NCBI RefSeq assembly: GCF_000513855.1
Contig: NZ_KI911318.1
Coordinates: 204,087-268,086 of the forward strand
Source: Desulfurococcus amylolyticus Z-533
GTDB lineage: Archaea; Thermoproteota; Thermoprotei_A; Sulfolobales; Desulfurococcaceae
Direction of reading: 5' to 3'
DNA length: 64,000 nucleotides
Part shown: piece by piece, positions 1-64,000 of the stretch
Position numbering within the stretch: position 1 is the stretch's first letter
Layout: each line of letters opens with the position of its first letter
The notes under the pieces: model-generated
The model's database searches: none
Seen by the model: the letters and a program-made list of their open reading frames with translations, nothing else
Told to the model about the DNA's origin: nothing
Program-made: the position numbers and the translations under genes

Positions 1-13
1 CAGTTGAGGTCGA

Positions 14-664
14 ATGTTGGAGAGGTTGCTGAAGCCTAGGGAGTTCTGCGAGATTGTTGGGATTAGCTACAGGACTTTTAAGCGGTGGGTCTCTCAAGGC
101 AGAGTGAGCGTCGTGCGAACGCCTAGTGGCAGGATGAGAGTACCGTACTCTGAGGTAGAGCGCATCCTTGGAGGGAGGCCGGAAGCCAAAGAAGTGAGGG
201 CTGTCGTCTACGCTCGCGTGAGCTCCAGCGACCAGAGGAGCGACCTCGAGAGGCAAGTGCAGTACCTCACCCAGTACTGCTCTGCTAGGGGCTACAGAGT
301 AGTCGACGTCCTAACAGACATCGCCAGCGGGCTGAAGACTGACCGCAGAGGACTACTCAAGCTCTTCAACTACGTAGTTAGCAGGCAGGTAGACGTCGTG
401 GTTACTACATACAGGGACAGGCTGACTAGGTTCGGCTTCGAGTACCTAGAGTACTTCTTCAGGCAGTACGGGGTCAGGATAGAGGTCATCTATGGTGATG
501 AGCCTAAGGACGCGCACCGAGAGCTTGTGGAGGATCTACTATCGATAGTCACCTCATTTGCTGGCAAGCTCTACGGTATGAGGAGCCACAGAAAAAAGAG
601 GCTCGTTGAGGGCTTCAAAAAGCTAGTGGAAGAGGTCGAAAAGGGCGCTGGCGAGAGTAGCTAG
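14..664 (+). CDS. tnpA: IS607-family serine recombinase (TnpA), element 1
   Basis: Small serine resolvase that moves IS607 elements. Residues 7-50 form a MerR-like winged helix-turn-helix (KPREFCEIVGISYRTFKRW). The catalytic domain starts near residue 61 with YARVSSSDQ (nucleophile probably Ser70) and contains the family motifs DLERQ and YRDRLTRFGFEYLE. At 216 aa the length is normal and the frame is intact. It lies directly upstream of a tnpB, the usual IS607 order, but that tnpB is rearranged, so the recombinase may be the only working part of this element. The stretch is visibly richer in G and C than the chromosomal genes around it, as is the second IS607 copy at 32609, which suggests transfer. 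Confidence 0.93.
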   Translation: MLERLLKPREFCEIVGISYRTFKRWVSQGRVSVVRTPSGRMRVPYSEVERILGGRPEAKEVRAVVYARVSSSDQRSDLERQVQYLTQYCSARGYRVVDVLTDIASGLKTDRRGLLKLFNYVVSRQVDVVVTTYRDRLTRFGFEYLEYFFRQYGVRIEVIYGDEPKDAHRELVEDLLSIVTSFAGKLYGMRSHRKKRLVEGFKKLVEEVEKGAGESS

Positions 665-731
665 AACCATTGTAGTCGAGACGCCGCCCATTCCAAGGAG
701 ACTCTTCAGGGTCTTCGCCGAGCTCGAGGGC

Positions 732-1547
732 GTGTACCGGAACATGGTCGAGCAACTCACGTTATACGCTGTGAGGGAGGGTGTCGCATCTTTCACAAGG
801 CTGAAAGCTTTGAAGTATCGCGAGCTAAGGAGTCTCTACCCCCATCTCCCCTCCCACTACGCTTACACAGCATGCCAGGACGCCTCTGCTAGAGCCAAGA
901 GCTTCCTCAGGCTGAAGAAGAAAGGGCTGGTTGAAAGAGAGCACCCAGAAGTCAACAGCGTCTCTATTTGGCTGGACGACCACCTGTGGAGAGCAAACAG
1001 TTTGACATCTATCGAAGTAGCTACCCATAGGGGCTGGGTACTCCTCGAAGTTATACCGCACAAGCAGTACTGGAAGTACGTGAATAAGGGCTGGAAGCTT
1101 GCTTCTGAGGCAAAGATAAAGCTGGACAAGAAGAGCAGGAAGTTGCTAGTCTACCTAACCTTCGTGAAGGATGTTGAGGAGCATAGGTCACGCGGCTTCA
1201 TACCTGTTGATGTTAACGAGAACAACACGACTGTCCTACTCGACGGCGTAGCGCTTCTCTTTGAGACAAATGTGAAGAAAGTTGTTCTGGGTTACTACTA
1301 CCGCAGGAAGAGGGTGCAGGAGAAGTACGACGTTGTCTACGGGACTAATTTTAGTAGAAAGAAGAGGATCCTGAGGAAGCTTAAGGAAAAGAAAAAGAAA
1401 GACGACGCAAGATGGAAGATCGCGAGCATTATTGTGAGAGAGGCTTTCAAGAGGCGCTACGCCATAGTCATGGAGAAGCTCGGCAGGAGACCCGGTGAGA
1501 AGATGGTCTCCAAGATAAGGGACAGCCAGCTGAGGCACAGGCTTTGA
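732..1547 (+). pseudogene. tnpB: IS607 TnpB, N-terminal and central part (broken gene)
   Basis: RNA-guided nuclease of IS607 elements, here 271 aa instead of the roughly 400-430 aa of a full copy. RuvC-I is visible (PVDVNENN, catalytic Asp) and RuvC-II keeps its Glu (IVMEKLG, Glu248). The frame stops right after DSQLRHRL, where related proteins run into the zinc-finger and RuvC-III region. That missing part lies immediately downstream on the opposite strand (1548-1785). Coding sequence in this frame extends upstream of the GTG at 732 back to a TAG near 630, with no ATG, GTG or TTG at the expected TnpB start, so the 5' end is probably decayed too. Very unlikely to make an active nuclease. Confidence 0.85.
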
Positions 1548-1785
1548 GGAGGAGGTTCCACACAGCTGCCACATCCCTGTGCCATATTTCACCGCCTCTC
1601 TCGCACTTGCCTATCCTTGATTCATCCCCGTAGACTATTTTTGAGCCGTGAACCGGGCAGAGCCTAGAGGTGTTCTTGGGATCTACATAGATTACTGGCA
1701 CGCCGTACTCCCTCGCCTTCTCCTCTATTGCCCTCTGCACGCCTCTAAAGGCGGCCTGGAACACCCTCCCGTTTCTCATATACAT
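1548..1785 (-). pseudogene. Inverted C-terminal segment of TnpB (zinc finger + RuvC-III)
   Basis: Read on the minus strand this encodes the missing end of the TnpB at 732-1547. It runs from a segment rich in Arg and Gln (VFQAAFRGVQRAIEEK) through VPVIYVDPKNTSRLCPVHG, a zinc-finger half with further Cys in GKCERGG, to the RuvC-III motif WHRDVAAVWNLLLKA. Joining ...LRHRL on the plus strand to the reverse complement of this block restores a plausible continuous TnpB. The simplest reading is a local inversion of about 240 bp. The alternative is a 3' fragment of a second, oppositely oriented tnpB. The minus-strand frame runs on into the antisense of tnpB down to 1468, and that part is not meaningful. 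Confidence 0.8.
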
Positions 1786-1828
1786 TATAGCTGATCGGGT
1801 CCCCTGGATCTATTTTCCTCTTTACCGT

Positions 1829-2032
1829 TTGTCCCTAGAGGGAAAACTGAGGAGGCTTCCGAGGAGTTTAGAGGAGGCTGTTGAATACCTTATCAGCGAT
1901 AATGAGTACTTGAGGCCCATATTCCCAAGGGACTTGCTGGAATACTATGCGGAGATTAAACTCAGGGAGGCCAGAAGAATTCGCAGCATCCCGGGTATTG
2001 TGGATTATATCACCTTGGAACACCTTGCCTAG
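1829..2032 (+). pseudogene. Possible C-terminal remnant of glutamine synthetase
   Basis: A 67-codon frame with the look of a real gene end: LPRSLEEAVEYLISDNEYL, then FPRDLLEYYAEIKLREA. The glutamine synthetase family ends in this way (LPxSLxEALxxLxxD..., then a helix of the type DLIExYxExKxxE). A complete enzyme is about 440 aa, and nothing upstream continues it because the IS607 element lies there. The frame is open upstream to about 1781 without obvious family sequence. I infer that the element inserted in or near a glnA gene and only the tail survived. The match is from memory of the family. A small unrelated gene with a TTG start is the alternative. Confidence 0.45.
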
Positions 2033-3174
2033 GTTGGGAACACTTGTTTATGATTTCTATGTATCCAATGATCTCTTAGGGGACTAGCTAGGAAGTGGAA
2101 TAAGCCCCCCAGTACTAGTGGTATTGTTTTAAATATAAGCGCATAATGTTTATCGTAGTCGCTTGGCGTGAAGAACCCCATCTTATTTAAACCCGTTATG
2201 AAGGGCACTGGTATCCCCATGGATATCTTTCTAAGTATGCTTAAAGCTTGATGCTCTAGAAGTAATTTATGGACAGCACTATGGTAAATTCTCCTATAAC
2301 TACTGAGACTATTGTTATCTATGGCTTCGCCCAGGTGTTTTGATAGTTTAAAAATATAGTGGAGCCCGCCTCCCGTATATGGTTTAGTTAATGGGACACT
2401 ATCCCCATGGAACACTACTCTACCAGCATAGACTGGATCCAGTAATGGCTTGTCTCTCGGTATTATCCCACCGAATTTCTCGTTCACTCCCCCTGGTTTT
2501 ACCCCGTAGATAGTGGCTATACGGTTAAGTGCTTTCTCAATTATTTCTACGCGGGGTTCATCGAATCCTCCTCCTATTATAGCCGTGTCTTTATCCAATG
2601 GTATAATCCATGAGAAAAAGCCAGGTGTGAATTCTGAATAACTTATATATATAGTATCAACATCAACATTTTCAATCCTAGACAAGTACTGGATTCCAAC
2701 AATAAATCCAGGATAGGGATTTATGAAAAAGCGTCTAAACCTCCCGCTAGCCCCCTCGGCTACAAGTATCATATTACACTGGTATTCAACACTTCCAATA
2801 GATATGGTATTGATTCCTACCGGTTTAGCTGTAGAAGCATAGAGTATTCTATGTCCCTTTCCCTCGACGAGTGAGGCAAGCTTCTCTTCTAGCAGTGGTC
2901 TGTTAATGTGGAATACGAATTTATCCCTATAGGATACCTCGTATACTCGGTTAAAAGCGTGGAATAGTATTGTATTATAGGATGCATCAGTAATATCGCC
3001 CACATAACTCCTCATTAACCTGAGTGTCTCAATCCCTATTAGCCCACTACAATGCTTAGGGATTCCGGGTTGCCTATGTTCCTCGAAAATAACTGCATCC
3101 CTGTTCCCAATAAAAACAAGAGGGCTCAACCCAGCTGGGCCAGCACCAATCACGCATATATCCGTTTCAATCAT
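2029..3174 (-). CDS. Geranylgeranyl reductase family FAD-dependent oxidoreductase
   Basis: Flavoprotein of the family that saturates the isoprenoid chains of archaeal lipids or related polyprenoids. The N-terminus carries the FAD-binding dinucleotide motif GAGPAG (residues 9-14), then KHCSGLIG, a Cys-containing motif typical of the family. A second FAD segment reads YAGRVVFHGDSVPLTKPYTGGG (near residues 250-270), in the place of the usual GD...P.tGgG. The 381-aa length is normal. It directly follows the decarboxylase at 3174-3542 with a one-base overlap, so they are co-transcribed. The true substrate (digeranylgeranylglycerophospholipid or another) cannot be told from the sequence. Confidence 0.85.
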   Translation of the reverse strand: MIETDICVIGAGPAGLSPLVFIGNRDAVIFEEHRQPGIPKHCSGLIGIETLRLMRSYVGDITDASYNTILFHAFNRVYEVSYRDKFVFHINRPLLEEKLASLVEGKGHRILYASTAKPVGINTISIGSVEYQCNMILVAEGASGRFRRFFINPYPGFIVGIQYLSRIENVDVDTIYISYSEFTPGFFSWIIPLDKDTAIIGGGFDEPRVEIIEKALNRIATIYGVKPGGVNEKFGGIIPRDKPLLDPVYAGRVVFHGDSVPLTKPYTGGGLHYIFKLSKHLGEAIDNNSLSSYRRIYHSAVHKLLLEHQALSILRKISMGIPVPFITGLNKMGFFTPSDYDKHYALIFKTIPLVLGGLFHFLASPLRDHWIHRNHKQVFPT

Positions 3175-3542
3175 TAATTATCCTCGTAGTCCCTATTCAC
3201 CACTCTTAATGTATGCCTTTTGGCTTTTAAAGCGTGAACAATATACTTGTATGCTTTAACCGAGTCGCCTTTATTGCCACAGGTATATACATCCACTGTG
3301 GCAAAAGCGAATTCGGGCCACGTATGAATACTTATATGGCTCTCCAACACTATGCCAACAACGCTTACGCCAGGGTTGATCTTCCACGCCTTTACATCAA
3401 GTAATGTGAAACCACCTATTTCAGCTGCCTTCTTAACTATTTCTACTAAATCCTTCTCATTCATTAAAATCCCTGGGTCGCACTCATAGAGTTCGCCGTA
3501 AACATGTTTCCCTATGACTTTCTTAATGGTAAGCGCTTCCAT
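3174..3542 (-). CDS. Pyruvoyl-dependent AdoMet/arginine decarboxylase proenzyme (SpeH family)
   Basis: Short (122 aa) proenzyme of the class 1 S-adenosylmethionine decarboxylase family, which cleaves itself before a Ser to create the pyruvoyl cofactor. The cleavage motif LESHISIHTWPE lies near residues 71-82, followed by the conserved FATVDVYTCG (catalytic Cys). Crenarchaea hold two paralogues of this fold, an AdoMet decarboxylase and an arginine decarboxylase used for agmatine, and I cannot separate them by eye. The length and the WPE motif fit the AdoMet type. An arginase/agmatinase-family gene lies at 53063, consistent with a polyamine pathway. A TATA-like TTATAAATTTT lies just upstream near 3583-3593. 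Confidence 0.85.
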   Translation of the reverse strand: MEALTIKKVIGKHVYGELYECDPGILMNEKDLVEIVKKAAEIGGFTLLDVKAWKINPGVSVVGIVLESHISIHTWPEFAFATVDVYTCGNKGDSVKAYKYIVHALKAKRHTLRVVNRDYEDN

Positions 3543-3644
3543 ATCAACCCCCTCCCCTTCAATAACAAATCCCCCTCTCCCTATTTATAAATTTTACCCC
3601 CCTAGCAAGCCGAGCTAGTTAAAAATGAAGAGGTTAATTCAATA

Positions 3645-3749
3645 ATGAATCAGCTTACCATTGCTAGATCACAGAATAGGTTCATTGAGGTTATGGGTGA
3701 AATCTGTATCACGTCGAGTAAGGTTGGTGAGGTAAAAAAGTGTGATTGA
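3645..3749 (+). CDS. Possible 34-codon ORF, unknown
   Basis: ATG-started frame MNQLTIARSQNRF... ending VKKCD. Not recognised, with no strong ribosome binding site. Codon use looks neutral. Listed because it lies in an otherwise empty gap; it may well be chance. Confidence 0.15.
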   Translation: MNQLTIARSQNRFIEVMGEICITSSKVGEVKKCD

Positions 3750-3774
3750 AATAAGAGTTTTAACAAGCAGGATA

Positions 3775-3837
3775 TTACTTCTTTTGTTCAGGTTTTTGCT
3801 CCTGTTTCTTCTCTTCCTTCTTACCCTTCTTGGACAT
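3775..3837 (-). CDS. Possible 20-codon lysine-rich peptide
   Basis: ATG-started 20-residue frame (MSKKGKKEEKK..., ending KPEQKK) made almost only of Lys, Glu and Gln. Such tails are common at the ends of archaeal ribosomal or DNA-binding proteins, so this could be a very small basic protein, the remains of one, or chance. No clear ribosome binding site is seen. Together with the 34-codon frame at 3645-3749 it is the only protein-like content of the 470-bp gap between the decarboxylase and the TusA-like gene. Confidence 0.25.
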   Translation of the reverse strand: MSKKGKKEEKKQEQKPEQKK

Positions 3838-4014
3838 GCAGATCCCCTGTAGAGGGTTCAATTGAGTAGTATCAATAAGGATGCTTATAAATATTTAATA
3901 TTGAAATTGTTTGTATTATTTACACTGTAAATAACGTCTCATAAATACATTAGATATCCATTGTCACAACTGAATGCAATTCTTAATAGGGTCGAATAAA
4001 TTAGAAGAATAACA

Positions 4015-4251
4015 GTGGTTACAGTGGTTTTACAACTCGATCTCACCAAGGCTGGTGGATGCAGTGATAATCCATTGTCAAGGCTGATATCCATCATAAA
4101 GGAAAAGGAAAATGATGAGGTGGAGGTTACCACAACACCCGAGATAATACCCCAGGGTTTGGCTCAACTACTTGGCAATAGATATGGTTATAAAGTAACT
4201 GTTAAAACCGTTGAGAATAATAGAATAATATATGTTTTCAAGAAGAGCTGA
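4015..4251 (+). CDS. TusA/SirA-like small sulfur-carrier protein (probable)
   Basis: 78-aa protein with the layout of the TusA/SirA fold: an early beta strand LQLDLTKAGG, a Cys at residue 16 followed by SDNPLSRLISIIKE (the position of the CPxP motif and its helix in TusA), then DEVEVTTTPE, a helix (GLAQLLGNRYGY) and a final strand. The canonical CPxP proline is not kept (Cys-Ser-Asp-Asn-Pro), so this is a divergent member. It faces the suf operon and overlaps the sufD end by 14 bp, convergently. Sulfur relay next to Fe-S assembly would make sense but is inference. GTG start chosen, as no ATG lies nearby. Confidence 0.6.
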   Translation: MVTVVLQLDLTKAGGCSDNPLSRLISIIKEKENDEVEVTTTPEIIPQGLAQLLGNRYGYKVTVKTVENNRIIYVFKKS

Positions 4252-5251
4252 TATTGCTTAGAATAATTTCTCTCGCAGCTCTACTCAGTCCTCTTGTTAG
4301 GAAGCCGTGTACCAGTAACATGGCCGCCTCATCTGGTTTCAGTCCTCTTGTCTCGATATAGAATAATTTATCCATGGTTAACAAATAGTTTCTAGCGTAA
4401 TGTCTGGCTTCCACTATATTATTGGAATGTATATCTAGAAATGGATGCATGAACGCTGTACTCTCAGCATCATTAATCAATGACTCAATGCCATACACTA
4501 TTCTAGAGCCAGATGCCCTCCTGGAGGCCATGCCTCTGCCACGTAGAACAGCTATAGAGCCCCCTTCCAGCCTAGACCTTATATATGACTCCGCGCTTAC
4601 ACTAGGATTATCTATATATGAGTAATCCTCTACCTCTACACGTGATCCCTGTGTAGAGTTAACCAGTATAGTCTTCTCTATTGATGAGCCAGCACCCTGA
4701 ATGGACTCCACCCTGGCTTGTAGTATAGAGCCAGTGTTGAATAATGCTACGAGGGCTAGCCTACTTGCATCCCCTTGCTCAACTATGATTTCGCTGAGAT
4801 CCACCGCCCTCTTACCTGATTTATGAATCAAGAGTACCTCGTGATCAACTCCTTTAACCACAGTTACCTTTATACCCATGATTCTATGTACGGGATTCTC
4901 CGGTATTCTTAGAATCGTGAGACCTGAACCCTCTAAGATCAGCTCTATATACCCTACAGCTATAACGCCATCCCCAGAGTCCTCTACACCTACATCAAAT
5001 ACTCCACCAGTGCTTCGAACCCTGTAGAAGCCCTGGGACACTGTGATTACCGGGATTGATTTAAACCCTATGCTACCACTTGGTGAAAGCGAATCAATAA
5101 ATGCATTGGGGCTCAAGGCTTTAATTAATATGTTAGCGACGGGGGCTTCTCTGTTTAATGCTCTCCGAACAAGTTCTTCAAGCGGGGATTTATCAATATA
5201 TTTTTTAATGGTTGGTGAGTCCCCTGCCCCTCTTGCAACCGTCTTAGCCAT
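4238..5251 (-). CDS. sufD: SufD-like Fe-S cluster scaffold subunit
   Basis: Partner of SufB in the SufBCD scaffold that builds Fe-S clusters. At 337 aa it carries the beta-helix core rich in short strands, and the C-terminal family signature HPFLDIHSNNIVEARHYARN followed by TMDKLFYIETRGLKPDEAAMLLVHGFL, which matches the SufB/SufD helical tail. It starts one base inside the sufB stop (TAATG overlap), so the genes are translated as a unit sufC-sufB-sufD. It is shorter and more divergent than SufB, as is usual in archaea, where the second subunit is often annotated only as a SufB/SufD-domain protein. Confidence 0.88.
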   Translation of the reverse strand: MAKTVARGAGDSPTIKKYIDKSPLEELVRRALNREAPVANILIKALSPNAFIDSLSPSGSIGFKSIPVITVSQGFYRVRSTGGVFDVGVEDSGDGVIAVGYIELILEGSGLTILRIPENPVHRIMGIKVTVVKGVDHEVLLIHKSGKRAVDLSEIIVEQGDASRLALVALFNTGSILQARVESIQGAGSSIEKTILVNSTQGSRVEVEDYSYIDNPSVSAESYIRSRLEGGSIAVLRGRGMASRRASGSRIVYGIESLINDAESTAFMHPFLDIHSNNIVEARHYARNYLLTMDKLFYIETRGLKPDEAAMLLVHGFLTRGLSRAAREIILSNISSS

Positions 5252-6657
5252 TATCCAACCCCCCCGATCTCCTTGAATTCTAACTGTATAACCTTCGTCA
5301 ACATCGATGCATACTCGAATGGTAGCTTTGGAAAAATATCCTTAACAAATCCGAGTACTATGAGTGAGACGGCTTCCTTCTCGCTTAGACCCCTAGAAGT
5401 CATGTAGAATAACTGATCCTCAGTTATCCTGAACGTAGTTGCTTCATGAGCGACTTCAGCATCCTTCTCCATAATGTGCTCTATCGGATATGTACTACTA
5501 GAGCTCTTATCGTCGAGTATGAGGCTGTCGCATTGCGTATAGCTCTTTACATTAAGGGCTCCCTTATTCACCTGTACTAGTCCTCTATATATATTTATTC
5601 CCCCGTTACTGCTAATACTCTTAGATATTATCCTGCTACTAGTATAGGGTGCGGCATGAATAATCTTCGACCCGGCGTCCTTAACCACATTACCATTACT
5701 TATACCTATCACGGTGCTCGTCGTCTTCGAGCCCCTTCCCTTCAATATCGTAGACGGATATGTCACGGTTATTTTACTGCCTATACTTCCCTCAACCCAT
5801 TCTATAATGGCTCCATCCTCTGCAATACCTCTCTTATTATTGAAGTTCACTATGTTCCTGCTCCAGTTCTGAACCGTTACAAAGTTTATCCTGGATCCCT
5901 TATGAGCGTAGAGCTCAACCATACCATCATGGAAGCTATGCCTCTTCAGCCTTGGCGCGCTACAACCCTCAATGAACGTTATCTCGCTCCCCTCATCGCC
6001 AACTACAATTGTGTGCTCGAACTGCCCCTCTAGCTCGCTTCCAATGAAGAAAAATGCTTCAACCGGGTAGGGTACTTTAACGCCTCTCGGGACATAGACG
6101 AATACTCCGCCACTCCAGAGGGCATGATGCAGCGCGGCAAACTTGTGGTCTGTGTACGGGAATACCCTACCGAAGTATTTCTTAACGATGTCTGGGTATT
6201 TCTGGATCGCCTCCTCCATAGGAAGCATTATTACCCCGAGCTTCTTGAGTAAGTCCTTCATTGCAGTATATATGTTTTCACTATCGAGCGCGGTTAAAAG
6301 CCCAGCCAGGTACTTGGCGTATGTCTCAGGTAATCCAAGCCTCTCATATATTCTACGGATCTCGCTGGGTAGTTCATCGAAATTGCTTACTGTTGAAGCT
6401 GCTGGTTTAACATAGTATGAAGCTATCTCATCGAGGTCTATGCTCTCAATCCAAGGAAGCCATCTAGGCGAGGGGAATTTTTCAAATGCCTCCAGCGCCT
6501 TAAGTCTATAAAGCCTCATCCATTCTGGTTCTTTTTTCACTCTTGAGATCTCCTCTACAATACTTCTAGATAGTCTGCCCTTGATCTCTATCTCCTTTCT
6601 GTATTCAACAGGCTCGATCTCATGGTGTTCAAGACTCTTAGATAGCTCAATAGCCAT
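5251..6657 (-). CDS. sufB: Fe-S cluster assembly protein SufB
   Basis: Core scaffold subunit of the SUF system, 468 aa, the usual length. Signature stretches: FAALHHALWSGGVFVYVPRGVKVPYPVEAFFFI in the middle, the aromatic FVTVQNWSRNIVNFNNKRG, SYTQCDSLILDD containing the conserved Cys used in cluster assembly, and AEVAHEATTFRI followed by DQLFYMTSRGLSEKEA at the C-terminus. It lies 6 bp after sufC and overlaps sufD. Confident from these motifs alone. Confidence 0.95.
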   Translation of the reverse strand: MAIELSKSLEHHEIEPVEYRKEIEIKGRLSRSIVEEISRVKKEPEWMRLYRLKALEAFEKFPSPRWLPWIESIDLDEIASYYVKPAASTVSNFDELPSEIRRIYERLGLPETYAKYLAGLLTALDSENIYTAMKDLLKKLGVIMLPMEEAIQKYPDIVKKYFGRVFPYTDHKFAALHHALWSGGVFVYVPRGVKVPYPVEAFFFIGSELEGQFEHTIVVGDEGSEITFIEGCSAPRLKRHSFHDGMVELYAHKGSRINFVTVQNWSRNIVNFNNKRGIAEDGAIIEWVEGSIGSKITVTYPSTILKGRGSKTTSTVIGISNGNVVKDAGSKIIHAAPYTSSRIISKSISSNGGINIYRGLVQVNKGALNVKSYTQCDSLILDDKSSSSTYPIEHIMEKDAEVAHEATTFRITEDQLFYMTSRGLSEKEAVSLIVLGFVKDIFPKLPFEYASMLTKVIQLEFKEIGGVG

Positions 6658-6663
6658 ACTACT

Positions 6664-7404
6664 TTACCTCAACCAGTTGTATCCCTCCCTAGCTATTTTA
6701 TCAGCTATTTCTAACCCGCCCTCCGCAACTATCCTTCCATTCAGCATGACATAGATGATGCTGGGTTCAACGTAACTTAGTAGGGTAGGGTTATGTGTTA
6801 CAAGTAGCACCCCGCCATTAGAGTATGCTACCTCCTTAATGTAGTCGGCAATTATTCGAACCCCGTCGACATCAAGACCGCTATCGGGCTCGTCGAGGAT
6901 CAAGTACTTCGGCTTTAGAACCCTGGCTTGAAGTATCTCGCTTCTTTTTCTCTCGCCACCACTGAAACCAATGTTTAAATCCCTAGTGACGAGCTCCTCT
7001 TTCAACCCGATAAGCTTTGCCTCCCCGAGTATTCTATCGGGTAATCCTGGCACGTGCTCCAATAAGTCGTTTTTACCCAGCCTCTTATTTACTGCACTCC
7101 TTATTAATGATTCAAGCGATACACCTGGGAGCTCAATTGGGTTTTGAAACACGAGAAATAGGCCGGCTAGGGCTCTCTCGTGTGTAGGCTTAAATGTGTA
7201 ATCTAAGCCATCTATTAATATACTCCCTTTAAGGATCCTATAGGATGGATGCCCCATTATCGCGTATGCTAGGGATGTTTTGCCACTACCATTAGGACCC
7301 ATTAGGGCAGTGATGCTTCCTGTTTCCACCTTAATGCTTACATCGTTAATGACTATTTTATTGTTTACCTCGACCACTAGGTTCAATGCCTCGAGCATTT
7401 CCAA
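6664..7404 (-). CDS. sufC: SUF system ATPase SufC
   Basis: ABC-type ATPase (246 aa) that powers the SufBCD complex in the cytosol. Walker A is GPNGSGKTSLAYA (near residues 36-43), the ABC signature is FSGGERKRSEI, Walker B is YLILDEPDSGLDVDG, and the switch His lies in LLVTHNPTLL. SufC proteins carry exactly this SGGERKRxE signature and DEPDSGLD Walker B. First gene of the sufCBD operon. The 140-bp space to the divergent carbamate kinase gene holds an 11-bp inverted repeat (7442-7497). Confidence 0.95.
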   Translation of the reverse strand: MEMLEALNLVVEVNNKIVINDVSIKVETGSITALMGPNGSGKTSLAYAIMGHPSYRILKGSILIDGLDYTFKPTHERALAGLFLVFQNPIELPGVSLESLIRSAVNKRLGKNDLLEHVPGLPDRILGEAKLIGLKEELVTRDLNIGFSGGERKRSEILQARVLKPKYLILDEPDSGLDVDGVRIIADYIKEVAYSNGGVLLVTHNPTLLSYVEPSIIYVMLNGRIVAEGGLEIADKIAREGYNWLR

Positions 7405-7441
7405 TCCCTGTTATTATTTTTATGTTTCAAGGCCTTAAAAA

Positions 7442-7497
7442 TTAGTGGGATACATCGATTTTAATAAATAAATTTTATAATGTTATTATCCCACTAA
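7442..7497. promoter_or_regulatory. 11-bp perfect inverted repeat between sufC and carbamate kinase
   Basis: TTAGTGGGATA at 7442-7452 and its exact reverse complement TATCCCACTAA at 7487-7497, separated by 34 AT-rich bases that include TATA-like TTTATAAT. It lies in the shared 158-bp promoter region of two divergent genes, a classic place for a dimeric regulator. Part of the same motif (AGTGGGATA) recurs once at 9551-9559, just before the amidohydrolase gene. The function as an operator is inference. Confidence 0.5.
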
Positions 7498-7562
7498 CTG
7501 TCAAGATTTAAAACGCTTCCTACGAAACTAATATAATCATATCATTGGAGGGTAAGAGCCAT

Positions 7563-8534
7563 ATGAAGAAAGGACTGGATACAATAGTAATAGCGTTAGG
7601 AGGAAACGCATTCCAGACCAAAGGAGACAGAGGCGTGGCCGAGGACTATTGGAGAAATGCCTATACTGTCGCAGAACTTATAGCGAGACTCATCGAGGAA
7701 AACTATGGCGTCGTAGTGACGCATGGTAACGGCCCACAAGTAGGTATAATCGCGGAATGGATGAGTCTAGGGTTAAAGGAGAAGAACATACCACCGATGC
7801 CCCTTGATGTAGCCGGTGCCATGAGTCAGGGATGGCTTGGCTACATGCTACAGCAGGCTTTATATAATAAGCTAGCCGAGAAGAAGCTACTTGGTTCCAA
7901 GGTAAGGGGAGTATTAACCATTATCACACAGACGCTTGTAGATAGGAATGATCCAGCCTTCAATGATCCAACAAAGTACATAGGTCCATGGTATAGCAAG
8001 GAGGAAGCTGAAAAATTATCGAGAGAACTTGGCTGGGTATTTAAACCAGATCCACGCGGTGGGTATAGGAGGGTTGTGCCATCCCCAGATCCCATAGGCC
8101 AGATTGAGATAGATGCCATTAAGATGCTAGTTGAGCAGGGATTCATCGTGATAGCTGATGGAGGCGGGGGAATACCTGTATACAGAGATGAAAATGGCTT
8201 ATTACATGGATTAGAGGGTGTGATAGATAAGGATCTCGGCGCGGAGAGAATGGCTTCGGCGTTGAAGGCGGATATATTATTAATATTGACAGATATCGAG
8301 AAGGCATTTCTAAACTATGGAACACCAAATGCTAAACCTCTTGACGTGGTAAAGGTTAGCGAGGCATTAAAATATTATAGGGAAGGACACTTCAAGCCAG
8401 GGAGCATGGGTCCAAAAATACTTGCCGGGATGAGATTCGTCCAAAACGGGGGTAAGATGGCTGTAATAGCTCATTTGAAGCAGGCTTATGAAGCGTTAAA
8501 AGGGAATGCTGGTACAAGAATAATACCTGACTAA
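7563..8534 (+). CDS. arcC: Carbamate kinase
   Basis: Amino-acid-kinase-fold enzyme that moves a phosphate between carbamoyl phosphate and ADP, making ATP and carbamate (or the reverse, supplying carbamoyl phosphate). Motifs: IALGGNAFQ at the N-terminus, VVTHGNGPQVG, IADGGGGIP, DKDLGAERMASAL, LTDIEKAFLNYG and KFKPGSMGPK-type GHFKPGSMGPKILA near the end. I chose the ATG at 7563 rather than the in-frame TTG at 7545 because GGAGGG lies just upstream of the ATG and the resulting 323 aa fits the family. Divergent from sufC. Confidence 0.93.
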   Translation: MKKGLDTIVIALGGNAFQTKGDRGVAEDYWRNAYTVAELIARLIEENYGVVVTHGNGPQVGIIAEWMSLGLKEKNIPPMPLDVAGAMSQGWLGYMLQQALYNKLAEKKLLGSKVRGVLTIITQTLVDRNDPAFNDPTKYIGPWYSKEEAEKLSRELGWVFKPDPRGGYRRVVPSPDPIGQIEIDAIKMLVEQGFIVIADGGGGIPVYRDENGLLHGLEGVIDKDLGAERMASALKADILLILTDIEKAFLNYGTPNAKPLDVVKVSEALKYYREGHFKPGSMGPKILAGMRFVQNGGKMAVIAHLKQAYEALKGNAGTRIIPD

Positions 8535-8624
8535 TCATGTCCATAGTTGGTTTTAAAGAACCTATATCCTTTTTCTCCTATCTCTCATTCTACCTACTTG
8601 ACTAATACTTTAAATTAAATGTGC

Positions 8625-8646
8625 TTCATATAATTTATTATGTGAA
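8625..8646. promoter_or_regulatory. Palindrome upstream of the EamA gene
   Basis: TTCATATAAT and ATTATGTGAA (8625-8634 and 8637-8646) form a near-perfect 10-bp palindrome with one mismatch and a 2-bp centre. It lies about 50 bp before the start at 8694 and overlaps TATA-like sequence. It could be a regulator site or simply an AT-rich promoter. Confidence 0.35.
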
Positions 8647-8693
8647 AACACGATGTCTCTTAATCAACTTAGAGCAGACTTATAGGTGTCTCC

Positions 8694-9548
8694 ATGAATA
8701 AGAGAGTTGCTGGCGTGGTATCGCTGGTGGTTGCGACTATACTTTGGGGTTCGTCCTTCTCATTCATTAAGTTATCGGTAACAGACGTATCTCCTCTAAC
8801 TTACTCATCTCTCAGATCATTTATCGCAGTAATATTGTTGACACCGATTATATTATTGAAAATGTATAGGGGAGTACTATCCATTAACAGCCTATATAAG
8901 GGGTTCATCGTGGGCATAGCATATTTCCTTGGCTTATTCCTTCAAGCAGCTGGAACAGTATATACAACACCATCTCTCAGCGCCTTCATAACCGGGCTTA
9001 ACTCTGTACATGTCCACCTATATATCGCACTCGTTGAAAGGAACTATGGTTTAATAGATGGTATAGCCCTTCTTTTAGCACTCTCCGGCCTATATGTGTT
9101 AACCTCTCCGAGCGGTGGGTTAACCATAGGTGTGCTCCTTATTTTCATGGGGTCTATTGCCTGGGCAGCCCAGATAATCCTGGTTTCCCGCTATGGATCC
9201 TCTAGTATAATAGAGATATTGTACGGCATGTTCTTACCGGGTGCGCTCACCTATCCCTTTGCATTAATTCTCGGGGGAGCTGTGGGCATTGAGGCTTTGA
9301 TTTATATAACTTATCTCGCCGTAGCCTGCTCGGTTCTGGCAACTTTTTTCCAGGTATGGGGTCAGAGATATGTTTCCCCTCTAACAGCTGCACTAATATT
9401 CCTGCTTGAACCAGTTTTTGCCCTAATCTTCTCGCTGGCGATGGGGTTGGAGGGAATTGAACCATATAAAGTAATCGGGGGAGGATTAATAGTAATAGCC
9501 ACCTACCTCTCATCTATGGCCGAGTTATCCTCTAACTGGTCGAAATAA
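8694..9548 (+). CDS. EamA/DMT-superfamily transporter
   Basis: Integral membrane permease of the drug/metabolite transporter superfamily, 284 aa, with about ten hydrophobic segments in two repeated halves. Family features are the opening AGVVSLVVATILWGSSF, the repeat-two start LIFMGSIAWAAQIILVSRYG, and PLTAALIFLLEPVFALIFSLAMG near the end. The substrate (amino acid, nucleoside or other metabolite) cannot be told. It is followed by the amidohydrolase gene at 9645 in the same direction, but with its own promoter-like sequence in between. Confidence 0.88.
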   Translation: MNKRVAGVVSLVVATILWGSSFSFIKLSVTDVSPLTYSSLRSFIAVILLTPIILLKMYRGVLSINSLYKGFIVGIAYFLGLFLQAAGTVYTTPSLSAFITGLNSVHVHLYIALVERNYGLIDGIALLLALSGLYVLTSPSGGLTIGVLLIFMGSIAWAAQIILVSRYGSSSIIEILYGMFLPGALTYPFALILGGAVGIEALIYITYLAVACSVLATFFQVWGQRYVSPLTAALIFLLEPVFALIFSLAMGLEGIEPYKVIGGGLIVIATYLSSMAELSSNWSK

Positions 9549-9583
9549 AGAGTGGGATACCTAAGTATAGCTATTCCGATGTT

Positions 9584-9624
9584 TCGACTTAAATTTATTT
9601 ACTTAGCTAAGGTAATATTAAGTC
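9584..9624. promoter_or_regulatory. Nested inverted repeats before the amidohydrolase gene
   Basis: Outer arms GACTTAA (9586-9592) and TTAAGTC (9618-9624) surround a perfect 10-bp palindrome CTTAGCTAAG (9602-9611) in an AT-rich stretch. It lies 20-60 bp before the chosen TTG start at 9645. It could be an operator, or a hairpin near the transcription start. Function inferred from position only. Confidence 0.4.
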
Positions 9625-9644
9625 AAAGAAGTGGAGGGTATTCC

Positions 9645-11039
9645 TTGAGGGAAAAAGTTGACGTACTGGTGTCAAATGTCCTGGTTGTAACAATGAATGA
9701 TGAGCGACGTATCATAGACCATGGATACATTGCTATTAGAGATGATCGAATAGTTGATATTGGAGCAGGAGATGGGACCGATAAGTATATCAGTGAGGAA
9801 ACAATAAATGGTCGTGGCATGATAGCCATACCTGGGTTAATGTGTGCACACACCCACTTCTACGGACTCCTTTTGACGGGGAGTCCCTGGTTCTCTAGGA
9901 TAGAACCTCCCACGGATTTCCAGCAGAACCTCCAGAGAATATGGTGGGCCCTAGATGTCGAGTTAACGTATGAAGACGCATATGCTTCAGCCCTCATGGG
10001 TTCAATATTGTTCGCTAAGTCGGGTGTAACTAATTTCTTCGATAACATTAGTAGTCCAAACGCGATCAACGGGGTCTTAGACTATATTGAGAAAGGGGTT
10101 AGTGAAGTCGGGATAAGAGGGATAATATCCTATGAAGCAACGCAGAGGAGAAGTATAGAGGAAGGGATCAGGGGGTTAAAGGAGAATGAGAGATTCATCA
10201 TGAAAAATAATAGTGATCCCAACAAGCTGGTGAAAGGAGCTATTTATCTTCATTCAAGCTTCACCGTCACCGATGAATTATTTAGAATGGCCCGTGAAAT
10301 GGCGGATAATCATAGAGCCTTAATAGCGATACACACAGCCGAGGGATTAGTAGATGTCTACCATAATATAGAGAGGTACGGAGTAAGGCCAGTTGAGAGA
10401 ATGAAGAAGCTCGGATTCCTCAGAGACGACGTCCACCTGGTGCACTCTGTTAACATCACGGAGGATGAGCTCTACATTATAAGGGAGACAGGGGCGCATG
10501 TGGCTCACAACCCCTTAAGCAATATGTTGAACGCTGTTGGAGTAGCCAGGGTACCTGAAATGCTTAGGCTGGGGATAAATGTTGGAATAGGTAATGATGG
10601 CTATGTCTTTGATCAATTCGAGAACATGAGGGCAGCATACCTCATCCATAAACTATGGAACAGGGATCCTAGGATACTCACACCTCTCCAGGTATTCGAG
10701 ATGTCAACCATAAACGTAGCGAAAATGTTTCACGTAGAGGATGAATTAGGGAGTATAGAGAAGGGGAAGAAAGCCGATATAGTATTATTAAGACCTGAAA
10801 CGCCTTCAACACCGGTTAACTCACAGACTGTTCTAGGGCATATGATTAATGCTTTCGGCAGTAAAGACGTTGACACCGTGATAGTTAATGGTAGAATAAT
10901 ATTGAGGAACCACAGGCTAACCAGGGTTGATGAGGAAAAAGCAGTGGAATACGTTCACAGGGTTGTAGAGCGTTTATGGGATCGACTAATGGAGAGAGGT
11001 AAATATCAATTAGACTATGTATGCCCTAGACAGAAATGA
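9645..11039 (+). CDS. Amidohydrolase / chlorohydrolase family (SsnA/MtaD-like deaminase)
   Basis: Metal-dependent hydrolase of the ATZ/TRZ family. Visible metal motifs are PGLMCAHTHFYG (HxH), the His of AIHTAEG, VHLVHSVNITEDEL, VAHNPLSNMLNAVGVA and GIGNDGYVFDQFENM, where an Asp sits in the place of the catalytic Asp. These resemble SsnA and the SAH/MTA deaminases, so a deaminase of a purine-like or pterin-like substrate is likely but not provable. I chose the TTG at 9645, preceded by GGAGGG, giving 464 aa. The longer frame from 9552 adds 31 residues that overlap the inverted repeats and look non-coding. Confidence 0.85.
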   Translation: MREKVDVLVSNVLVVTMNDERRIIDHGYIAIRDDRIVDIGAGDGTDKYISEETINGRGMIAIPGLMCAHTHFYGLLLTGSPWFSRIEPPTDFQQNLQRIWWALDVELTYEDAYASALMGSILFAKSGVTNFFDNISSPNAINGVLDYIEKGVSEVGIRGIISYEATQRRSIEEGIRGLKENERFIMKNNSDPNKLVKGAIYLHSSFTVTDELFRMAREMADNHRALIAIHTAEGLVDVYHNIERYGVRPVERMKKLGFLRDDVHLVHSVNITEDELYIIRETGAHVAHNPLSNMLNAVGVARVPEMLRLGINVGIGNDGYVFDQFENMRAAYLIHKLWNRDPRILTPLQVFEMSTINVAKMFHVEDELGSIEKGKKADIVLLRPETPSTPVNSQTVLGHMINAFGSKDVDTVIVNGRIILRNHRLTRVDEEKAVEYVHRVVERLWDRLMERGKYQLDYVCPRQK

Positions 11040-11060
11040 GTTTTTAACCAAAAGACCTTT

Positions 11061-11471
11061 TTACTTATTTGCTTCTTCCCTATTCGTTTCTAAGTTTACT
11101 GGTTTACCATGTTTCAATATGTGTTCAGGTATCTTGTCCATGTGGAGCTTTAGGAATTCTTTATCGCTTGAAAGATTTCTCCTATTGTCTGTCAGCATGT
11201 AGACTATCCCGTTTTTAACAGGATACCATCTTCCACAGCTGGTGCAATATAGTACTGCTGTCTTAATACCTATCCTGAGGCACTCCTGGCAAGGATAAAC
11301 CTTGTTCCTATCTATTTTCTCCTTGAGGTATCCACAGTAATCCTTGCACACTGGTACCTCAATATTTTCTGTGTTTATCTCTTGGGTTTCGGATTCTATT
11401 ACTGTAATCTCTAATGGGTGATGTTTACAGTGCACGCATACTAGGACATCTAGCCCCCAATATCTCATCAC
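11061..11471 (-). CDS. Trm112-like zinc-binding protein
   Basis: 136 aa with Trm112 family features: MRYWGLDVLVCVHCKHHPL at the start, a mid-protein helical insert, and LYCTSCGRWYPVKNGIVYML near the end. The two CxxC pairs (CVHC, CTSC) probably bind one zinc, and CKDYC plus CQEC in the insert may bind a second. Trm112 activates several methyltransferases that act on tRNA, rRNA and translation factors. Its start overlaps the end of the phosphohexomutase gene by 4 bp, so they are co-expressed. Confidence 0.8.
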   Translation of the reverse strand: MMRYWGLDVLVCVHCKHHPLEITVIESETQEINTENIEVPVCKDYCGYLKEKIDRNKVYPCQECLRIGIKTAVLYCTSCGRWYPVKNGIVYMLTDNRRNLSSDKEFLKLHMDKIPEHILKHGKPVNLETNREEANK

Positions 11472-12844
11472 TTACCTACCACCTCCCTTATTATCGAATC
11501 AATCAATGATGATATCTCATTCAATCGTTCAATATCCTTAGCCTCGATCATTACTCGGAGCAAGGGTTCCGTACCGCTTGGCCGCACTAGAAACCAGTAA
11601 TCGGATGAGATGACTTTTACACCATCGATCGTTATTAACCGTTTATCCTTAAACGCTTCTTTAACTAGTTCAACCACTCTTAAAGCCTTCTCACGATCCA
11701 TCTTATACTTCTTTTTCAAGGTATAATACTTTGGTAGCTTATCGAATAATTGTGATGCTGATGCATTGTACCTGGCCATCATCTCGAGAAATAATGCAGT
11801 GGTCATTCCTCCATCACGTACATATTGGTGGGGTGGATACATGAATCCACCGTTCTCCTCGAATCCACATAAGGCATCACCATTCCTTCTCATGGTGTGA
11901 GCTATATCGACACTACCCACTTTAAGCCAGGCAACCTCTATGTTGAGGGGTCTCAAAACCTCCTCCACCATTATGCTGGATGATACAGCAGTATAGACCT
12001 TCCCACTTAATCCCTTCTCCTCTTTCAGATATTTAGCTAGAAGCGTTGCTGTTCGATCCCCCCAGTTGACAACGCCTTTTTCATCTATTATTATAGCTCT
12101 ATCGGCATCAGCGTCATGTGCGATACCTAATACGACTCCTAACTCCCTTGTTACCTTCGCTGTTTCAGCCAGGTTTTCAACTGTTGGCTCAGGGTTTCTC
12201 CCAGGGAATAAGGGATCTAGTGTTCCATTAATTACAACTGGTTTTGCACCTAGTTCCTTAACTATTAGCGGCGTTGTTAATGCGCCAACACTATTAGCTG
12301 GATCTATGAGTACCCTATAGTTCTTGGCTCTAATAAGGTCCTTATCTATATGGCTTAACACAGCTTTCACGTATTCCTCATTAACCATCTTATGTTTCTC
12401 TACACTATACGGTAGACTACTCCAGTTAACCCTCCTGAAATTGCTTTCCCAATATATCTCTTCTATCTTTCTTTCCTCATCCCTATCGATCTCGATTCCG
12501 TAGGGGCCGATCACCTTTATCCCGTTATATTCGGGAGGGTTATGGCTGGCTGTAATCATAACTCCTCCATCAAAGCCATTAGATTTGACAACGTATTGAA
12601 GGGCTGGTGTGGGGGTGAATCCAGCATCATATACCTTTACACCTGTTGACATTAGTGCTGCTGAAACAATGCCCTTAATTATCTCGCCCCCAGCCCTTGA
12701 ATCCATCCCAATAAGTACCCTGGAGCCTTTATCAAAATAGGAGCCTATTGCTAGCCCGAGTCTCAGTATAAATTCCGGGTTTAAGTCTTCGTTTACAACC
12801 CCTCTGACTCCATCGGTTCCGAAAAGTCTCCGGGGATCGCTCAT
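11468..12844 (-). CDS. Phosphoglucosamine mutase / phosphomannomutase
   Basis: Alpha-D-phosphohexomutase of 458 aa. It begins RRLFGTDGVRG, has the phosphoserine loop MITASHNPPEYNG (Ser near residue 100), the metal loop AHDADADRAIIID, the sugar-binding loop GFEENGGFMYP and the phosphate loop VRPSGTEPLLRVMIEA near the end. Crenarchaeal members act on glucosamine-, mannose- or glucose-phosphate, feeding nucleotide-sugar synthesis; the specificity cannot be read by eye. Part of a minus-strand run 13203 to 11061 with 4-bp overlaps on both sides. Confidence 0.92.
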   Translation of the reverse strand: MSDPRRLFGTDGVRGVVNEDLNPEFILRLGLAIGSYFDKGSRVLIGMDSRAGGEIIKGIVSAALMSTGVKVYDAGFTPTPALQYVVKSNGFDGGVMITASHNPPEYNGIKVIGPYGIEIDRDEERKIEEIYWESNFRRVNWSSLPYSVEKHKMVNEEYVKAVLSHIDKDLIRAKNYRVLIDPANSVGALTTPLIVKELGAKPVVINGTLDPLFPGRNPEPTVENLAETAKVTRELGVVLGIAHDADADRAIIIDEKGVVNWGDRTATLLAKYLKEEKGLSGKVYTAVSSSIMVEEVLRPLNIEVAWLKVGSVDIAHTMRRNGDALCGFEENGGFMYPPHQYVRDGGMTTALFLEMMARYNASASQLFDKLPKYYTLKKKYKMDREKALRVVELVKEAFKDKRLITIDGVKVISSDYWFLVRPSGTEPLLRVMIEAKDIERLNEISSLIDSIIREVVGK

Positions 12845-13203
12845 TCATTTAACCCCTCCATATATTCCTCTACGAGAGATAATAACTCGGCACTACCCTC
12901 TCTTAACTCAAAGATAGTTATAAGATTTCTCGACTCAGCCCATTTCTTAACTAGGAGGGCACACTCGTTTAAACGGCTTAACGCCTCATCCACGGCTTCC
13001 TCCACGTCCTCTCCGCTTGATGACATTTCATCGAAAACCTCTCTCAATTCATTCGTAAAACCTATAGATGTATAGATTTTGCCGGTGTCTAGTTTTATCT
13101 CAATGTATACTGGAAGCTCTTCGTCAAAGACGCGAATTATGTTATCGTAAACAACTGGTGTGAAGCCATACCTCTTAAGAAACTCGGCAAGATCGCTTAT
13201 CAT
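12841..13203 (-). CDS. Conserved hypothetical protein
   Basis: 120-aa acidic protein, not recognised. The sequence looks like a small alpha/beta domain: LAEFLKRYGFTPVVYDNIIRVF, then strands with VYIEIKLDTGKIYTSIGF, then two helices. No Cys or metal motif and no membrane segment. It overlaps the start of the phosphohexomutase gene by 4 bp, so it is the first gene of that operon, but its job is unknown. Confidence 0.75.
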   Translation of the reverse strand: MISDLAEFLKRYGFTPVVYDNIIRVFDEELPVYIEIKLDTGKIYTSIGFTNELREVFDEMSSSGEDVEEAVDEALSRLNECALLVKKWAESRNLITIFELREGSAELLSLVEEYMEGLNE

Positions 13204-13300
13204 TTTAAACCCCTATAGTTAAACTAGCCCTACTATAAACTGTATTCCTTGAAAATATAAAAACCTGGTTTCTGCATCTACTCCATGAGGAGCCCTGGCA

Positions 13301-13615
13301 ATGATAGTTTTATCCGTTGAGAAGCCATGTAAGCCGGTGGTCGAATTCGTGGAAGATGCAATTGCAAGAGGTGATAAAATAATAGTAACTGATAGGGAGA
13401 GCATTAAACTCCTCCGTGAAACAGGTGTTTTAAAGAGGTGGAGGGGTATTGAACTAATAGTGATGAATAAACGATGCCCCGAGGAGGATTCTCTAAGGCT
13501 GATAACCCTATATACCCCAGTGGAGGCGTTTATATGTGATCAGAGGGGTACTCTCAATGCGTTATCGACGCTACTTACCAGGCTCAACATACCTCTTAGG
13601 GAATGCGATGGCTAA
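13301..13615 (+). CDS. Hypothetical protein, small alpha/beta fold
   Basis: 104 aa, not recognised. Alternating strands and helices (MIVLSVEKP, IARGDKIIVTDRESIKLLRE, GIELIVMNKR, VEAFICDQRGTLNALSTLL) suggest a compact Rossmann-like domain of the type that may bind a nucleotide or nucleic acid, but no motif decides it. ATG start close to a short AT-rich promoter. Convergent with the GTPase gene at 13652. Confidence 0.7.
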   Translation: MIVLSVEKPCKPVVEFVEDAIARGDKIIVTDRESIKLLRETGVLKRWRGIELIVMNKRCPEEDSLRLITLYTPVEAFICDQRGTLNALSTLLTRLNIPLRECDG

Positions 13616-13651
13616 TGAGTGATGTTCTTCAGCTCTCGAATTAAGGATTAG

Positions 13652-14812
13652 TTAGCCGCGGATATGTATTTCCACGATATCCCCGTCCTCAACGATGTGT
13701 TCAAGACCTACTTTTTCACCAGGGTATTTGACAGATTTACCCCATATCTTTGCGTAGAGAAAGTTCTTCACGAAGTCCCTATGTATGCTTTCAGCGACAT
13801 CGCGTATAGTAGCGCCTTTTCGAAGTACCAGCGGCTTCTCGGATGGAGGTGTATTAGGCGACTTAGTGTATACCCGGATTAGTTCAAGCTGGTTGAATAA
13901 TGCTTCACCTATTTTGTCGAGGCCTAGCCCGGTCATAGCGGAACCGTATAATATAGGTAGATTACATGAACTCGTGAAAGCCTTTATAACGGTATCGATG
14001 TCTTTCGCCAGGTCGGCTTTATTAATATATACTATAGCGGGCTTATAGGCTGTATTCTCGAATAATGCCTGCTCCACATCATCTAATGTGACTTCTCCAT
14101 ATATCTTTACATGTGCATTATATATCCTGTACTCCTCGAGTAGCTTGCGTACATCATCAAGTGTTGCATTGAGTAATCTCCCCATCAACGTAAACCTTAA
14201 CCCATGTTTTCCACTCCTGGATACCTCGATAACTACTCTACCGGCTGGCTTTGAAAGTATTATACCGTACTCCCTAAGTATTTCCTTAACCTCGTTGAAT
14301 TCAGCCCCGGGATCCATTGTTGCATCCAGAATTATTAGAAGGCCATCAGCGTTTCTAGCGAGGCCGATAACCCTATTCGTGAAAACACTGTCCCTGCTTA
14401 ATGGAGGGGTGTCAATTAATTGTATGTATATATCCCTATATTTAAGCATACCTGGTACCGGATACGTAGTGGAGTAAGGGTAGTCAGCAATAATGGTTCT
14501 AGCCCCGGTTAACCTATTAACCAGCATGCTTTTACCAGTGTTAGGGGGACCCACAACAACTACTTGGACATCCCCCTCCTTCTCGATGAAGAAGGAGACG
14601 CCTCTACCGGTCTTTCTTTTCTTTTTCTCCTCAATCTCTTCCCTGAGTTCAGCCAGTCTTCTAGTCGCCCAAAGTCTTAGTTTCTCTGTGCCCTTATGCT
14701 TGGGTACACTGGATAAGAAGTCCTCTAGTGCCTTCATCTTTTCCTCTGGTGTTTTAGCCTCCATTACCTTTAGCCATTTAGCCTTTGCTTCCGCTGGTAG
14801 GTTGGTTACCAT
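13652..14812 (-). CDS. DRG/Obg-family GTPase with C-terminal TGS domain
   Basis: 386-aa translation-linked GTPase. A charged N-terminal helical region precedes the G domain: G1 is VVVGPPNTGKSMLVNRLTGA (near residue 87), G3 is LIDTPPLS (where DTPG is usual), G4 is YINKADLAK and G5 is LYGSAMTGLG. The last 75 residues form a TGS domain (LVLRKGATIRDVAESIHRDF ... VEDGDIVEIHI). This is the archaeal/eukaryotic DRG layout, a family linked to ribosomes. Its 5' end overlaps the RNase HII gene by 35 bp. Confidence 0.88.
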   Translation of the reverse strand: MVTNLPAEAKAKWLKVMEAKTPEEKMKALEDFLSSVPKHKGTEKLRLWATRRLAELREEIEEKKKRKTGRGVSFFIEKEGDVQVVVVGPPNTGKSMLVNRLTGARTIIADYPYSTTYPVPGMLKYRDIYIQLIDTPPLSRDSVFTNRVIGLARNADGLLIILDATMDPGAEFNEVKEILREYGIILSKPAGRVVIEVSRSGKHGLRFTLMGRLLNATLDDVRKLLEEYRIYNAHVKIYGEVTLDDVEQALFENTAYKPAIVYINKADLAKDIDTVIKAFTSSCNLPILYGSAMTGLGLDKIGEALFNQLELIRVYTKSPNTPPSEKPLVLRKGATIRDVAESIHRDFVKNFLYAKIWGKSVKYPGEKVGLEHIVEDGDIVEIHIRG

Positions 14813-15545
14813 AGGTTACTCCCCTTCTAATATAGTCTAGTAAGGATCCCTCCTTTTTACCATGCTTCACTTGTTTACTAACGTACCAGCTGGGGGCTAG
14901 ATCCTTCACTATGCCCCAACTTTTCCTGATGTATACAGGGGGTTCACCATCATCTCTATACATATTAGCAAGCCATCTCCTAGAGACTGGATCGCTAGGG
15001 TATCCGGAGCCCGTTTCACCCGCTATTACTTGTAGTGCCTTAATATTACTGTCCCTGAGTATTTTCGCTACTACGCTTGCAGCAGAAACAGCCGGGTATT
15101 TCGCATCTGCCCTGGATTCAATGAATATTTCTACATTACCCCTGTACAGTCCTCTAGCACACTCCCCTATTTTATCATTGTAGCCCTTCACTTCATCAAT
15201 ATATATCCTTACCCCGGTACCCTGGCGTTGTCTTAGGATATGGCTGTAGGATAGATACTTGAGGATACTACATATCACGGTGTATTCAAGCATATTCATG
15301 TTACTTCTGTCTATGTGGATAGGGCTTACATAGGTTGCAACAATATCTATGTCCAGTGAGAGCATGTTATTTAATATCATAAGTCTCTTCAAGGGTTCGA
15401 GGAGCTTGCTATCCCTTAATCCTATAGAAACCAGCGATTCAAACGCGCTACTTAAACCAATTACACCAGCTATCACCATGTCCCCTATAAATGGTCCTCT
15501 TCCGGCTTCATCAACACCTATTTCTATAGTCTCAGGCTTACCCAC
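14778..15545 (-). CDS. rnhB: Ribonuclease HII
   Basis: Cuts the RNA strand of RNA-DNA hybrids, removing primers and single ribonucleotides. It opens with IEIGVDEAGRGPFIGDMVIAGV (the GxDEAGRG motif with the first two acidic catalytic residues) and continues with LRDSKLL, VRIYIDEVKGYN (third acid) and SRADAKYPAVSAASVVAKILRD (fourth acid). At 255 aa it is slightly longer than usual because of a basic C-terminal tail that overlaps the GTPase gene start. Confidence 0.92.
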   Translation of the reverse strand: MGKPETIEIGVDEAGRGPFIGDMVIAGVIGLSSAFESLVSIGLRDSKLLEPLKRLMILNNMLSLDIDIVATYVSPIHIDRSNMNMLEYTVICSILKYLSYSHILRQRQGTGVRIYIDEVKGYNDKIGECARGLYRGNVEIFIESRADAKYPAVSAASVVAKILRDSNIKALQVIAGETGSGYPSDPVSRRWLANMYRDDGEPPVYIRKSWGIVKDLAPSWYVSKQVKHGKKEGSLLDYIRRGVTYGNQPTSGSKG

Positions 15546-15765
15546 TACTCCTTCCCATTATCTGCTGTATCCTCTTTAAGAGATTTTAATTATTCCCCAT
15601 CCTCTTAATATTTAATTAATTTTTCAGATTAAGTGGCTCCCAGTAGAATTGCACCGATTTCATAATTCATCATCACAGGGATCACGGGACAGAAACATTG
15701 GCTTGTAGCTTTCTGTACCAGTTTAGGTCTTTCTATGCCTTTAATGGCTATGAGATAAGCACTTA

Positions 15766-15800
15766 ATCTCCGCCCTAAAGGACGGGATTTTCGATTGTAA
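15766..15800 (-). repeat. Solo IS200/IS605-type right-end hairpin, copy A
   Basis: CCGCCCTAAAGGACGGG forms a hairpin, followed by ATTTTCGATTGTAAAAG. This combination (GC-rich palindrome around CTAAAG plus a TTTCAATTGTAAAG-like tail) recurs at 18425, 25640 and 60123, and the hairpin alone at 59850. Such hairpins mark the right end of IS605/tnpB elements. No transposase gene lies nearby. The rest of the 365-bp gap at 15546-15909 shows nothing else I can name. Confidence 0.55.
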
Positions 15801-15909
15801 AAGTATTAATGAGTAATTAAACCTGTTTTTGCATTATCTGCTTGATTATAATGGAATAGTAAAATATAAAGTAGTATTAATACCTTGAAAATGTTAAGGG
15901 TGAATTGGA

Positions 15910-16308
15910 ATGGATGGGTTTTTCAGCAACTTAGAGTCATGGGTGAAAAGGCAGAACATGGTAAAAGAGATGTTTGAGAAGGCTGAGCAGAATTATAAGG
16001 AGCTTGATAGACTGGCGTTGATCACTCTTTCCAGGCTAGCTTTCCAACACATGGGGAAGACTATTGAGGCATTCGACCAGTGGTTAAAAGATCCCATGAT
16101 AACCAGCCATATGCCTAGGGAGATGCTGATTGAACTATGGTCTAAGCTAAGGATTATACTCTACGAGTTAATAGAGCTAGATATCGAGCACACCAGCAAG
16201 TTCAGTGAGCATCTAAGAAAACTAGCGGAGGAAAACGCGCTGAATCCATTATTTGCATTCGAGAAAGAGGAAAAAGAAACTAGGAGAGGCGTTTCTCCAA
16301 CCATATAA
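15910..16308 (+). CDS. Conserved crenarchaeal protein (DUF2153-like)
   Basis: 132-aa helical, charged protein starting MDGFFSNLESWVKRQ. The pattern of long amphipathic helices (MFEKAEQNYKELDRLALITLSRLAFQHMGKTIEAF) matches my memory of the crenarchaeal family DUF2153, of unknown function. No membrane segment or cysteine motif. ATG start with a weak AGGGTGA upstream. Convergent with the gene at 16314. Confidence 0.65.
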   Translation: MDGFFSNLESWVKRQNMVKEMFEKAEQNYKELDRLALITLSRLAFQHMGKTIEAFDQWLKDPMITSHMPREMLIELWSKLRIILYELIELDIEHTSKFSEHLRKLAEENALNPLFAFEKEEKETRRGVSPTI

Positions 16309-16313
16309 TTGTG

Positions 16314-16793
16314 TTACAGTCTTCTCTTGGTTTTTACATCTACCTCGACATCGAGGGGTTGTATCTTAGGCTTTAAATCACTGAATAACTTCTTAATGGT
16401 TTCAGCGTCACCGCCCACTATATTTAAATGCGCCTCCAGGAACTCCTTGCCTGCACTAGATATGATCAGCTTCTTATTCGCCCCTACTTCCACGAAACCC
16501 AGATACTTTAACATCGTCAACTCGTTCAAGACGTCTCTACTGGTTGGTGACTGAGTTAAAAGGGTAAAGGAGTAGCCTAGATCATATCCATTCTGCTTCA
16601 TTAAGTATAGGAGGCTCATTAAGGCTTTCTCACTTATTCCATTACTTAGCGATATTATATAGAGTAGTTTAACCGCCCTAGGATCCTTCTCAAGATCGCT
16701 TGGCGTCACCACATGTTTTGTTACTATTTTTATCTCCTTACCTTTCTCAGCACTAGTTGATTGTTGACCAGTATCCTTCTTCTCCTTTGGCAT
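16314..16793 (-). CDS. Conserved hypothetical protein with winged-helix-like region
   Basis: 159 aa: a Lys/Glu-rich disordered N-terminus (residues 1-30), then a helical domain (LLYIISLSNGISEKALMSLLYLMKQNGYDLGYSF) and a segment resembling a wing (VLNELTMLKYLGFVEVGANKKLIISSAGKEFL), which suggests a winged-helix protein that binds DNA or a partner. Not recognised beyond that. Only 5 bp separate its stop from the stop of the gene at 15910. Confidence 0.65.
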   Translation of the reverse strand: MPKEKKDTGQQSTSAEKGKEIKIVTKHVVTPSDLEKDPRAVKLLYIISLSNGISEKALMSLLYLMKQNGYDLGYSFTLLTQSPTSRDVLNELTMLKYLGFVEVGANKKLIISSAGKEFLEAHLNIVGGDAETIKKLFSDLKPKIQPLDVEVDVKTKRRL

Positions 16794-16893
16794 GCCTCAA
16801 ACCACCATAAACGATTATCGCCTCAAATATGTTTTAACTAGTTAAAAAGCAATATAAAGCTGATTTGTTTCCAAAGGACCATTAACTGAGTAG

Positions 16894-17739
16894 TCAGGTT
16901 ATTTGTTTCTCAGGACTGGCTCTGAACAAGCTTTTCTCAACCTCTTCAATACTATAGCCATTCATTAGCATAACGACGGCCTTATACCTGAATAATTCAG
17001 CTATTTTATCAGTGCTATAATGTGACTGAATAGTGCTTAATAGGCTTGCCACGGCGCTGACATCCATGGGTTTAATATAGGATGCCACAAGCGTGTCAAC
17101 GGCCTTAAGGGATTTAACTACCTGGTCTATGTATCCTACACTCGAGGACTCCCTAATAATGTATATGTGGAGCACTGCCGAAAAAGCGATTATTACCTCT
17201 AGGAATAATATGTCAAGCCTTAACTCGTTGAGGTAGAGGGATAACATAATGTTTAAAACTATATTAGCTACAACACTTAACAAGCCTAGTGTCGAATTGA
17301 AATAGAAGATGGACATGCCCAAGATGGAGAAGCCTAGGGATATAATATCCGGGATAACTGGGTCTATCAAAATGAATAAGGCAAATGAAATCGTGGTCAT
17401 TAATAATGGGAGTGAAAGCTGTATCTTCTCCCTGACATAGGATTTTCTAGTGATATTAATGAACTCAGCCAGCTTTTCCTCGATTTTATCCAGGAAAACA
17501 TATATTTCTAATTCATCAACCCCTTTATCTAACCCGGATTCAAGCTCTTTCACTAGTGATATGAAGCCGGCATACGTGTTAAAAAGATCTCTTGCAACTA
17601 TCTGCGGGGTCCTAGTGGAGTTAAGTGCTTTAATCATCTCCTCAATCCTTGAAATACGGTATTCAGGCACCTTAAGATCTCTGAGTCTATTTACAAGAAT
17701 ACTTATCTCCTTTGAAACTGTTTCAAAGACCGGGTTCAC
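16894..17739 (-). CDS. Integral membrane protein of unknown function
   Basis: 281 aa. An N-terminal cytosolic helical part (residues 1-105, heptad-like, FVSLVKELESGLDKGVDELEIY region), then four hydrophobic segments between about residues 107 and 200 (LSLPLLMTTISFALFILID and following), then a helical C-terminal part. The layout recalls the membrane core proteins of archaeal type IV pilus systems only loosely, and no pilin ATPase lies nearby. I do not recognise the family. Confidence 0.65.
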   Translation of the reverse strand: MNPVFETVSKEISILVNRLRDLKVPEYRISRIEEMIKALNSTRTPQIVARDLFNTYAGFISLVKELESGLDKGVDELEIYVFLDKIEEKLAEFINITRKSYVREKIQLSLPLLMTTISFALFILIDPVIPDIISLGFSILGMSIFYFNSTLGLLSVVANIVLNIMLSLYLNELRLDILFLEVIIAFSAVLHIYIIRESSSVGYIDQVVKSLKAVDTLVASYIKPMDVSAVASLLSTIQSHYSTDKIAELFRYKAVVMLMNGYSIEEVEKSLFRASPEKQIT

Positions 17740-18059
17740 TCTGGCTCACTTAGACGTGTTTACTATTTGGGATCAAAATATAGTAGGGGATTAAATAGCT
17801 TAATCCACCGGTCAGGATATAAGTCAACTACGAATGAAGGTCCAGCTTCTTAATATGGCTAGTCGGCATTATTATCATAAAGAAAGTATGATAGATACTG
17901 CTTTTTCACCTTGTAAACACGGTTTTCGTAGCTAGCCCAATGTAATATATTAGTCCAATAATCAACATTAAAGAACATGTAGTATATATGTGAGGCAAGC
18001 AAGGCAAACAAAGGATTGTATAAAGGGTTTACCATTAATGGATAAATGGTTTTATATCG

Positions 18060-18251
18060 CTATATAATGGAGCGTCCAGTAAGACGTGTAGTGATGCTCC
18101 AAGAGAACCAGTAGCAATAAAGGAGCCCGCGCATCTTGAGTACTTTATGAATAGGTTTATGCATGCGATTGCGTTCTTCAATAAAAGAATTCGATGGCAA
18201 ACCTATATGAAAGCAGGAACAGCATACCGAGGCATACTAGTTCAGCTCTGA
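18060..18251 (+). pseudogene. Decayed TnpB-like C-terminal fragment, repeat copy 1
   Basis: An open frame runs to a TGA at 18249-18251 and reads ...ASSKTCSD... and later FMNRFMHAIAFFNKRIRW..., ending GILVQL. SSKTCS resembles the TSKTCxxC zinc-finger half of TnpB, and MNRFMHAIAFFNKRI resembles a degraded RuvC-III motif (MNRDVNAAINI...). The block 18132-18236 is shared with the decayed copies at 45724-45825 and 54040-54137. Copy 1 keeps the longest frame. The TnpB identity is inference; the repeat is seen directly. Confidence 0.45.
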
Positions 18252-18424
18252 TTTTATTTTTTATCGTGGAATATAATAACCGTACCTTGGATCATTATTC
18301 TATAAGTGATGATGAGGAAGAAAAACGAGGCCTTAGGGGCTGGGGTCTATGAAGACTTCAGCGGCGCTGAGCCACCGCTACCCTAGCTCATCTAAGATAA
18401 TCATATCCTAGTTCTACTTGGTTA

Positions 18425-18462
18425 TCTGACCTCCTCATCCTGAAGGCTTTCAGTTGTAAAGT
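18425..18462 (-). repeat. Degenerate right-end motif, copy B
   Basis: GACCTCCTCATCCTGAAGGCTTTCAGTTGTAAAG-type sequence. It shares CTCCTC..CC..AAGG and TTTCAGTTGTAAAG with the better preserved ends at 25640 and 15766, but the hairpin is lost. Same orientation as the other copies. Confidence 0.4.
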
Positions 18463-18659
18463 AGTGTAACGGGCTCTCGTATCCACCGTAGCCGGTGGTA
18501 TCGAGGAGTCAATCCATTGATAGTATATGTAGAGAAGAGATGATACCAAGGAAGCTGGTTAAAAATCCCTCTTACATAATTATTTATACTATGATAATCC
18601 ATACTGCCCCGTAGAGGTTTAACCAGATTAAGTTAGATGATCAGCCAAGGTGGTATGGG

Positions 18660-20012
18660 ATGAGTGGAATACGTGTTGAAGCACCTGTTCGTAGGAGGAT
18701 AAGTGCGCACAGCCATATCACCGGGTTAGGTTTGGATGAAAAAGGTAGGGCTAAAATAATCGGTGATGGTTTAGTAGGGCAGACGGAGGCTAGGGAGGCT
18801 GCCGGCATAGTTGTCAAGATGATTAGGGAGGGGAGAATAGCTGGAAGAGGGATACTGTTGGTGGGACCACCCGGCACAGGTAAGACAGCCATAGCTGTGG
18901 CAATAGCCAGGGAGCTCGGTGAGGAAACACCATTTGTCATAATGAGTGGTAGCGAGATATATAGTACGGAAAAGAAAAAGACCGAAGTACTCATGGAGGC
19001 CTTAAGGAAGTCGCTTGGAATAAAGCTCAGGGAGGTTAGAAAAGTCTATGAAGGCGTTGTAAAGGAGTTGAAGATACGTAGAGCGAGACACCCCATGGTG
19101 CCCTATCTAACAGTCCCAGTAGAGGCAAGGGTGGTTCTAGCCACGAAGGATGAAGAGTTGACTTTGACAGTGCCTGAGGAAGTAACCCAGCAGCTCCTCG
19201 AGATGGGTATACGTAAAGGCGACGTGATATGGATTGATGCTGAAACAGGTAGGGTCCACAGGGTTGGACGCACCAGGGAGGTGGAGGGTGCTAGAACATA
19301 TGATGTTGAGACTAAGAGGATCGTTGAAATACCCAAGGGGCCTGTGAGGAAGGAAAAGGAAATAGTAAACGTGTTAACCCTGTATGATCTTGACATGATA
19401 TACGCTGCACAGAGAAGCGTGATCAGCTTCTTCGGGTTAACCTTTGAAAGAGAGATACCTTCAGAAGTAAGGCGTCAAGTAGATGAAACAGTGAAGAAGT
19501 GGATCGATGAGAAAAAAGCTGAATTACTCCCCGGTGTACTCTTCATAGATGACGCACATATGCTAGATATAGAATCATTCAGCTTCCTGACAAGAGCTAT
19601 GGAGAGCGAGTTCGCCCCGATACTTATCCTGGCAACCAATAGAGGCATTGCAAGGATACGGGGTACGGACATAGAGTCGCCTCATGGCATACCATTGGAC
19701 TTACTGGATAGATTACTAATAATACCTACACGGCCTTACACACCTGATGAGATCAGGGAGATCATCAAGATACGTGCCAGCGAGGAAGAGATAGCTTTAT
19801 CTAATGAGGCTCTAGAGAAACTTGTCGAAATAGGTGGTAAGACAAGTCTAAGATACGCTGTGCAACTACTTGAGCCAGCTAGAATAATTGCGGAGGAAAG
19901 GGGATCAAGCAGGATAGAGGTCGAAGATGTGGAGAGAGCTAGAAAGCTCTTTATAGATGTATCCATAAGTACCGAGTATCTAAAACAATATGAGAGACTC
20001 TTCATGAAGTAA
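18660..20012 (+). CDS. TIP49/RuvB-like AAA+ ATPase (archaeal Rvb)
   Basis: Archaeal relative of eukaryotic pontin/reptin, 450 aa. It has the family opening RRISAHSHITGLGLDEKGRA, Walker [19 protein letters not shown] (near residues 67-76), the inserted OB-like domain II between about residues 120 and 230, Walker B LFIDDAHMLDIESFSFL, sensor-1 ILATNRG and sensor-2 SLRYAVQLLEPA. Walker B reads DDAH where the family usually has DEVH, an Asp in place of the catalytic Glu. A role in assembly of RNPs or polymerase-type complexes is known for the family. Its own promoter lies in the gap upstream. Confidence 0.92.
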   Translation: MSGIRVEAPVRRRISAHSHITGLGLDEKGRAKIIGDGLVGQTEAREAAGIVVKMIREGRIAGRGILLVGPPGTGKTAIAVAIARELGEETPFVIMSGSEIYSTEKKKTEVLMEALRKSLGIKLREVRKVYEGVVKELKIRRARHPMVPYLTVPVEARVVLATKDEELTLTVPEEVTQQLLEMGIRKGDVIWIDAETGRVHRVGRTREVEGARTYDVETKRIVEIPKGPVRKEKEIVNVLTLYDLDMIYAAQRSVISFFGLTFEREIPSEVRRQVDETVKKWIDEKKAELLPGVLFIDDAHMLDIESFSFLTRAMESEFAPILILATNRGIARIRGTDIESPHGIPLDLLDRLLIIPTRPYTPDEIREIIKIRASEEEIALSNEALEKLVEIGGKTSLRYAVQLLEPARIIAEERGSSRIEVEDVERARKLFIDVSISTEYLKQYERLFMK

Positions 20013-20037
20013 ATGAACTGGGGATGATGAGTAATAA

Positions 20038-21180
20038 ATGTATATTGGTGATATTAATAAGGCTAGAGAATGGTTGGAGAAAGCTTTTTCTAAGACCCCC
20101 AACCACTTGGATGGATCGATACTTGGTTCAATGACGACTATGCCGCATGAATTAGGTGTTGAGGCTTTTCTCAGATTTATTCATATAAATGGTAATGATC
20201 ACATGGTCTTCCCTATTGTTAAAGAAGCTGAAGAGATCATTGTTAAAGGAATCGGAGGGTTATTTGATGTTGAGCACGGTATGTATACCTCGGGTGGCAC
20301 AGAATCAAATATCATGGCGCTATATGTTGGTAGAAGAGTGAACAAGGGCAAGGAGAATACAGTGGTTGTGCCGTCAAGCATCCATAGATCCATAGATAAG
20401 GCATGCCTTTTAATGGGTTGTAAACTGGTAAAGATACCAGTTGATCCATTGAAACCGGTTGACCCAGCAATCTTGGAGGAGTATATCAGATTATATAAGC
20501 CTTTCGCGGTAGTCGTAACAGCTGGCACTACGGAGGCAGGTGTCATTGACCCGGTTAAAGAAGCCGGGGAGTTAGCTGAAAAATATGGTGTCTACCTACA
20601 CGTCGACGCTGCTTATGGTGGCCTCCTAATACCATTCCTATATAGGAGGGGGTATATTACCGTGGATTTACGGATGTTCCCAGGAGTATCAAGCCTAAGC
20701 GTCGACATGCATAAGAATGGATGTGCGCCGATACCCTCAGGCCTTCTCTTCTTCTCCAATCGTGGTTTCCTTGAGCAGGCCTGCTTTGATATGGAGTATA
20801 TGCCGCTTGGTAAATCATGCGGGCTCCTTGGCACGAGGCCTGGTGGAGCTGTTGTTGCTTCAGCAGCCGTCTTCATGGCAATGGGTATCAAGGGTTATGA
20901 GGAGAACGCAGTTAAAATGATGGAGAACTCTTATTACCTGTATAATGGCTTGAAAAATATCCCTGAGCTAGTAGTATTCAAGCCGATCCTACCCATAAAT
21001 GTGTTTAGGTCCCTGAGATACAGCTATATTGAGCTGTTCAAGGTTTTAGCTGAGAAAGGGGTATACGTGTACAAGTCGCCATCTCTACATGCTTTACGAG
21101 TGGTCGTAATGCCGCATGTGAGCCGGCAACACCTTGATAAGTTTATTAATATACTTAAATTAATCCATGGAAGTGGTTAA
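20038..21180 (+). CDS. mfnA: PLP-dependent decarboxylase, MfnA family (aspartate/tyrosine decarboxylase)
   Basis: 380-aa group II amino-acid decarboxylase. Key stretches: GGLFDVEHGMYTSGGTESNIMAL (PLP-phosphate loop), VVVTAGTTEAGVIDPV, YLHVDAAYGGLLIPF (Asp and Ala contacting the PLP ring) and SLSVDMHKNGCAPIPSG with the Schiff-base Lys. Methanogens use it as tyrosine decarboxylase. Non-methanogens such as this one more likely use aspartate to make beta-alanine for coenzyme A, by inference from the Thermococcus enzyme. It follows the TIP49 gene by 25 bp and is followed by rio2 within 2 bp, so it sits in an operon. Confidence 0.9.
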   Translation: MYIGDINKAREWLEKAFSKTPNHLDGSILGSMTTMPHELGVEAFLRFIHINGNDHMVFPIVKEAEEIIVKGIGGLFDVEHGMYTSGGTESNIMALYVGRRVNKGKENTVVVPSSIHRSIDKACLLMGCKLVKIPVDPLKPVDPAILEEYIRLYKPFAVVVTAGTTEAGVIDPVKEAGELAEKYGVYLHVDAAYGGLLIPFLYRRGYITVDLRMFPGVSSLSVDMHKNGCAPIPSGLLFFSNRGFLEQACFDMEYMPLGKSCGLLGTRPGGAVVASAAVFMAMGIKGYEENAVKMMENSYYLYNGLKNIPELVVFKPILPINVFRSLRYSYIELFKVLAEKGVYVYKSPSLHALRVVVMPHVSRQHLDKFINILKLIHGSG

Positions 21181-21182
21181 TC

Positions 21183-22070
21183 TTGCTCCCCGGTGAAATA
21201 TATAAGTCGCTCACAGACAAGGACTTCAAGGTTCTCGCGGCCATCGAAAAAGGGATTTCGAGGGGAATGGAATATGTTGCCCTAGAGACCATAGAGAGGA
21301 TCAGTGGCCTGCATGAAGGGGAGGTAATCCTAGTACTTGGCAAGCTCCATGAGCTTGGGTTAGTTAGGAGGAAGACTATAGCAGGCTATAAGGCGTATAG
21401 GTTGACATATATAGGCTATGATATGCTGGCTTTCAGGACCCTGGTCAACAAGAACATACTTGAGGCACTAGGAAATAAAATAGGGGTTGGCAAGGAGAGT
21501 GAAATATACATAGGGCTTGCACCAGGCGGTTTAAAGGTAGTGGTCAAGGTACTTAGGATCGGGAGAACCAGCTTTCAACGCACAAGGCTACTAAGATCTT
21601 GGAGTAGCAACAAGGTTTCAACCACATGGTATGAGGAGTCGAAGCTGGCTGCTGAGAGAGAGTTCAAAGCATTGAAAACCCTGTCCTCGATAAATGCACT
21701 TGTACCGGTTCCCCTGGGCTATAATAGACATGTAATTGTCACAGAGTACATTGAAGGCGTAGAGCTTTATAAACGCCCTGAGCTTAGGAAACCAGAACAG
21801 GTTCTCGAGTATATCATTGATACTATTAGTAAAGCATATAGGGAAGCCGGTATTGTACACGGGGATTTAAGCGAGTATAATATAATCGTAACGGTAAGCG
21901 ATGAGAAACCCTATGTAATAGACTGGCCTCAATACATCTACAGGGAGGAACCCAACGCGTTACAGTTGTTGAGGAGGGATGTTGAATACGTGGTGAAGTT
22001 CTTCAATAAGGTATATGGGTTGAACATTGATCATATGACGATCTATAATAGAATAGTGTCAGCTGGTTAA
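21183..22070 (+). CDS. rio2: RIO2-family serine/threonine protein kinase
   Basis: Atypical kinase needed for maturation of the small ribosomal subunit. The N-terminal winged helix (residues 1-85) distinguishes RIO2 from RIO1. The kinase part starts GVGKESEIYIG, has RTRLLRSWSSNKVSTTWYEESK as in the family's flexible loop, the hinge VTEYIEGVELY, catalytic IVHGDLSEYNI and the metal site YVIDWPQYI (VIDFPQ in most). 295 aa, normal. The TTG start is 3 bp after the mfnA stop. Confidence 0.93.
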   Translation: MLPGEIYKSLTDKDFKVLAAIEKGISRGMEYVALETIERISGLHEGEVILVLGKLHELGLVRRKTIAGYKAYRLTYIGYDMLAFRTLVNKNILEALGNKIGVGKESEIYIGLAPGGLKVVVKVLRIGRTSFQRTRLLRSWSSNKVSTTWYEESKLAAEREFKALKTLSSINALVPVPLGYNRHVIVTEYIEGVELYKRPELRKPEQVLEYIIDTISKAYREAGIVHGDLSEYNIIVTVSDEKPYVIDWPQYIYREEPNALQLLRRDVEYVVKFFNKVYGLNIDHMTIYNRIVSAG

Positions 22071-22170
22071 GTGAGGAGATCTACGGGAGCTTTTGGCTGT
22101 TGTTTTGGTTTTTATATGGGCTTGTATTGGTTGGTGTTGTTTGCTGTTGTGAAGAGTTTATTATAATAAG

Positions 22171-22314
22171 GTGAGGGCTGAGGACACCTCCAAAAGAAAC
22201 CCGGGATACAGGGTCTCAGAATACCCCTCAACACCCCTAAGCCAGATGAAGGGACAACACAGCCAACATAAACTTAATATCAGACCTGAGTCCCGTGGGA
22301 TCGGGTATAAATAG
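22171..22314 (+). pseudogene. Possible decayed TnpB tail
   Basis: A GTG-started 47-codon frame reading VRAEDTSKRNPGYRVSEY... to ESRGIGYK. EDTSKRNPGYR resembles the TnpB zinc-finger lead-in (xxTSKxCPxCGYR) with the cysteines lost. The frame overlaps the start of the gene at 22295. Upstream, 22080-22150 is an unusual stretch of T and G with repeated TTGTTG/TGTTGT, which I cannot explain. Low confidence. Confidence 0.25.
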
Positions 22315-24262
22315 ATGTTTTAAGCTAAGTAACTACCTAGGTGATACCATAGTCATCACAGTAATCGGCGTGGATATACAACCTGGTTCATCACCGAATA
22401 GTAGAAGGCAACCCCTCTATTCAGCCGTGGTGCTAAGGAATGGAGAGATCATTGCATCCTTCGAGGACGTCGAGTTATATAGATTGCTTAGACTAGTATT
22501 GGAGTATCATGTTGATATTATAGCTGTTGACAACATATATGAATTAGCCCCCTCTGAGAATGAGTTGAGAAGGATATTTGAGTTGCTCCCTGGAAACGTT
22601 AAAGTGGTCCAGGTGACAGGACCGCCAAATGATGCAAGAGATGTAAATAGTGTGGCAAGGGAGCTAGGGATAGATACGGTGATTGAGACACCGTTGAAGA
22701 CAGCCTATATAAATGCATTGGCAGCCTATAGGGGTATAGGTTATGAGGTCAGGTTATTTGCTGAGAAAACTAGGATAGTTGTTACGAAGGGGAGAAGTGT
22801 AACACAGGGTGGTATGAGCCGGGATAGATTCCTGAGGTGTATAAGGGCCAGTATCGCTCAAGCAACAAAGGAGATAAAGAGTATCCTGAATGAGAACAAG
22901 CTCGACTATGATATGGTGATAAAGAGAAGCAAGGGAGGCCTTGAGAAAAGCGTGTTCATAGTTTATGCTCCAAGGGAAAGCCTATACGGTTTAATAAAGC
23001 CTTTAAAGTACAAGAATGTTAAGATAATTATTAAGCCGTATGCGAGCAGGAAGTCGATAGAGCCAGTAAGCGATCAAGCCAGGAAACCTGTGATAGTTGG
23101 CGTGGATCCAGGGATGAGTATAGGTGTCTCAGTTCTTACGCTAGATGGAGAACCAGTACTCATAACCAGTATGAAGAGCCCTGATAGGGATGAAATAGTC
23201 AACTTGATAAGCAGGATTGGCAAACCTGTAGTGGTTGCGACGGATGTTTCAAAACCGCCTGAAACAGTTGTGAAGCTTGCATCAATGCTTAACGCGGTGC
23301 TTTACGTTCCCGAGCAAGATATAACTATCGATGAGAAAAACAGGATAGCTAGGGAATACTCGGAGAAATACGTGGTCAACATACCTGACTCACATACTAG
23401 GGATGCCTTGGCAGCTGCTGTAAAGGCGTATAATAATTATAAAGCCACTATTGAAGAAGTGAAATCGAAGCTCGCTAACATGAAAAAAGTAGATAGGTAC
23501 CAGCTTATAGCCGAGATAATCAGGGGTAAACCCTTCTCAGAGGTTCTCGAGGAACACTTTAAAAGAAGTATTCCCAAGATCCCCCCAGTAGTAGAGGAGA
23601 AAATGAAACCAACCACTACACCTGTATGCGAGAAGCTAAGTGAGAAAGTGAACACGTTGGAGGCACTAGTCCGGAAACTACTCGATGAAATAGAGAGAAA
23701 AGACCTGTATATAAAAGATCTAGAATTAGAGTTGAAACTCACGCGCTCTAGGAAGCCAGGGATAGAGGATTACGAGAGAAAGATAAATGCTTTACAAAAC
23801 GAATTGGAAGCCTTAAGGAGGAAAATAGAGGACAAGGACAATGTTATTAGGGAACTATATGAAAAGCTGTTGCAACTGGAGGAACATGTAGTTAAGCTGG
23901 GTCGCGGAGACCTGGTAATGATACCAAAAGTGAGTACCGTGCGGAGAGAGGGGGGACTAGTTAATCGCGGTGTTTACATGGAGAGGGTATTAGAGATATC
24001 AAGCGAGTTGAAGAACATCTTAACCAGTGGAAGGGGCTTCATTGTTTCACCCGCGGTGGCAGTCGATCCGTTAAAGGAGAGGATCCCGGTGGTGAAACCG
24101 GAGATCATATATGACTTAGGTGACTACGTTATAGTTGAAAAAGAGGTCATTGAGAAGGCTAACGAGCTCTGGCGTAAAATAGATGAGTTAATCGAGTTGG
24201 AGAGACATGAGAGAATATTGAGAATGATAGAAGAGTATCAGAGGTCTAGGAAAAACAGCTAG
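22295..24262 (+). CDS. DUF460 protein: RNase H-like domain with long coiled coil
   Basis: 655-aa archaeal protein of the DUF460 (COG2433) family, function unknown. The N-terminal part opens with TVIGVDIQPGSSPNSRRQPLYSAVVL and has two RNase H-like halves; the second begins VIVGVDPGMSIGVSVLTLDGEPV near residue 266 and ends with DSHTRDALAAAVKAY near residue 365. This is followed by a long coiled coil (about residues 440-540) and a basic C-terminal domain. The GTG start at 22295 is uncertain, as conserved sequence only begins near residue 24. The fold suggests nucleic-acid work. Confidence 0.85.
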   Translation: MGSGINRCFKLSNYLGDTIVITVIGVDIQPGSSPNSRRQPLYSAVVLRNGEIIASFEDVELYRLLRLVLEYHVDIIAVDNIYELAPSENELRRIFELLPGNVKVVQVTGPPNDARDVNSVARELGIDTVIETPLKTAYINALAAYRGIGYEVRLFAEKTRIVVTKGRSVTQGGMSRDRFLRCIRASIAQATKEIKSILNENKLDYDMVIKRSKGGLEKSVFIVYAPRESLYGLIKPLKYKNVKIIIKPYASRKSIEPVSDQARKPVIVGVDPGMSIGVSVLTLDGEPVLITSMKSPDRDEIVNLISRIGKPVVVATDVSKPPETVVKLASMLNAVLYVPEQDITIDEKNRIAREYSEKYVVNIPDSHTRDALAAAVKAYNNYKATIEEVKSKLANMKKVDRYQLIAEIIRGKPFSEVLEEHFKRSIPKIPPVVEEKMKPTTTPVCEKLSEKVNTLEALVRKLLDEIERKDLYIKDLELELKLTRSRKPGIEDYERKINALQNELEALRRKIEDKDNVIRELYEKLLQLEEHVVKLGRGDLVMIPKVSTVRREGGLVNRGVYMERVLEISSELKNILTSGRGFIVSPAVAVDPLKERIPVVKPEIIYDLGDYVIVEKEVIEKANELWRKIDELIELERHERILRMIEEYQRSRKNS

Positions 24263-24263
24263 C

Positions 24264-25502
24264 TTAGTACAGTGTTACTTGATCGTTTAGAACCATCTCG
24301 GTGACCCTCTTTATATTAGTGAGTTCTTCATCTGCTATACCACGGATCTCGCTCATGATGTGTGAGGGGATATCGTTCATCGATAGATCACTTGGAATCA
24401 ATTTCACGCTTGCGACAAGCGGTTGATCTATCGGCTTACCGATCTGGCTCAATAGCTCCACGTATACATCAGAGAATATGCCGTTGTATACTTCATAGAC
24501 TCTCTCAGCTATCCTTCTAGCAACCACATTGTATATCTTGCCCACGTGGTTTACAGGGTTCTTCCCAGCAGTCGCCTCAAGGCTTATAGGCCTCATAGGG
24601 GGGATTAATCCATTGGCACGATTGCCCCGTCCGGTTGCGCCATCGTCTCCATGCTCGGCAGAGGTGCCTGTGACTGTTAGGTAGAAGCTATTCTTCTCCG
24701 GTATATCAGCCGTGTTTACATGTATTTTAATATTATAATCTGGAGCTATTCTACCAGCCAGGTCTGAGACAACGTTTACTATGTCTTCTTTAACCTTCAG
24801 ATATTCATATTTATCTCTTACCTCGCTGTCGACTATTGCAGCCGCTATTGTTAACACTATATCCTTATTCCTTCTCAGACCCATTACTTTCACGTCTTCG
24901 CCTACAGCTGGTACCCTGGATTTAAACTCTGGACTGTTCAATAATCGCTCACTCTGTAGTACTAGTTTTTCCAGTGTGGAAAGCGGGGCGTAGCCTACAC
25001 CGATACTTGTATCGTTTGCAAGGGGTACGGACGATCTCCCTGCATCAAATACTGTTACGAGGTCTGTACTACCCTTTCTAACCATATAGTCCACTATTAC
25101 GTGTCTCTCCGGATCCAGGTATCTCATGTTCCTCTTAATCCAGTCTTTAACGGCATCTATAATTATTTTACCGAAGGGTACTTTAACTATGCCATCCTCA
25201 ACTCTTACCTCTGTAGTAGCCCTGCCTGCAACTACTATGTATATAGGCTCCAAGAGTGTGCCGCCGCCGAATCTGGGGTTCGACTGTCCTCCGACAAGTA
25301 GTGTTTTATCGAGGTTGTGATGCAATATTGTGCCAAACTCTTTTAAATAGTACTTTGAAAGAGCTCTTGAAGCAGCCTCGCTTGCCGAGTCAGCTATATA
25401 GTCCGGGTGTCCTACTCCTTTTCTCTCGACTAGTTCAACCTTCATCCTGCTTACACTAGTCATTCTTAAAAGTTCTATTTCTATATTTCTGCTTCCTCCC
25501 AC
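24264..25502 (-). CDS. mat: S-adenosylmethionine synthetase, archaeal type
   Basis: Makes AdoMet from Met and ATP. The archaeal form is unrelated by easy alignment to bacterial MetK. Diagnostic stretches: [65 protein letters not shown], the glycine-rich [42 protein letters not shown] prefer the GTG at 25502, just after GGGGGA, giving 412 aa; a frame from 25529 would add 9 residues the family lacks. Convergent with the DUF460 gene with 1 bp between the stops. Confidence 0.94.
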
Positions 25503-25639
25503 AATTATCCCCCTTACTGGCTTTAACATGTACCTAGGATTAAAGAAGGTCTAATATAGAATATAAGTTTAACTATAATAGGTTACAATTCCCAGGAGCA
25601 TCAGCTAGGGTTCGGTCCTCATTAGAGGGGTGGAGTTTA

Positions 25640-25684
25640 CGACCTCCTCCCCGCCCTAAAGGATGAGGGTTTCAGTTATAAATT
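25640..25684 (-). repeat. Solo IS200/IS605-type right-end hairpin, copy C
   Basis: GACCTCCTCCCCGCCCTAAAGGATGAGGG then TTTCAGTTATAAAT. The palindrome is slightly degraded but keeps the CCTCCTCCCCGCCCTAAAGG core seen at 59845. It lies in the 230-bp gap between the genes for SAM synthetase and RqcH, with no transposase nearby. Confidence 0.55.
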
Positions 25685-25760
25685 ATTTCCCTAGGTATTA
25701 TGCTTGTTGAAGACCAGCATTGGTGAAAATAGTGTTCTAGGGGAGGGATTTCCAATTTTG

Positions 25761-27740
25761 TTAAGGGGTGGAGACTAGCATTATATCTGAGGGTCCAGGT
25801 ATCTTTGACTCGATCTCACTTAGAGGGATCTTATACTTAACACCTCTCTGTCTTAGAATAATCCCCTCCAGGTATCCAGCAATTTCTTTGGATATATCCT
25901 GCGGCTTTTTATCACCTGGGATGATAACCACGTATGCTATAGCCTGGCTTCTAACTAATTCTTGGGGGCCTACCACTATCTTTAAATACTCGCCGTAGAT
26001 ATCATCAACGTATTCCCTGATCCCTATTCCAAGTCTTAACGGTACTTGGAGATAGTTTTTCGAGCCGTAAACCATGAACGCCCCTCTAGGTAGGTACTCA
26101 CCTGGTGGGGGAGTCTTCGAGACCTGTCGACCTGGTACCCAGTAGACCTCTATGTAGCTGAAACCGGCCTTCCACGCTTTCGAATAGCATGCTGCTAGAT
26201 AGGAAGCATCGACCACGTCTTCCAGACTGTGTGCACCCCCACTTTTTAAGACCACGGCTGAGCCTCCATGTATGTCTGCATGTATGAATACATCGTTTTC
26301 ACCGAGATACTTACGTACCACCAACTCGTTTTGAGATTGATCCCTGCCGCCGATGGCTAGAAAACCATTTCTGGTGAACAACCAGTGGAATCTCTCATAC
26401 CAAAATGTGGGGGAGGGTTTTCTAATAGTCTTCTCCTCGGTATTCATACTTATAGATATAGTGTTTAATTGTTGATGCATTTCCTCGAGTACTTTCTTGG
26501 CTGATTCAGTCTTCCTTACTAGTTCGCCATGTTTTCTCTCCAGCTCTATTACCTGTCTGCTCAGGTCTTCGCGTATCGATAGCTCGAGCGTTTTCTCACC
26601 GAGCTTGACCACGATCATTCCTTTATCCTTACATATCTCGATGACACCATTGCATTCCTCGGCTATGTGTTCCCAGCCTTTCTTCTCCCTGGTTTCACGA
26701 GCACATTCAAGTATCTCCTCGGCTACATGGTAGTTACTGTATATGGTTTGAAGAATGGACTCTATGTTCTCTATCTCATTATTATACTCGGCTATTATCT
26801 CCTCTTGCCGCTTGATCCTCGCTTCGATCTCCCTGAGTTTTTCCGTTACTTCCTCCATTCTCGTCTGGTAATCCAGGTATGCTTCGTATTCAGTGAAGTA
26901 GACATCTATAGCTGTGTTGATGTCGTCAAGAGGCTTCACGGTTTTGTCGTATACCTCGCTGAATAGTCTTGGTTCATAAGAGGTGTATATTTCAAGCTTG
27001 TTTTCATCGCCATACACCAGGTATCCCTTACCATTTAATACCTCTTCCACTATTCTTCTGTATTCATCCACAAGCTTCTCGAGATCCTGGTAGGGTATTT
27101 CCGAGACACCTTTGTTTTTAACTCCGTATAGCCCAGCGCGATGTATCGCTTCTTCAGCTATATGGCCTGGAATACCCCATGCTGAGATAATGGTTCTAAC
27201 TAGGTCCCTTCCGCCCTTAACTACATTTAATAGAGCATCCTTGTCTGATGGAGACAGGTTCTTCAATGGGGGTGGACTATATACTTCAGAGGGCTTTATA
27301 CTTCTATCCCTGTACTTCATGAACCTTGATGCATATACTATTTTATCGCTTTGATCCGTTATGATCCATTGTCCCCTTGGGAGTAATTCCACATAGTGTC
27401 TCAGGATTTTATCATGAATGCTTGTCTCAAACAATATTATTCGCTCCCACCATGGCTGTTTAATAGACGTGATCCTGGAGTCCCTTATCCTGCTTCGAAG
27501 AAACCTGGTAAAGCCATCAATATCCTTTTCCTCGGGATGGCTTTGTGAGAGATGCATCCTTACCCCGGGCTCTATTTTAACGATGTATACTCCCTCGCGA
27601 CATCTTAGCTTGAGGATCCAGTATGATTTATAATGGTATGCGTTATCTATAAGGCAGCCCGTGACCACGCTACTATACTTGTTTACCCATGAATAGATAT
27701 CCAATATATCCATGGCCTTCTTAAGCAATCTCTTCACCAT
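25761..27740 (-). CDS. rqcH: RqcH/NEMF-family protein (NFACT domains)
   Basis: 659-aa archaeal member of the Rqc2/NEMF/FbpA family, which binds peptidyl-tRNA on split large ribosomal subunits in ribosome-associated quality control. NFACT-N occupies residues 1-190 (YSSVVTGCLIDNAYH, WIITDQSDKIVYASRFMKYRDRSIKPSEVYSPPPL). A long coiled coil lies near residues 300-440. NFACT-R follows near residue 460: WYERFHWLFTRNGFLAIGGRDQSQNE, DVFIHADIHGGSAVVLKSGG, YWVPGRQVSKTPPPGEYLPRGAFMVYGSKNYL. Divergent from the small membrane protein gene at 27774, with 33 bp between start codons. Confidence 0.93.
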   Translation of the reverse strand: MVKRLLKKAMDILDIYSWVNKYSSVVTGCLIDNAYHYKSYWILKLRCREGVYIVKIEPGVRMHLSQSHPEEKDIDGFTRFLRSRIRDSRITSIKQPWWERIILFETSIHDKILRHYVELLPRGQWIITDQSDKIVYASRFMKYRDRSIKPSEVYSPPPLKNLSPSDKDALLNVVKGGRDLVRTIISAWGIPGHIAEEAIHRAGLYGVKNKGVSEIPYQDLEKLVDEYRRIVEEVLNGKGYLVYGDENKLEIYTSYEPRLFSEVYDKTVKPLDDINTAIDVYFTEYEAYLDYQTRMEEVTEKLREIEARIKRQEEIIAEYNNEIENIESILQTIYSNYHVAEEILECARETREKKGWEHIAEECNGVIEICKDKGMIVVKLGEKTLELSIREDLSRQVIELERKHGELVRKTESAKKVLEEMHQQLNTISISMNTEEKTIRKPSPTFWYERFHWLFTRNGFLAIGGRDQSQNELVVRKYLGENDVFIHADIHGGSAVVLKSGGAHSLEDVVDASYLAACYSKAWKAGFSYIEVYWVPGRQVSKTPPPGEYLPRGAFMVYGSKNYLQVPLRLGIGIREYVDDIYGEYLKIVVGPQELVRSQAIAYVVIIPGDKKPQDISKEIAGYLEGIILRQRGVKYKIPLSEIESKIPGPSDIMLVSTP

Positions 27741-27773
27741 TTATTTAAAATTAGTTTTAACGAGATTATTATC

Positions 27774-28073
27774 ATGTGGTGCAGGCGAATGAACACTGAA
27801 GACAGTATATGGCTTATTAGGCTTGCCTCAGGGGTAGTATATGGCGTCATCACGTTTATTCTGCTGTATTTCATGGGTCCCCTGCAAACCAGTGTTGTAA
27901 CCTGGACTCTTTCACCTATAGTGTACTATACAACCATAATCTTCGTTGCGGTAAGGTATAGGCCTACTAAAAGGATGCACTTGTATCTCAGGGGACTGCT
28001 TTCTTTTTACACAGCATGGTTATCAACCGTCTTCATATTATACGATTTGATCCCGGTGAAGTCATCACCATGA
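27774..28073 (+). CDS. Small membrane protein, three predicted helices
   Basis: 99 aa with three hydrophobic segments near residues 14-35, 37-57 and 73-91, and short charged loops. Family not recognised. Its stop overlaps the start of the SPOUT methyltransferase gene (ATGA), so the two are translationally coupled, and it is divergent from rqcH. Confidence 0.7.
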   Translation: MWCRRMNTEDSIWLIRLASGVVYGVITFILLYFMGPLQTSVVTWTLSPIVYYTTIIFVAVRYRPTKRMHLYLRGLLSFYTAWLSTVFILYDLIPVKSSP

Positions 28074-28702
28074 TTCCCAGTGGATGTAGTAAGCCAGTTG
28101 TTGTAATAGAGCACTTGGAAGATGGATTGAGTCCATGGATACTCCTCGAATACAGGCATCTCTCTGGTTTCTACGGCTCGAACTGTGTGGTATTCGCAAA
28201 TATCCCTGGGAAATACCATAGAATATTGGGCAGGTATGGGATACCGGTTAAGGAGAGCATTATTGAGATCGTTAACAGCGGTATCATCAAGCCCGGCGAG
28301 GTGATAATACTTGATCCAGCCAGTCCCAGGGAGCTAACCTATGAAATCCTATCTAGAACCAAGTACGTGGTAGTTGGAGGTATACTAGGAGATCACCCAC
28401 CTAAGAAGAGGACCCGGGAGCTTATAAGTAGCAGACTTAAATCAATTGAATCCTATAACATAGGGGATGGGCAATACAGTATAGATGGGGCAGTCTACTA
28501 CATATACTACATGCACTCAAATAAGGGAATGAACGGCTATAAATACGTGGATGGAGTATCAATCAGGGATGGTGATAGAATAATTCATTTACCATTCAGA
28601 TACCCGCTGGTAGAGGAGAAGCCGTTTATATCGAGTGATCTAATCTATTATATCCTTAATAGAAGAATACCCGATCACGTCTGGGAAGAGATAAAGGGTT
28701 GA
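28070..28702 (+). CDS. Sfm1-like SPOUT methyltransferase (DUF431)
   Basis: 210 aa matching the DUF431 SPOUT family, whose yeast member Sfm1 methylates an arginine of ribosomal protein S3. Matching stretches: VVIEHLEDGLSPWILLEY at the start, IILDPASPRELT, VVVGGILGDHPPKKRTREL (the knot and AdoMet site) and LPFRYPLVEE. I chose the ATG at 28070, inside the ATGA overlap with the upstream gene. A frame from 28016 would add 18 residues not seen in the family. An archaeal S3 substrate is inference. It ends 17 bp before the 3' end of tRNA-Tyr on the other strand. Confidence 0.85.
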   Translation: MIPSGCSKPVVVIEHLEDGLSPWILLEYRHLSGFYGSNCVVFANIPGKYHRILGRYGIPVKESIIEIVNSGIIKPGEVIILDPASPRELTYEILSRTKYVVVGGILGDHPPKKRTRELISSRLKSIESYNIGDGQYSIDGAVYYIYYMHSNKGMNGYKYVDGVSIRDGDRIIHLPFRYPLVEEKPFISSDLIYYILNRRIPDHVWEEIKG

Positions 28703-28718
28703 AATACTATAGGGGAAA

Positions 28719-28803
28719 TCCCGCCGGGGGGATTTGAACCCCCGGCCACCCGGTGTCTATGCCCTCACTACAGCCGGGCGCTCTGCCGCTGAGCTACGGC
28801 GGG
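28719..28803 (-). tRNA. tRNA-Tyr (GTA) with a 13-nt intron
   Basis: Acceptor stem CCCGCCG/CGGCGGG with C1-G72, the archaeal Tyr identity pair, and discriminator A73. T arm GGGGG-TTCAAAT-CCCCC. Anticodon stem CCCGG/CCGGG with loop CTGTAG+A, anticodon GTA. A 13-nt insertion TGAGGGCATAGAC follows position 37, the standard archaeal intron site. CCA is not encoded. Confidence 0.93.
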
Positions 28804-28863
28804 ACTCCCATCAGCAATTTTAATTATGGCAGGGTCTTATATAGTTTTCAACTAGGGGGAGAT

Positions 28864-29493
28864 ATGGAGAACATAGAGGAAATACTCAACGTCATCAGGA
28901 ATAGTATCGATGAGATCGATGGGATTCTAAGCCTTAAGGACTCTGTACGTGAAGAGGTATACAGGCTTGTCAGGGAACTTACAAGGAACTCTAGCGACGT
29001 TGTAACACTGATCCACAGGGGGCTCATCGGTGATGCTGAGAAAAGGCTCAGCATTGCTGAAGGTATTGTTAAAAAGATAAACGGGCTAATGAGGGAACAC
29101 CCCGACATATACTATAGTGGCATGGTTTACAATGGGTTAAGCGAGTATGTTGAGGCAGCATTATTCTATGAAGTGATAGTTAAAAACAATGTCTCATCGT
29201 GGAGACGCCTAGACGTACCATATGTTCCATATTTACAGGGACTAGGGGATCTCATCGGGGAACTCAGGAGATATATTATTAAACTACTTGACAAAGGATT
29301 AATAGATGAGGCGGTTAAATACTTTAATCTCATGGAGGAGATATACATAAGCCTGAGGAAACTAGATTACCCGGATGCCCTCACGCCAGGGTTAAGACAT
29401 AAGGTGGATGTAGCATCCAGGCTTGTTGAAGACACTCGGATGCTTATTCTTAACACGAAAAACGCGTATATATGTGCACCTGGAAAAACTTGA
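28864..29493 (+). CDS. Translin-family protein
   Basis: 209-aa all-helical protein of the translin (COG2178) family, which binds single-stranded nucleic acid, and in archaea and eukaryotes forms octamers (some with RNase activity as part of C3PO). Matching stretches: VREEVYRLVRELTRNSSDVV, SEYVEAALFYEVIV, YLQGLGDLIGELRRYIIKLL and LDYPDALTPGLRHKVDVASRLVEDTR. I chose the ATG at 28864, behind AGGGGGAGAT. A longer frame from 28753 would run through the tRNA gene and is excluded. Confidence 0.88.
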   Translation: MENIEEILNVIRNSIDEIDGILSLKDSVREEVYRLVRELTRNSSDVVTLIHRGLIGDAEKRLSIAEGIVKKINGLMREHPDIYYSGMVYNGLSEYVEAALFYEVIVKNNVSSWRRLDVPYVPYLQGLGDLIGELRRYIIKLLDKGLIDEAVKYFNLMEEIYISLRKLDYPDALTPGLRHKVDVASRLVEDTRMLILNTKNAYICAPGKT

Positions 29494-29610
29494 AGCCCTA
29501 GTATTCAGGAATGTATCTGTTGGTGTCAAATATATTAGATTCTTCACCAGAATATCTAATTAGGCAGGGTGCTTACCATACAAACCACGTGAAACCTGTG
29601 GTGAACAACA

Positions 29611-30066
29611 ATGGGTGGCAGAGAGTTCTCAGAAAATGAGGTACAGATATTAAAATATCTGGTAAGGCATTCGGGCCAGGAGATATATCAAAGTCAGTTA
29701 AGCAAGGACTTGAACCTTGACCCGAGGATCATTTCAAAAATCCTCATAAAACTCGAGGAACTCGGTTCAGTGGAAAGAATCTCTATTACGCATGGCGGTC
29801 GTAGGACATTTCTAGTTAAACCAGTGAGGGAGAAACTAATTAGAATCATGGAGGAGGCGGGTATAGATCCTTATTCACTAGAAGAAATATTCAACGATGT
29901 GGCGGATATCCCATGCATTAAATGTCCATATATATATAAGTGTTATGAGGGAGGCTACTACGATCCCGCTTCGTGCCAATGGCTCACAGACTATCTGAGG
30001 AGAAAAGCTGGAACTCATGGCAGTTTAATCAGCCCTAGAAGCGAATCCAGGACTCAAGGTATTTGA
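29611..30066 (+). CDS. TFE-beta / RPC34-like winged-helix Fe-S transcription factor
   Basis: 151 aa: an N-terminal winged helix (residues 6-75, EVQILKYLVRHSGQEIYQSQLSKDLNLDPRIISKILIKLEELG) followed by a C-terminal cysteine domain IPCIKCPYIYKC...CQWL (C-x2-C-x5-C and one further C). This is the layout of the archaeal homologue of the RNA polymerase III subunit hRPC39/C34, known in Sulfolobus as TFE-beta, which partners TFE-alpha to help open promoters and holds a 4Fe-4S cluster. A generic MarR-like regulator is less likely given the four cysteines. Confidence 0.75.
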   Translation: MGGREFSENEVQILKYLVRHSGQEIYQSQLSKDLNLDPRIISKILIKLEELGSVERISITHGGRRTFLVKPVREKLIRIMEEAGIDPYSLEEIFNDVADIPCIKCPYIYKCYEGGYYDPASCQWLTDYLRRKAGTHGSLISPRSESRTQGI

Positions 30067-30076
30067 ATAAGGATTG

Positions 30077-31396
30077 TTAAAACGTTTTCATAGTAGGGCC
30101 TTTATATATGGAAGGCGCTATCACACCTCTCTCATGTAGCTTTATTATTTTTTCAGATAACTCTTTCTGACTAAACCAGGATCCATAAGCCTTCCCAGAA
30201 CCTATTAACCGGCTTATCTTCACCTCTATATCGTTAGGTATCCTTGCTGGAGGATGAAGCCCTAGTGGTGAACCCGGTAATGGTAGATAGTAATGTATGT
30301 GTATCCTGCCATTATTTCTTATTACTTCATCTATAAGTTCTAGAGTTAGCTCCTGGTCCTCCCGTGTTTCACCTGGTATCCCGAGAATTATGTCAACGCT
30401 TGGTGTGAAACCATTCTCTGAGATCTCCTTTACAGCGTTTAAAACATCCTCGACACTATGTCCCCTCCTTATTAATCTAAGTACCCGGTTACTTCCTGAT
30501 TGAGCTCCTACAATGATCTCCCGGTTGTTCACGTATTTCCTTAGTACTCTTACTACATCCTTGTTCACGTGTTCCGGTCTTACTTCACTAGGGAAGGAGC
30601 CGTAGAATATGCGCCCACCAATACTTCTCAGGGCACTGTGTATCGATGAGAGAAGCTCCTCGATTAAACCGGTGTCGGGCTCACGACTTATTTTAGTAAG
30701 CCCGTATGATAGGCTATCCGGCGTTATAAACCTATAATCCCTTACACCGATCCTAGCCATTTCCTTAACATAGAACACTATTTTTTCAATGCTTCTATGC
30801 CTATAGCTCATTCCATGTATATAGCTTACCTGGCAGTAAAGGCATCCATATGGGCATCCCCGTGTTATCTCTAATGGATTAATTATTCTCCTCCAGTATG
30901 GGAAGGGATCGTGTTTATCGAGGTCTATGGGTCTCGCCCTACCTGTGGCTATCACCTTGTCTTCCTCACGGAAGACTATTCCCTTGGTGGTAAATGGATC
31001 CGTGTCGTTAACCAGGTGACGTAGGAACTCATCGAGGCTTCCCTCGGCTTCACCTATGAAGGCTACTTTGAAGCCGAGGCTGAATAGAGTTCCCAGCGGA
31101 TCTCCTGTGGCGTGGGGACCGCCCGCTATCGTAATACAGTTTTTCTCCTCGAGGTATTTGAGGATGCTTTTTAATTCACTAAGGAATGCGTCATTCACTA
31201 ACATGGTTGTTAGAATACTGTATCCCACAACACATTTCTCATTATTCATTAAAGCCTCGTTGACAGCTGCGTAGAGCTCGCCAGTGTCCTCGGCTAACAC
31301 TACTCTTACACCGGGTATTTTATCAGCTACAGCGATAAGCGGGTTTAAGCTATACCTCACCGTTTTATCATACCGTAGAATCAGCCTTACACTCAT
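30077..31396 (-). CDS. B12-binding-domain radical SAM protein (MJ1487-like)
   Basis: 439 aa. The N-terminal part resembles a cobalamin-binding Rossmann domain (GYSILTTMLVNDAFLSEL, IAGGPHATGDPLGTLFSLGFKVAFIGEAEGSLDEFLRHL). The radical SAM motif is TRGCPYGCLYCQVSYIHG (CxxxCxxC), followed by AdoMet-binding segments YGSFPSEVRP, VGAQSGSNRVLRLI and SVDIILGIPGETRED. The substrate is unknown. Related archaeal proteins are often described as possible methyltransferases or methylthiotransferases. Single gene, convergent with TFE-beta. Confidence 0.88.
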   Translation of the reverse strand: MSVRLILRYDKTVRYSLNPLIAVADKIPGVRVVLAEDTGELYAAVNEALMNNEKCVVGYSILTTMLVNDAFLSELKSILKYLEEKNCITIAGGPHATGDPLGTLFSLGFKVAFIGEAEGSLDEFLRHLVNDTDPFTTKGIVFREEDKVIATGRARPIDLDKHDPFPYWRRIINPLEITRGCPYGCLYCQVSYIHGMSYRHRSIEKIVFYVKEMARIGVRDYRFITPDSLSYGLTKISREPDTGLIEELLSSIHSALRSIGGRIFYGSFPSEVRPEHVNKDVVRVLRKYVNNREIIVGAQSGSNRVLRLIRRGHSVEDVLNAVKEISENGFTPSVDIILGIPGETREDQELTLELIDEVIRNNGRIHIHYYLPLPGSPLGLHPPARIPNDIEVKISRLIGSGKAYGSWFSQKELSEKIIKLHERGVIAPSIYKGPTMKTF

Positions 31397-31509
31397 ACCG
31401 GGTACTCCTATTCCGGGTACTTATCTGGAGATATATTTAAAGCATCTTTAAACCAAAATTATACTCCAGTAATAAATGTTTAGCCTATGGAACTAGTGAG
31501 GCGATATCA

Positions 31510-31791
31510 ATGGCTAATTTAACCCAGGATGAGATCGAGGAATTAGCTAGGAGAGTGAGATTAAAGATATTACATGAGGATGAGGAAGTAGTTCTCATGA
31601 CAGCCCCTAATGAGGAGCAATTGGAATCCATTATAAAGGAGTTGATAAGCTATAAACCAATGAACCTACGTGAAATACATATAATACTATCAGGTATCGC
31701 GAGTGAGGACAAAATCAGAAGGGCACTCAACTCTCTACTAGACCGTGGTGAAGCCTATATAACTAATGATGGAAGATACGTCAGCAACTAG
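31510..31791 (+). CDS. Hypothetical protein with a winged-helix-like end
   Basis: 93 aa, not recognised. The second half (LREIHIILSGIASEDKIRRALNSLLDRGEAYITNDGRYV) has the helix-helix-wing pattern of a winged helix, and the first half is helical and acidic. It may bind nucleic acid. It overlaps the end of the HAD hydrolase gene by 11 bp, convergently. Confidence 0.7.
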   Translation: MANLTQDEIEELARRVRLKILHEDEEVVLMTAPNEEQLESIIKELISYKPMNLREIHIILSGIASEDKIRRALNSLLDRGEAYITNDGRYVSN

Positions 31792-32464
31792 CCCTTTTAT
31801 CTATTTCAGGTATCCATTCAATGACCTCGAAGAGGTTTTTAACTACTATCTCAGCCCCCTTCCTCCTTAATAATTCACCTCTATAATCATCCTTGTTCAC
31901 CCCGATGAATGGTATACCGAGCTTCTTACAGCTGAGTAGATCCGTTGTAAAATCACCAATGCATAACGCGTTGCAGGGGCTTACCCAGTGTTTTCTAAGG
32001 ATGTATGATATAAGCCATGATTTATCGAAGAGGTATTCTTCGAAGCCGTTAAGCCTCTTAAGGTCGCATACGGTGTATACTTCATCTATGTACTCGCTTA
32101 ACCCAAGCATCCTAAGATCCCTCCATATATACTCGTTACTAGTCTCACGACCCGATACCACAACCGCCTTCACGGAGAGGCCTTTAAGGAGCCTCAGGAG
32201 ATCTCTGACGCCATCCATCGGTAATGGATGCCTTGAGACATATAGTCTCCTAAATAAAACCCAGAAATCAGTCTCACTTACGTCTTCAGGGATACGAGTA
32301 GATAGCTTATCCTGGTTTAACAATGTCAGGAATTCTTCAAATGATATAAAGCCGCCTCCATAGTGTTTAAGAGCGTTTGAATAGGCTTCGTAGAAATCAA
32401 ATACATTATATACCATTGTTAAATCATAGTCCAGTAGCACCAGTCTGATATTCAATAAATCCAC
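31781..32464 (-). CDS. HAD-superfamily hydrolase
   Basis: 227 aa. Motif I is VLLDYDLTMVYNV (Asp nucleophile plus DxT), motif II is VVVSGRET (Ser), and motif IV is LCIGDFTTDLLSCKKLGIPFIGV (acidic pair near Asp-Phe-Thr-Thr-Asp). A helical cap lies between motifs I and II. Probably a phosphatase of the phosphoglycolate/beta-phosphoglucomutase type; the substrate is unknown. Confidence 0.85.
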   Translation of the reverse strand: MDLLNIRLVLLDYDLTMVYNVFDFYEAYSNALKHYGGGFISFEEFLTLLNQDKLSTRIPEDVSETDFWVLFRRLYVSRHPLPMDGVRDLLRLLKGLSVKAVVVSGRETSNEYIWRDLRMLGLSEYIDEVYTVCDLKRLNGFEEYLFDKSWLISYILRKHWVSPCNALCIGDFTTDLLSCKKLGIPFIGVNKDDYRGELLRRKGAEIVVKNLFEVIEWIPEIDKRASC

Positions 32465-32608
32465 CCTTCCCTAGTATCTTATACTCAATGTGTTGACAGC
32501 GCTACTCAAAATGAGAACCATGTTAAAAATAAAAAGCTTATTTAAGCCGAGAGGCTGTACCCGATTAAACGATAAATTTAAATAGTTTTGATTACTTCTA
32601 ATTACTTG

Positions 32609-33235
32609 ATGAAGATGGAGAAGCTGTACAAGCTCAGCGAGTTCGCTAGGATTCTCGGCGTGAGCCGTAGCGCGGTGATAAAGTGGATTAGGACTGGGAG
32701 GGTTAGGGCTGTCAACATCCACGGCAGGTGGTATATCCCGGAGTCTGAGATTGAAAGATTAACCAAGGGGTTCTACGCTGATTTGAAGAGAGTCGCTATC
32801 TATGCTAGGGTCAGCGGTGGTACGCAAAGGGATGACCTGGAGAGGCAGGTTGCTTCGCTGGAAGACTATGTTAGAAAACAGTTTCCACAAGCCGAGTACG
32901 TGGTTGTTAGAGACGTCGCTAGCGGTCTTAAGGAGGACAGGCGCGGTTTAGGGAAGCTCATTGAAATGGCTAGGAAGAGGCAGATAGACGCTGTGGTGGT
33001 GGCTTACAGGGATAGACTGACTAGGTTTGGCTTCACCTATCTCGAGAAGCTCTTCGAGGCATACGGTGTGAGAGTAGTAGTCGTTTTCGACCAAGAGCCC
33101 AAAGACTACTACCAGGAGCTAGTCGAGGACCTAATAGCGATCGTCACCAGCTTCGCCAGCAAAATCTACGGCAAGCGTAGCCACAAGTACAGGAAGGTGG
33201 TGGAGGTCGTTGAGCAAGCTGTCAAAGACCCTTAA
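32609..33235 (+). CDS. tnpA: IS607-family serine recombinase (TnpA), element 2
   Basis: 208 aa from the ATG at 32609 (an upstream TTG at 32588 is in frame but falls in the promoter AAATTTAAATAG). N-terminal MerR-like helix-turn-helix (KLSEFARILGVSRSAVIKWIRTGRVRA), then the catalytic domain with YARVSGGTQRDDLERQ (nucleophile near Ser69), YRDRLTRFGFTYLEKLF and DLIAIVTSFASKIYGKRS. Intact. The recombinase at 14-664 is a divergent relative, not a recent duplicate. The 3' end overlaps tnpB by 26 bp. Confidence 0.95.
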   Translation: MKMEKLYKLSEFARILGVSRSAVIKWIRTGRVRAVNIHGRWYIPESEIERLTKGFYADLKRVAIYARVSGGTQRDDLERQVASLEDYVRKQFPQAEYVVVRDVASGLKEDRRGLGKLIEMARKRQIDAVVVAYRDRLTRFGFTYLEKLFEAYGVRVVVVFDQEPKDYYQELVEDLIAIVTSFASKIYGKRSHKYRKVVEVVEQAVKDP

Positions 33236-34496
33236 GAGGACAGTAGTGTTGGAAGGCTGGACTAATAGTGCTGGCAGGCGAGCGCTTAGGGAAGTCTTTG
33301 AAGCATACAGAACCATGCTCCAAGAGATGGTCGAATACGCGGTCGAGCGCAACGCCTCGCAGGTCACTCTGCACAGGATCTTCTACCACAAGTTCAGGGA
33401 GGAGTACCCTTGGCTACCGACAAGAGTGATCAAGGGTTGCTACCGCGACGCGGTCAGGAGGGCTAGGAGCTTCCTGAGGCTGAAGAAGAGGGGGCTCGCG
33501 CGGAGCGACAAGCCGGTAGTGAAGAACATCACGGTGGCCTACTCTGACCTTCAGGACTGGAGGTTGGGGAGCGGGGTCGTCGAGCTGAGGACGCACAACG
33601 GCTGGATATTGATCCATTACAGGGGTCACAAGCAACTGCGCAGGTACCTCTACAGCGGCTGGAGTCTCTCAAGCGAGCTTAGGGTCAAGCTTGATGGAAA
33701 GAGGGTATTGCTCTACTTGACCTTTAAGAAAGACTTCGAGGTCTCCTACAACCCTAACAATGTCATTGCTGTTGATGTTAATGAGAATAACGTCACATTG
33801 GCTGTCTTCAAGAATAGAGCGCTGTACGAAGTCTATAGGGTCGAGACCAGCCTAGGCAAAATGGTCATCGCATACTCCGAGAGGAGAAGGAGGATCGCGG
33901 AGGGGAGGTCGACAAAGGACAGGGGTGTGAGGGGGGCGCTGAGGAGGCTGAGGGAGAGGGGGAGGAAGATGGACATTATCTACAAGGTCGCTAGGTTCAT
34001 CGAGGGGCTGGCCTACGCGAACAGCGCAGTCGTGGTCGTCGGGGACGTCCGCAAGGGTAAGAGAAGGCTCGCTAGCAGAGCAGGGAGCGGTAGCCTCAGG
34101 CACAGGATCCACCAGTGGAGCATCTCGAAGCTGGTGGAGGTACTGGATAACAAGCCCATACACGTCGTCGAGGTGTCGGAGGCGTACTCCTCCTCGAGGG
34201 ATCCCTTTAGTGGAGAGCCCATTGAAAATTGCACCCCCTCTGTGATCCGCGCTGCGGTGAGAGGGAGGAGGGTGAAAGTAGCCAAGATCACCCTAAGGCT
34301 GGCCGGGCTGAGCAACGGGCTGACCCTAGACAGGGACGTCATCGGAGCCATAAACATAGGATTGAAGCACCTATCCACAGATGGGAGCCCCGTGGCGTTG
34401 GGCTCGACGGGATCCCATGAGGTGCGGGTGAAGCTAGTGAACCCGCACCAAGGGTCAACCCCACCCACGGAATTAAAAGTAATTGAAACCAATTAA
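33210..34496 (+). CDS. tnpB: IS607-associated TnpB protein, element 2
   Basis: 428 aa, full length, TTG start inside the tnpA end. RuvC-I is IAVDVNENNVTLAV (Asp189) and RuvC-III is LDRDVIGAINIGL (Asp376). The RuvC-II position reads AVVVVGDVRKG, with Gly278-Asp279 where canonical TnpB has Glu-Asp. The zinc-finger region (320-345, SEAYSSSRDPFSG...C) keeps only one Cys. So it belongs to a divergent TnpB clade whose nuclease activity cannot be assumed. The conserved tail LKHLSTDGSPVALGSTGSHE is, from memory, common to such archaeal proteins. Richer in G and C than its chromosomal neighbours. Confidence 0.93.
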   Translation: MSKLSKTLKRTVVLEGWTNSAGRRALREVFEAYRTMLQEMVEYAVERNASQVTLHRIFYHKFREEYPWLPTRVIKGCYRDAVRRARSFLRLKKRGLARSDKPVVKNITVAYSDLQDWRLGSGVVELRTHNGWILIHYRGHKQLRRYLYSGWSLSSELRVKLDGKRVLLYLTFKKDFEVSYNPNNVIAVDVNENNVTLAVFKNRALYEVYRVETSLGKMVIAYSERRRRIAEGRSTKDRGVRGALRRLRERGRKMDIIYKVARFIEGLAYANSAVVVVGDVRKGKRRLASRAGSGSLRHRIHQWSISKLVEVLDNKPIHVVEVSEAYSSSRDPFSGEPIENCTPSVIRAAVRGRRVKVAKITLRLAGLSNGLTLDRDVIGAINIGLKHLSTDGSPVALGSTGSHEVRVKLVNPHQGSTPPTELKVIETN

Positions 34497-34513
34497 AAGT
34501 ACCGCGGGTGGGG
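34459..34513 (+). repeat. Terminal hairpin and direct repeats at the end of IS607 element 2
   Basis: CCCCACCCACGG (34459-34470, inside the tnpB end) pairs with CCGCGGGTGGGG (34502-34513), 11 of 12 positions. The loop holds two copies of AATTAAAAGTA (34471-34481 and 34491-34501). This marks the right end of the element and probably the structured 3' end of its guide RNA, by analogy with omega/re-RNAs that overlap tnpB ends. The RNA role is inference. Confidence 0.5.
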
Positions 34514-34614
34514 AGACGCTACACAGGATCAGGTATTCGGGAGATACCTCATCTTTAATACGGTATTCGGCAAATTCATCATCAATATAGAGCTATTGTT
34601 GAAAGGGGTTATTA

Positions 34615-35100
34615 ATGGTTAACATAGAGGCGTGCAAACCCCTCTCCAATGGTGGATGTGAGCGGGTGGAGTATGTTATCAAAGACAGCGTGATTTATTT
34701 CGAGGGAGAGCACCCTCTTATATTATTCAAGCATGACCCGGATACAAGAGTATTCTGTGAGGGTTATTTCATGCAGGTGTTTACCTGGGTGAGTGAGAAA
34801 TACACTATATGGGGGGTTAAACCAGGGGGTAAATGTGTTATTGCTTCAGGTGGTGTTTTAGAGGATCACGGCAACTACTATGTATATCTCAAGGAACCAG
34901 GTAAGATACAGAGGGTAAAGCCCACCGGTCTTAGCGAGTTTCTAATACTAGTATTGAAAACCAAAGATTATATCCCGCTATTGGTAGAGGATGCCAGCAT
35001 AGCCTCCACACTTATCAATGCTATTCATATATTTAGCGATGAATTAAACAGGGGAAAGATACTATTGCTACTAGGAAATAATATTCTTAATATTCATTGA
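34615..35100 (+). CDS. Hypothetical protein
   Basis: 161 aa, not recognised. Mostly beta strands in the middle (GYFMQVFTWVSEKYTIWGVKPGGKCVIASGGVLEDHGNYYVYL) with a helical C-terminus; no motif I can name. It lies just after the IS607 element and 15 bp before the TatD-like gene in the same direction, so they probably share a transcript. Confidence 0.65.
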   Translation: MVNIEACKPLSNGGCERVEYVIKDSVIYFEGEHPLILFKHDPDTRVFCEGYFMQVFTWVSEKYTIWGVKPGGKCVIASGGVLEDHGNYYVYLKEPGKIQRVKPTGLSEFLILVLKTKDYIPLLVEDASIASTLINAIHIFSDELNRGKILLLLGNNILNIH

Positions 35101-35115
35101 TTCGGGGTGTAAGTA

Positions 35116-35838
35116 TTGTTAATCGACATGCATATTCACTGCCATGAATTAAGCCCTGATACGATAAAGGAGTATCTTGGGAGATACAAATTGGTGTGTG
35201 TCTCAGACGATCCATTGTCGAGTATGAAGACTATGAGACTTGCTGAAGCATACCCCGATATAACGCCCTGTGTCGGTATTCATCCATGGAGCATTAGGGA
35301 GTATAGTATCAATGATTTAAAGAACATATTAAATACAGCAGTGGAAAACAATATCAAATGCCTGGGGGAGATAGGGCTTGATAAACGTTTCACACCGGAA
35401 ACCTTTAATAAGCAGTTGGAGTTCTTAAGGGAAGCCGTGGTTTACGCCAGAGAGTATGGTTTAATACTCAATATACACGCAGCTGGTGCTTGGAAGGAAG
35501 TATTTGATGAAGTATATAGAGGAGGTATTGAAAAGGCATTCTTTCACTGGTACACCGGTCCCCAGGACCTACTGAGTAGCATAGTTGAAGCAGGCTACTA
35601 TGTAGGATTAAACCCTGCGTGGAGGATCCAGGTTAAACATAGGGAGATTATTACACGGGTACCAGTGGAAAATGTATTAACAGAGAGCGATGCCCCATAT
35701 GAGTACCATGGTTTGAAACTAATGCCCGATCTAATACCGGGCTCAATAGAGTATTTAGCGTCTATAACAGGTAGTAGTGTTGGAGAGATAGAGGAGAAAA
35801 TATGGAGGAACTACTTAAAAATCGTTGGCTCTAAGTAG
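35116..35838 (+). CDS. TatD-related metal-dependent hydrolase
   Basis: 240 aa of the TatD family (amidohydrolase fold, often DNase). Metal ligands are visible in LIDMHIHCHEL (HxH), CLGEIGLD (Glu), LILNIHAAGA (His), AFFHWYTG (His) and LTESDAPYEYHG (Asp). The TTG start at 35116 is followed at once by the conserved first strand. Convergent with the small gene at 35831, overlapping by 8 bp. Confidence 0.88.
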   Translation: MLIDMHIHCHELSPDTIKEYLGRYKLVCVSDDPLSSMKTMRLAEAYPDITPCVGIHPWSIREYSINDLKNILNTAVENNIKCLGEIGLDKRFTPETFNKQLEFLREAVVYAREYGLILNIHAAGAWKEVFDEVYRGGIEKAFFHWYTGPQDLLSSIVEAGYYVGLNPAWRIQVKHREIITRVPVENVLTESDAPYEYHGLKLMPDLIPGSIEYLASITGSSVGEIEEKIWRNYLKIVGSK

Positions 35839-36103
35839 AGGCGGATGCTTCATCCTTGAATACCACTAATACGAGGTTGCCGTTTATATTACGGGTAATT
35901 GTAACCGAGAAATCGAGTGTATTTATACTAGCACTCTTAAAATCGCTTAATCCCAGGCTCCTGAATGCGAGTATCTCCACCCTAGCTAGATCCACCGCTC
36001 TATTCAGTAATGTATGAAACTTTCTCTCACTCATTTTAACAGCGTTCGTGCTATAGTCGAGTACTCTGCCATCCTCATCCATCTTTACAAGTATAAAGCT
36101 CAT
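35831..36103 (-). CDS. Hypothetical small protein
   Basis: 90 aa, not recognised. Predicted as strand-helix-strand-strand (MSFILVKMDEDGRVLDY, a helix with TLLNRAVDLARVEILAF, then LDFSVTITRNINGNLVLVVF). No catalytic motif. It lies 56 bp after the coiled-coil regulator gene on the same strand. Confidence 0.65.
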   Translation of the reverse strand: MSFILVKMDEDGRVLDYSTNAVKMSERKFHTLLNRAVDLARVEILAFRSLGLSDFKSASINTLDFSVTITRNINGNLVLVVFKDEASAST

Positions 36104-36159
36104 TCAACCCCCTATCGGTGGATCAGGGAGGCACCTTTTTTAAAAGAGGGGGCTTATTG

Positions 36160-36873
36160 TTACCCCGTGTTAATAGTGCTCTGTAGTTCCTCGAGTACTT
36201 TATAAAGGTTTTTCATGAACCCATCTATTCTATCCTTAAGTAATCTATTGTTATCTATGCATGTATTTAACTCCTTATTCTTCGCCTCCAGCTCGTTTTG
36301 AAGCCTATTAACCTCTTCTTTGAGTGCTTGTACCTCATTCTCCCTATGCTTCAACAACTCTGTTAACTCATTGACCCTGGCCTCGAGCTGTTTGTTTTTC
36401 TCCCTTTGTTTCTCAATTTCCTCCTTAAGCACCTTGATTTGGTCTTCAAAGCCTGCAGCAGGGGCCTTGATGAATGGTATGAGTAGCTTTAACTCCCCTT
36501 TCTTGAGTTTCTCGTATGTTTCATGGATTAGTTTACCAGCCTTTGTCTTCATGTTTAAATGGCTCCTTATAGTGGTCTCACTTCTTCCTAGTTCCTCAGC
36601 TATCTGGCTGACGGGCAGTCCAGCCTTCATTCTGGCATATGCTCCAGCCGCCACCGCCAGGCTGTCAACCCATGTAGACCTCTCTACAGGATCATGTATT
36701 AATTCAAGGATTTCAGGCCTGTAGAGCGTGCCTATTATCAGGGCCATTTCAAGCTGGCTTATCTCGCGTTTGCCAAGCGGCTTCAAAGGTATGTTTGACA
36801 AATCGATTAAGACATCTCCGGATCCACTAGTACCTATATTGGTGGCTTCTCCGGTAGGATTGATTTCACCCAT
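36160..36873 (-). CDS. Helix-turn-helix protein with C-terminal coiled coil
   Basis: 237 aa in three parts: a disordered N-terminus (1-30), a helical domain with a clear helix-turn-helix (AGLPVSQIAEELGRSETTIRSHLNMKT, near residues 88-115), and a long coiled coil (about 145-215, KEEIEKQREKNKQLEARVNEL and following). This fits a crenarchaeal chromatin or transcription protein that dimerises through the coil. Not recognised as a named family. Promoter in the 320-bp gap upstream. Confidence 0.75.
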   Translation of the reverse strand: MGEINPTGEATNIGTSGSGDVLIDLSNIPLKPLGKREISQLEMALIIGTLYRPEILELIHDPVERSTWVDSLAVAAGAYARMKAGLPVSQIAEELGRSETTIRSHLNMKTKAGKLIHETYEKLKKGELKLLIPFIKAPAAGFEDQIKVLKEEIEKQREKNKQLEARVNELTELLKHRENEVQALKEEVNRLQNELEAKNKELNTCIDNNRLLKDRIDGFMKNLYKVLEELQSTINTG

Positions 36874-37196
36874 TTTCCCACCATATATTATTACTCTATA
36901 TATCAGGGTTTAAAATCATCCCTGCTCTTGTGATCGATAATTATTCTTCAGAGAGAACAAATAATATCCGTGATCAGCAATCCTCCAGGAGCAGCATTCA
37001 CCACTTCATGAGGCCCCGTCTATCAAGGCTTGGAGCTTGTTTATAAGCTTTTTGCTACATAATAATACCTGGAGTTTACGCACCCGAGAACGTAGCTTCA
37101 ACCTACCTAGCAACCTGAAAGAATTAAAACAACCATAAAACATAAATAGTGTTTCAATCCATCTAGCTGTGCGTATTGTCCACGGGGTAATGCGTT
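36874..37196. other. Intergenic region with a terminator-like hairpin
   Basis: Between divergent genes. Apart from promoters it holds AGCTT-GTTTAT-AAGCT followed by TTTTT (about 37028-37048), which looks like an intrinsic terminator on the plus strand, although no gene precedes it. A short RNA could end there. Nothing else I can name. Confidence 0.25.
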
Positions 37197-37505
37197 ATGA
37201 GCACATATTTCATTAAGGGGATCCCGGTTAAAGTATTAAATAACATGGTTGAAGCGTTTAGGCTGAAAGGCTTATGGGCTGAGAGGCATTCCTACAGCCT
37301 GAGAATAATGTATAATAATAGATTCGCTGCTTCACTACATCTTTATCCAGGATTCAACGAAGCAGTGCTTAGACTTATCAGCGGGGATCCCCTCATAAAC
37401 TCGAAGATAAGGAGTATTGTTAAAGAGATAATGAGTATCTACCTACCGGGATATGTGGTTAGAGAAGTCGAAGTCAAGAATGTATTAGACACGTATAATG
37501 CTTGA
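37197..37505 (+). CDS. Hypothetical protein
   Basis: 102 aa, ATG start, not recognised. The sequence looks like one small alpha/beta domain (FIKGIPVKVLNNMVEAFRLKGL, SLRIMYNNRFAASLHLYPGFNEAVLRLI). It overlaps the end of sua5 by 21 bp, convergently. Possibly part of translation or tRNA functions, but nothing shows it. Confidence 0.65.
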   Translation: MSTYFIKGIPVKVLNNMVEAFRLKGLWAERHSYSLRIMYNNRFAASLHLYPGFNEAVLRLISGDPLINSKIRSIVKEIMSIYLPGYVVREVEVKNVLDTYNA

Positions 37506-38564
37506 AGACGCCTTTCTAAGCCTGTTCATAACTGCTAACCCGATACCTGTTTCAGGGAATCCCTCCACAAATACTGTTTTACACCCTATATTATCAACGT
37601 CTCTCAGTATTTTGAAGAGGTTTTTGGCTACTTCATACAGGTTTCTCCTAGAGCCAATGATTAATACGGCTTTCACTTTCTCCAGCTTCCTGTAATAACT
37701 ACTTGTTTCAATAGATGAAACTATGCATATATCGCTATTAGTGGATACACTAATATCTCTAGCCGCCTCGATGATTTTATTAGCAATTACGCTGTAATCA
37801 TTTGTCACAGACTCAACTAGGATTAACTTTGCCTCCGGAGAGTAATGCCTATACTTCATTCCGGGTGCTAGAGCCACCTCCGAGTATTTGAGGCCCCTGG
37901 CGAAATCAGGTATAGCTATTTTTCTTCCAAGTACCTTCTCGATCTCCTCCACTGGGTAGGCACCAGGCCTGAGTAAGGTGGGCGGGTCCTCAAGTATATT
38001 CACAACCGTTGATTCCACCCCGAAAAACGTCTCTCCTGCATCTATAATCGCATCAATTCTGCCCATGAGATCCCTTATCACATGTTCAGCCGTTACAGGG
38101 CTTGGTCTACCGGAGAGATTAGCGCTTGGAGCGGCTATCGGGTAGCCAACCACGTTGATTAACTCAAGAGCTGTTGGATGACCCGGCATTCTTACAGCTA
38201 TAGTGTCTAATCCTCCTGTAACTATCTTAGGTACCCTGGGGTTTCTCGGTAGTATCAGCGTTAAGGGGCCTGGCCAGAATCTATTTATCAAATTATATGC
38301 GTCTTCAGGTATATTCAATGTGACTTCTTCAAGCATGTCTAGAGTAGATATATGTATGATTAAGGGGTTGTCGGGAGGCCTCATCTTGGCCTTAAATATC
38401 TTCTCAACAGCATCCTCGTAATATATGACTGCACCGAGCCCATACACTGTCTCGGTTGGAAAGGCTACTATACCCTTATTCAACAATATTCTTGCGGCTT
38501 GGATCAGGAGCTCCCTACTGGGATTAAGTGGATCAGTTCTTAAAATAAGTGTCACAACCCCCAC
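37485..38564 (-). CDS. sua5: Threonylcarbamoyl-AMP synthase (Sua5)
   Basis: Makes threonylcarbamoyl-AMP, the donor for t6A at position 37 of tRNAs reading ANN codons. 359 aa, so the long Sua5 form with two domains: the YrdC domain (residues 1-215; GIVAFPTETVYGLGA, FKAKMRPPDNPLIIHI, VAVRMPGHPTALELI, YPIAAPSANLSGRPSPVTAEHV, ESTVVNIL) and the C-terminal Sua5 domain, joined by a linker with APGMKYRHYSPEA. Single gene. Confidence 0.94.
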   Translation of the reverse strand: MGVVTLILRTDPLNPSRELLIQAARILLNKGIVAFPTETVYGLGAVIYYEDAVEKIFKAKMRPPDNPLIIHISTLDMLEEVTLNIPEDAYNLINRFWPGPLTLILPRNPRVPKIVTGGLDTIAVRMPGHPTALELINVVGYPIAAPSANLSGRPSPVTAEHVIRDLMGRIDAIIDAGETFFGVESTVVNILEDPPTLLRPGAYPVEEIEKVLGRKIAIPDFARGLKYSEVALAPGMKYRHYSPEAKLILVESVTNDYSVIANKIIEAARDISVSTNSDICIVSSIETSSYYRKLEKVKAVLIIGSRRNLYEVAKNLFKILRDVDNIGCKTVFVEGFPETGIGLAVMNRLRKASSSIIRV

Positions 38565-38654
38565 CGATTTCCTGCCTAACTATTTAACAATGATTATAAT
38601 CCTGTTTAAACTTATGAATTATTACGATATGTAAGGGTTGATGTCTTCTTGAAC

Positions 38655-39443
38655 ATGGGGAGAATACCCTCTGGGATACCAGGGCTAGACGAGCTCATAG
38701 AGGGGGGTATACCAAGGGGTTTCATGGTTGCTCTTGTAGGTGAACCAGGTACCGGTAAGACAGCTATGTCGATACAGTTCATATCAAAGGGGCTGCTGGA
38801 AGGCGATAAGGCCATATATGTTACAACAGAGGAGTCTAGGGAGAGCATTATTTCCCAGTCTAAACGGTTTGGAGTTGATCTAAAACCATATATTGATGAT
38901 GGAAAGCTAGTTGTGATAGACGCGTTAATGGGTGAATACGGGGATCTATGGAGTCTTAAAGAACTAGACGTAGATGAATTAATCTCTATCATCATCGAGG
39001 CAAAGAAGTACCTCGGTCCAGGCCATGCTAGATTAGTCATAGACTCTATGAGTGCATTCTGGCTTGAGAAGCCGGTCATGGCTAGGAAATACAGTTACCA
39101 GGTTAAACGGGTTTTGAGTAAATGGGGATTCACAATACTTGCTACAAGCCAATACGCGGTAACAACTCAACTGGGCTTTGGCTTCGGCATCGAGCATGTT
39201 GCCGATGGAGTAATAAGGCTCCGTAAAAGCGTTGTAAAAGGAGTTCTCAAACGTTTCCTAGTCATCGAGAAGATGAGGCAGACTAATCATGATCAACATG
39301 TGTTCGAAGTAGAGATAGTGGATGGCTTAGGAGTCCGAATAGCTGGACCCGTGAAGGCCTCTAGATGGGATTTAGCACTCCCACCAGATGTAGTAGCGAG
39401 AATTATTGAGAGCGGCTTTGATAAATTAGAGTATGAGGGCTAA
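38655..39443 (+). CDS. KaiC-like RecA-fold ATPase
   Basis: One-domain KaiC/RadA-like ATPase (COG0467), 262 aa. It opens with RIPSGIPGLDELIEGGIPRGFMVALVGEPGTGKTAMSIQFI (Walker A), then YVTTEESRESI and ARLVIDSMSAFW (Walker B), and ends GVRIAGPVKASRW. Many archaea have several such proteins of unknown role. A second one lies at 44279, on the far side of tmcA and cdc48. Convergent with tmcA, overlapping by 4 bp. ATG at 38655 chosen over the TTG two codons upstream. Confidence 0.88.
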   Translation: MGRIPSGIPGLDELIEGGIPRGFMVALVGEPGTGKTAMSIQFISKGLLEGDKAIYVTTEESRESIISQSKRFGVDLKPYIDDGKLVVIDALMGEYGDLWSLKELDVDELISIIIEAKKYLGPGHARLVIDSMSAFWLEKPVMARKYSYQVKRVLSKWGFTILATSQYAVTTQLGFGFGIEHVADGVIRLRKSVVKGVLKRFLVIEKMRQTNHDQHVFEVEIVDGLGVRIAGPVKASRWDLALPPDVVARIIESGFDKLEYEG

Positions 39444-41884
39444 ATATTGGACTCATGGAATTCATACATATAATCCCGTACACCGGGCACGTATTTATCT
39501 GGCTCTAAGCTAGTCAAGTAGTTAAAGTATATACAGGCTATCTCATGCCCTTCCTTCTGAAGCTCTTTAACCGGTACATGGGTTATCTCATGAACTTCGT
39601 CCCATGTGAGTGCTTGAAGAGACTTAGTGAGCAATACTATTTCCTGGAGACGGGTCAGCTTAGGCCTTACATCTGGGTGGAGCAACCAATGTATTCTAGC
39701 AATCTTGAACATTATATCTGCAGCAGCCTCGAAAGTCATAGGTCCCTGGCAGTACGTCCATAGGCGATCTATTGCCACAGGAGTGAACATGTGTATTGGT
39801 TTATCACGGTATACGTATGGCTCGCTATCAAGAATAAGTAGGGCTATCTCGGGCTCCATCTCCCTGTAGTTAACCGGTATACTATTAAGTATCTTGGATT
39901 TAAACTCGCCTGCAGCCTTCTCAACCAGTCTCCTCGCTACCTCACTTATCGGCTGTATCACCAGTATTGTATACTCCCCGCTTACAGGATTTCTATCCGG
40001 GCTGATGTGTACAGGGATAAACCCATTTCTAAGCCAGAACCTCAATAATTGCTCGTTTACACCAAATCCAGAGCCAATCCAGTCCAATCCCAGTCGAACG
40101 GCCTCCTCTCTTATTCTATTAAGTATCCAGCTTCCAATCCCCTTACCCTGTACAGCTGGATGCGTTGCTATTCTTACTATACGCCACCCCTTGGTCTTAG
40201 CGAAGTCCACATATCTCAGGTGCTTAAGAAACCTATCCGGAATAATGTTTCCGGGTATCTTCGATCCTTTAAGTAGTTCTGTGGCTGTTGCCTCATCTAT
40301 TGGTCCCTCGTAGGCTATCTGAACAGCGCAAACTATTTTACCATTCCTCGTCTTTGCAGCCCTTACAAGGTGATGGGGGGCATCGGCTATCATTCCGAGA
40401 TCATCTGGCTCGTTACGGTAGTGTGCCAGGACGTATATTCCAAATAGCTGTCTCAGCTCATTCTCATTATTAAATAATTCCTCTGGAGCATATTCTACAT
40501 ACACGAGGTTGCCTGACTCTATATCCTTCAAGTCCTCCTCGCTCAACTCGGCTGGCTCAGCATCAAGGAGAAGTGTTTTAAACTGCCAGTTTTCTATGGG
40601 GTCATTGTAATTGTAACGTATTGGCTCAGTCATCTCATACTCGTATAAGATAATATCTTTACTATTCTTTATCCTCTTAAGGAACCTCACCGAGAACCCT
40701 CTACCGGCACCCTCGTAGCCATGTATAGTGCTCGAAAAGATTATCCGTTTATGCGACTCCAGGATCTTGTATAATAATGGAACGTGGATACCGGCCGCTT
40801 CATCCACTATGACTACATCACCATTGATTTTCGGGATGTTTAATGGCTCCCAGTATTCTATGCTGAACCTATCGCTTCTCAACTCTATTACATTTCCATC
40901 TCTCCTGATTACATCATACTTATACCCTAGTTTATCAAGGACCTTCATGGCGAGCATCATTAAGGATTGGATATTGCTTGGCTCCGGTGCTGTGACAAGG
41001 ACTCGTGGCTTAGGCTTTACTTTTCTAAGTAAGTGTATTAATCCAACAGCGCCTATGCCCACTGCACAACTCTTCCCCCTTCCCCTATCCGCTGTAAGTA
41101 CGAGTACTTTCTTCTTACCGGGAGGTGGCTTCTCATAGAATTCCTCGATGATTTTCAACACGTTGACTTGATCCATGGTTAAGGCGTGCTCGTAAACCCC
41201 GCTCGGGAACAACGTGTTTTTCGGTATGTCTATTTTTCTCTCGTAAGGCTTATACTCGTTTCTTAGTTCAAGCCTCTTTATAATTCTATTATTGTCAGCA
41301 TCATAGATGCCTATTCCATCGAATTCCAATAGGTGTTTTTTAACCCATTTAATAAACACATGACGTGGCTCAGGGTATTGGGGAACCGTTAGGTTCATCT
41401 TGAATATCGTCTTGAATTCGTCCCATTTATCCCACGGTGGCGTCAGTAATACAATTAGGCCGCCCCCCTCAACTATACCGATCAACCTCCCCAGGTCGTT
41501 AGGCTTTAAATCACGTGTTAAATCCATAACGAGGATTGAGACCGTTATACCCAGGTATTTATCGCTTTTCTCGTAGACCGTGAATTGGAAATCTATGTCC
41601 CCCAACTTTCCTATCTGTTTTTCAAACTCACTACGCATTGAGACTGCATCGTCGAACTCGTCGTGGTAGATATATAGCCCTGTGAACTCTTTCTTATCCT
41701 TAATCACTCTACGCCATTTCTTAACATAGTAATATATTAGCCTATACGTTAGAGACGCCATTTTAACGGGGTTCGAGCCAGAGATTATAACCATGCCTCT
41801 TATACGGTATCTCGCCAGCTTCTCTGAAGTCCTTCCACACTGCGTTAAAAACTTTAAGAATGAAGCCGGGATAGAACTATTCAT
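39440..41884 (-). CDS. tmcA: tRNA(Met) cytidine acetyltransferase TmcA
   Basis: Acetylates cytidine in tRNA (and in hyperthermophilic archaea many other RNAs, as ac4C) with ATP and acetyl-CoA; NAT10/Kre33 family. 814 aa. N-terminal domain, then a helicase-like ATPase with Walker A VLTADRGRGKSCAVGIGAVGL (near residue 262) and Walker B VVIVDEAAGIHVPLL, then the GNAT domain IVRIATHPAVQGKGIGSWILNRI (acetyl-CoA loop, near residue 560) and the C-terminal tRNA-binding part. Probably heat-adaptive here. Confidence 0.93.
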   Translation of the reverse strand: MNSSIPASFLKFLTQCGRTSEKLARYRIRGMVIISGSNPVKMASLTYRLIYYYVKKWRRVIKDKKEFTGLYIYHDEFDDAVSMRSEFEKQIGKLGDIDFQFTVYEKSDKYLGITVSILVMDLTRDLKPNDLGRLIGIVEGGGLIVLLTPPWDKWDEFKTIFKMNLTVPQYPEPRHVFIKWVKKHLLEFDGIGIYDADNNRIIKRLELRNEYKPYERKIDIPKNTLFPSGVYEHALTMDQVNVLKIIEEFYEKPPPGKKKVLVLTADRGRGKSCAVGIGAVGLIHLLRKVKPKPRVLVTAPEPSNIQSLMMLAMKVLDKLGYKYDVIRRDGNVIELRSDRFSIEYWEPLNIPKINGDVVIVDEAAGIHVPLLYKILESHKRIIFSSTIHGYEGAGRGFSVRFLKRIKNSKDIILYEYEMTEPIRYNYNDPIENWQFKTLLLDAEPAELSEEDLKDIESGNLVYVEYAPEELFNNENELRQLFGIYVLAHYRNEPDDLGMIADAPHHLVRAAKTRNGKIVCAVQIAYEGPIDEATATELLKGSKIPGNIIPDRFLKHLRYVDFAKTKGWRIVRIATHPAVQGKGIGSWILNRIREEAVRLGLDWIGSGFGVNEQLLRFWLRNGFIPVHISPDRNPVSGEYTILVIQPISEVARRLVEKAAGEFKSKILNSIPVNYREMEPEIALLILDSEPYVYRDKPIHMFTPVAIDRLWTYCQGPMTFEAAADIMFKIARIHWLLHPDVRPKLTRLQEIVLLTKSLQALTWDEVHEITHVPVKELQKEGHEIACIYFNYLTSLEPDKYVPGVRDYMYEFHESNI

Positions 41885-41945
41885 ATCTAATCACCAAATA
41901 TACCGAATGCTTCACTACATGAAAGCCGTGGAGTACGAGTAAAAA

Positions 41946-44186
41946 CTAGCCGTAGGGTAGTGAAACCCTTCTAAAGGAGCCGCTGCCGCTAACCCTCTTT
42001 AATTCCTTTGCAAGCCTCTCATACATCTCTATATCGCTTTTACTCAGTGAGGGAGGCACCTTCTCTAAAGCCTTAATGAAATGCTCCATCCCCACCTTAA
42101 CTACATCCAGAGTCCCAGTGCTCCTATACCTCTCCCTTAGAGCTATTAGTGATGCCTCCCTGCATACAGCCGCTATATCAGCACCCGTGTAACCCTCTGT
42201 CCTCCTTGCTAGTTCATCCAGGTTCACGTCTTCGGCTAGAGGTAGCTTCCTTGTATGGACCTTGAATATTTGGAGCCTCGCATTATAGTCTGGAGGCGGC
42301 ACGTATACGAGGCGATCGAATCTACCCGGCCTCAGGAGGGCTGGATCCAGGAGGTCAGGCCTATTCGTGGCGGCGATTGTCACAACCCTTCTCAAAGGCT
42401 GAATACCGTCGAGCTCCGTTAATAACTGGTTGACTATTCTATCTATTACACCGCTGGGATCGCTTCCCCTGATACCAGCTATACTGTCTATCTCATCAAA
42501 GAATACAACGGCTGGTGCAACCATTCTAGCCCTTCTAAATATCTGTCTAATAGCCTTCTCAGATTCTCCAACCCATTTACTGAGCACTTCTGGTCCCCTT
42601 ACAGTTATAAAGTTTGCCCCGCTCTCGGTTGCAACAGCCTTCGCAAGCAGGGTCTTACCTGTTCCGGGGGGACCAAACAACAGTATTCCTTTAGGCGGCT
42701 CTAAACCCATCTTCTCGAATACATGTGGATACTTCATCGGCCACTCAATGGCTTCTCTTAATTCTTGTTTAACATCCTCTAACCCACCTATATCATCCCA
42801 ATGCACGCTTGGTACTTCTACGAATACTTCCCTGATTAATGAGGGCTGCACATTCTTCATTGCTGTGAGAAAATCATCCATTGTAACCTTCAGCTTCTCC
42901 AGCTTCTCTGCTGGTATTGGTTGCCCCTTTTCTATCTCTATACCCTCCTCCTTCATGAATCTCCTTAAGGCATTCATTGCGGCTTCTTTCACAAGCGCCG
43001 CTATATCGGCCCCGGTGTATCCATGAGTCATATCAGCTATCTTATCGAGGTCTACATCCTCGGCTAGAGGCATGTTCCTAGTATGTACAGCCAGGATCTC
43101 CCTCCTTGCCCTCTTATCTGGTGGAGGTATCTCGATTTCCCTGTCAAATCTCCCAGGTCTCCTGAGAGCGGGATCTAATGCATCTGGTCGGTTTGTTGCA
43201 CCGATAACTATTACTTTACCCCTCTCCTTCAAACCATCCATCAACGTGAGAAGCTGCGCCACCACTCTTTTCTCCACTTCACCAGTTACCTCCTCACGCT
43301 TAGGAGCAATGCTATCTATCTCATCAATGAATATGACGGCTGGCGCGTTGGCCTGGGCTTCCTCGAATATCTTCCTTAGCCTCTCCTCGGATTCACCGTA
43401 GAATTTACTCATTATCTCCGGTCCATTAATAGTTACAAAGTAAGCCCCTATCTCGTTAGCTAAAGCCTTAGCCAGCAGCGTCTTACCTGTGCCCGGTGGA
43501 CCATAGAGCAATATCCCCTTAGGTGGCTCTATACCCAGATGCTCGAAGAGCTCTGGGTATTTTAAAGGTAGCTCGACGATCTCCCTTATCTTCTGCTTAA
43601 CCTCATCTAAGTCTCCGATGTCCTCCCATGTTACTTTCGGAATGCCCTCGCCAAGTACCTCGGGCCTCACCGGCTCGGTCCTAACTTCGATATATGTGTG
43701 TTCAGTTATGTATACTATGGTAGAGGGTTGAGTACTTATCACGGCAAACCTGAGTAGCATACCGTATAATGGTACCTCGATTATATCCCCTCTCTTAACC
43801 GGGTTCCCTATTATTTGTCTCTTAATATAGCCGGATAAATCACCGTACACCGGTAGTTCGCCAATAGGTGCAATAGTCACCTTTACCGCTGGTTCTACAG
43901 ATATCGGTCTAACAGTAACATAGTCTCCTGGTGAAACACCCAGTTTCTTTCTAACCATTCCATCTATTCGTATCAGCCCTGTACCCTCATCTTCAGGGTA
44001 AGCCTGCCAAACCTTCACTACATCACTACCCTTTGGGCCGATGACCTCGATGAAGTCTCCTGGTGAAACACCCAGTTTATCCATGGTTTCCCTATCGATC
44101 CGCGCGATTTTTCTACCCACATCTCTCTGCCTTGCCTCACCAACCCTTAGCTTAATCCCTTTTTCGCTTCTCTTCTGACTACTCAT
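41946..44186 (-). CDS. cdc48: CDC48/VAT-type AAA+ ATPase
   Basis: 746-aa unfoldase. N domain (residues 1-180, double-psi barrel: [37 protein letters not shown]), D1 with Walker [18 protein letters not shown] and Walker [17 protein letters not shown], and D2 with [17 protein letters not shown] and [15 protein letters not shown]. Arg fingers sit in the SRH segments of both ([19 protein letters not shown] and its D2 equivalent). The C-terminus ends ...VSLPYG, which resembles the hydrophobic-Tyr-X tail that docks onto the 20S proteasome. Divergent from the KaiC-like gene at 44279. Confidence 0.95.
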
Positions 44187-44237
44187 CTTGAATCCCTGAT
44201 TATAATATAATTTTATATCTCAACAGCTATTAAAACA

Positions 44238-44248
44238 ATATATAAGTG
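44238..44248 (+). promoter_or_regulatory. TATA-like box of the second KaiC-like gene
   Basis: CAATATATAAG lies about 33 bases before the ATG at 44279. A start of transcription some 25 bases downstream would give a leader of about 10 bases, which excludes the in-frame TTG at 44246 as the protein start. Confidence 0.4.
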
Positions 44249-44278
44249 TTGAAGAATAATATAGTAACGGCGATAATT

Positions 44279-45028
44279 ATGGTGGAGAGAGTTAAAACAG
44301 GGATACCTGGCTTGGATGACATCCTTAATGGAGGTATACCAAAGAGAAATATAGTGCTATTAAGCGGGGGACCGGGTACAGGGAAAACAATACTTGCTTC
44401 ACAATTCCTCTGGAATGGACTACAACTCGGTGAGCCAGGCATATATGTTGCACTTGAGGAGCATCCTGTTCAGGTACGCATCAACATGAAGAATTTTGGA
44501 TGGGATGTCCGCCAATACGAGCAGGAGGGCAAGTTCGCTGTGATAGATGCCTTTACCGGTGGGGTTGGTGAAGCAGCTAAGCGGGAGAAATATGTAGTGA
44601 AGGATACTGATAGCATTGAGGAGTTGATCGATGTATTGAGGACAGCGATCAGGGAGATTAATGCCCAGAGAGTTGTGGTTGACAGTGTTTCAACATTATA
44701 TCTGTTAAAGCCCTCAATAGCCAGAAACGTGGTGCTTCAATTAAAGAAAGTATTATCTGGAATGGGGACCACAAGCCTTCTCGTTTCACAGGTATCAGTG
44801 ACAGAGAGGGGATTCGGGGGCCCGGGTGTTGAGCACGCGGCTGATGGAATAGTGAGACTAGACCTTGATGAAATAGATGGAGAACTAGTTAGGAGCATAA
44901 TAGTTTGGAAGATGCGTGGAACAAGTCACAGTATGAAGAGACATATAATGGAGATAACGGATAAAGGCGTAGTCGTATACCCTGATAAAGTGTTGAAGAC
45001 GCGTAGATACATTGCAATACAGGAGTAG
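44279..45028 (+). CDS. KaiC-like RecA-fold ATPase
   Basis: Second single-domain KaiC-like ATPase, 249 aa from the ATG at 44279. Opens [41 protein letters not shown] (Walker A), then [23 protein letters not shown] (catalytic Glu pair), [15 protein letters not shown] (Walker B) and [32 protein letters not shown]. Clearly a paralogue of the gene at 38655. Function unknown; KaiC-like proteins in crenarchaea have been tied to signalling and surface motility. Confidence 0.88.
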
Positions 45029-45124
45029 AGCAAGCTGCCACCGTATTCCAAGTATTACCCGGTAGTACCAATGATGAGTCATCATCTACTTCCAAGGTAG
45101 CGAATAGAAAGTATTCAGAAGCAA

Positions 45125-45460
45125 TCAAAAGTATTCAAATGCATTCATCGAGTTAGGAACGGCCTTGCTTATAGCTTTGTCACGGGGAGTACTAGGTATT
45201 TCAGCATCCTGAACCAGTTCACGGATCTCAACGTTGGCCCTAATAATCCTTACCAGATCCCTGATATCGGGTAGGCTCTTAACTACTATAGGGCTTAGAT
45301 CATTGATTTTTATAACAGGGTACACTACTTCCTCCTCTTGCATAATTTCCACATCTAGTTTCATACTGGTTGAGAGCTCCACTGCTTTAACCGCTTGAAG
45401 CAGTGTTTCAGCAATTATTTCCGAGAGCCCGTTTCTACCGATTATAAGTATGATCCTCAA
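45125..45460 (-). CDS. Hypothetical protein, small alpha/beta fold
   Basis: 111 aa, not recognised. Opens with a strand-loop-helix (MRIILIIGRNGLSEIIAETLLQAVKAVEL), then MKLDVEIMQEEEVVYPVIKINDLSPIVV, a pattern close to a thioredoxin-like fold without the CxxC. Convergent with the KaiC-like gene. The space between them (45029-45124) contains the palindrome ATGATGA-G-TCATCAT at 45071-45085. Confidence 0.6.
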   Translation of the reverse strand: MRIILIIGRNGLSEIIAETLLQAVKAVELSTSMKLDVEIMQEEEVVYPVIKINDLSPIVVKSLPDIRDLVRIIRANVEIRELVQDAEIPSTPRDKAISKAVPNSMNAFEYF

Positions 45461-46059
45461 TTTAACCCCGCTTAATAACTGCGATAATGACTCCCTTAAA
45501 AACCATCACTCCTACAGCATGTAGACCGTTTAGCTGAGAAGCTAGAAGGTTGTGGCAGAAGCAGTGTTTATGGTTTTTAGGGCTGCAGGCAGAATGTGCT
45601 GTATGCTTGGGGGTTCAGGTCTCATATAGGTTTGATATAAATTAGTTTTATCCCTTCGTTCTTGTTCCCCTGCATCCCTTTTTTGGCTTGCATATGGCTG
45701 GAGGGCGTTCAGGGTGACACCACATCTTGAGTGCTTCAGGAATAGATTCATGCATGCGATTACATTACTTCAATAAAAGAATTCAATAGCAAACCTATAT
45801 GAAAGCAGGAACAGCATACCGAGGCAAGATTATAATTCTTAAAGACCAGGAATCTATTTAGTGACCCTAGTTCCCGAGATCCGGGGAGGAACTATGGTGA
45901 TGAAGCCCGGGAAGACCATAATGAACCCGGGGGGACAAACGACAGAGATTCTAAACAACCGCTCTCGGGTGAATGGTATGTTTATGTTATTGTTATAGAT
46001 AACCGTTATACATTATGAGTCAACTTAATAAGCATGAACCACGTAATCAACATAATTAG
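45461..46059. other. Intergenic region made of decayed IS material
   Basis: Holds the repeat copy at 45613-45825 and, after it, a decayed frame at about 45846-46018 (reading ...PEIRGGTMVMKPGKTIMNPGGQT...), similar in style to the KPGKS-type tail seen in the tnpB remnant near 59900. No intact gene. The candidate sRNA at 46060 follows. Confidence 0.4.
45613..45825 (+). repeat. Dispersed decayed repeat, copy 2
   Basis: Begins GTTCAGGTCTCATATAGGTTT and ends AAACCTATATGAAAGCAGGAAC...CATACCGAGGC. The two ends hold the inverted match CATATAGGTTT/AAACCTATATG. The right 100 bp matches copies at 18132-18236 and 54040-54137; the left part matches only the copy at 53952. The reading frame of copy 1 is broken here by an extra base (ATTACTTC against ATTCTTC) and a stop. 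Confidence 0.65.
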
Positions 46060-46109
46060 ATGATAGGGCTCGAAAGGTCTGAGTATGTGATGACCCCGCG
46101 CAGGATTGA
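46060..46109 (+). ncRNA. Candidate C/D box sRNA
   Basis: Order of boxes: C-like ATGATAG (46060-46066), 12-nt spacer, D' CTGA (46079-46082), 4-nt gap, C' GTGATGA (46087-46093), 12-nt spacer, D-like TTGA (46106-46109). Both spacers are exactly 12 nt, the spacing required by archaeal box C/D RNPs. The C and D boxes are off-consensus (RTGATGA and CTGA expected), and the unit lies directly in front of the ubiX start at 46116, so it may be a leader sequence instead. Spacer sequences GGCTCGAAAGGT and CCCCGCGCAGGA would be the guides. Confidence 0.4.
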
Positions 46110-46115
46110 TGAATA

Positions 46116-46703
46116 ATGGTGGGCTCCTCACTTATTATCGCCTTAACTGGGGCAAGCGGTATCTCGTACGGGTTGAGTCTGCTTAAGAAAATAAATGTGT
46201 TTAAAAACAAGTATAGTGAGGTCTACGTGGTTTACACCTTTAACGCTGTTAAAGTGGCTTTATATGAGGAAGGCATAGATCTTTTGGAGTTTCTCAAGGG
46301 CTTAAATGGTGTTAAGGCAGTTTACCCTGAAAATGATTTTTCATCGGAGCTAGCCAGCAGTAGTAATCTAGTGTTTGCAGACATGGTTATAGTGCCTGCC
46401 TCGATGAACACGATTGCCAAGATAGCTAATGGTATCCAAGATAATCTAGTCACGAGAACAGCTAGTGCAGTATTGCGTTTAAGGAATAAACTAGTGTTAG
46501 TCTTTAGGGAAACCCCGCTTTCCAGCATAGATTTATTCAACCTATATAGGCTGGCAACGGCTGGCGCGGTAGTAATGCCTGCCTCACCGGGCTTTTATAT
46601 TAAGCCTAAAAGTATAGAGGATACCATCGATTTCATAGTTGGGAAGATACTCGACGCATTACATGTAGAGCATAATCTCTATAAGAGATGGGGCATTAGT
46701 TAA
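46116..46703 (+). CDS. ubiX: UbiX/Pad1-family flavin prenyltransferase
   Basis: Makes prenylated FMN, the cofactor of UbiD-type decarboxylases. 195 aa with the family opening SLIIALTGASGISYGLSLLKKI, then DMVIVPASMNTIAKIANGIQDNLVTRTASAVLRLRNKLVLVFRETPLSSIDLFNLYRLATAGAVVMPASPGFY, which carries the FMN- and dimethylallyl-binding residues. No ubiD partner is seen in this window. Confidence 0.93.
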   Translation: MVGSSLIIALTGASGISYGLSLLKKINVFKNKYSEVYVVYTFNAVKVALYEEGIDLLEFLKGLNGVKAVYPENDFSSELASSSNLVFADMVIVPASMNTIAKIANGIQDNLVTRTASAVLRLRNKLVLVFRETPLSSIDLFNLYRLATAGAVVMPASPGFYIKPKSIEDTIDFIVGKILDALHVEHNLYKRWGIS

Positions 46704-46803
46704 CCCTTAAAAAAGCCAAGGCAGTTTCAACCTCTATGATATCCGTTCACTCGTTGACATTAGATTATTTAGCGTTCAAGGAGGGCATTTTTAACCAGTC
46801 TTA

Positions 46804-47247
46804 TCACCTTATGAAGTCGCTTACATCATAGTCTTCGAACTGCTTCATTTGCTTGAACATTTCTTCATCGCTGCTCTGCTTAATCTTTCTCTCCAATGCC
46901 TTGGCACATCTACCATCTGGTAGTAGTGAATTCAACCTGCACGATGCATATTGGCACTCACCGCTGATACAATCTCCGCCTATTAATCTACATTGTGCAA
47001 CGCGGATCATTTTTCCCCTTACAGGCTTGGAGGTTATCATTAAGGCGTTCTTGTTGCAGGTGAAAAATGGGCATAGAGGATTACATTTATCACCTATAGG
47101 CTGCGGCTCCAGCCTCTTCTCCTCGAGGTGTTGGAAACGGGTTGATGCATAACTACCATGATGCCCTGTTTTCTCATACCTGGCTCCTCTACCCTCGTAG
47201 TGGCGCCGGTCTTCATTCCTCCATCGCTCACTACTAGTGTTATTCAA
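46804..47247 (-). CDS. Cysteine-rich protein, metal or Fe-S binding (unknown)
   Basis: 147 aa: a charged, disordered N-terminal 45 residues, then eight or nine cysteines in CNPLCPFFTC, AQCRLIGGDCISGECQYASC and DGRC, then a helical acidic tail ending DYDVSDFIR. The pattern suggests one or two zinc or Fe-S sites. Not recognised. Own transcript, with 212 bp upstream. Confidence 0.7.
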   Translation of the reverse strand: MNNTSSERWRNEDRRHYEGRGARYEKTGHHGSYASTRFQHLEEKRLEPQPIGDKCNPLCPFFTCNKNALMITSKPVRGKMIRVAQCRLIGGDCISGECQYASCRLNSLLPDGRCAKALERKIKQSSDEEMFKQMKQFEDYDVSDFIR

Positions 47248-47459
47248 CTAGGCACACCCCATGATTTACTATTATCAGCTACACTATCTCTCGTTAACAT
47301 TTAATGTTGAAAAATGTTTTTAAGGCTCACACAGACTTAGACTCGTGCTTATCTCACCAGATATATGTTCAGAAGTGGTTCGCTGGTACCGTTTCCCGTC
47401 TATGGTTTTTACGTCTCCGTGGACGGAGAACGGTTGGCCATAACTGGGATTCGGTTTAG

Positions 47460-48007
47460 CTATGGTTTCCACCAATCGAGTAGGTGGTACACTATGTTAT
47501 TCCCAGTATAGATTGCTATGATGAGTTTCTTTCTTACTGAGTGGAGTAATCTACCCATCCTTACTAATTCCACTGGATCTATGATCTCGTCGGCCCTGAA
47601 AACTTGAAGCCCGAAGGGCGCGTGATCTATGCCGGGTCCATGCCTATATACTAAGTAGTCGCAGCCAAATTTCAACCCTCTTCTCGGTATCAAGCCATGG
47701 CTACGTAGGTCGTTATACACTGTGTATAATTCCTCGAACCTCGGTATCTTTCCCACAGCTATACTATATAAATCCCCTGCATTTAGTGAGGAGTCGCCTT
47801 GGAAAACCCTTATTCTGCCCCTCTTGAGAAGATAGAGAGCTTCTATCAGGGAGAGCTCTAGAGGGGCACTTATGCTTCTATCCTTCGGCTTGGATACGCC
47901 GAGAAAGGAACCATAATATCCATCCCAGTATATCTTAGAAGCGCATTTGGGATCGGGAATTATAACCCTGTTATGTAGTAAATATCCCTGGCACTCCTCT
48001 ACCCCAT
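47460..48007 (-). CDS. endA: tRNA-splicing endonuclease EndA, start codon out of frame
   Basis: Catalytic subunit that cuts introns at bulge-helix-bulge sites. C-terminal domain: FEELYTVYNDLRSHG, GLKFGCDYLVYRHGPGIDHAPFGLQVF and RLLHSVRKKLIIAI, with the Tyr-His-Lys triad. The N-terminal domain is open in the same frame up to 48005 (VIIPDPKCASKIYWDGYYG ... APLELSLIEALYLLKRG). No ATG, GTG or TTG lies in that frame before residue MGKIPR at 47756, which is far too late. An ATG directly after the upstream TAA (48005-48007) reads ATG-GGG-TAG. One more G in the GGGG run would give ATG-GGG-GTA-GAG and a 182-aa protein of normal size. Sequencing error, non-standard start and real frameshift are all possible. 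Confidence 0.85.
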
Positions 48008-48712
48008 TTACCTCGTTACTGTTCTCACTAGTGCTAGATAACGTATTTCCTCACCGAGGTTCTTGAGTAGGTCGCTGAGCTCTTCAATATATTCTATTAA
48101 ATCCTTTAAAACCATTAATCCAGCTACAGAGCTAGAGTAGGTCTCATATACTTTGAATATAGACTCCCTAAATATGTTGTCCACTTCATCCTCTAGTTTC
48201 AACACCTCGTCAACATGCTCCATGGATTTTCTTGGATGCGTTGACAGCTTTTGTAGCGAATCCTGTATTAGGTTAACCTGTTGTCTAACCTTCCCTATCA
48301 TTGTTTGAAGCGTGGTAATCAGGTCGTTGTTTATACTGATATTGTTTTTAGATGCTATGAGTATCCTGTACGCTACGCTGTCCACGTGTTGTATGAATCT
48401 ATCTATGGTTCTAACCATCTCTATATAGCTCCTCGAATACATCATTACCTCGCTATTCTTAACCAGGTACTCCATCAACATTATTTTCATCTCCTCTCCA
48501 CGATGCTTAATAGACCTTACCCTCTCATACATCTTCTCGATGTCAGGGCTTGGAGAATACTGGTTCATTAGGGCCGTTAACACTGAGACCTGATCACTCA
48601 CAATAGACATCATGTTACCTAGGTACTCTATAGCTGTTAACTCAGCAAGCGAACCTCTCTCAGGGCTCTCGCTCACCACTAACCCCCTTTCATCCCGGTC
48701 AAGATAAATCAT
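48008..48712 (-). CDS. DUF47 / PhoU-like protein
   Basis: 234-aa all-helical protein of the PhoU-like DUF47 family, which often partners phosphate permeases. Features: IKHRGEEMKIMLMEYL, VDSVAYRILIASKNNISINNDLITTL, and near the end VLKLEDEVDNIFRESIF and LKDLIEYIEELSDLLKNLGEEIRYLALVR, the E-x-D-x3-D type metal segment of PhoU proteins. It directly precedes endA on the same strand. Confidence 0.75.
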   Translation of the reverse strand: MIYLDRDERGLVVSESPERGSLAELTAIEYLGNMMSIVSDQVSVLTALMNQYSPSPDIEKMYERVRSIKHRGEEMKIMLMEYLVKNSEVMMYSRSYIEMVRTIDRFIQHVDSVAYRILIASKNNISINNDLITTLQTMIGKVRQQVNLIQDSLQKLSTHPRKSMEHVDEVLKLEDEVDNIFRESIFKVYETYSSSVAGLMVLKDLIEYIEELSDLLKNLGEEIRYLALVRTVTR

Positions 48713-48852
48713 TAGTATAAAGGGTATTTAAGTAATTTGGGAGTCAATGACATCGGTATGTATATAGATCAAGCAGTGGGGAACTTTTCCGAGGATAGTG
48801 CACCGCTATAATGCTCTATATCCAAAAATATTATCTAGGCGAGGCTGGAAAA

Positions 48853-50445
48853 ATGAGGATGCTGGTTATCGATGTACTTGCCAGGTCCACGGGTAAAAGG
48901 TACTCAACATATGATGTCGTGGGTGCGGGTCCACGAGTGGTAGCTGGCATGCTTTCTGAAAAATACGACACATTGCTCATGCCATACGAAAAAGCCATGG
49001 GTAGTAAGGACGTTGTCAGAAGTGTTACCCACATCTTTCTATCAGCGATGAGTAGTGATAAGGGAGCTCTGGGTAGAGTCGTAGGGTATATTAGAAGAGT
49101 TAATCCCTCAGCAGTAATTACCGTGGGAGGGCCGGTTGGCTTTGAATACGGTGAGTTATTGAAGAGGTTCGATATCGACTACGTTATAGTTGGTGAAGCC
49201 GAGATACCTCTTCAAAGATTCATGGAATGCATAGTTGAGGATAGGTGTAGTAAACACGAGGTTCCGGCGCTAGGTTTTAGAGATAATGGGGCAGTCACCT
49301 TAACGACTAGGCACATACACACTCCCAGCGATGTTTTATCCTCTATCAAACCCTGGGCACGGATAGATGAAATGTTCGACTATCCACAGGTTTACAGGGT
49401 ATATGTGGAAGCCGTGCGGGGATGCAGTAATTTCATGCGCCCTATGGTGGGGAGCATAGGTTGTATATTCTGCGGAAACTGTAGAAGCAGTAAGAATGAG
49501 GAACGAGTTAACTGCCCAGCCAATATCCCGCCTGGTTGCGGTTTTTGCAGTGTTCCCTCAATGTTTGGCCCAGCTAGGTCGAGGAGTGTTGATAGTATAG
49601 TGAAAGAAGTAGAGGAGTTAATCGAGCATGGTGCACGTAGGATAGTGTTAAGCGCCCCGGACATCCTAGACTATGGGAGGGATTTACTCGTAAATGGGCC
49701 TTTAACTAATCCGTGTAACCCACCAGCGAACACCGAAGCTATCGAGGAGTTGCTATCACGTCTTAACGCGTTGAAACCAGTGTCCCAGGGTAGAGTTGTA
49801 GTCATGATTGAGAATATCAAGGCATGCCTGGTCAACGATGAAGTAGCTAAAATACTGGGAAAATACCTGCCTGGGACAACAGTACATATAGGGCTTGAAA
49901 CCGGTAGTGATATATATAATGACAAGGTATTAGGGAAACCCATAAAAGTAGCTGACGTAGTGAACGCGGTGAGGCTCTTAAAGAAGAACTCGCTTAGACC
50001 CTACGTATACCTGATGCATAGCCTACCCTTCGCCAGCAGGAAGATATATGAGGAGACGCTCAAAACCGTTAACGAACTAGGTGAGGCAGGTGTTGAAAAA
50101 ATAACCCTCTACAAGTATACTCCCCTCCCATATACGGCCTTTGAAAAAATACCATCCGAAGAACGTGGCGTGGAGGAATGGATAGCCAGGTTGAAAGCCG
50201 TCGTAAGAAGGTATAACACTATGCAGAAAAAGGAAATCCTGGGTAAGCATGTAGAGGCCTTCATAATTGAAAGTAATGGCAGGGTCTATGGATATCCAGT
50301 TAAACATGGACCAGTGATATTTCTAGGTCGGATAGCCAGGAGGGGTCTGGATGGTTGTTTAGTGATAGTTGAGGTGACTGGAACACGGTATAGATATGTG
50401 AAGGGTAGGATCGTGAAGATTAAAGAGTGTCCTCCAGCTTCTTGA
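48853..50445 (+). CDS. B12-binding-like radical SAM protein (COG1031-like)
   Basis: 530 aa from the ATG at 48853 (a frame from 48811 adds 14 residues before MRMLVIDVLARSTGKRY). N-terminal Rossmann-like region with ITVGGPVGFEYGELLKRFDIDYVIVGEAE. The Cys cluster is unusual: VRGCSNFMRPMVGSIGCIFCGNCR, then CPANIPPGCGFCSVPSMFGPARSRSV, so it holds more cysteines than one CxxxCxxC and may bind extra Fe-S. Later AdoMet motifs are VHIGLETGSDIYNDKVLG and YVYLMHSLPFASRKIYEETL. Likely methylthiotransferase-like; substrate unknown. Confidence 0.8.
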   Translation: MRMLVIDVLARSTGKRYSTYDVVGAGPRVVAGMLSEKYDTLLMPYEKAMGSKDVVRSVTHIFLSAMSSDKGALGRVVGYIRRVNPSAVITVGGPVGFEYGELLKRFDIDYVIVGEAEIPLQRFMECIVEDRCSKHEVPALGFRDNGAVTLTTRHIHTPSDVLSSIKPWARIDEMFDYPQVYRVYVEAVRGCSNFMRPMVGSIGCIFCGNCRSSKNEERVNCPANIPPGCGFCSVPSMFGPARSRSVDSIVKEVEELIEHGARRIVLSAPDILDYGRDLLVNGPLTNPCNPPANTEAIEELLSRLNALKPVSQGRVVVMIENIKACLVNDEVAKILGKYLPGTTVHIGLETGSDIYNDKVLGKPIKVADVVNAVRLLKKNSLRPYVYLMHSLPFASRKIYEETLKTVNELGEAGVEKITLYKYTPLPYTAFEKIPSEERGVEEWIARLKAVVRRYNTMQKKEILGKHVEAFIIESNGRVYGYPVKHGPVIFLGRIARRGLDGCLVIVEVTGTRYRYVKGRIVKIKECPPAS

Positions 50446-50794
50446 ACCCGGCTAAAAGCCTCTGAAGCTCGCTTAATACCTCTGGCATCCCCTGGTAGAC
50501 TGGTAAGGCTTCCTCTAGGAGATCCACAATGTATCTTATACTGATAAGTTTTAACATCCTATAGTACACTGATATATGTTTAACTATAGGATCTCCCAAG
50601 CTATGGGTACTTACAACTAATTTAGCCTCTGGCAGGATACGTGCCGAGGAATCAAGTAGTTTGCTGGCTTCTGAGATGAATAAGTCAACCTGTTCCTTAT
50701 CATGTAGGCTTTTAAGGATCTTCCCTTGGTCTATGAGCTTCTCATAGTCATCGACAAGGGTTCTTATTAATGAGGCTAATTCATTTAAATGCAT
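50420..50794 (-). CDS. Hypothetical helical protein
   Basis: 124 aa, almost all helix (LNELASLIRTLVDDYEKLIDQG, VDLFISEASKLLDSSARILPEAK, VLSELQRLLAGFKKLEDTL). Not recognised. It overlaps the radical SAM gene end by 26 bp and follows the gene at 50808 by 13 bp on the same strand. Confidence 0.6.
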   Translation of the reverse strand: MHLNELASLIRTLVDDYEKLIDQGKILKSLHDKEQVDLFISEASKLLDSSARILPEAKLVVSTHSLGDPIVKHISVYYRMLKLISIRYIVDLLEEALPVYQGMPEVLSELQRLLAGFKKLEDTL

Positions 50795-50807
50795 TTAGAT
50801 TATCATC

Positions 50808-51185
50808 TCAGCAGACTTTCCTTATCGTTGCAATACTATTATCTGCAACACCATTTTTCTCTATTTCCCCTGGATATACGTAGACAACATTTTCATCAGT
50901 GGACTCGAAGACTAGTGCCTTAAACTCGAATCTCTTCCTACCGGCCACTACTACTTCAACCCGCTCATCATTCTTTATGTCCAGCATTGATGCAAGAGCC
51001 GAGGGTATTTTAGCTATTGGCTCGTTTAGTGTCCGATCAAACCTTATCCTAACCCTTTTCTCAGTCAGCTTCTTTTCTTTTTTCTTTAATTCGGAGGCTG
51101 GTGGAATTATTGAGACCAACTTGGAGACGTCGATTTTCTGTTGTGTACCTGTTTCCTTTTCTCCTCCACTAGTAGACTGCTCCAT
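50808..51185 (-). CDS. Hypothetical protein with AbrB-like C-terminal half
   Basis: 125 aa. A disordered, lysine-rich first half, then a beta-rich domain (RVRIRFDRTLNEPIAKIPSALASMLDIKNDERVEVVVAGRKRFEFKALVF) whose strand-helix-strand pattern recalls swapped-hairpin AbrB/SpoVT domains. This may indicate DNA binding, but the match is weak. Probably co-transcribed with the gene at 50420. Confidence 0.6.
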   Translation of the reverse strand: MEQSTSGGEKETGTQQKIDVSKLVSIIPPASELKKKEKKLTEKRVRIRFDRTLNEPIAKIPSALASMLDIKNDERVEVVVAGRKRFEFKALVFESTDENVVYVYPGEIEKNGVADNSIATIRKVC

Positions 51186-51241
51186 TCAATCACCATTATA
51201 TTGAGATATACCGTGTTCAACCTTAAAAACACGAATGCTGG

Positions 51242-52993
51242 TTAAGGAGTAAGTAGGTCGGGCTGGAACCCGTATTTCATAAGCAGGTATTTCTCGAGCT
51301 CATCGATCTTTACTCTCTCCTGGAGAGTGCTATCTCTATCTCTCACAGTTACTGTGTCGTCTTCCAGGGTCTGGTAGTCTACTGTTACAGCGTATGGGAT
51401 GCCTATCTCATCGACCCTGGCATACCTCCTACCGATGCTTCCATCATCATCGTAGATAACTCTGAATCCTCTTGCAATGAGTCTTCTATATATGTTTCTA
51501 GCTATTTCAATTATCCTCGCATGCTCTTGCTTTTTGCCCGTTACTAATGGGAATACTGCTACGTGGTAGGGGGCTAGGTATACTGGTAGTTTTAGAACTG
51601 TCTTACCATCCCTCACCGTGTACGAGTATTCAAGGACTATATATAGGAGCCTCTCAACCCCGAATGATGGTTCTACGACGTGTGGAATGATTTTCTCTCC
51701 ATGTATTTTCTCCCTTTCCTGCTTTACTATGAAGGCTTCACTAGGCATCTTAAGCCCCTCTATTTCGACATATCCTTTTTCAGCCAGCTCTCTATAGATC
51801 TCCTCAGGAGTTTTCTGAGCGAGTCTTTCCATTATTCTTCCCATTTCCCCGCCATAGAGGTCTTTTATTTTACCTGGATCAGGATATGCTTTTGGGATAA
51901 TTCTTTCAACTGGTTTCTCATAGTGTTTAAAGAACGTTAGGTCCGCTTTACTATACTGTATATGTCTGCTTAAATCGTATGTCGTTCTATAAGCGTATCC
52001 AGCTATCTCTATCCATCCATATTTCTCGGTGTATACTTCCTGGTCGAATGTCTGCTGGGAGTAATGGGCTCTTTCATGAGGTAGCTTCTCGATGAACCTG
52101 ATTTTTTCATGTGGTATTCCAAGTCTTCTCGCAAACACCTCTCCTAAACCAATCCAGTAGGCAAGCCATGGGGTTTTAACTATCTGTTTCTCAACTAGTT
52201 CTCTAATAGTATATTCAACTGGTTCTTCTACACCCCTCACTCTAGCTTCACTAGTGAGCACTCTTACTTTTACATCTGCGATGCTATTAATGTATCCACT
52301 TGCCTCTTCCACCTCTTCTGGATCGAAGAAGAACTCGAGCTCCATTATAGTGAACTCCCTGAGCCTGAGTAACCCTTGGCGTGGCGATATCTCGTTTCTA
52401 GCAACCTTGCCGACCTGTGCTATGCCTAGTGGAAGCCTGTTTCTAGCTACTCTGAGAATATTCGCGAAATTTATGAACATCCCTTGAGCGTTCTCGGGCC
52501 TGAGGTAGCCTATTTCCCCCTTGTATGGGCCTATCTCTGTTTTAAACAATAGGAGGGTATAGAAGGGTTTACCTAGATCACCACCGCACTCGGGGCACTT
52601 GATATTGTTTCTCAGGATAACACTGTGTATTTCCTCGGGGCTTAAACCCTCTACATCTATGCCTGCTGCCTCCTTAACCAGGTGATCAGCCCTGTATACT
52701 CTACCGCATTTAAGGCATTCTACAACAGGATCCATGAAGCTTTCCTCATGTCCGCTTGCCTTAAATACTATCCTGGGGTTAATCACCGGTGTTTCAATCT
52801 CCACAACTAGGTCGTTAGAGTATACGAATGTCTTCAACCATAGGTTGATTAAATTCCTCTTGAGGAGTACTCCAACCGGACCGAAATCATAGAAGCCTGC
52901 TAACCCACCATATATATCGAAGCTTCCCCAGAATATACCGCGTTTCTTTGCTAATTCCATTATGTTACCATATATATCTTCTCCATTACTCAA
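51242..52993 (-). CDS. glyS: Glycyl-tRNA synthetase
   Basis: Class II synthetase of the archaeal/eukaryotic alpha-2 type, 583 aa. Markers: KRGIFWGSFDIYGGLAGFYDFGPVG, zinc region CLKCGRVYRADH and CPECGGDLG, YLRPENAQGMFINFANI, motif 2 VARNEISPRQGLLRLREFTIMELEFF, HYEKPVERIIPKAYPD, motif 3 HVVEPSFGVERLLYIVLEYSY and the anticodon-binding domain starting LAPYHVAVFPLV. Normal length, intact. Confidence 0.95.
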   Translation of the reverse strand: MSNGEDIYGNIMELAKKRGIFWGSFDIYGGLAGFYDFGPVGVLLKRNLINLWLKTFVYSNDLVVEIETPVINPRIVFKASGHEESFMDPVVECLKCGRVYRADHLVKEAAGIDVEGLSPEEIHSVILRNNIKCPECGGDLGKPFYTLLLFKTEIGPYKGEIGYLRPENAQGMFINFANILRVARNRLPLGIAQVGKVARNEISPRQGLLRLREFTIMELEFFFDPEEVEEASGYINSIADVKVRVLTSEARVRGVEEPVEYTIRELVEKQIVKTPWLAYWIGLGEVFARRLGIPHEKIRFIEKLPHERAHYSQQTFDQEVYTEKYGWIEIAGYAYRTTYDLSRHIQYSKADLTFFKHYEKPVERIIPKAYPDPGKIKDLYGGEMGRIMERLAQKTPEEIYRELAEKGYVEIEGLKMPSEAFIVKQEREKIHGEKIIPHVVEPSFGVERLLYIVLEYSYTVRDGKTVLKLPVYLAPYHVAVFPLVTGKKQEHARIIEIARNIYRRLIARGFRVIYDDDGSIGRRYARVDEIGIPYAVTVDYQTLEDDTVTVRDRDSTLQERVKIDELEKYLLMKYGFQPDLLTP

Positions 52994-53062
52994 CTCGATC
53001 CCCTTGTACTTGAATTTTAAATAACGCGTTCACCTTAAATATTCGTTTAAGTGGTGGTGAAC

Positions 53063-53929
53063 ATGAATTGGAGGCTACTACTACAGGGATCAGTGAAGTT
53101 TGCCTGTATGGAGTCCAGCAGTAATATAGGGGTATTAATCGGTGTGCCCATGGATTACACATCAACATATAAGCCTGGTTCAAGATTCGCGCCGGACTAT
53201 ATAAGGAACGCATCATGTAACATTGAGTTCTATAGTTTGTCAACTAGGAGAATCATGGAGAGCGAGGGTTTCATCGACTTGGGAAACATTATCCTGCCAC
53301 CTGGAGATGTAGAGAAATCCTTATCAATAATACAAAGTGTTGCCAAGGGGGCTTGGAGGGAGTACCAGGGGATACCCCTCGGTTTCTTAGGAGGGGAACA
53401 CTTAATCACCTACCCAATTGTAAGCGGGCTAATGGACGGCATTGACACCCTAGTGGTTTTTGATGCGCATCTCGATCTAAGGGATGAATACCTCGGCTCA
53501 AGATTGAATCACGCATCATTCCTTAGAAGACTTGTTGAGAAAGGTGTGAGAGTTATACATATAGGCTCCAGGGCCTACAGTGGTGAGGAGTTGGAGTACT
53601 TGAAAACCTTGGAAAATATCAAGGTATACTCAGTTCTAGACGTTCTTGAAAAAACAGTAGAAGCGGTGGAGTTAGGGAGGGTATATATAAGCATAGATAT
53701 GGACGTTATTGATCCATCATATGCGCCTGGCGTGGGGAACCCGGAGCCCTTCGGGTTAACCCCTCTACAATTACTTGGACTATTAAAGAAAATAGTGGGG
53801 TCGTCGAGCCGCCTGGTAGGATTTGATATAGTTGAAGTAAACCCGCTGGTCGATGTAAACGATGTTACAAGTATACTGGCTGGTAAACTAGTATTTGAGC
53901 TAGCTGCATTAGCCAGGGGTGGGAGATAG
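53063..53929 (+). CDS. Arginase/agmatinase-family ureohydrolase
   Basis: 288 aa from the ATG at 53063 (a GTG at 53051 is the longer choice). Two-manganese enzyme: LGGEHLITYPIV (His), VVFDAHLDLRDEY (DAHxD), and SIDMDVIDPSYAPGVGNPEPFGLTP (DxDxxDP) carry the ligands. The family covers agmatinase, arginase and formiminoglutamase. With the pyruvoyl decarboxylase at 3174, agmatinase in polyamine synthesis is the best guess. Ends just before a decayed repeat. Confidence 0.85.
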   Translation: MNWRLLLQGSVKFACMESSSNIGVLIGVPMDYTSTYKPGSRFAPDYIRNASCNIEFYSLSTRRIMESEGFIDLGNIILPPGDVEKSLSIIQSVAKGAWREYQGIPLGFLGGEHLITYPIVSGLMDGIDTLVVFDAHLDLRDEYLGSRLNHASFLRRLVEKGVRVIHIGSRAYSGEELEYLKTLENIKVYSVLDVLEKTVEAVELGRVYISIDMDVIDPSYAPGVGNPEPFGLTPLQLLGLLKKIVGSSSRLVGFDIVEVNPLVDVNDVTSILAGKLVFELAALARGGR

Positions 53930-53951
53930 ACCTATTGGGGTCTACTAGGGA

Positions 53952-54137
53952 GTTCAGGCCTCATATAGGTTTATATAAGCTTGTTTCATCCCCTCGTTTT
54001 TGTTCCTCCTGCATCCTGCTTGGGCTTGCAGAGTGCTTCAGGAATAGATTCATACATGCGATTACATTCTTCAATAAAAGAATTTTGATAGTAAACCCTA
54101 GTAAACCTATATGAAAGCGGAAACAGCATACCGAGGC
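53952..54137 (+). repeat. Dispersed decayed repeat, copy 3
   Basis: Starts GTTCAGGCCTCATATAGGTTT and ends AAACCTATATGAAAGCGG...CATACCGAGGC, sharing both ends and the interior (TTTCATCCCCTCG, CCTGCATCC, AGAGTGCTTCAGGAATAGATTCA) with copy 2 at 45613. The last base is the first base of the rpo12 stop codon (read on the minus strand), so the repeat abuts this essential gene exactly. Confidence 0.65.
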
Positions 54138-54286
54138 TAAGTAGCTTTAATGATTCTGTATGGTCTTGCAACCTTGTATACTATCTCATACGTGCAGTTA
54201 GGGCATTTAACTTGTTTACCGAAGATCCTCCTCATCTCCTCCTCGTCGAATACATACCCGCATCTACCACACTTATATTTAACCAT
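54137..54286 (-). CDS. rpo12: DNA-directed RNA polymerase subunit Rpo12 (RpoP)
   Basis: 49-aa zinc-ribbon subunit of archaeal RNA polymerase, equivalent to eukaryotic Rpb12. MVKYKCGRCGYVFDEEEM with CxxC, then KCPNCTYEIVYKVARPY with the second CxxC, and a basic end. I start it at the ATG at 54286; the longer open frame upstream to 54598 is antisense to aIF1 and is not real. Divergent from aif1. Confidence 0.9.
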   Translation of the reverse strand: MVKYKCGRCGYVFDEEEMRRIFGKQVKCPNCTYEIVYKVARPYRIIKAT

Positions 54287-54383
54287 GCCAGCCCACCATA
54301 CACCAGTATAATGTTCAAAGACTTTAAAACCTCCCTCTACATATTTTCTAATTGGAATCTTTGAGTTGGTGATGGAGTAGGCA

Positions 54384-54701
54384 ATGGATGAGAAGATAGA
54401 TGAATCAATATGCGGTGGGCTACCACCAGAGCTCTGTGAGCAATCAGGAATAGAGCAGTCGCTTGTCAAGATAAGGCTTGATACGAGAAAATTCGGTAAG
54501 GCAGTAACCATTATAGATGGATTACCAAACGATAAGGAATTCCTCAAGCAAGTTGCGAAAGCATTGAAGACGAAGCTAGCTACTGGCGGCACATTCAAAG
54601 AGGGGAGGATAGAGCTCCAGGGAGATCACAGGCATCGAGTAAAACAGATCCTGATAGAGGAATTCGGGATACCTCCTGAAAACATATTGGTTATAGACTA
54701 G
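54384..54701 (+). CDS. Translation initiation factor aIF1 (SUI1)
   Basis: 105 aa. SUI1 domain from about residue 25: LVKIRLDTRKFGKAVTIIDGL, LKQVAKALKTKLATGGTFKEGRIELQGDHRHRVKQIL. It helps select the start codon on the small ribosomal subunit. The N-terminal CGGLPPELC extension, with two cysteines, is seen in several archaeal aIF1 proteins. Its promoter is shared with rpo12. Confidence 0.94.
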   Translation: MDEKIDESICGGLPPELCEQSGIEQSLVKIRLDTRKFGKAVTIIDGLPNDKEFLKQVAKALKTKLATGGTFKEGRIELQGDHRHRVKQILIEEFGIPPENILVID

Positions 54702-54823
54702 GGTTGAAATACTGAACAAACTATTTTTAACCCACCCTACGTTATCCACCACTTAATAATTCAGTTTTCTAGAGATATTAAAGTTATCTATAAATCCACA
54801 GTAGCCTGAGAAATATCTGTGGT

Positions 54824-55783
54824 TTATTCATACTCTAGTCCGAGTATTTTCGCGAGTTCCTTATACCTGTTCCTTACAGTTACCTCTGTCACCCCTGCCA
54901 CATGTGCTATCTCTTTCTGAGTTCTCTTCTCTCCCAGCTGTTCAGCAGCGATGTATACTGCTGCAGCTGCTAATCCGGCTGGGTCCTTTCCACCCGTGAC
55001 ACCTTGTTCCTTCGCCTTATTAATTATCTCGATAGCTATTTTAACTGCTTGTCCGGGAAGCCCTAATCCATGTACAATCCTAGGGACGTAGTCCACTGGA
55101 TCGGTTGTAGTAACTTTTATACGTAGCTCCCTTAATAGGAGCCTATAGCATCTGGCTATCTCCTTCCTGTTCACCCTGGTATGTCTTGTTATCTCATCAA
55201 GTGAACGTGGTACCTTCATTTCTCTGCATGCAAGATATATTGTAGCGGCTATTATACTCTCAATACTTCTGCCTCTAACTATTCCTTTTTCAACTGCATT
55301 ACGATATATTCTAGCTGCCTCTTCCTTAACGTACGAGGGCAGATTCAATATATCTGATAACCGATCCAGCTCGTTCATTGCTTGTGCTAGGTTCCTTTCA
55401 ACACTAGTTGTTATCCTCGTTCTTGCCTGCCACTTCCTTAGCTTAACCAGCTCATGTTTTTTCTCTGTCAGTCTTCTACCCGCCGCATCCCTATCTGTGT
55501 AATCAATCGTTGTCGTAAACCCCATGTCATGGACTGTAGCTGTGACCGGGCCACCTGTCCTCGCGCGTCTACCCCTCTCCTCTGATGTAAAAGCCCTCCA
55601 TTCAGGCCTCTCATCTATCACTTTCTCCTCTATTACCTCGCCGGTGTCGTGGCACACGTATTCCCCGTGTGTTGTATCATATACTATCTTGTCCTGAGGA
55701 CACTTAGGCTTCTTTGACTCACTATCCATGGATGACTCAGGAGATGATGCAGTGGAATCTATAAACATTGTTAAAACACCCAT
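54824..55783 (-). CDS. tfb: Transcription initiation factor IIB (TFB)
   Basis: Bridges TBP at the TATA box and RNA polymerase. 319 aa. The N-terminal ribbon near residues 28-50 ([26 protein letters not shown]) has only two of the four usual zinc Cys, the others read as Asp and Thr/Gly; I recall similar loss in Sulfolobales TFB. The B-finger [14 protein letters not shown] and two cyclin folds follow ([20 protein letters not shown] ... and [34 protein letters not shown]). The start at 55783 may be a few codons early (an ATG lies at residue 6). Confidence 0.94.
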
Positions 55784-55951
55784 TAAGGTGCATACAAATA
55801 TTCCTTATGAATATACCTTTATAAATCTTGCGGTAGACTTAAAAAACCCTTCATCGAACCCATTTATAAAGAGTTAAGGTTGAAAATCCTGATGAAGGGG
55901 AAACATTTCACCTAATAATATTATTTAACACCATCCACTACTTCGAGGGAG

Positions 55952-56036
55952 TGCGGGGGGTGGGATTTGAACCCACGCAGGCCTACGCCATCGGGTCCTA
56001 AGCCCGACCCCTTTGGCCAAGCTCGGGCACCCCCGC
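55952..56036 (-). tRNA. tRNA-Leu (TAG)
   Basis: Acceptor GCGGGGG/CCCCCGC, discriminator A. Class II with a long variable arm (TGGCGTAGGCCTGC). Anticodon stem TCGGG/CCCGA with loop CTTAGGA, anticodon TAG. T arm GTGGG-TTCAAAT-CCCAC. No intron and no encoded CCA. Confidence 0.95.
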
Positions 56037-56107
56037 ACCATTATTTCACAATTATTCGTGACACGGTTTTAAATCTGTTCATAGATGCTGGAACGGGACT
56101 TAATGAT

Positions 56108-56275
56108 CTAATGCGAGTAGTCTTTTTCAAGCAGTAGTTCCTCATCGATCTCTAAGCCATTAATTGATTCGTAGAGATGTGTGACTATTACAAGACCTGG
56201 TACCCTTATGTTTGAATCGATTGAATAATTTTTATCACGAATTCCCTTCTTTCCTTATCCAGATATGTAAGTGGT
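56108..56275 (-). pseudogene. Possible decayed gene between tRNA-Leu and tRNA-Ser
   Basis: Two protein-like segments in different minus-strand frames: PLTYLDKERREFVIKIIQSIQ (about 56275-56210) and then IRVPGLVIVTHLYESINGLEI to DYSH (about 56222-56108). They look like one gene with a frameshift. Family unknown. Its place between tRNA genes makes an integrated-element remnant possible, but nothing proves it. Confidence 0.25.
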
Positions 56276-56337
56276 TTATCAGGGTAATATAATTATCGGG
56301 GCTTGATTTAAACTACTTATCCACTCCTGTTTGAAGA

Positions 56338-56447
56338 CGCCGGGGGCGGGATTTGAACCCGCGCGCCCCGTGAAGGGGCAGTGGGTCTCCCACGTGTAGC
56401 CGGAAAGGTCTCGAGCCCACCCCCTTAGACCGCTCGGGCACCCCGGC
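56338..56447 (-). tRNA. tRNA-Ser (CGA) with a 23-nt intron
   Basis: Acceptor GCCGGGG/CCCCGGC with discriminator G, as usual for archaeal Ser. Long variable arm with stem GCCCC/GGGGC. Anticodon stem GTGGG/CCCAC with loop CTCGAG+A, anticodon CGA. The insertion ACCTTTCCGGCTACACGTGGGAG (23 nt) lies after position 37. T arm GCGGG-TTCAAAT-CCCGC. Confidence 0.93.
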
Positions 56448-56608
56448 ACCATTAGAAAAATATAGTTAAAGAGGGTTTAAATTTCATTGAAACCGGATGC
56501 CGGATGCCCCTCGTAGCCAGGGGACTCTTCATCTCTCAGAGGGTAGTCTCCCGACGGGTTTTCATCGGGGCATTATTATATATAGTTAAGGAGGCTTATT
56601 TTTAATGA

Positions 56609-58201
56609 CTAATGGCTTGTGGATTCCACGAAATATTTATACACTGGACTCGGCTTTAATGGGTTGCTCTTGAACTCTGGATGGGCTTGCGTCCCATAGT
56701 AGAATACATTACTGTCTTTTAACTCTATTATCTCAGCATATCCCTCCTCACTCCAACCAGTTATTCTTAGCCCGGTTTTCTCGAGCATATCGATATATTT
56801 CTGGTTTAACCCGTAGCGGTGTCTATGCCTCTCAAACACTTCTCTAACACCGTAGATCTTCCAGGCCAGGCTACCTGGCTCGATCACTATTTTTCTACTG
56901 CCAAGCCTCAGTGTTCCACCAAACTGGTTCAGGTTCCTTTGCTCCGGGAGGATATCTATTACAGGGTGGGGTGTGGAAGGATCTAGCTCGCTACTGTTAG
57001 CGTTCTCCAATCCAGCCATGTTTCTAGCGGCCTCCACGACCATCAACTGCATACCGAAGCATATTCCTAGAAGCGGCTTACCGGCTTCACGGAATGCCTT
57101 GATGACACGTATCTTGCCCTCGCTTCCACGGCGCCCGAAGCCGGGGAGTATCACAGCCCCATCAGCCTTCAATATCTCCTCAACTGACACCTTGCCTGCC
57201 TCTATCTCTGAGGCTTCAAACCACTGGAGCTCAATCCTCGTGTTGCTCCATATGCCTGCATGCCGTAAAGCCTCAACAATGCTTATATAGCTATCCCTTA
57301 TCTTAGTGTATTTGCCAACCATAGCTATCCTAGCTACGTGTGAAGCATTTGAATATTTTTCCACGATCTCAACCCATCGGGTTAGATCCGGTTCCCTATA
57401 TTCTAATCCAAGCCTTGAGGCAAGGTATCTTGATAAACCCTCGCTATGCAAGACCAGTGGAACCCTATATACTAGGTCCACATCCGGGTTGCTGAAGACG
57501 GCTTCGACGGGTATGTTGCCGAATAACGCGATCTTGTATCTCGCCTCTGGGTCCAGGGGTCTGGTGGATCTAGCCACCACGATATCTGGCTGTATACCTA
57601 TACGTCTAAGCTCCTGTATACTGTGTTGAATAGGTTTGGTCTTGATCTCACCGCTTGATAACACAGGTGCCAGGGCAACATGCATGTAAAGCGTGTTCGA
57701 GGCCCCCTCCTCAAACCTCATTTGTCTAGCTGCTTCTAGGAACGGCAGTCCTTCTATATCTCCCACGGTACCCCCTATCTCGACTATTGCTATATCAGCG
57801 CCCTGCTCCTTCGTAACCTCCCGTATTCTCTCCTTGATCTCATTGGTTACATGGGGTATTATCTGGACGCATTGCCCCAGATACTCTCCTTTCCTCTCCT
57901 TAGATATTACGCTATAGTATATCTGTCCCGATGTAATATTATTTTTCCTAGATAACTCTATACCCAGGAACCTCTCGTAGTGCCCTATATCTAGATCAGT
58001 CTCCCCGCCATCCTCGGTGACAAATACCTCGCCATGCATATAGGGGTTCATTGTTCCAGCATCCACGTTTAAGTAGGGGTCTATCTTTATAGCTGTAACC
58101 CTGTAGCCCATAGACTTTAAGAGTAGACCTGTTGATGCTGCCACGATGCCTTTTCCAAGCCCGGATAGTACTCCTCCAGTTACAAAGACGTATTTAACCA
58201 T
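56609..58201 (-). CDS. pyrG: CTP synthase
   Basis: Makes CTP from UTP, ATP and glutamine. 530 aa. Synthetase domain: KYVFVTGGVLSGLGKGIVAAS, IKIDPYLNVDAGTMNPYMHGEVFVTEDGGETDLDIGHYERF, VEIGGTVGDIEGLPF. Glutaminase domain: GAVILPGFGRRGSEGKI, PLLGICFGMQLMVVEAARN (nucleophile Cys) and YYGTQAHPEFKS with the catalytic His and Glu. Intact, normal length. Confidence 0.96.
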   Translation of the reverse strand: MVKYVFVTGGVLSGLGKGIVAASTGLLLKSMGYRVTAIKIDPYLNVDAGTMNPYMHGEVFVTEDGGETDLDIGHYERFLGIELSRKNNITSGQIYYSVISKERKGEYLGQCVQIIPHVTNEIKERIREVTKEQGADIAIVEIGGTVGDIEGLPFLEAARQMRFEEGASNTLYMHVALAPVLSSGEIKTKPIQHSIQELRRIGIQPDIVVARSTRPLDPEARYKIALFGNIPVEAVFSNPDVDLVYRVPLVLHSEGLSRYLASRLGLEYREPDLTRWVEIVEKYSNASHVARIAMVGKYTKIRDSYISIVEALRHAGIWSNTRIELQWFEASEIEAGKVSVEEILKADGAVILPGFGRRGSEGKIRVIKAFREAGKPLLGICFGMQLMVVEAARNMAGLENANSSELDPSTPHPVIDILPEQRNLNQFGGTLRLGSRKIVIEPGSLAWKIYGVREVFERHRHRYGLNQKYIDMLEKTGLRITGWSEEGYAEIIELKDSNVFYYGTQAHPEFKSNPLKPSPVYKYFVESTSH

Positions 58202-58261
58202 GGTGCCCGCTTCAACATAATAAATACATGGCTTAAAAATATTTAATTAACAGGGGGATAG

Positions 58262-58813
58262 ATGGTGCCTCAGAAGGTTAAGACTAGGTATATATCCTGG
58301 AGCATGCTGCATGAATCGCTGAAGAACCTAGCTGAGAAAATAAGTAGCGAATACACTGCAGACACTATTATAGCGATAGCGAAGGGCGGGTTGATACCGG
58401 CCAGGATCCTCGTGGATCTGCTTGGAATAGATGAAATGGGCTTTATAGAGGTTAAATTTTACAGGGGGATAGCGGAAACACGTGAGAAACCATATGTTAC
58501 CTTCACAGCCCTTCCCCAGCTAGATAATAAGAGAATCATCATTCTAGACGATATAGTTGATACCGGCAGGACCCTACAAGTAGCCGCTGATGTGTTAAGT
58601 AGATTTAAATATAGAGATATGAAATTCGCCACACTCTATGTGAAGCCGTGGAGCACTATAATGCCCGACTATTATAGTGAAATCGTGGATGAATGGATTA
58701 TATTTCCATGGGAAATATGTGAATCCATTAGGGAGAATGCTGAATTAAAAGGAGTGGATGTGGGGGGAATACTTGACTACTGTAAGAGGAAGCATGGTTC
58801 CCAGGGTCTTTGA
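58262..58813 (+). CDS. Purine phosphoribosyltransferase-family protein
   Basis: 183 aa, type I PRTase fold. PRPP loop RIIILDDIVDTGRTL (residues 91-105); pyrophosphate-loop region IAIAKGGLIPARIL (38-51). The C-terminal hood ends DYYSEIVDEWIIFPWE, a pattern of archaeal and bacterial xanthine/hypoxanthine PRTases (COG2236). Base specificity unknown. Divergent from pyrG, 60 bp apart, so both nucleotide genes share a promoter region. Confidence 0.87.
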   Translation: MVPQKVKTRYISWSMLHESLKNLAEKISSEYTADTIIAIAKGGLIPARILVDLLGIDEMGFIEVKFYRGIAETREKPYVTFTALPQLDNKRIIILDDIVDTGRTLQVAADVLSRFKYRDMKFATLYVKPWSTIMPDYYSEIVDEWIIFPWEICESIRENAELKGVDVGGILDYCKRKHGSQGL

Positions 58814-58844
58814 GTTAGAGTCGGCTTGGAAACCAGAATCATGA

Positions 58845-59564
58845 TCACGGTTCAACACTGAAGTATAGCCTCTTCTTATTCTTACCCTTGTTCTCGACTC
58901 TAAGTAATTTGATCACGCCAATTTCACCAGTCGACTTGACATGTGGTCCTCCATCAGCTTGTATATCTACTCCCGGTATTTCAACGATTCTTAGCTTCTC
59001 TACTTCAGGGGGCATTTTACTAGCTAGCTTAACAACTCCCGGTATTCTCAGGGCCTCCTCTCTGGGTAACCAATATATTTTGACCTCAATATTTCTTGCT
59101 ACCACTTCGTTCGCCTTCTTCACGGCTTCCTCGAATATTTCACGACTGAACTCTGTTAAACTGTAATCATCGTACCCGTATTCAGGCGTGATGTTCCCGC
59201 CTGTGATTAATGCATTGTAATTAGTATACATTATAGCGGATAATATATGGGCAGCCGTATGAAGCCTCATAAGCCTATACCTCCTTTCCCAATCTAAAAC
59301 TAGTTTAACGCTTGATCCAGGTTGAGGAAGTAGCGATGCATTGTCAACCTCGTGGGCTACATCCCCGGACTCCTTATCATAATATACATTTACAACCCTC
59401 ACCATCCCCTCATTGAAAACCATGTAACCAGTATCGTTTTCAACGCCTCCACTGCGTGGATGGAATATTGTCTTATCAAGGAATACCCTGCTTCCCTTAA
59501 TGGCTTTAATAGTGGCCATATATTCTTTCAAATACGGGTCGCCCTGATACACAAGCTCAGTCAA
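58845..59564 (-). CDS. alaX: AlaX-type alanyl-tRNA editing protein
   Basis: Free-standing editing domain that removes Ser or Gly from mischarged tRNA-Ala. 239 aa: N-terminal beta-barrel part (FLDKTIFHPRSGGVENDTGYMV) and the editing domain with RLHTAAHILSAI (HxxxH zinc motif) and GVDIQADGGPHVKSTGEIG (third ligand His; the usual Cys position reads Asp/Gly). Length matches the AlaX-M form. Single gene. Confidence 0.9.
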   Translation of the reverse strand: MTELVYQGDPYLKEYMATIKAIKGSRVFLDKTIFHPRSGGVENDTGYMVFNEGMVRVVNVYYDKESGDVAHEVDNASLLPQPGSSVKLVLDWERRYRLMRLHTAAHILSAIMYTNYNALITGGNITPEYGYDDYSLTEFSREIFEEAVKKANEVVARNIEVKIYWLPREEALRIPGVVKLASKMPPEVEKLRIVEIPGVDIQADGGPHVKSTGEIGVIKLLRVENKGKNKKRLYFSVEP

Positions 59565-59611
59565 AACGTATCAACCCCAACCATTATTACTAAATGATGA
59601 GTAATAAAAGG

Positions 59612-59700
59612 TAGCCGGGCGGGGATTCGAACCCCGGTCACGGGGTTTCCTCCCGTGTGGGACCAAAGCCCCGCATCCTTGGCCGCTAGACGACCCGGCT
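59612..59700 (-). tRNA. tRNA-Gln (TTG) with a 16-nt intron
   Basis: Acceptor AGCCGGG/CCCGGCT, discriminator A. Anticodon stem CGGGG/CCCCG with loop CTTTGG+A, anticodon TTG. The 16-nt insertion TCCCACACGGGAGGAA follows position 37. T arm CGGGG-TTCGAAT-CCCCG. No encoded CCA. Confidence 0.92.
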
Positions 59701-59844
59701 CCCTCAAGAATACATAGATTAAAAGCAGGGAGTTTTAAACTTAAAATTATTCCTATTCCTGTTCCTGATGTTAGACTAACAGGCTAGGGATGTAACAGTT
59801 ATCCCGGGGATCAGTTGGCTGAAAATATTTCATGGAGACGTCCA

Positions 59845-60005
59845 ACCTCCTCCCCGCCCTAAAGGGCGGGGATTCTTGCAGGGTGGTTTGGGGCTTCATT
59901 CCAGGCTCTTACCTGGTTTAGCCCCGCGCCCGGTCTCGGGCGCGTTACCCCTACCCAGCTTAACGCGGGGCTCGGGGCTATGAATGCTGAGTATCATTGC
60001 CCGGG
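59845..60005 (-). pseudogene. 3' end remnant of an IS605-type tnpB with right-end hairpin (copy D)
   Basis: On the minus strand a frame reads MILSIHSPEPRVKLGRGNAPETGRGAKPGKSLE and stops, in the style of archaeal TnpB tails. Within it GCGCCCG-AGAC-CGGGCGC is a perfect 7-bp stem. About 45 bp further on lies CCCCGCCCTTTAGGGCGGGG (59853-59872), the best preserved right-end hairpin in the window, followed by AGGAGGTTGGACGTC. The catalytic part of tnpB is missing. The block has the shape of an omega-RNA scaffold next to a right end. Confidence 0.55.
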
Positions 60006-60122
60006 AACACAGATATTCAATCCCACACACCCATCACACATTGCTTGAGAGTAGTTCCCGAGACTCAAAAACACGAAACCCATCACCAAAACAGTATACA
60101 AGGATACAGAGCCCACAAATCT

Positions 60123-60160
60123 TCATCCCCGCATCAAAGAGGCGAGACTTTCAATTGTAA
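60123..60160 (-). repeat. Degenerate right-end motif, copy E
   Basis: CTTCATCCCCGCATCAAAGAGGCGAGACTTTCAATTGTAAAG. It keeps the CCCCGC..CAAAG..GCG outline of the hairpin and the best TTTCAATTGTAAAG tail. Same orientation as copies A to D. Between copy D's block and the exonuclease gene nothing else is recognisable. Confidence 0.45.
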
Positions 60161-60297
60161 AGATCCTTGATGACCCTCAAGGTTTGAGTACTGAAGATGG
60201 AGAACGGTTTCGGTGACCCATATTATAGGGGGGCGCCATCCCCAATAAAGATATGTTTAGGTAGTTCTGGGATCTATTCAAAGGATAAAGGGCGATA

Positions 60298-60876
60298 TTG
60301 TTGACTCTATGCTACTTTGATATTGAGACAACCGGTAACAATCCATTCCTACATAAGATTATAACAATCCAGTATCAGTGTCTAAGCAAGCCGGATTTAA
60401 CTCCAATTGGAGACCTTGAAATACTTAGGGAGTGGGTTAATGGAGAGGAGGGTATTATAAGGAATTTCCTAAGTTATAGCAGGTTATTAATAGAAACCTT
60501 TGAATTTATACCCATAGGCTTAAACATATTCTTCGACCTCATGTTTCTATACTACAGGACTAAGCTCCTAAACCCAGAGCTTGTTAAAATTACATTTGAG
60601 GAATTTATATATAACAAGCCATTCATAGACTTAAAGCCGATACTGGTAATAATGAACGATTTTGAGTTTAAAGAGCTATCTAAACCAGTTAAAGACAGAG
60701 TGTACGAGAAAACAAAGATAACTGGTAGAGATATACCTAGTCTCTATGTTGAGAATAAATATGAAGAGATTGAAAACTACGTGAAAGCGGAAGCAGAAGA
60801 GGTAATCAAGCTGATAAGGGAAGTATATAGAGTACTAAATGGATTAAAGCCGGCTAGAGCCATGAAACCGGGGTAG
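60298..60876 (+). CDS. DnaQ-like 3'-5' exonuclease domain protein
   Basis: 192 aa. LCYFDIETTGNNPFLHKIITIQYQ carries the first acidic pair (DxE) of DEDD exonucleases, GLNIFFDLMFLYYRTKL the second (N-x3-D), while the third and fourth acids could be in ENYVKAEAEEVIKLI. A role in DNA repair or RNA trimming is possible. TTG start; richer in A and T than neighbours and flanked by tnpB-element remnants, so it may be accessory cargo. Confidence 0.7.
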   Translation: MLTLCYFDIETTGNNPFLHKIITIQYQCLSKPDLTPIGDLEILREWVNGEEGIIRNFLSYSRLLIETFEFIPIGLNIFFDLMFLYYRTKLLNPELVKITFEEFIYNKPFIDLKPILVIMNDFEFKELSKPVKDRVYEKTKITGRDIPSLYVENKYEEIENYVKAEAEEVIKLIREVYRVLNGLKPARAMKPG

Positions 60877-61021
60877 TCCATTGATCTGGGAAACTTATTC
60901 TTTTACAGATACTGTTAACTAGGTTTCCCACGAGTTCCCTCTCCTGCCAGACCTTCTCTGCAGTGCTATCCATACAGCATGATAGTGCATTAATCGCATG
61001 GTAGAATTCTTGGTTAGTCAT
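60854..61021 (-). CDS. Possible small protein, 55 aa
   Basis: Frame MTNQEFYHAINALSCCMDST ... ending TTPVSWL, unknown family, with Cys-Cys. It overlaps the exonuclease gene end by 23 bp on the other strand. An AT-rich TATA-like element (about 61033-61048, CTTAAAATATATTAAT on the minus strand) lies 12-27 bp before the ATG, as expected for a leaderless archaeal gene. The rest of the 300-bp gap up to 61175 shows nothing. Confidence 0.4.
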   Translation of the reverse strand: MTNQEFYHAINALSCCMDSTAEKVWQERELVGNLVNSICKRISFPDQWTTPVSWL

Positions 61022-61175
61022 TAGCGGCTTATATTAATATATTTTAAGGCTAAGATGCTATAAGTCTATCTAGTACCCGCGAACCAGTTCAACGAGTGTT
61101 ATCGACTGTAAAGCCCTGGAGGAGCTCGGTTGCCTGTTGATAAGGTATACGGTTTCAAGTGTTAAGAGTGGATTC

Positions 61176-61784
61176 CTATATATTCGTTGAAAGTGTTGAG
61201 ACTCTTTCAGCGTGATCCACTATTCTCTCTATATGTCTTAAAACAAGTAATGCTATCGCATCAACGTTGTTGATTACTTTATTGGCTGATATCTTCTCTA
61301 ACTGCTTAATATATAGTTTATCTGATTCCACGCCGAGCCTCCTCACCTCTTCAATACACCAAGTACAGTTCTCAAAGTATGCTTTGTAAGACTTCTCTAC
61401 TGCTTCAACAGCTATTTTCAGCCCTGGCTCTACTAGATCCCTTAACTCCGGTGTTGATAGTCTAACGCCTTTCTTATCGGTTAGGAATATCTCTCTAGCA
61501 TATCTACCGAACCGGTATATATCGTAGACCAGGTATAGTAGATTACTTGCCTCAACGAGTTCTAAGCCTAGCGGCTGGTTTCTAGCTATGAAGACTAGTA
61601 TGTTATTTATTAACTCGATACGCGAGATAGATATCACTTCAATCTTTTCATTCAGCTCCTTCTCTAATACTTCTCTACTATCCTTATCTGAGTCAAGTAG
61701 CTTCATTAAGTCCCTGATTACTTCTAGTGCTTCGAGATATAGTTTTGCCACCTGGTTCCTCAACCTAAGTAGATCCGGATTCAC
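61176..61784 (-). CDS. PhoU-like phosphate regulator
   Basis: 202-aa helical protein following pstB with no gap (GTG start right after the pstB TAA). The helical pattern (LYLEALEVIRDLMKLLDSDKDSREVLEKEL, VEKSYKAYFENCTWCIEEVRRL, ALLVLRHIERIVDHAERVSTL) and the RHIERIxDHAxxI-type ending are those of PhoU, which restrains phosphate uptake through PstB. More divergent than bacterial PhoU. Confidence 0.8.
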   Translation of the reverse strand: MNPDLLRLRNQVAKLYLEALEVIRDLMKLLDSDKDSREVLEKELNEKIEVISISRIELINNILVFIARNQPLGLELVEASNLLYLVYDIYRFGRYAREIFLTDKKGVRLSTPELRDLVEPGLKIAVEAVEKSYKAYFENCTWCIEEVRRLGVESDKLYIKQLEKISANKVINNVDAIALLVLRHIERIVDHAERVSTLSTNI

Positions 61785-62537
61785 TTAGAACACCCTCTCG
61801 AGTAGTTTGATAGTTACCTCGTGTCTTGGATGTATGAATACGTCGTTTACAGGTCCTTCTTCAACTATTCCTCCATTATATAACACATATACATAGTCCC
61901 CTATTCTCGCTGCTTGATGGGGCATGTGGGTCACTAGGATCATTGTTATATCGTTTTTCAACTCCTTTAAGCTTTCCTCGATTTTTAAGGTATTGACTGG
62001 ATCTATGTTTGCTGTAGGCTCATCCAGTAAGAGTATGTGGGGGCGTAGGGCAAGAGCCCTGGCTATACATAGTCTCTGCTTCTGTCCACCACTTAAACTA
62101 GTTGGTGGTTTCCAGAGCCTGTCTTTAACCTCATCCCATAGCATTACTTTTTCAAGGGACCATCTGACTAGTTTTTCAAGTTCCTCCCTGCTCCTGGCAA
62201 CCTTATTCAGCCTGGCTGGTAGCGCTATATTCTCGAATATGCTTAAATTCGGAAAGGGGGTTGGCTCTTGTTGTACTAGTACTACATGCCTCCTCAGCTC
62301 ATATGGATTCCACTCGTAGATATCCTTGCCCATGATGGTTATTTCACCGGATACCTCTGCTTCTGGATTCAGTTCTATTAACCTGTTAAACACCCTTAGC
62401 AGGGTTGACTTGCCTGAGCCGCTGGGCCCCATGATCACTGATATTGTGTTACATCTAATGGATATATTCACTTTATTCAATATTGTTTTACCACCGAGCC
62501 TAATAGTTAGATCCCTTGTCTCCACTATATGGGACAC
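61785..62537 (-). CDS. pstB: Phosphate ABC transporter ATPase PstB
   Basis: 250 aa. Walker A IMGPSGSGKSTLLRVFNRLIELNP, Q-loop VLVQQEPTPFPNLSIFENI, signature TSLSGGQKQRLCIARALAL, Walker B ILLLDEPTANIDPVN, His switch MILVTHMPHQAARIGDYV. The N-R-L-x-E segment after Walker A and the FPNLSIFENIALP stretch are PstB hallmarks. I chose the GTG at 62537, overlapping the pstA stop (TAGTG); the longer frame from 62564 would overlap pstA by 28 bp. Confidence 0.93.
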   Translation of the reverse strand: MSHIVETRDLTIRLGGKTILNKVNISIRCNTISVIMGPSGSGKSTLLRVFNRLIELNPEAEVSGEITIMGKDIYEWNPYELRRHVVLVQQEPTPFPNLSIFENIALPARLNKVARSREELEKLVRWSLEKVMLWDEVKDRLWKPPTSLSGGQKQRLCIARALALRPHILLLDEPTANIDPVNTLKIEESLKELKNDITMILVTHMPHQAARIGDYVYVLYNGGIVEEGPVNDVFIHPRHEVTIKLLERVF

Positions 62538-63385
62538 TATTTCCTCACCTCCTTCACAAACCACTCGATGAACAAGATGGGTACAAGGATCAATAGTAAT
62601 AATAGGAGGCTCGCCCCCCAGGCAGCCATATGATAGTTATTGTAAGGGGATAATGCATAGTTGAAGATCAATAGTGAAACCGCGTTACCGGGTTGATCAA
62701 TACCCTGGAAAACAGAATTTGTTAGAAAACCTATTGTGAATAAGAGAGGGGCTGTCTCACCAGCTGACCTTATGAAGGTCATTAAGATGCCTGAGGCGAC
62801 CTGCCTCCTCGCTATTCCAAGGTACACGTATCTCAGCAAATGCACTCTTTTAAAACCTAGTGAGAAAGCTGCCTCCCTGTATTTCTCCTCAACGCTTCTA
62901 AACGCTGATGAGAGATAATAGTGTGCAGTGGGGAGAACGGCTATGAAGAGGGCTAGTGAACCAGCCAGTATACTCGGCCTCCCCATTCGTATAACCATGA
63001 TGCTGTAGATGAACATGGAGATTATTATAGTGGGTATCCCGTTGAAAGCCCTAATCACTGTTTCAATGAACCCGCTTACCAACGAGTATGGGTATTCACG
63101 TGTAAACATCGAGGAGAAAACAGCTAGGGCAACAGCCATTAAGGTAGCTATCGTAGACGAGATAAGGGTTCCCACAACCGCTGGTGCGATGCCGCCTATA
63201 TCGGTATCCATGGGTGTCCCTGGAAGCCCTGTAATGAATGATAGGCCCTTCATAATTAATGGAGGGAGCCCGTTTAATACAGTGCTGTAGAGAAGCCAGA
63301 GAAGTGGGAGAACACCTAGCCCGCTTAAAAATATTATTATGAGGATCACTAATATATTGATGACCTTTCTTACATCCCTAGCCAT
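62537..63385 (-). CDS. pstA: Phosphate ABC transporter permease PstA
   Basis: 282 aa with six hydrophobic segments. Typical PstA features: FITGLPGTPMDTDIGGIAPAVVGTLISSTIATLMAVALAVFSSMFTREY, the EAA-like loop YREAAFSLGFKRVHLLRYVYLGIARRQVASGILMTFIRSAGETAPLLFTIGF. It overlaps the pstC end by 8 bp. Confidence 0.92.
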   Translation of the reverse strand: MARDVRKVINILVILIIIFLSGLGVLPLLWLLYSTVLNGLPPLIMKGLSFITGLPGTPMDTDIGGIAPAVVGTLISSTIATLMAVALAVFSSMFTREYPYSLVSGFIETVIRAFNGIPTIIISMFIYSIMVIRMGRPSILAGSLALFIAVLPTAHYYLSSAFRSVEEKYREAAFSLGFKRVHLLRYVYLGIARRQVASGILMTFIRSAGETAPLLFTIGFLTNSVFQGIDQPGNAVSLLIFNYALSPYNNYHMAAWGASLLLLLLILVPILFIEWFVKEVRK

Positions 63386-64000
63386 GGATTATACTCCTCC
63401 ACCTATTGATCAGCATTATACCAATAGAGCTGGATACGAATGAGAGCATCATAACAATCAATACACCAGCGTATAGAATAGATGAGACGCCAGGATATAG
63501 GAAAGAGCTCTCAAACTGGCTTACAATCCATGCAGACATCGTTGTACCCGGGTTCAGCATGCAGGCAGATGCCATATATGCATTACCAATTGTTAAAGCA
63601 ACAATAGTTGTCTCACCAAGTGCCCGGCTTAGGGAGAGCATTATAGCAGCTATTAACAGGGGCTTCAATATACCAGTTATTAATCTATAGACTTCAAACC
63701 TATAGAAGCCCAGCGAGTATGCAGCCTCAATATACCTGGATGGAATAGATTTATACCCTTCTATAAGCAGTGACGATGCATATGGGATCATTGATAACCC
63801 TAAGACTATGCCGGCGGACAAAATATTTTGACCACTAAGCGGTTTACATGAGAATAAGGGTACATAGTCTAGGTAATCGTGGAGCTGTATATATATGGAA
63901 CTATATAGAAACTGTGAGAGAATAAAGCCTCCCCACAAACCATAGACCACGGTTGGGAGAGCCCCCATTACCTCGATCAAGCGGTGAAAAATTCTCGAGG
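63378..64000 (-). CDS. pstC: Phosphate ABC transporter permease PstC (5' end beyond the window)
   Basis: C-terminal about 207 codons of PstC. FHRLIEVMGALPTVVYGLWGGF, the loop YIEAAYSLGFYRFEVYRLITGILKPLLIAAIMLSLSRALGETTIVALTIGN (EAA motif with RALGETT) and a last hydrophobic segment. The frame is open to the right edge (SRIFHRLIEVMG), so the TTG at 63980 is not the start. The order implies pstC-pstA-pstB-phoU transcribed leftward, with the phosphate-binding protein probably upstream of the window. Confidence 0.92.
   Translation of the reverse strand, partial: SRIFHRLIEVMGALPTVVYGLWGGFILSQFLYSSIYIQLHDYLDYVPLFSCKPLSGQNILSAGIVLGLSMIPYASSLLIEGYKSIPSRYIEAAYSLGFYRFEVYRLITGILKPLLIAAIMLSLSRALGETTIVALTIGNAYMASACMLNPGTTMSAWIVSQFESSFLYPGVSSILYAGVLIVMMLSFVSSSIGIMLINRWRSIIHG

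Follow-up and report, generated by a model that had tools for sequence, protein, structure and literature searches.

The catalytic subunit of the tRNA-splicing endonuclease (EndA) of Desulfurococcus amylolyticus Z-533 is very probably made as a 194-aa protein by Shine-Dalgarno-guided internal initiation at an ACG codon (48044-48042) that lies inside the upstream gene, phoU. Judging by its conservation, the ACG start of endA appears to be an old and unusual start mode, used in this archaeon and in 32 related species, and not a sequencing error. Coordinates refer to the window, by which we mean the whole 64,000-nucleotide stretch of DNA that was analysed (Table 1), and the argument draws on comparisons of sequence.

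The frame assigned to endA spans both EndA domains (Pfam PF02778 and PF01974). Its match to TIGR00324 (EndA, tRNA-intron lyase) scores 94.4 bits, above the curated cut-off of 59.6, its PF01974 score is 88.6 against a cut-off of 27, and a phmmer comparison of the window's EndA with EndA 3p1z gives 1e-48. In the alignment to 3p1z the catalytic Tyr, His and Lys are kept (VYR, GPGIDH and HSVRKK); 3ajv has Ala at the aligned position of the catalytic His. The original prediction held that a second intact endA would remove the need for this copy, and no second catalytic endA was found elsewhere in the 1.307-Mb single-contig genome. A second PF01974 match (G000:C1:1273119-1273355, 45 bits) lacks the GPG..H motif, which marks it as the non-catalytic type. 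Together, a non-catalytic paralogue and a catalytic EndA fit the expectation for crenarchaeal heterotetramers. With the catalytic subunit of these heterotetrameric endonucleases (PDB 3p1z, 3ajv, 2cv8, 2zyz) the window's protein has both EndA domains in common, as well as the GPGIDHAPF His motif, the HSVRKK Lys motif and the presence of a second, non-catalytic paralogue in the genome. It differs from the EndA of the other families examined in that those mostly start at ATG, GTG or TTG. In a different family, f9, one genome has an EndA match (G203:C1:1257271-1257813) with an internal in-frame TAG.

As originally predicted, ATG, GTG and TTG are missing from the endA frame before the middle of the protein: the first such codon, the GTG of 'MGKIPR', is number 98 of 196 when counting from 0, and no other of the window's 64 long ORFs has its first canonical start past codon 50. 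The frame had been described as open from 48005 to 47460. Its end is correct (TAG at 47462-47460, minus strand), but its upstream limit is 48050, 15 codons further into phoU, where the TGA at 48053-48051 closes it. Throughout the window's family phoU adjoins endA; in the window the two genes overlap, with endA in the -1 frame relative to phoU. Three PhoU paralogues occur in the genome, and the sequence GGTGA-N6-ACG is found only in the one that adjoins endA. Directly downstream of endA, a 147-aa protein with a Cys cluster and without a Pfam match is encoded at 46804-47247 (minus strand). The four tRNA genes ascribed to the window are confirmed, three by ARAGORN and Rfam and one, at 56338-56447, by a whole-genome search.

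Table 1 Features of the phoU-endA locus (window coordinates) and of the corresponding loci in family f7
Feature	Position	Strand	Evidence
phoU, PhoU_div (DUF47) family gene, 234 aa	48712-48008	-	Pfam PF01865, E=5e-13
phoU stop codon, TAA	48010-48008	-	
Putative endA CDS, ACG to TAG, 194 aa, catalytic (alpha-type) tRNA-splicing endonuclease subunit	48044-47460	-	TIGR00324, PF02778, PF01974
GGTGA in the last phoU codons, predicted Shine-Dalgarno sequence	48055-48051	-	Exact spacing in 33 of 37 family loci, 0 changes on tree, complementary to own 16S tail
TGA within GGTGA, in-frame stop bounding the endA frame upstream	48053-48051	-	
ACG, putative endA start, 6 nt past GGTGA, within PhoU codons ATA-CGT	48044-48042	-	In the endA frame in 33 of 33 element-bearing loci
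Cys codon TGC where the N-terminal extension meets the core	47993-47991	-	Invariant in family
ATG-GGG-TAG in the PhoU frame, not conserved, not a start	48007-47999	-	Absent in two congeneric genomes
GGTG-N7-ATA/ATC inside phoU of f7 loci L060-L062, L074-L079, L081, L083-L088			

We searched 40 genomes of the same family and obtained 36 relatives, which with the window's own locus make 37 loci; these are related by descent, and counts over them are not independent. A canonical start before the core is absent in 25 of the 37 and present only as a scattered one in 8 more. GGTGA-N6-ACG stands in the last phoU codons of 33 of the 37 loci, in 11 genera, each time with the ACG in the endA frame. Eight of these 33 also have, closer to the core, a scattered ATG, GTG or TTG that could be the start there. 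On the tree, the bases of GGTGA and ACG show 0 changes; the third bases of the two acidic phoU codons between them show 6 and 8, the first base of the PhoU Leu/Ile/Val codon 8, and the Arg codon 10 at its third base. Of the surveyed loci, 38 are genuinely without a canonical start, and every one of them carries either GGTG-N7-ACG or GGTG-N7-ATA/ATC (L052, flagged by our script, has an ATG and was left out of this set). The 'rare start' that the original prediction had listed among its alternatives thus gains support from a conserved element.

We considered that GGTGA and ACG might be kept merely by the PhoU protein. This is ruled out by codon choice, by the free third positions, by a control Arg column and by loss of the element in species with their own start. 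With expected codon frequencies derived from the phoU and endA genes of these genomes, the invariant PhoU Gly is GGT in 33/33 loci (family usage 29%), the Leu/Ile/Val codon at the element ends in A in 33/33, and the invariant Arg is CGN in 33/33 (usage 21%), its third base being free. Another invariant PhoU Arg, 42 columns upstream, served as a control and is AGR in 29/33. The C-terminal motif is absent from the two other PhoU paralogues of the genome, so they provide no codon control.

The exact element is missing in four family loci, all of which have their own start. L009 has an ATG, its PhoU Arg codon is AGA and the exact element is gone; L019 and L031 each have a TTG, and their PhoU Arg is replaced by Leu. 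These three loci have lost the -1 phase of endA relative to phoU. The fourth, L034, has an ATG available and reads GGGGA-N6-ACG, with GGGGA for GGTGA.

Several observations indicate where the endA frame is entered. The TGA of GGTGA is a stop in the endA frame in 33/33 loci, so that initiation upstream of GGTGA cannot reach endA in any of them. Over 536 codons per frame between the ACG and an invariant Cys codon, the 33 loci have 0 stops in the endA frame versus 93 in the third. Codons of phoU that end in T and stand before AA, AG or GA codons, which would create stops in the endA frame, number 0 of 75 in the overlap versus 682 of 2584 upstream of it. The Cys codon follows the phoU stop at distances of 5, 8, 14, 17, 20 and 23 nt, all of one phase. 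The open frame, the avoidance of stops and the constant phase together argue that translation in the endA frame already takes place where the overlap begins, and the sole invariant candidate triplet there is ACG. The N-terminus, which had been expected after the PhoU stop, is placed inside phoU by this conservation. The Cys codon is TGC or TGT in every family locus listed, and the residue, directly before the EndA core, is invariant though the flanking N-terminal extension varies.

GGTGA pairs perfectly with the 3' tail of the 16S rRNA, GGAUCACCUCC, as read from the same genome. The distance from GGTG to ACG is the one most often seen at ATG starts of the window (GGTG-N7-ATG), a statistic from few genes (5 of 17 ATG sites with GGTG have spacing 7). 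The locus thus combines the sequence features looked for in a Shine-Dalgarno-led non-canonical start: complementarity to its own 16S, normal spacing, a near-cognate codon, and no in-frame ATG, GTG or TTG before the core. No special unpairing is predicted for the Shine-Dalgarno region, and alignment folding gave no conserved RNA hairpin around the start.

A second lineage shows a related arrangement. In family f7, of the same order, GGTG-N7 is followed inside phoU by ATA in 12 and by ATC in 4 of 20 loci, in the +1 frame of phoU; the remaining 4 have an ATG and no element. The PhoU codons of the 16 element-bearing loci are as uniform as the element demands (Val GTG 16/16; Tyr/Asn/Asp codon ending in T 16/16; Ile/Leu codon ending in C 16/16), and the endA frame has 0 stops in 278 codons. 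An AUA/AUC start for EndA is therefore likely conserved in f7. On the tree the ACG group and the ATA/ATC group are separate, with deeper branches weakly supported. In f7 one PhoU substitution, Ile or Leu to Val (ATC or CTC to GTC), would suffice for an AUG, and 0/16 species have made it. It is conceivable, if rather doubtful, that in both lineages, the first with ACG and the second with AUA/AUC, selection maintains the near-cognate endA start overlapping phoU for its weakness, which would control splicing capacity through dosage or regulation. In three loci of family f4 (L044-L046) the EndA ATG appears to lie inside the end of a PhoU-like gene; the overlap itself may therefore predate the non-canonical starts.

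The original prediction put forward the loss of a single G from the homopolymer that follows the phoU stop, since five G would give an in-frame ATG-GGG-GTA in the window. The sequence on which this turned, TAA-ATG-GGG-TAG, is present (48010-47999), but it sits in the PhoU frame. Comparison with the closest species, which had been named as a check, shows two congeners that lack both a canonical start and the ATG-GGG-TAG; 22 further family loci, and with them most of the family, likewise have no canonical start. The combination of ATG and G-run is not a common feature of these loci. A sequencing or assembly error, which would leave the invariant GGTGA-N6-ACG unexplained, has a negligible probability. 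Frameshifting at ATGGGG had been offered as well; relatives lack this ATG, and the conserved element is found some 35 nt upstream of it. More generally, a programmed -1 frameshift near the phoU end could yield a PhoU-EndA fusion, with the Shine-Dalgarno-like GGTGA as stimulator. Some bacterial frameshifts are stimulated by such sequences, the endA frame stays open through the overlap, and the phoU/endA phase is kept through indels in multiples of three. However, 0/33 loci have a slippery XXXYYYZ heptamer in the overlap when it is read in the phoU frame, f7 would have to shift the other way (+1), EndA is produced without fusion in those relatives that start at ATG or TTG, and the invariant ACG at normal Shine-Dalgarno spacing would go unexplained. 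The same spacing with another frame and another codon in f7 favours initiation and disfavours frameshifting, which we regard as improbable.

Initiation might instead take place at some other non-canonical codon past the ACG, either by stop-start coupling at the phoU stop or near the conserved Cys. The phoU stop always has the same phase to endA, and GTGA, TTGA or ATGA is found in a few species, as such coupling would have it. The codon overlapping the phoU stop is, however, GTA, CTA, ATA, TTA, GTG, CTG, TTG or ATG without preference, stop avoidance sets in upstream of these sites, and no further invariant triplet has a Shine-Dalgarno sequence at the proper distance, making a later start a poor prospect. 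Finally, a single C-to-U change in the mRNA would turn ACG into AUG, and ACG starts in plant organelles are edited to AUG in this way. The ATA/ATC codons at the comparable place in f7 speak against editing, as C-to-U cannot yield AUG from them, and we know of no C-to-U mRNA editing of such kind in archaea; we consider it very unlikely.

Initiation at the ACG would proceed as follows. On the phoU-endA transcript, the anti-Shine-Dalgarno tail of the small ribosomal subunit would pair with GGTGA (48055-48051), placing the initiator tRNA on the ACG (48044-48042), which is in frame -1 relative to phoU. The ACG would presumably pair with the initiator tRNA and be read as Met, and the product would be the 194-aa EndA, with a short variable extension ahead of the conserved core. 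ACG may be used because the overlapped PhoU has an invariant Arg there, which makes AUG unavailable: the Arg codons (CGN, AGR) leave the overlapping endA codon only NCG or NAG, never AUG. ACG, one mismatch from AUG, would then be kept by the constant CGN for Arg and the A-ending codon before it. Initiation may well be inefficient, and a low EndA output tolerated or useful. We also considered feedback of EndA on its own start through splicing of the initiator tRNA; it is unsupported in the window's genome, where the initiator tRNA gene (L101) has no intron.

ACG is no start codon in NCBI translation table 11, and our search of the literature, which covered it in part, found no report of ACG starts in archaea. 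A parallel is found in the non-canonical starts of bacterial genes such as E. coli infC, which starts at AUU. Both genes would pair a conserved near-cognate start, probably weak, with a Shine-Dalgarno sequence. Unlike infC, endA has its codon outside table 11 and inside another gene, and no autoregulatory loop is known for it. As a start codon, ACG is used in eukaryotic and viral genes, for example in the capsid protein of adeno-associated virus (PMC10112878). Those starts are reached by eukaryotic ribosomes, whereas endA has a Shine-Dalgarno sequence at fixed spacing inside an operon.

Gene finders for bacteria and archaea refuse ACG, and throughout the family endA is therefore likely to be overlooked, annotated too short or labelled a pseudogene. 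If our reading is correct, archaeal ribosomes would stably use ACG, in 11 genera, and AUA/AUC, in another lineage, to start a key gene. The species that have ATG or TTG instead would then offer a clean natural system in which to study archaeal tolerance of near-cognate starts.
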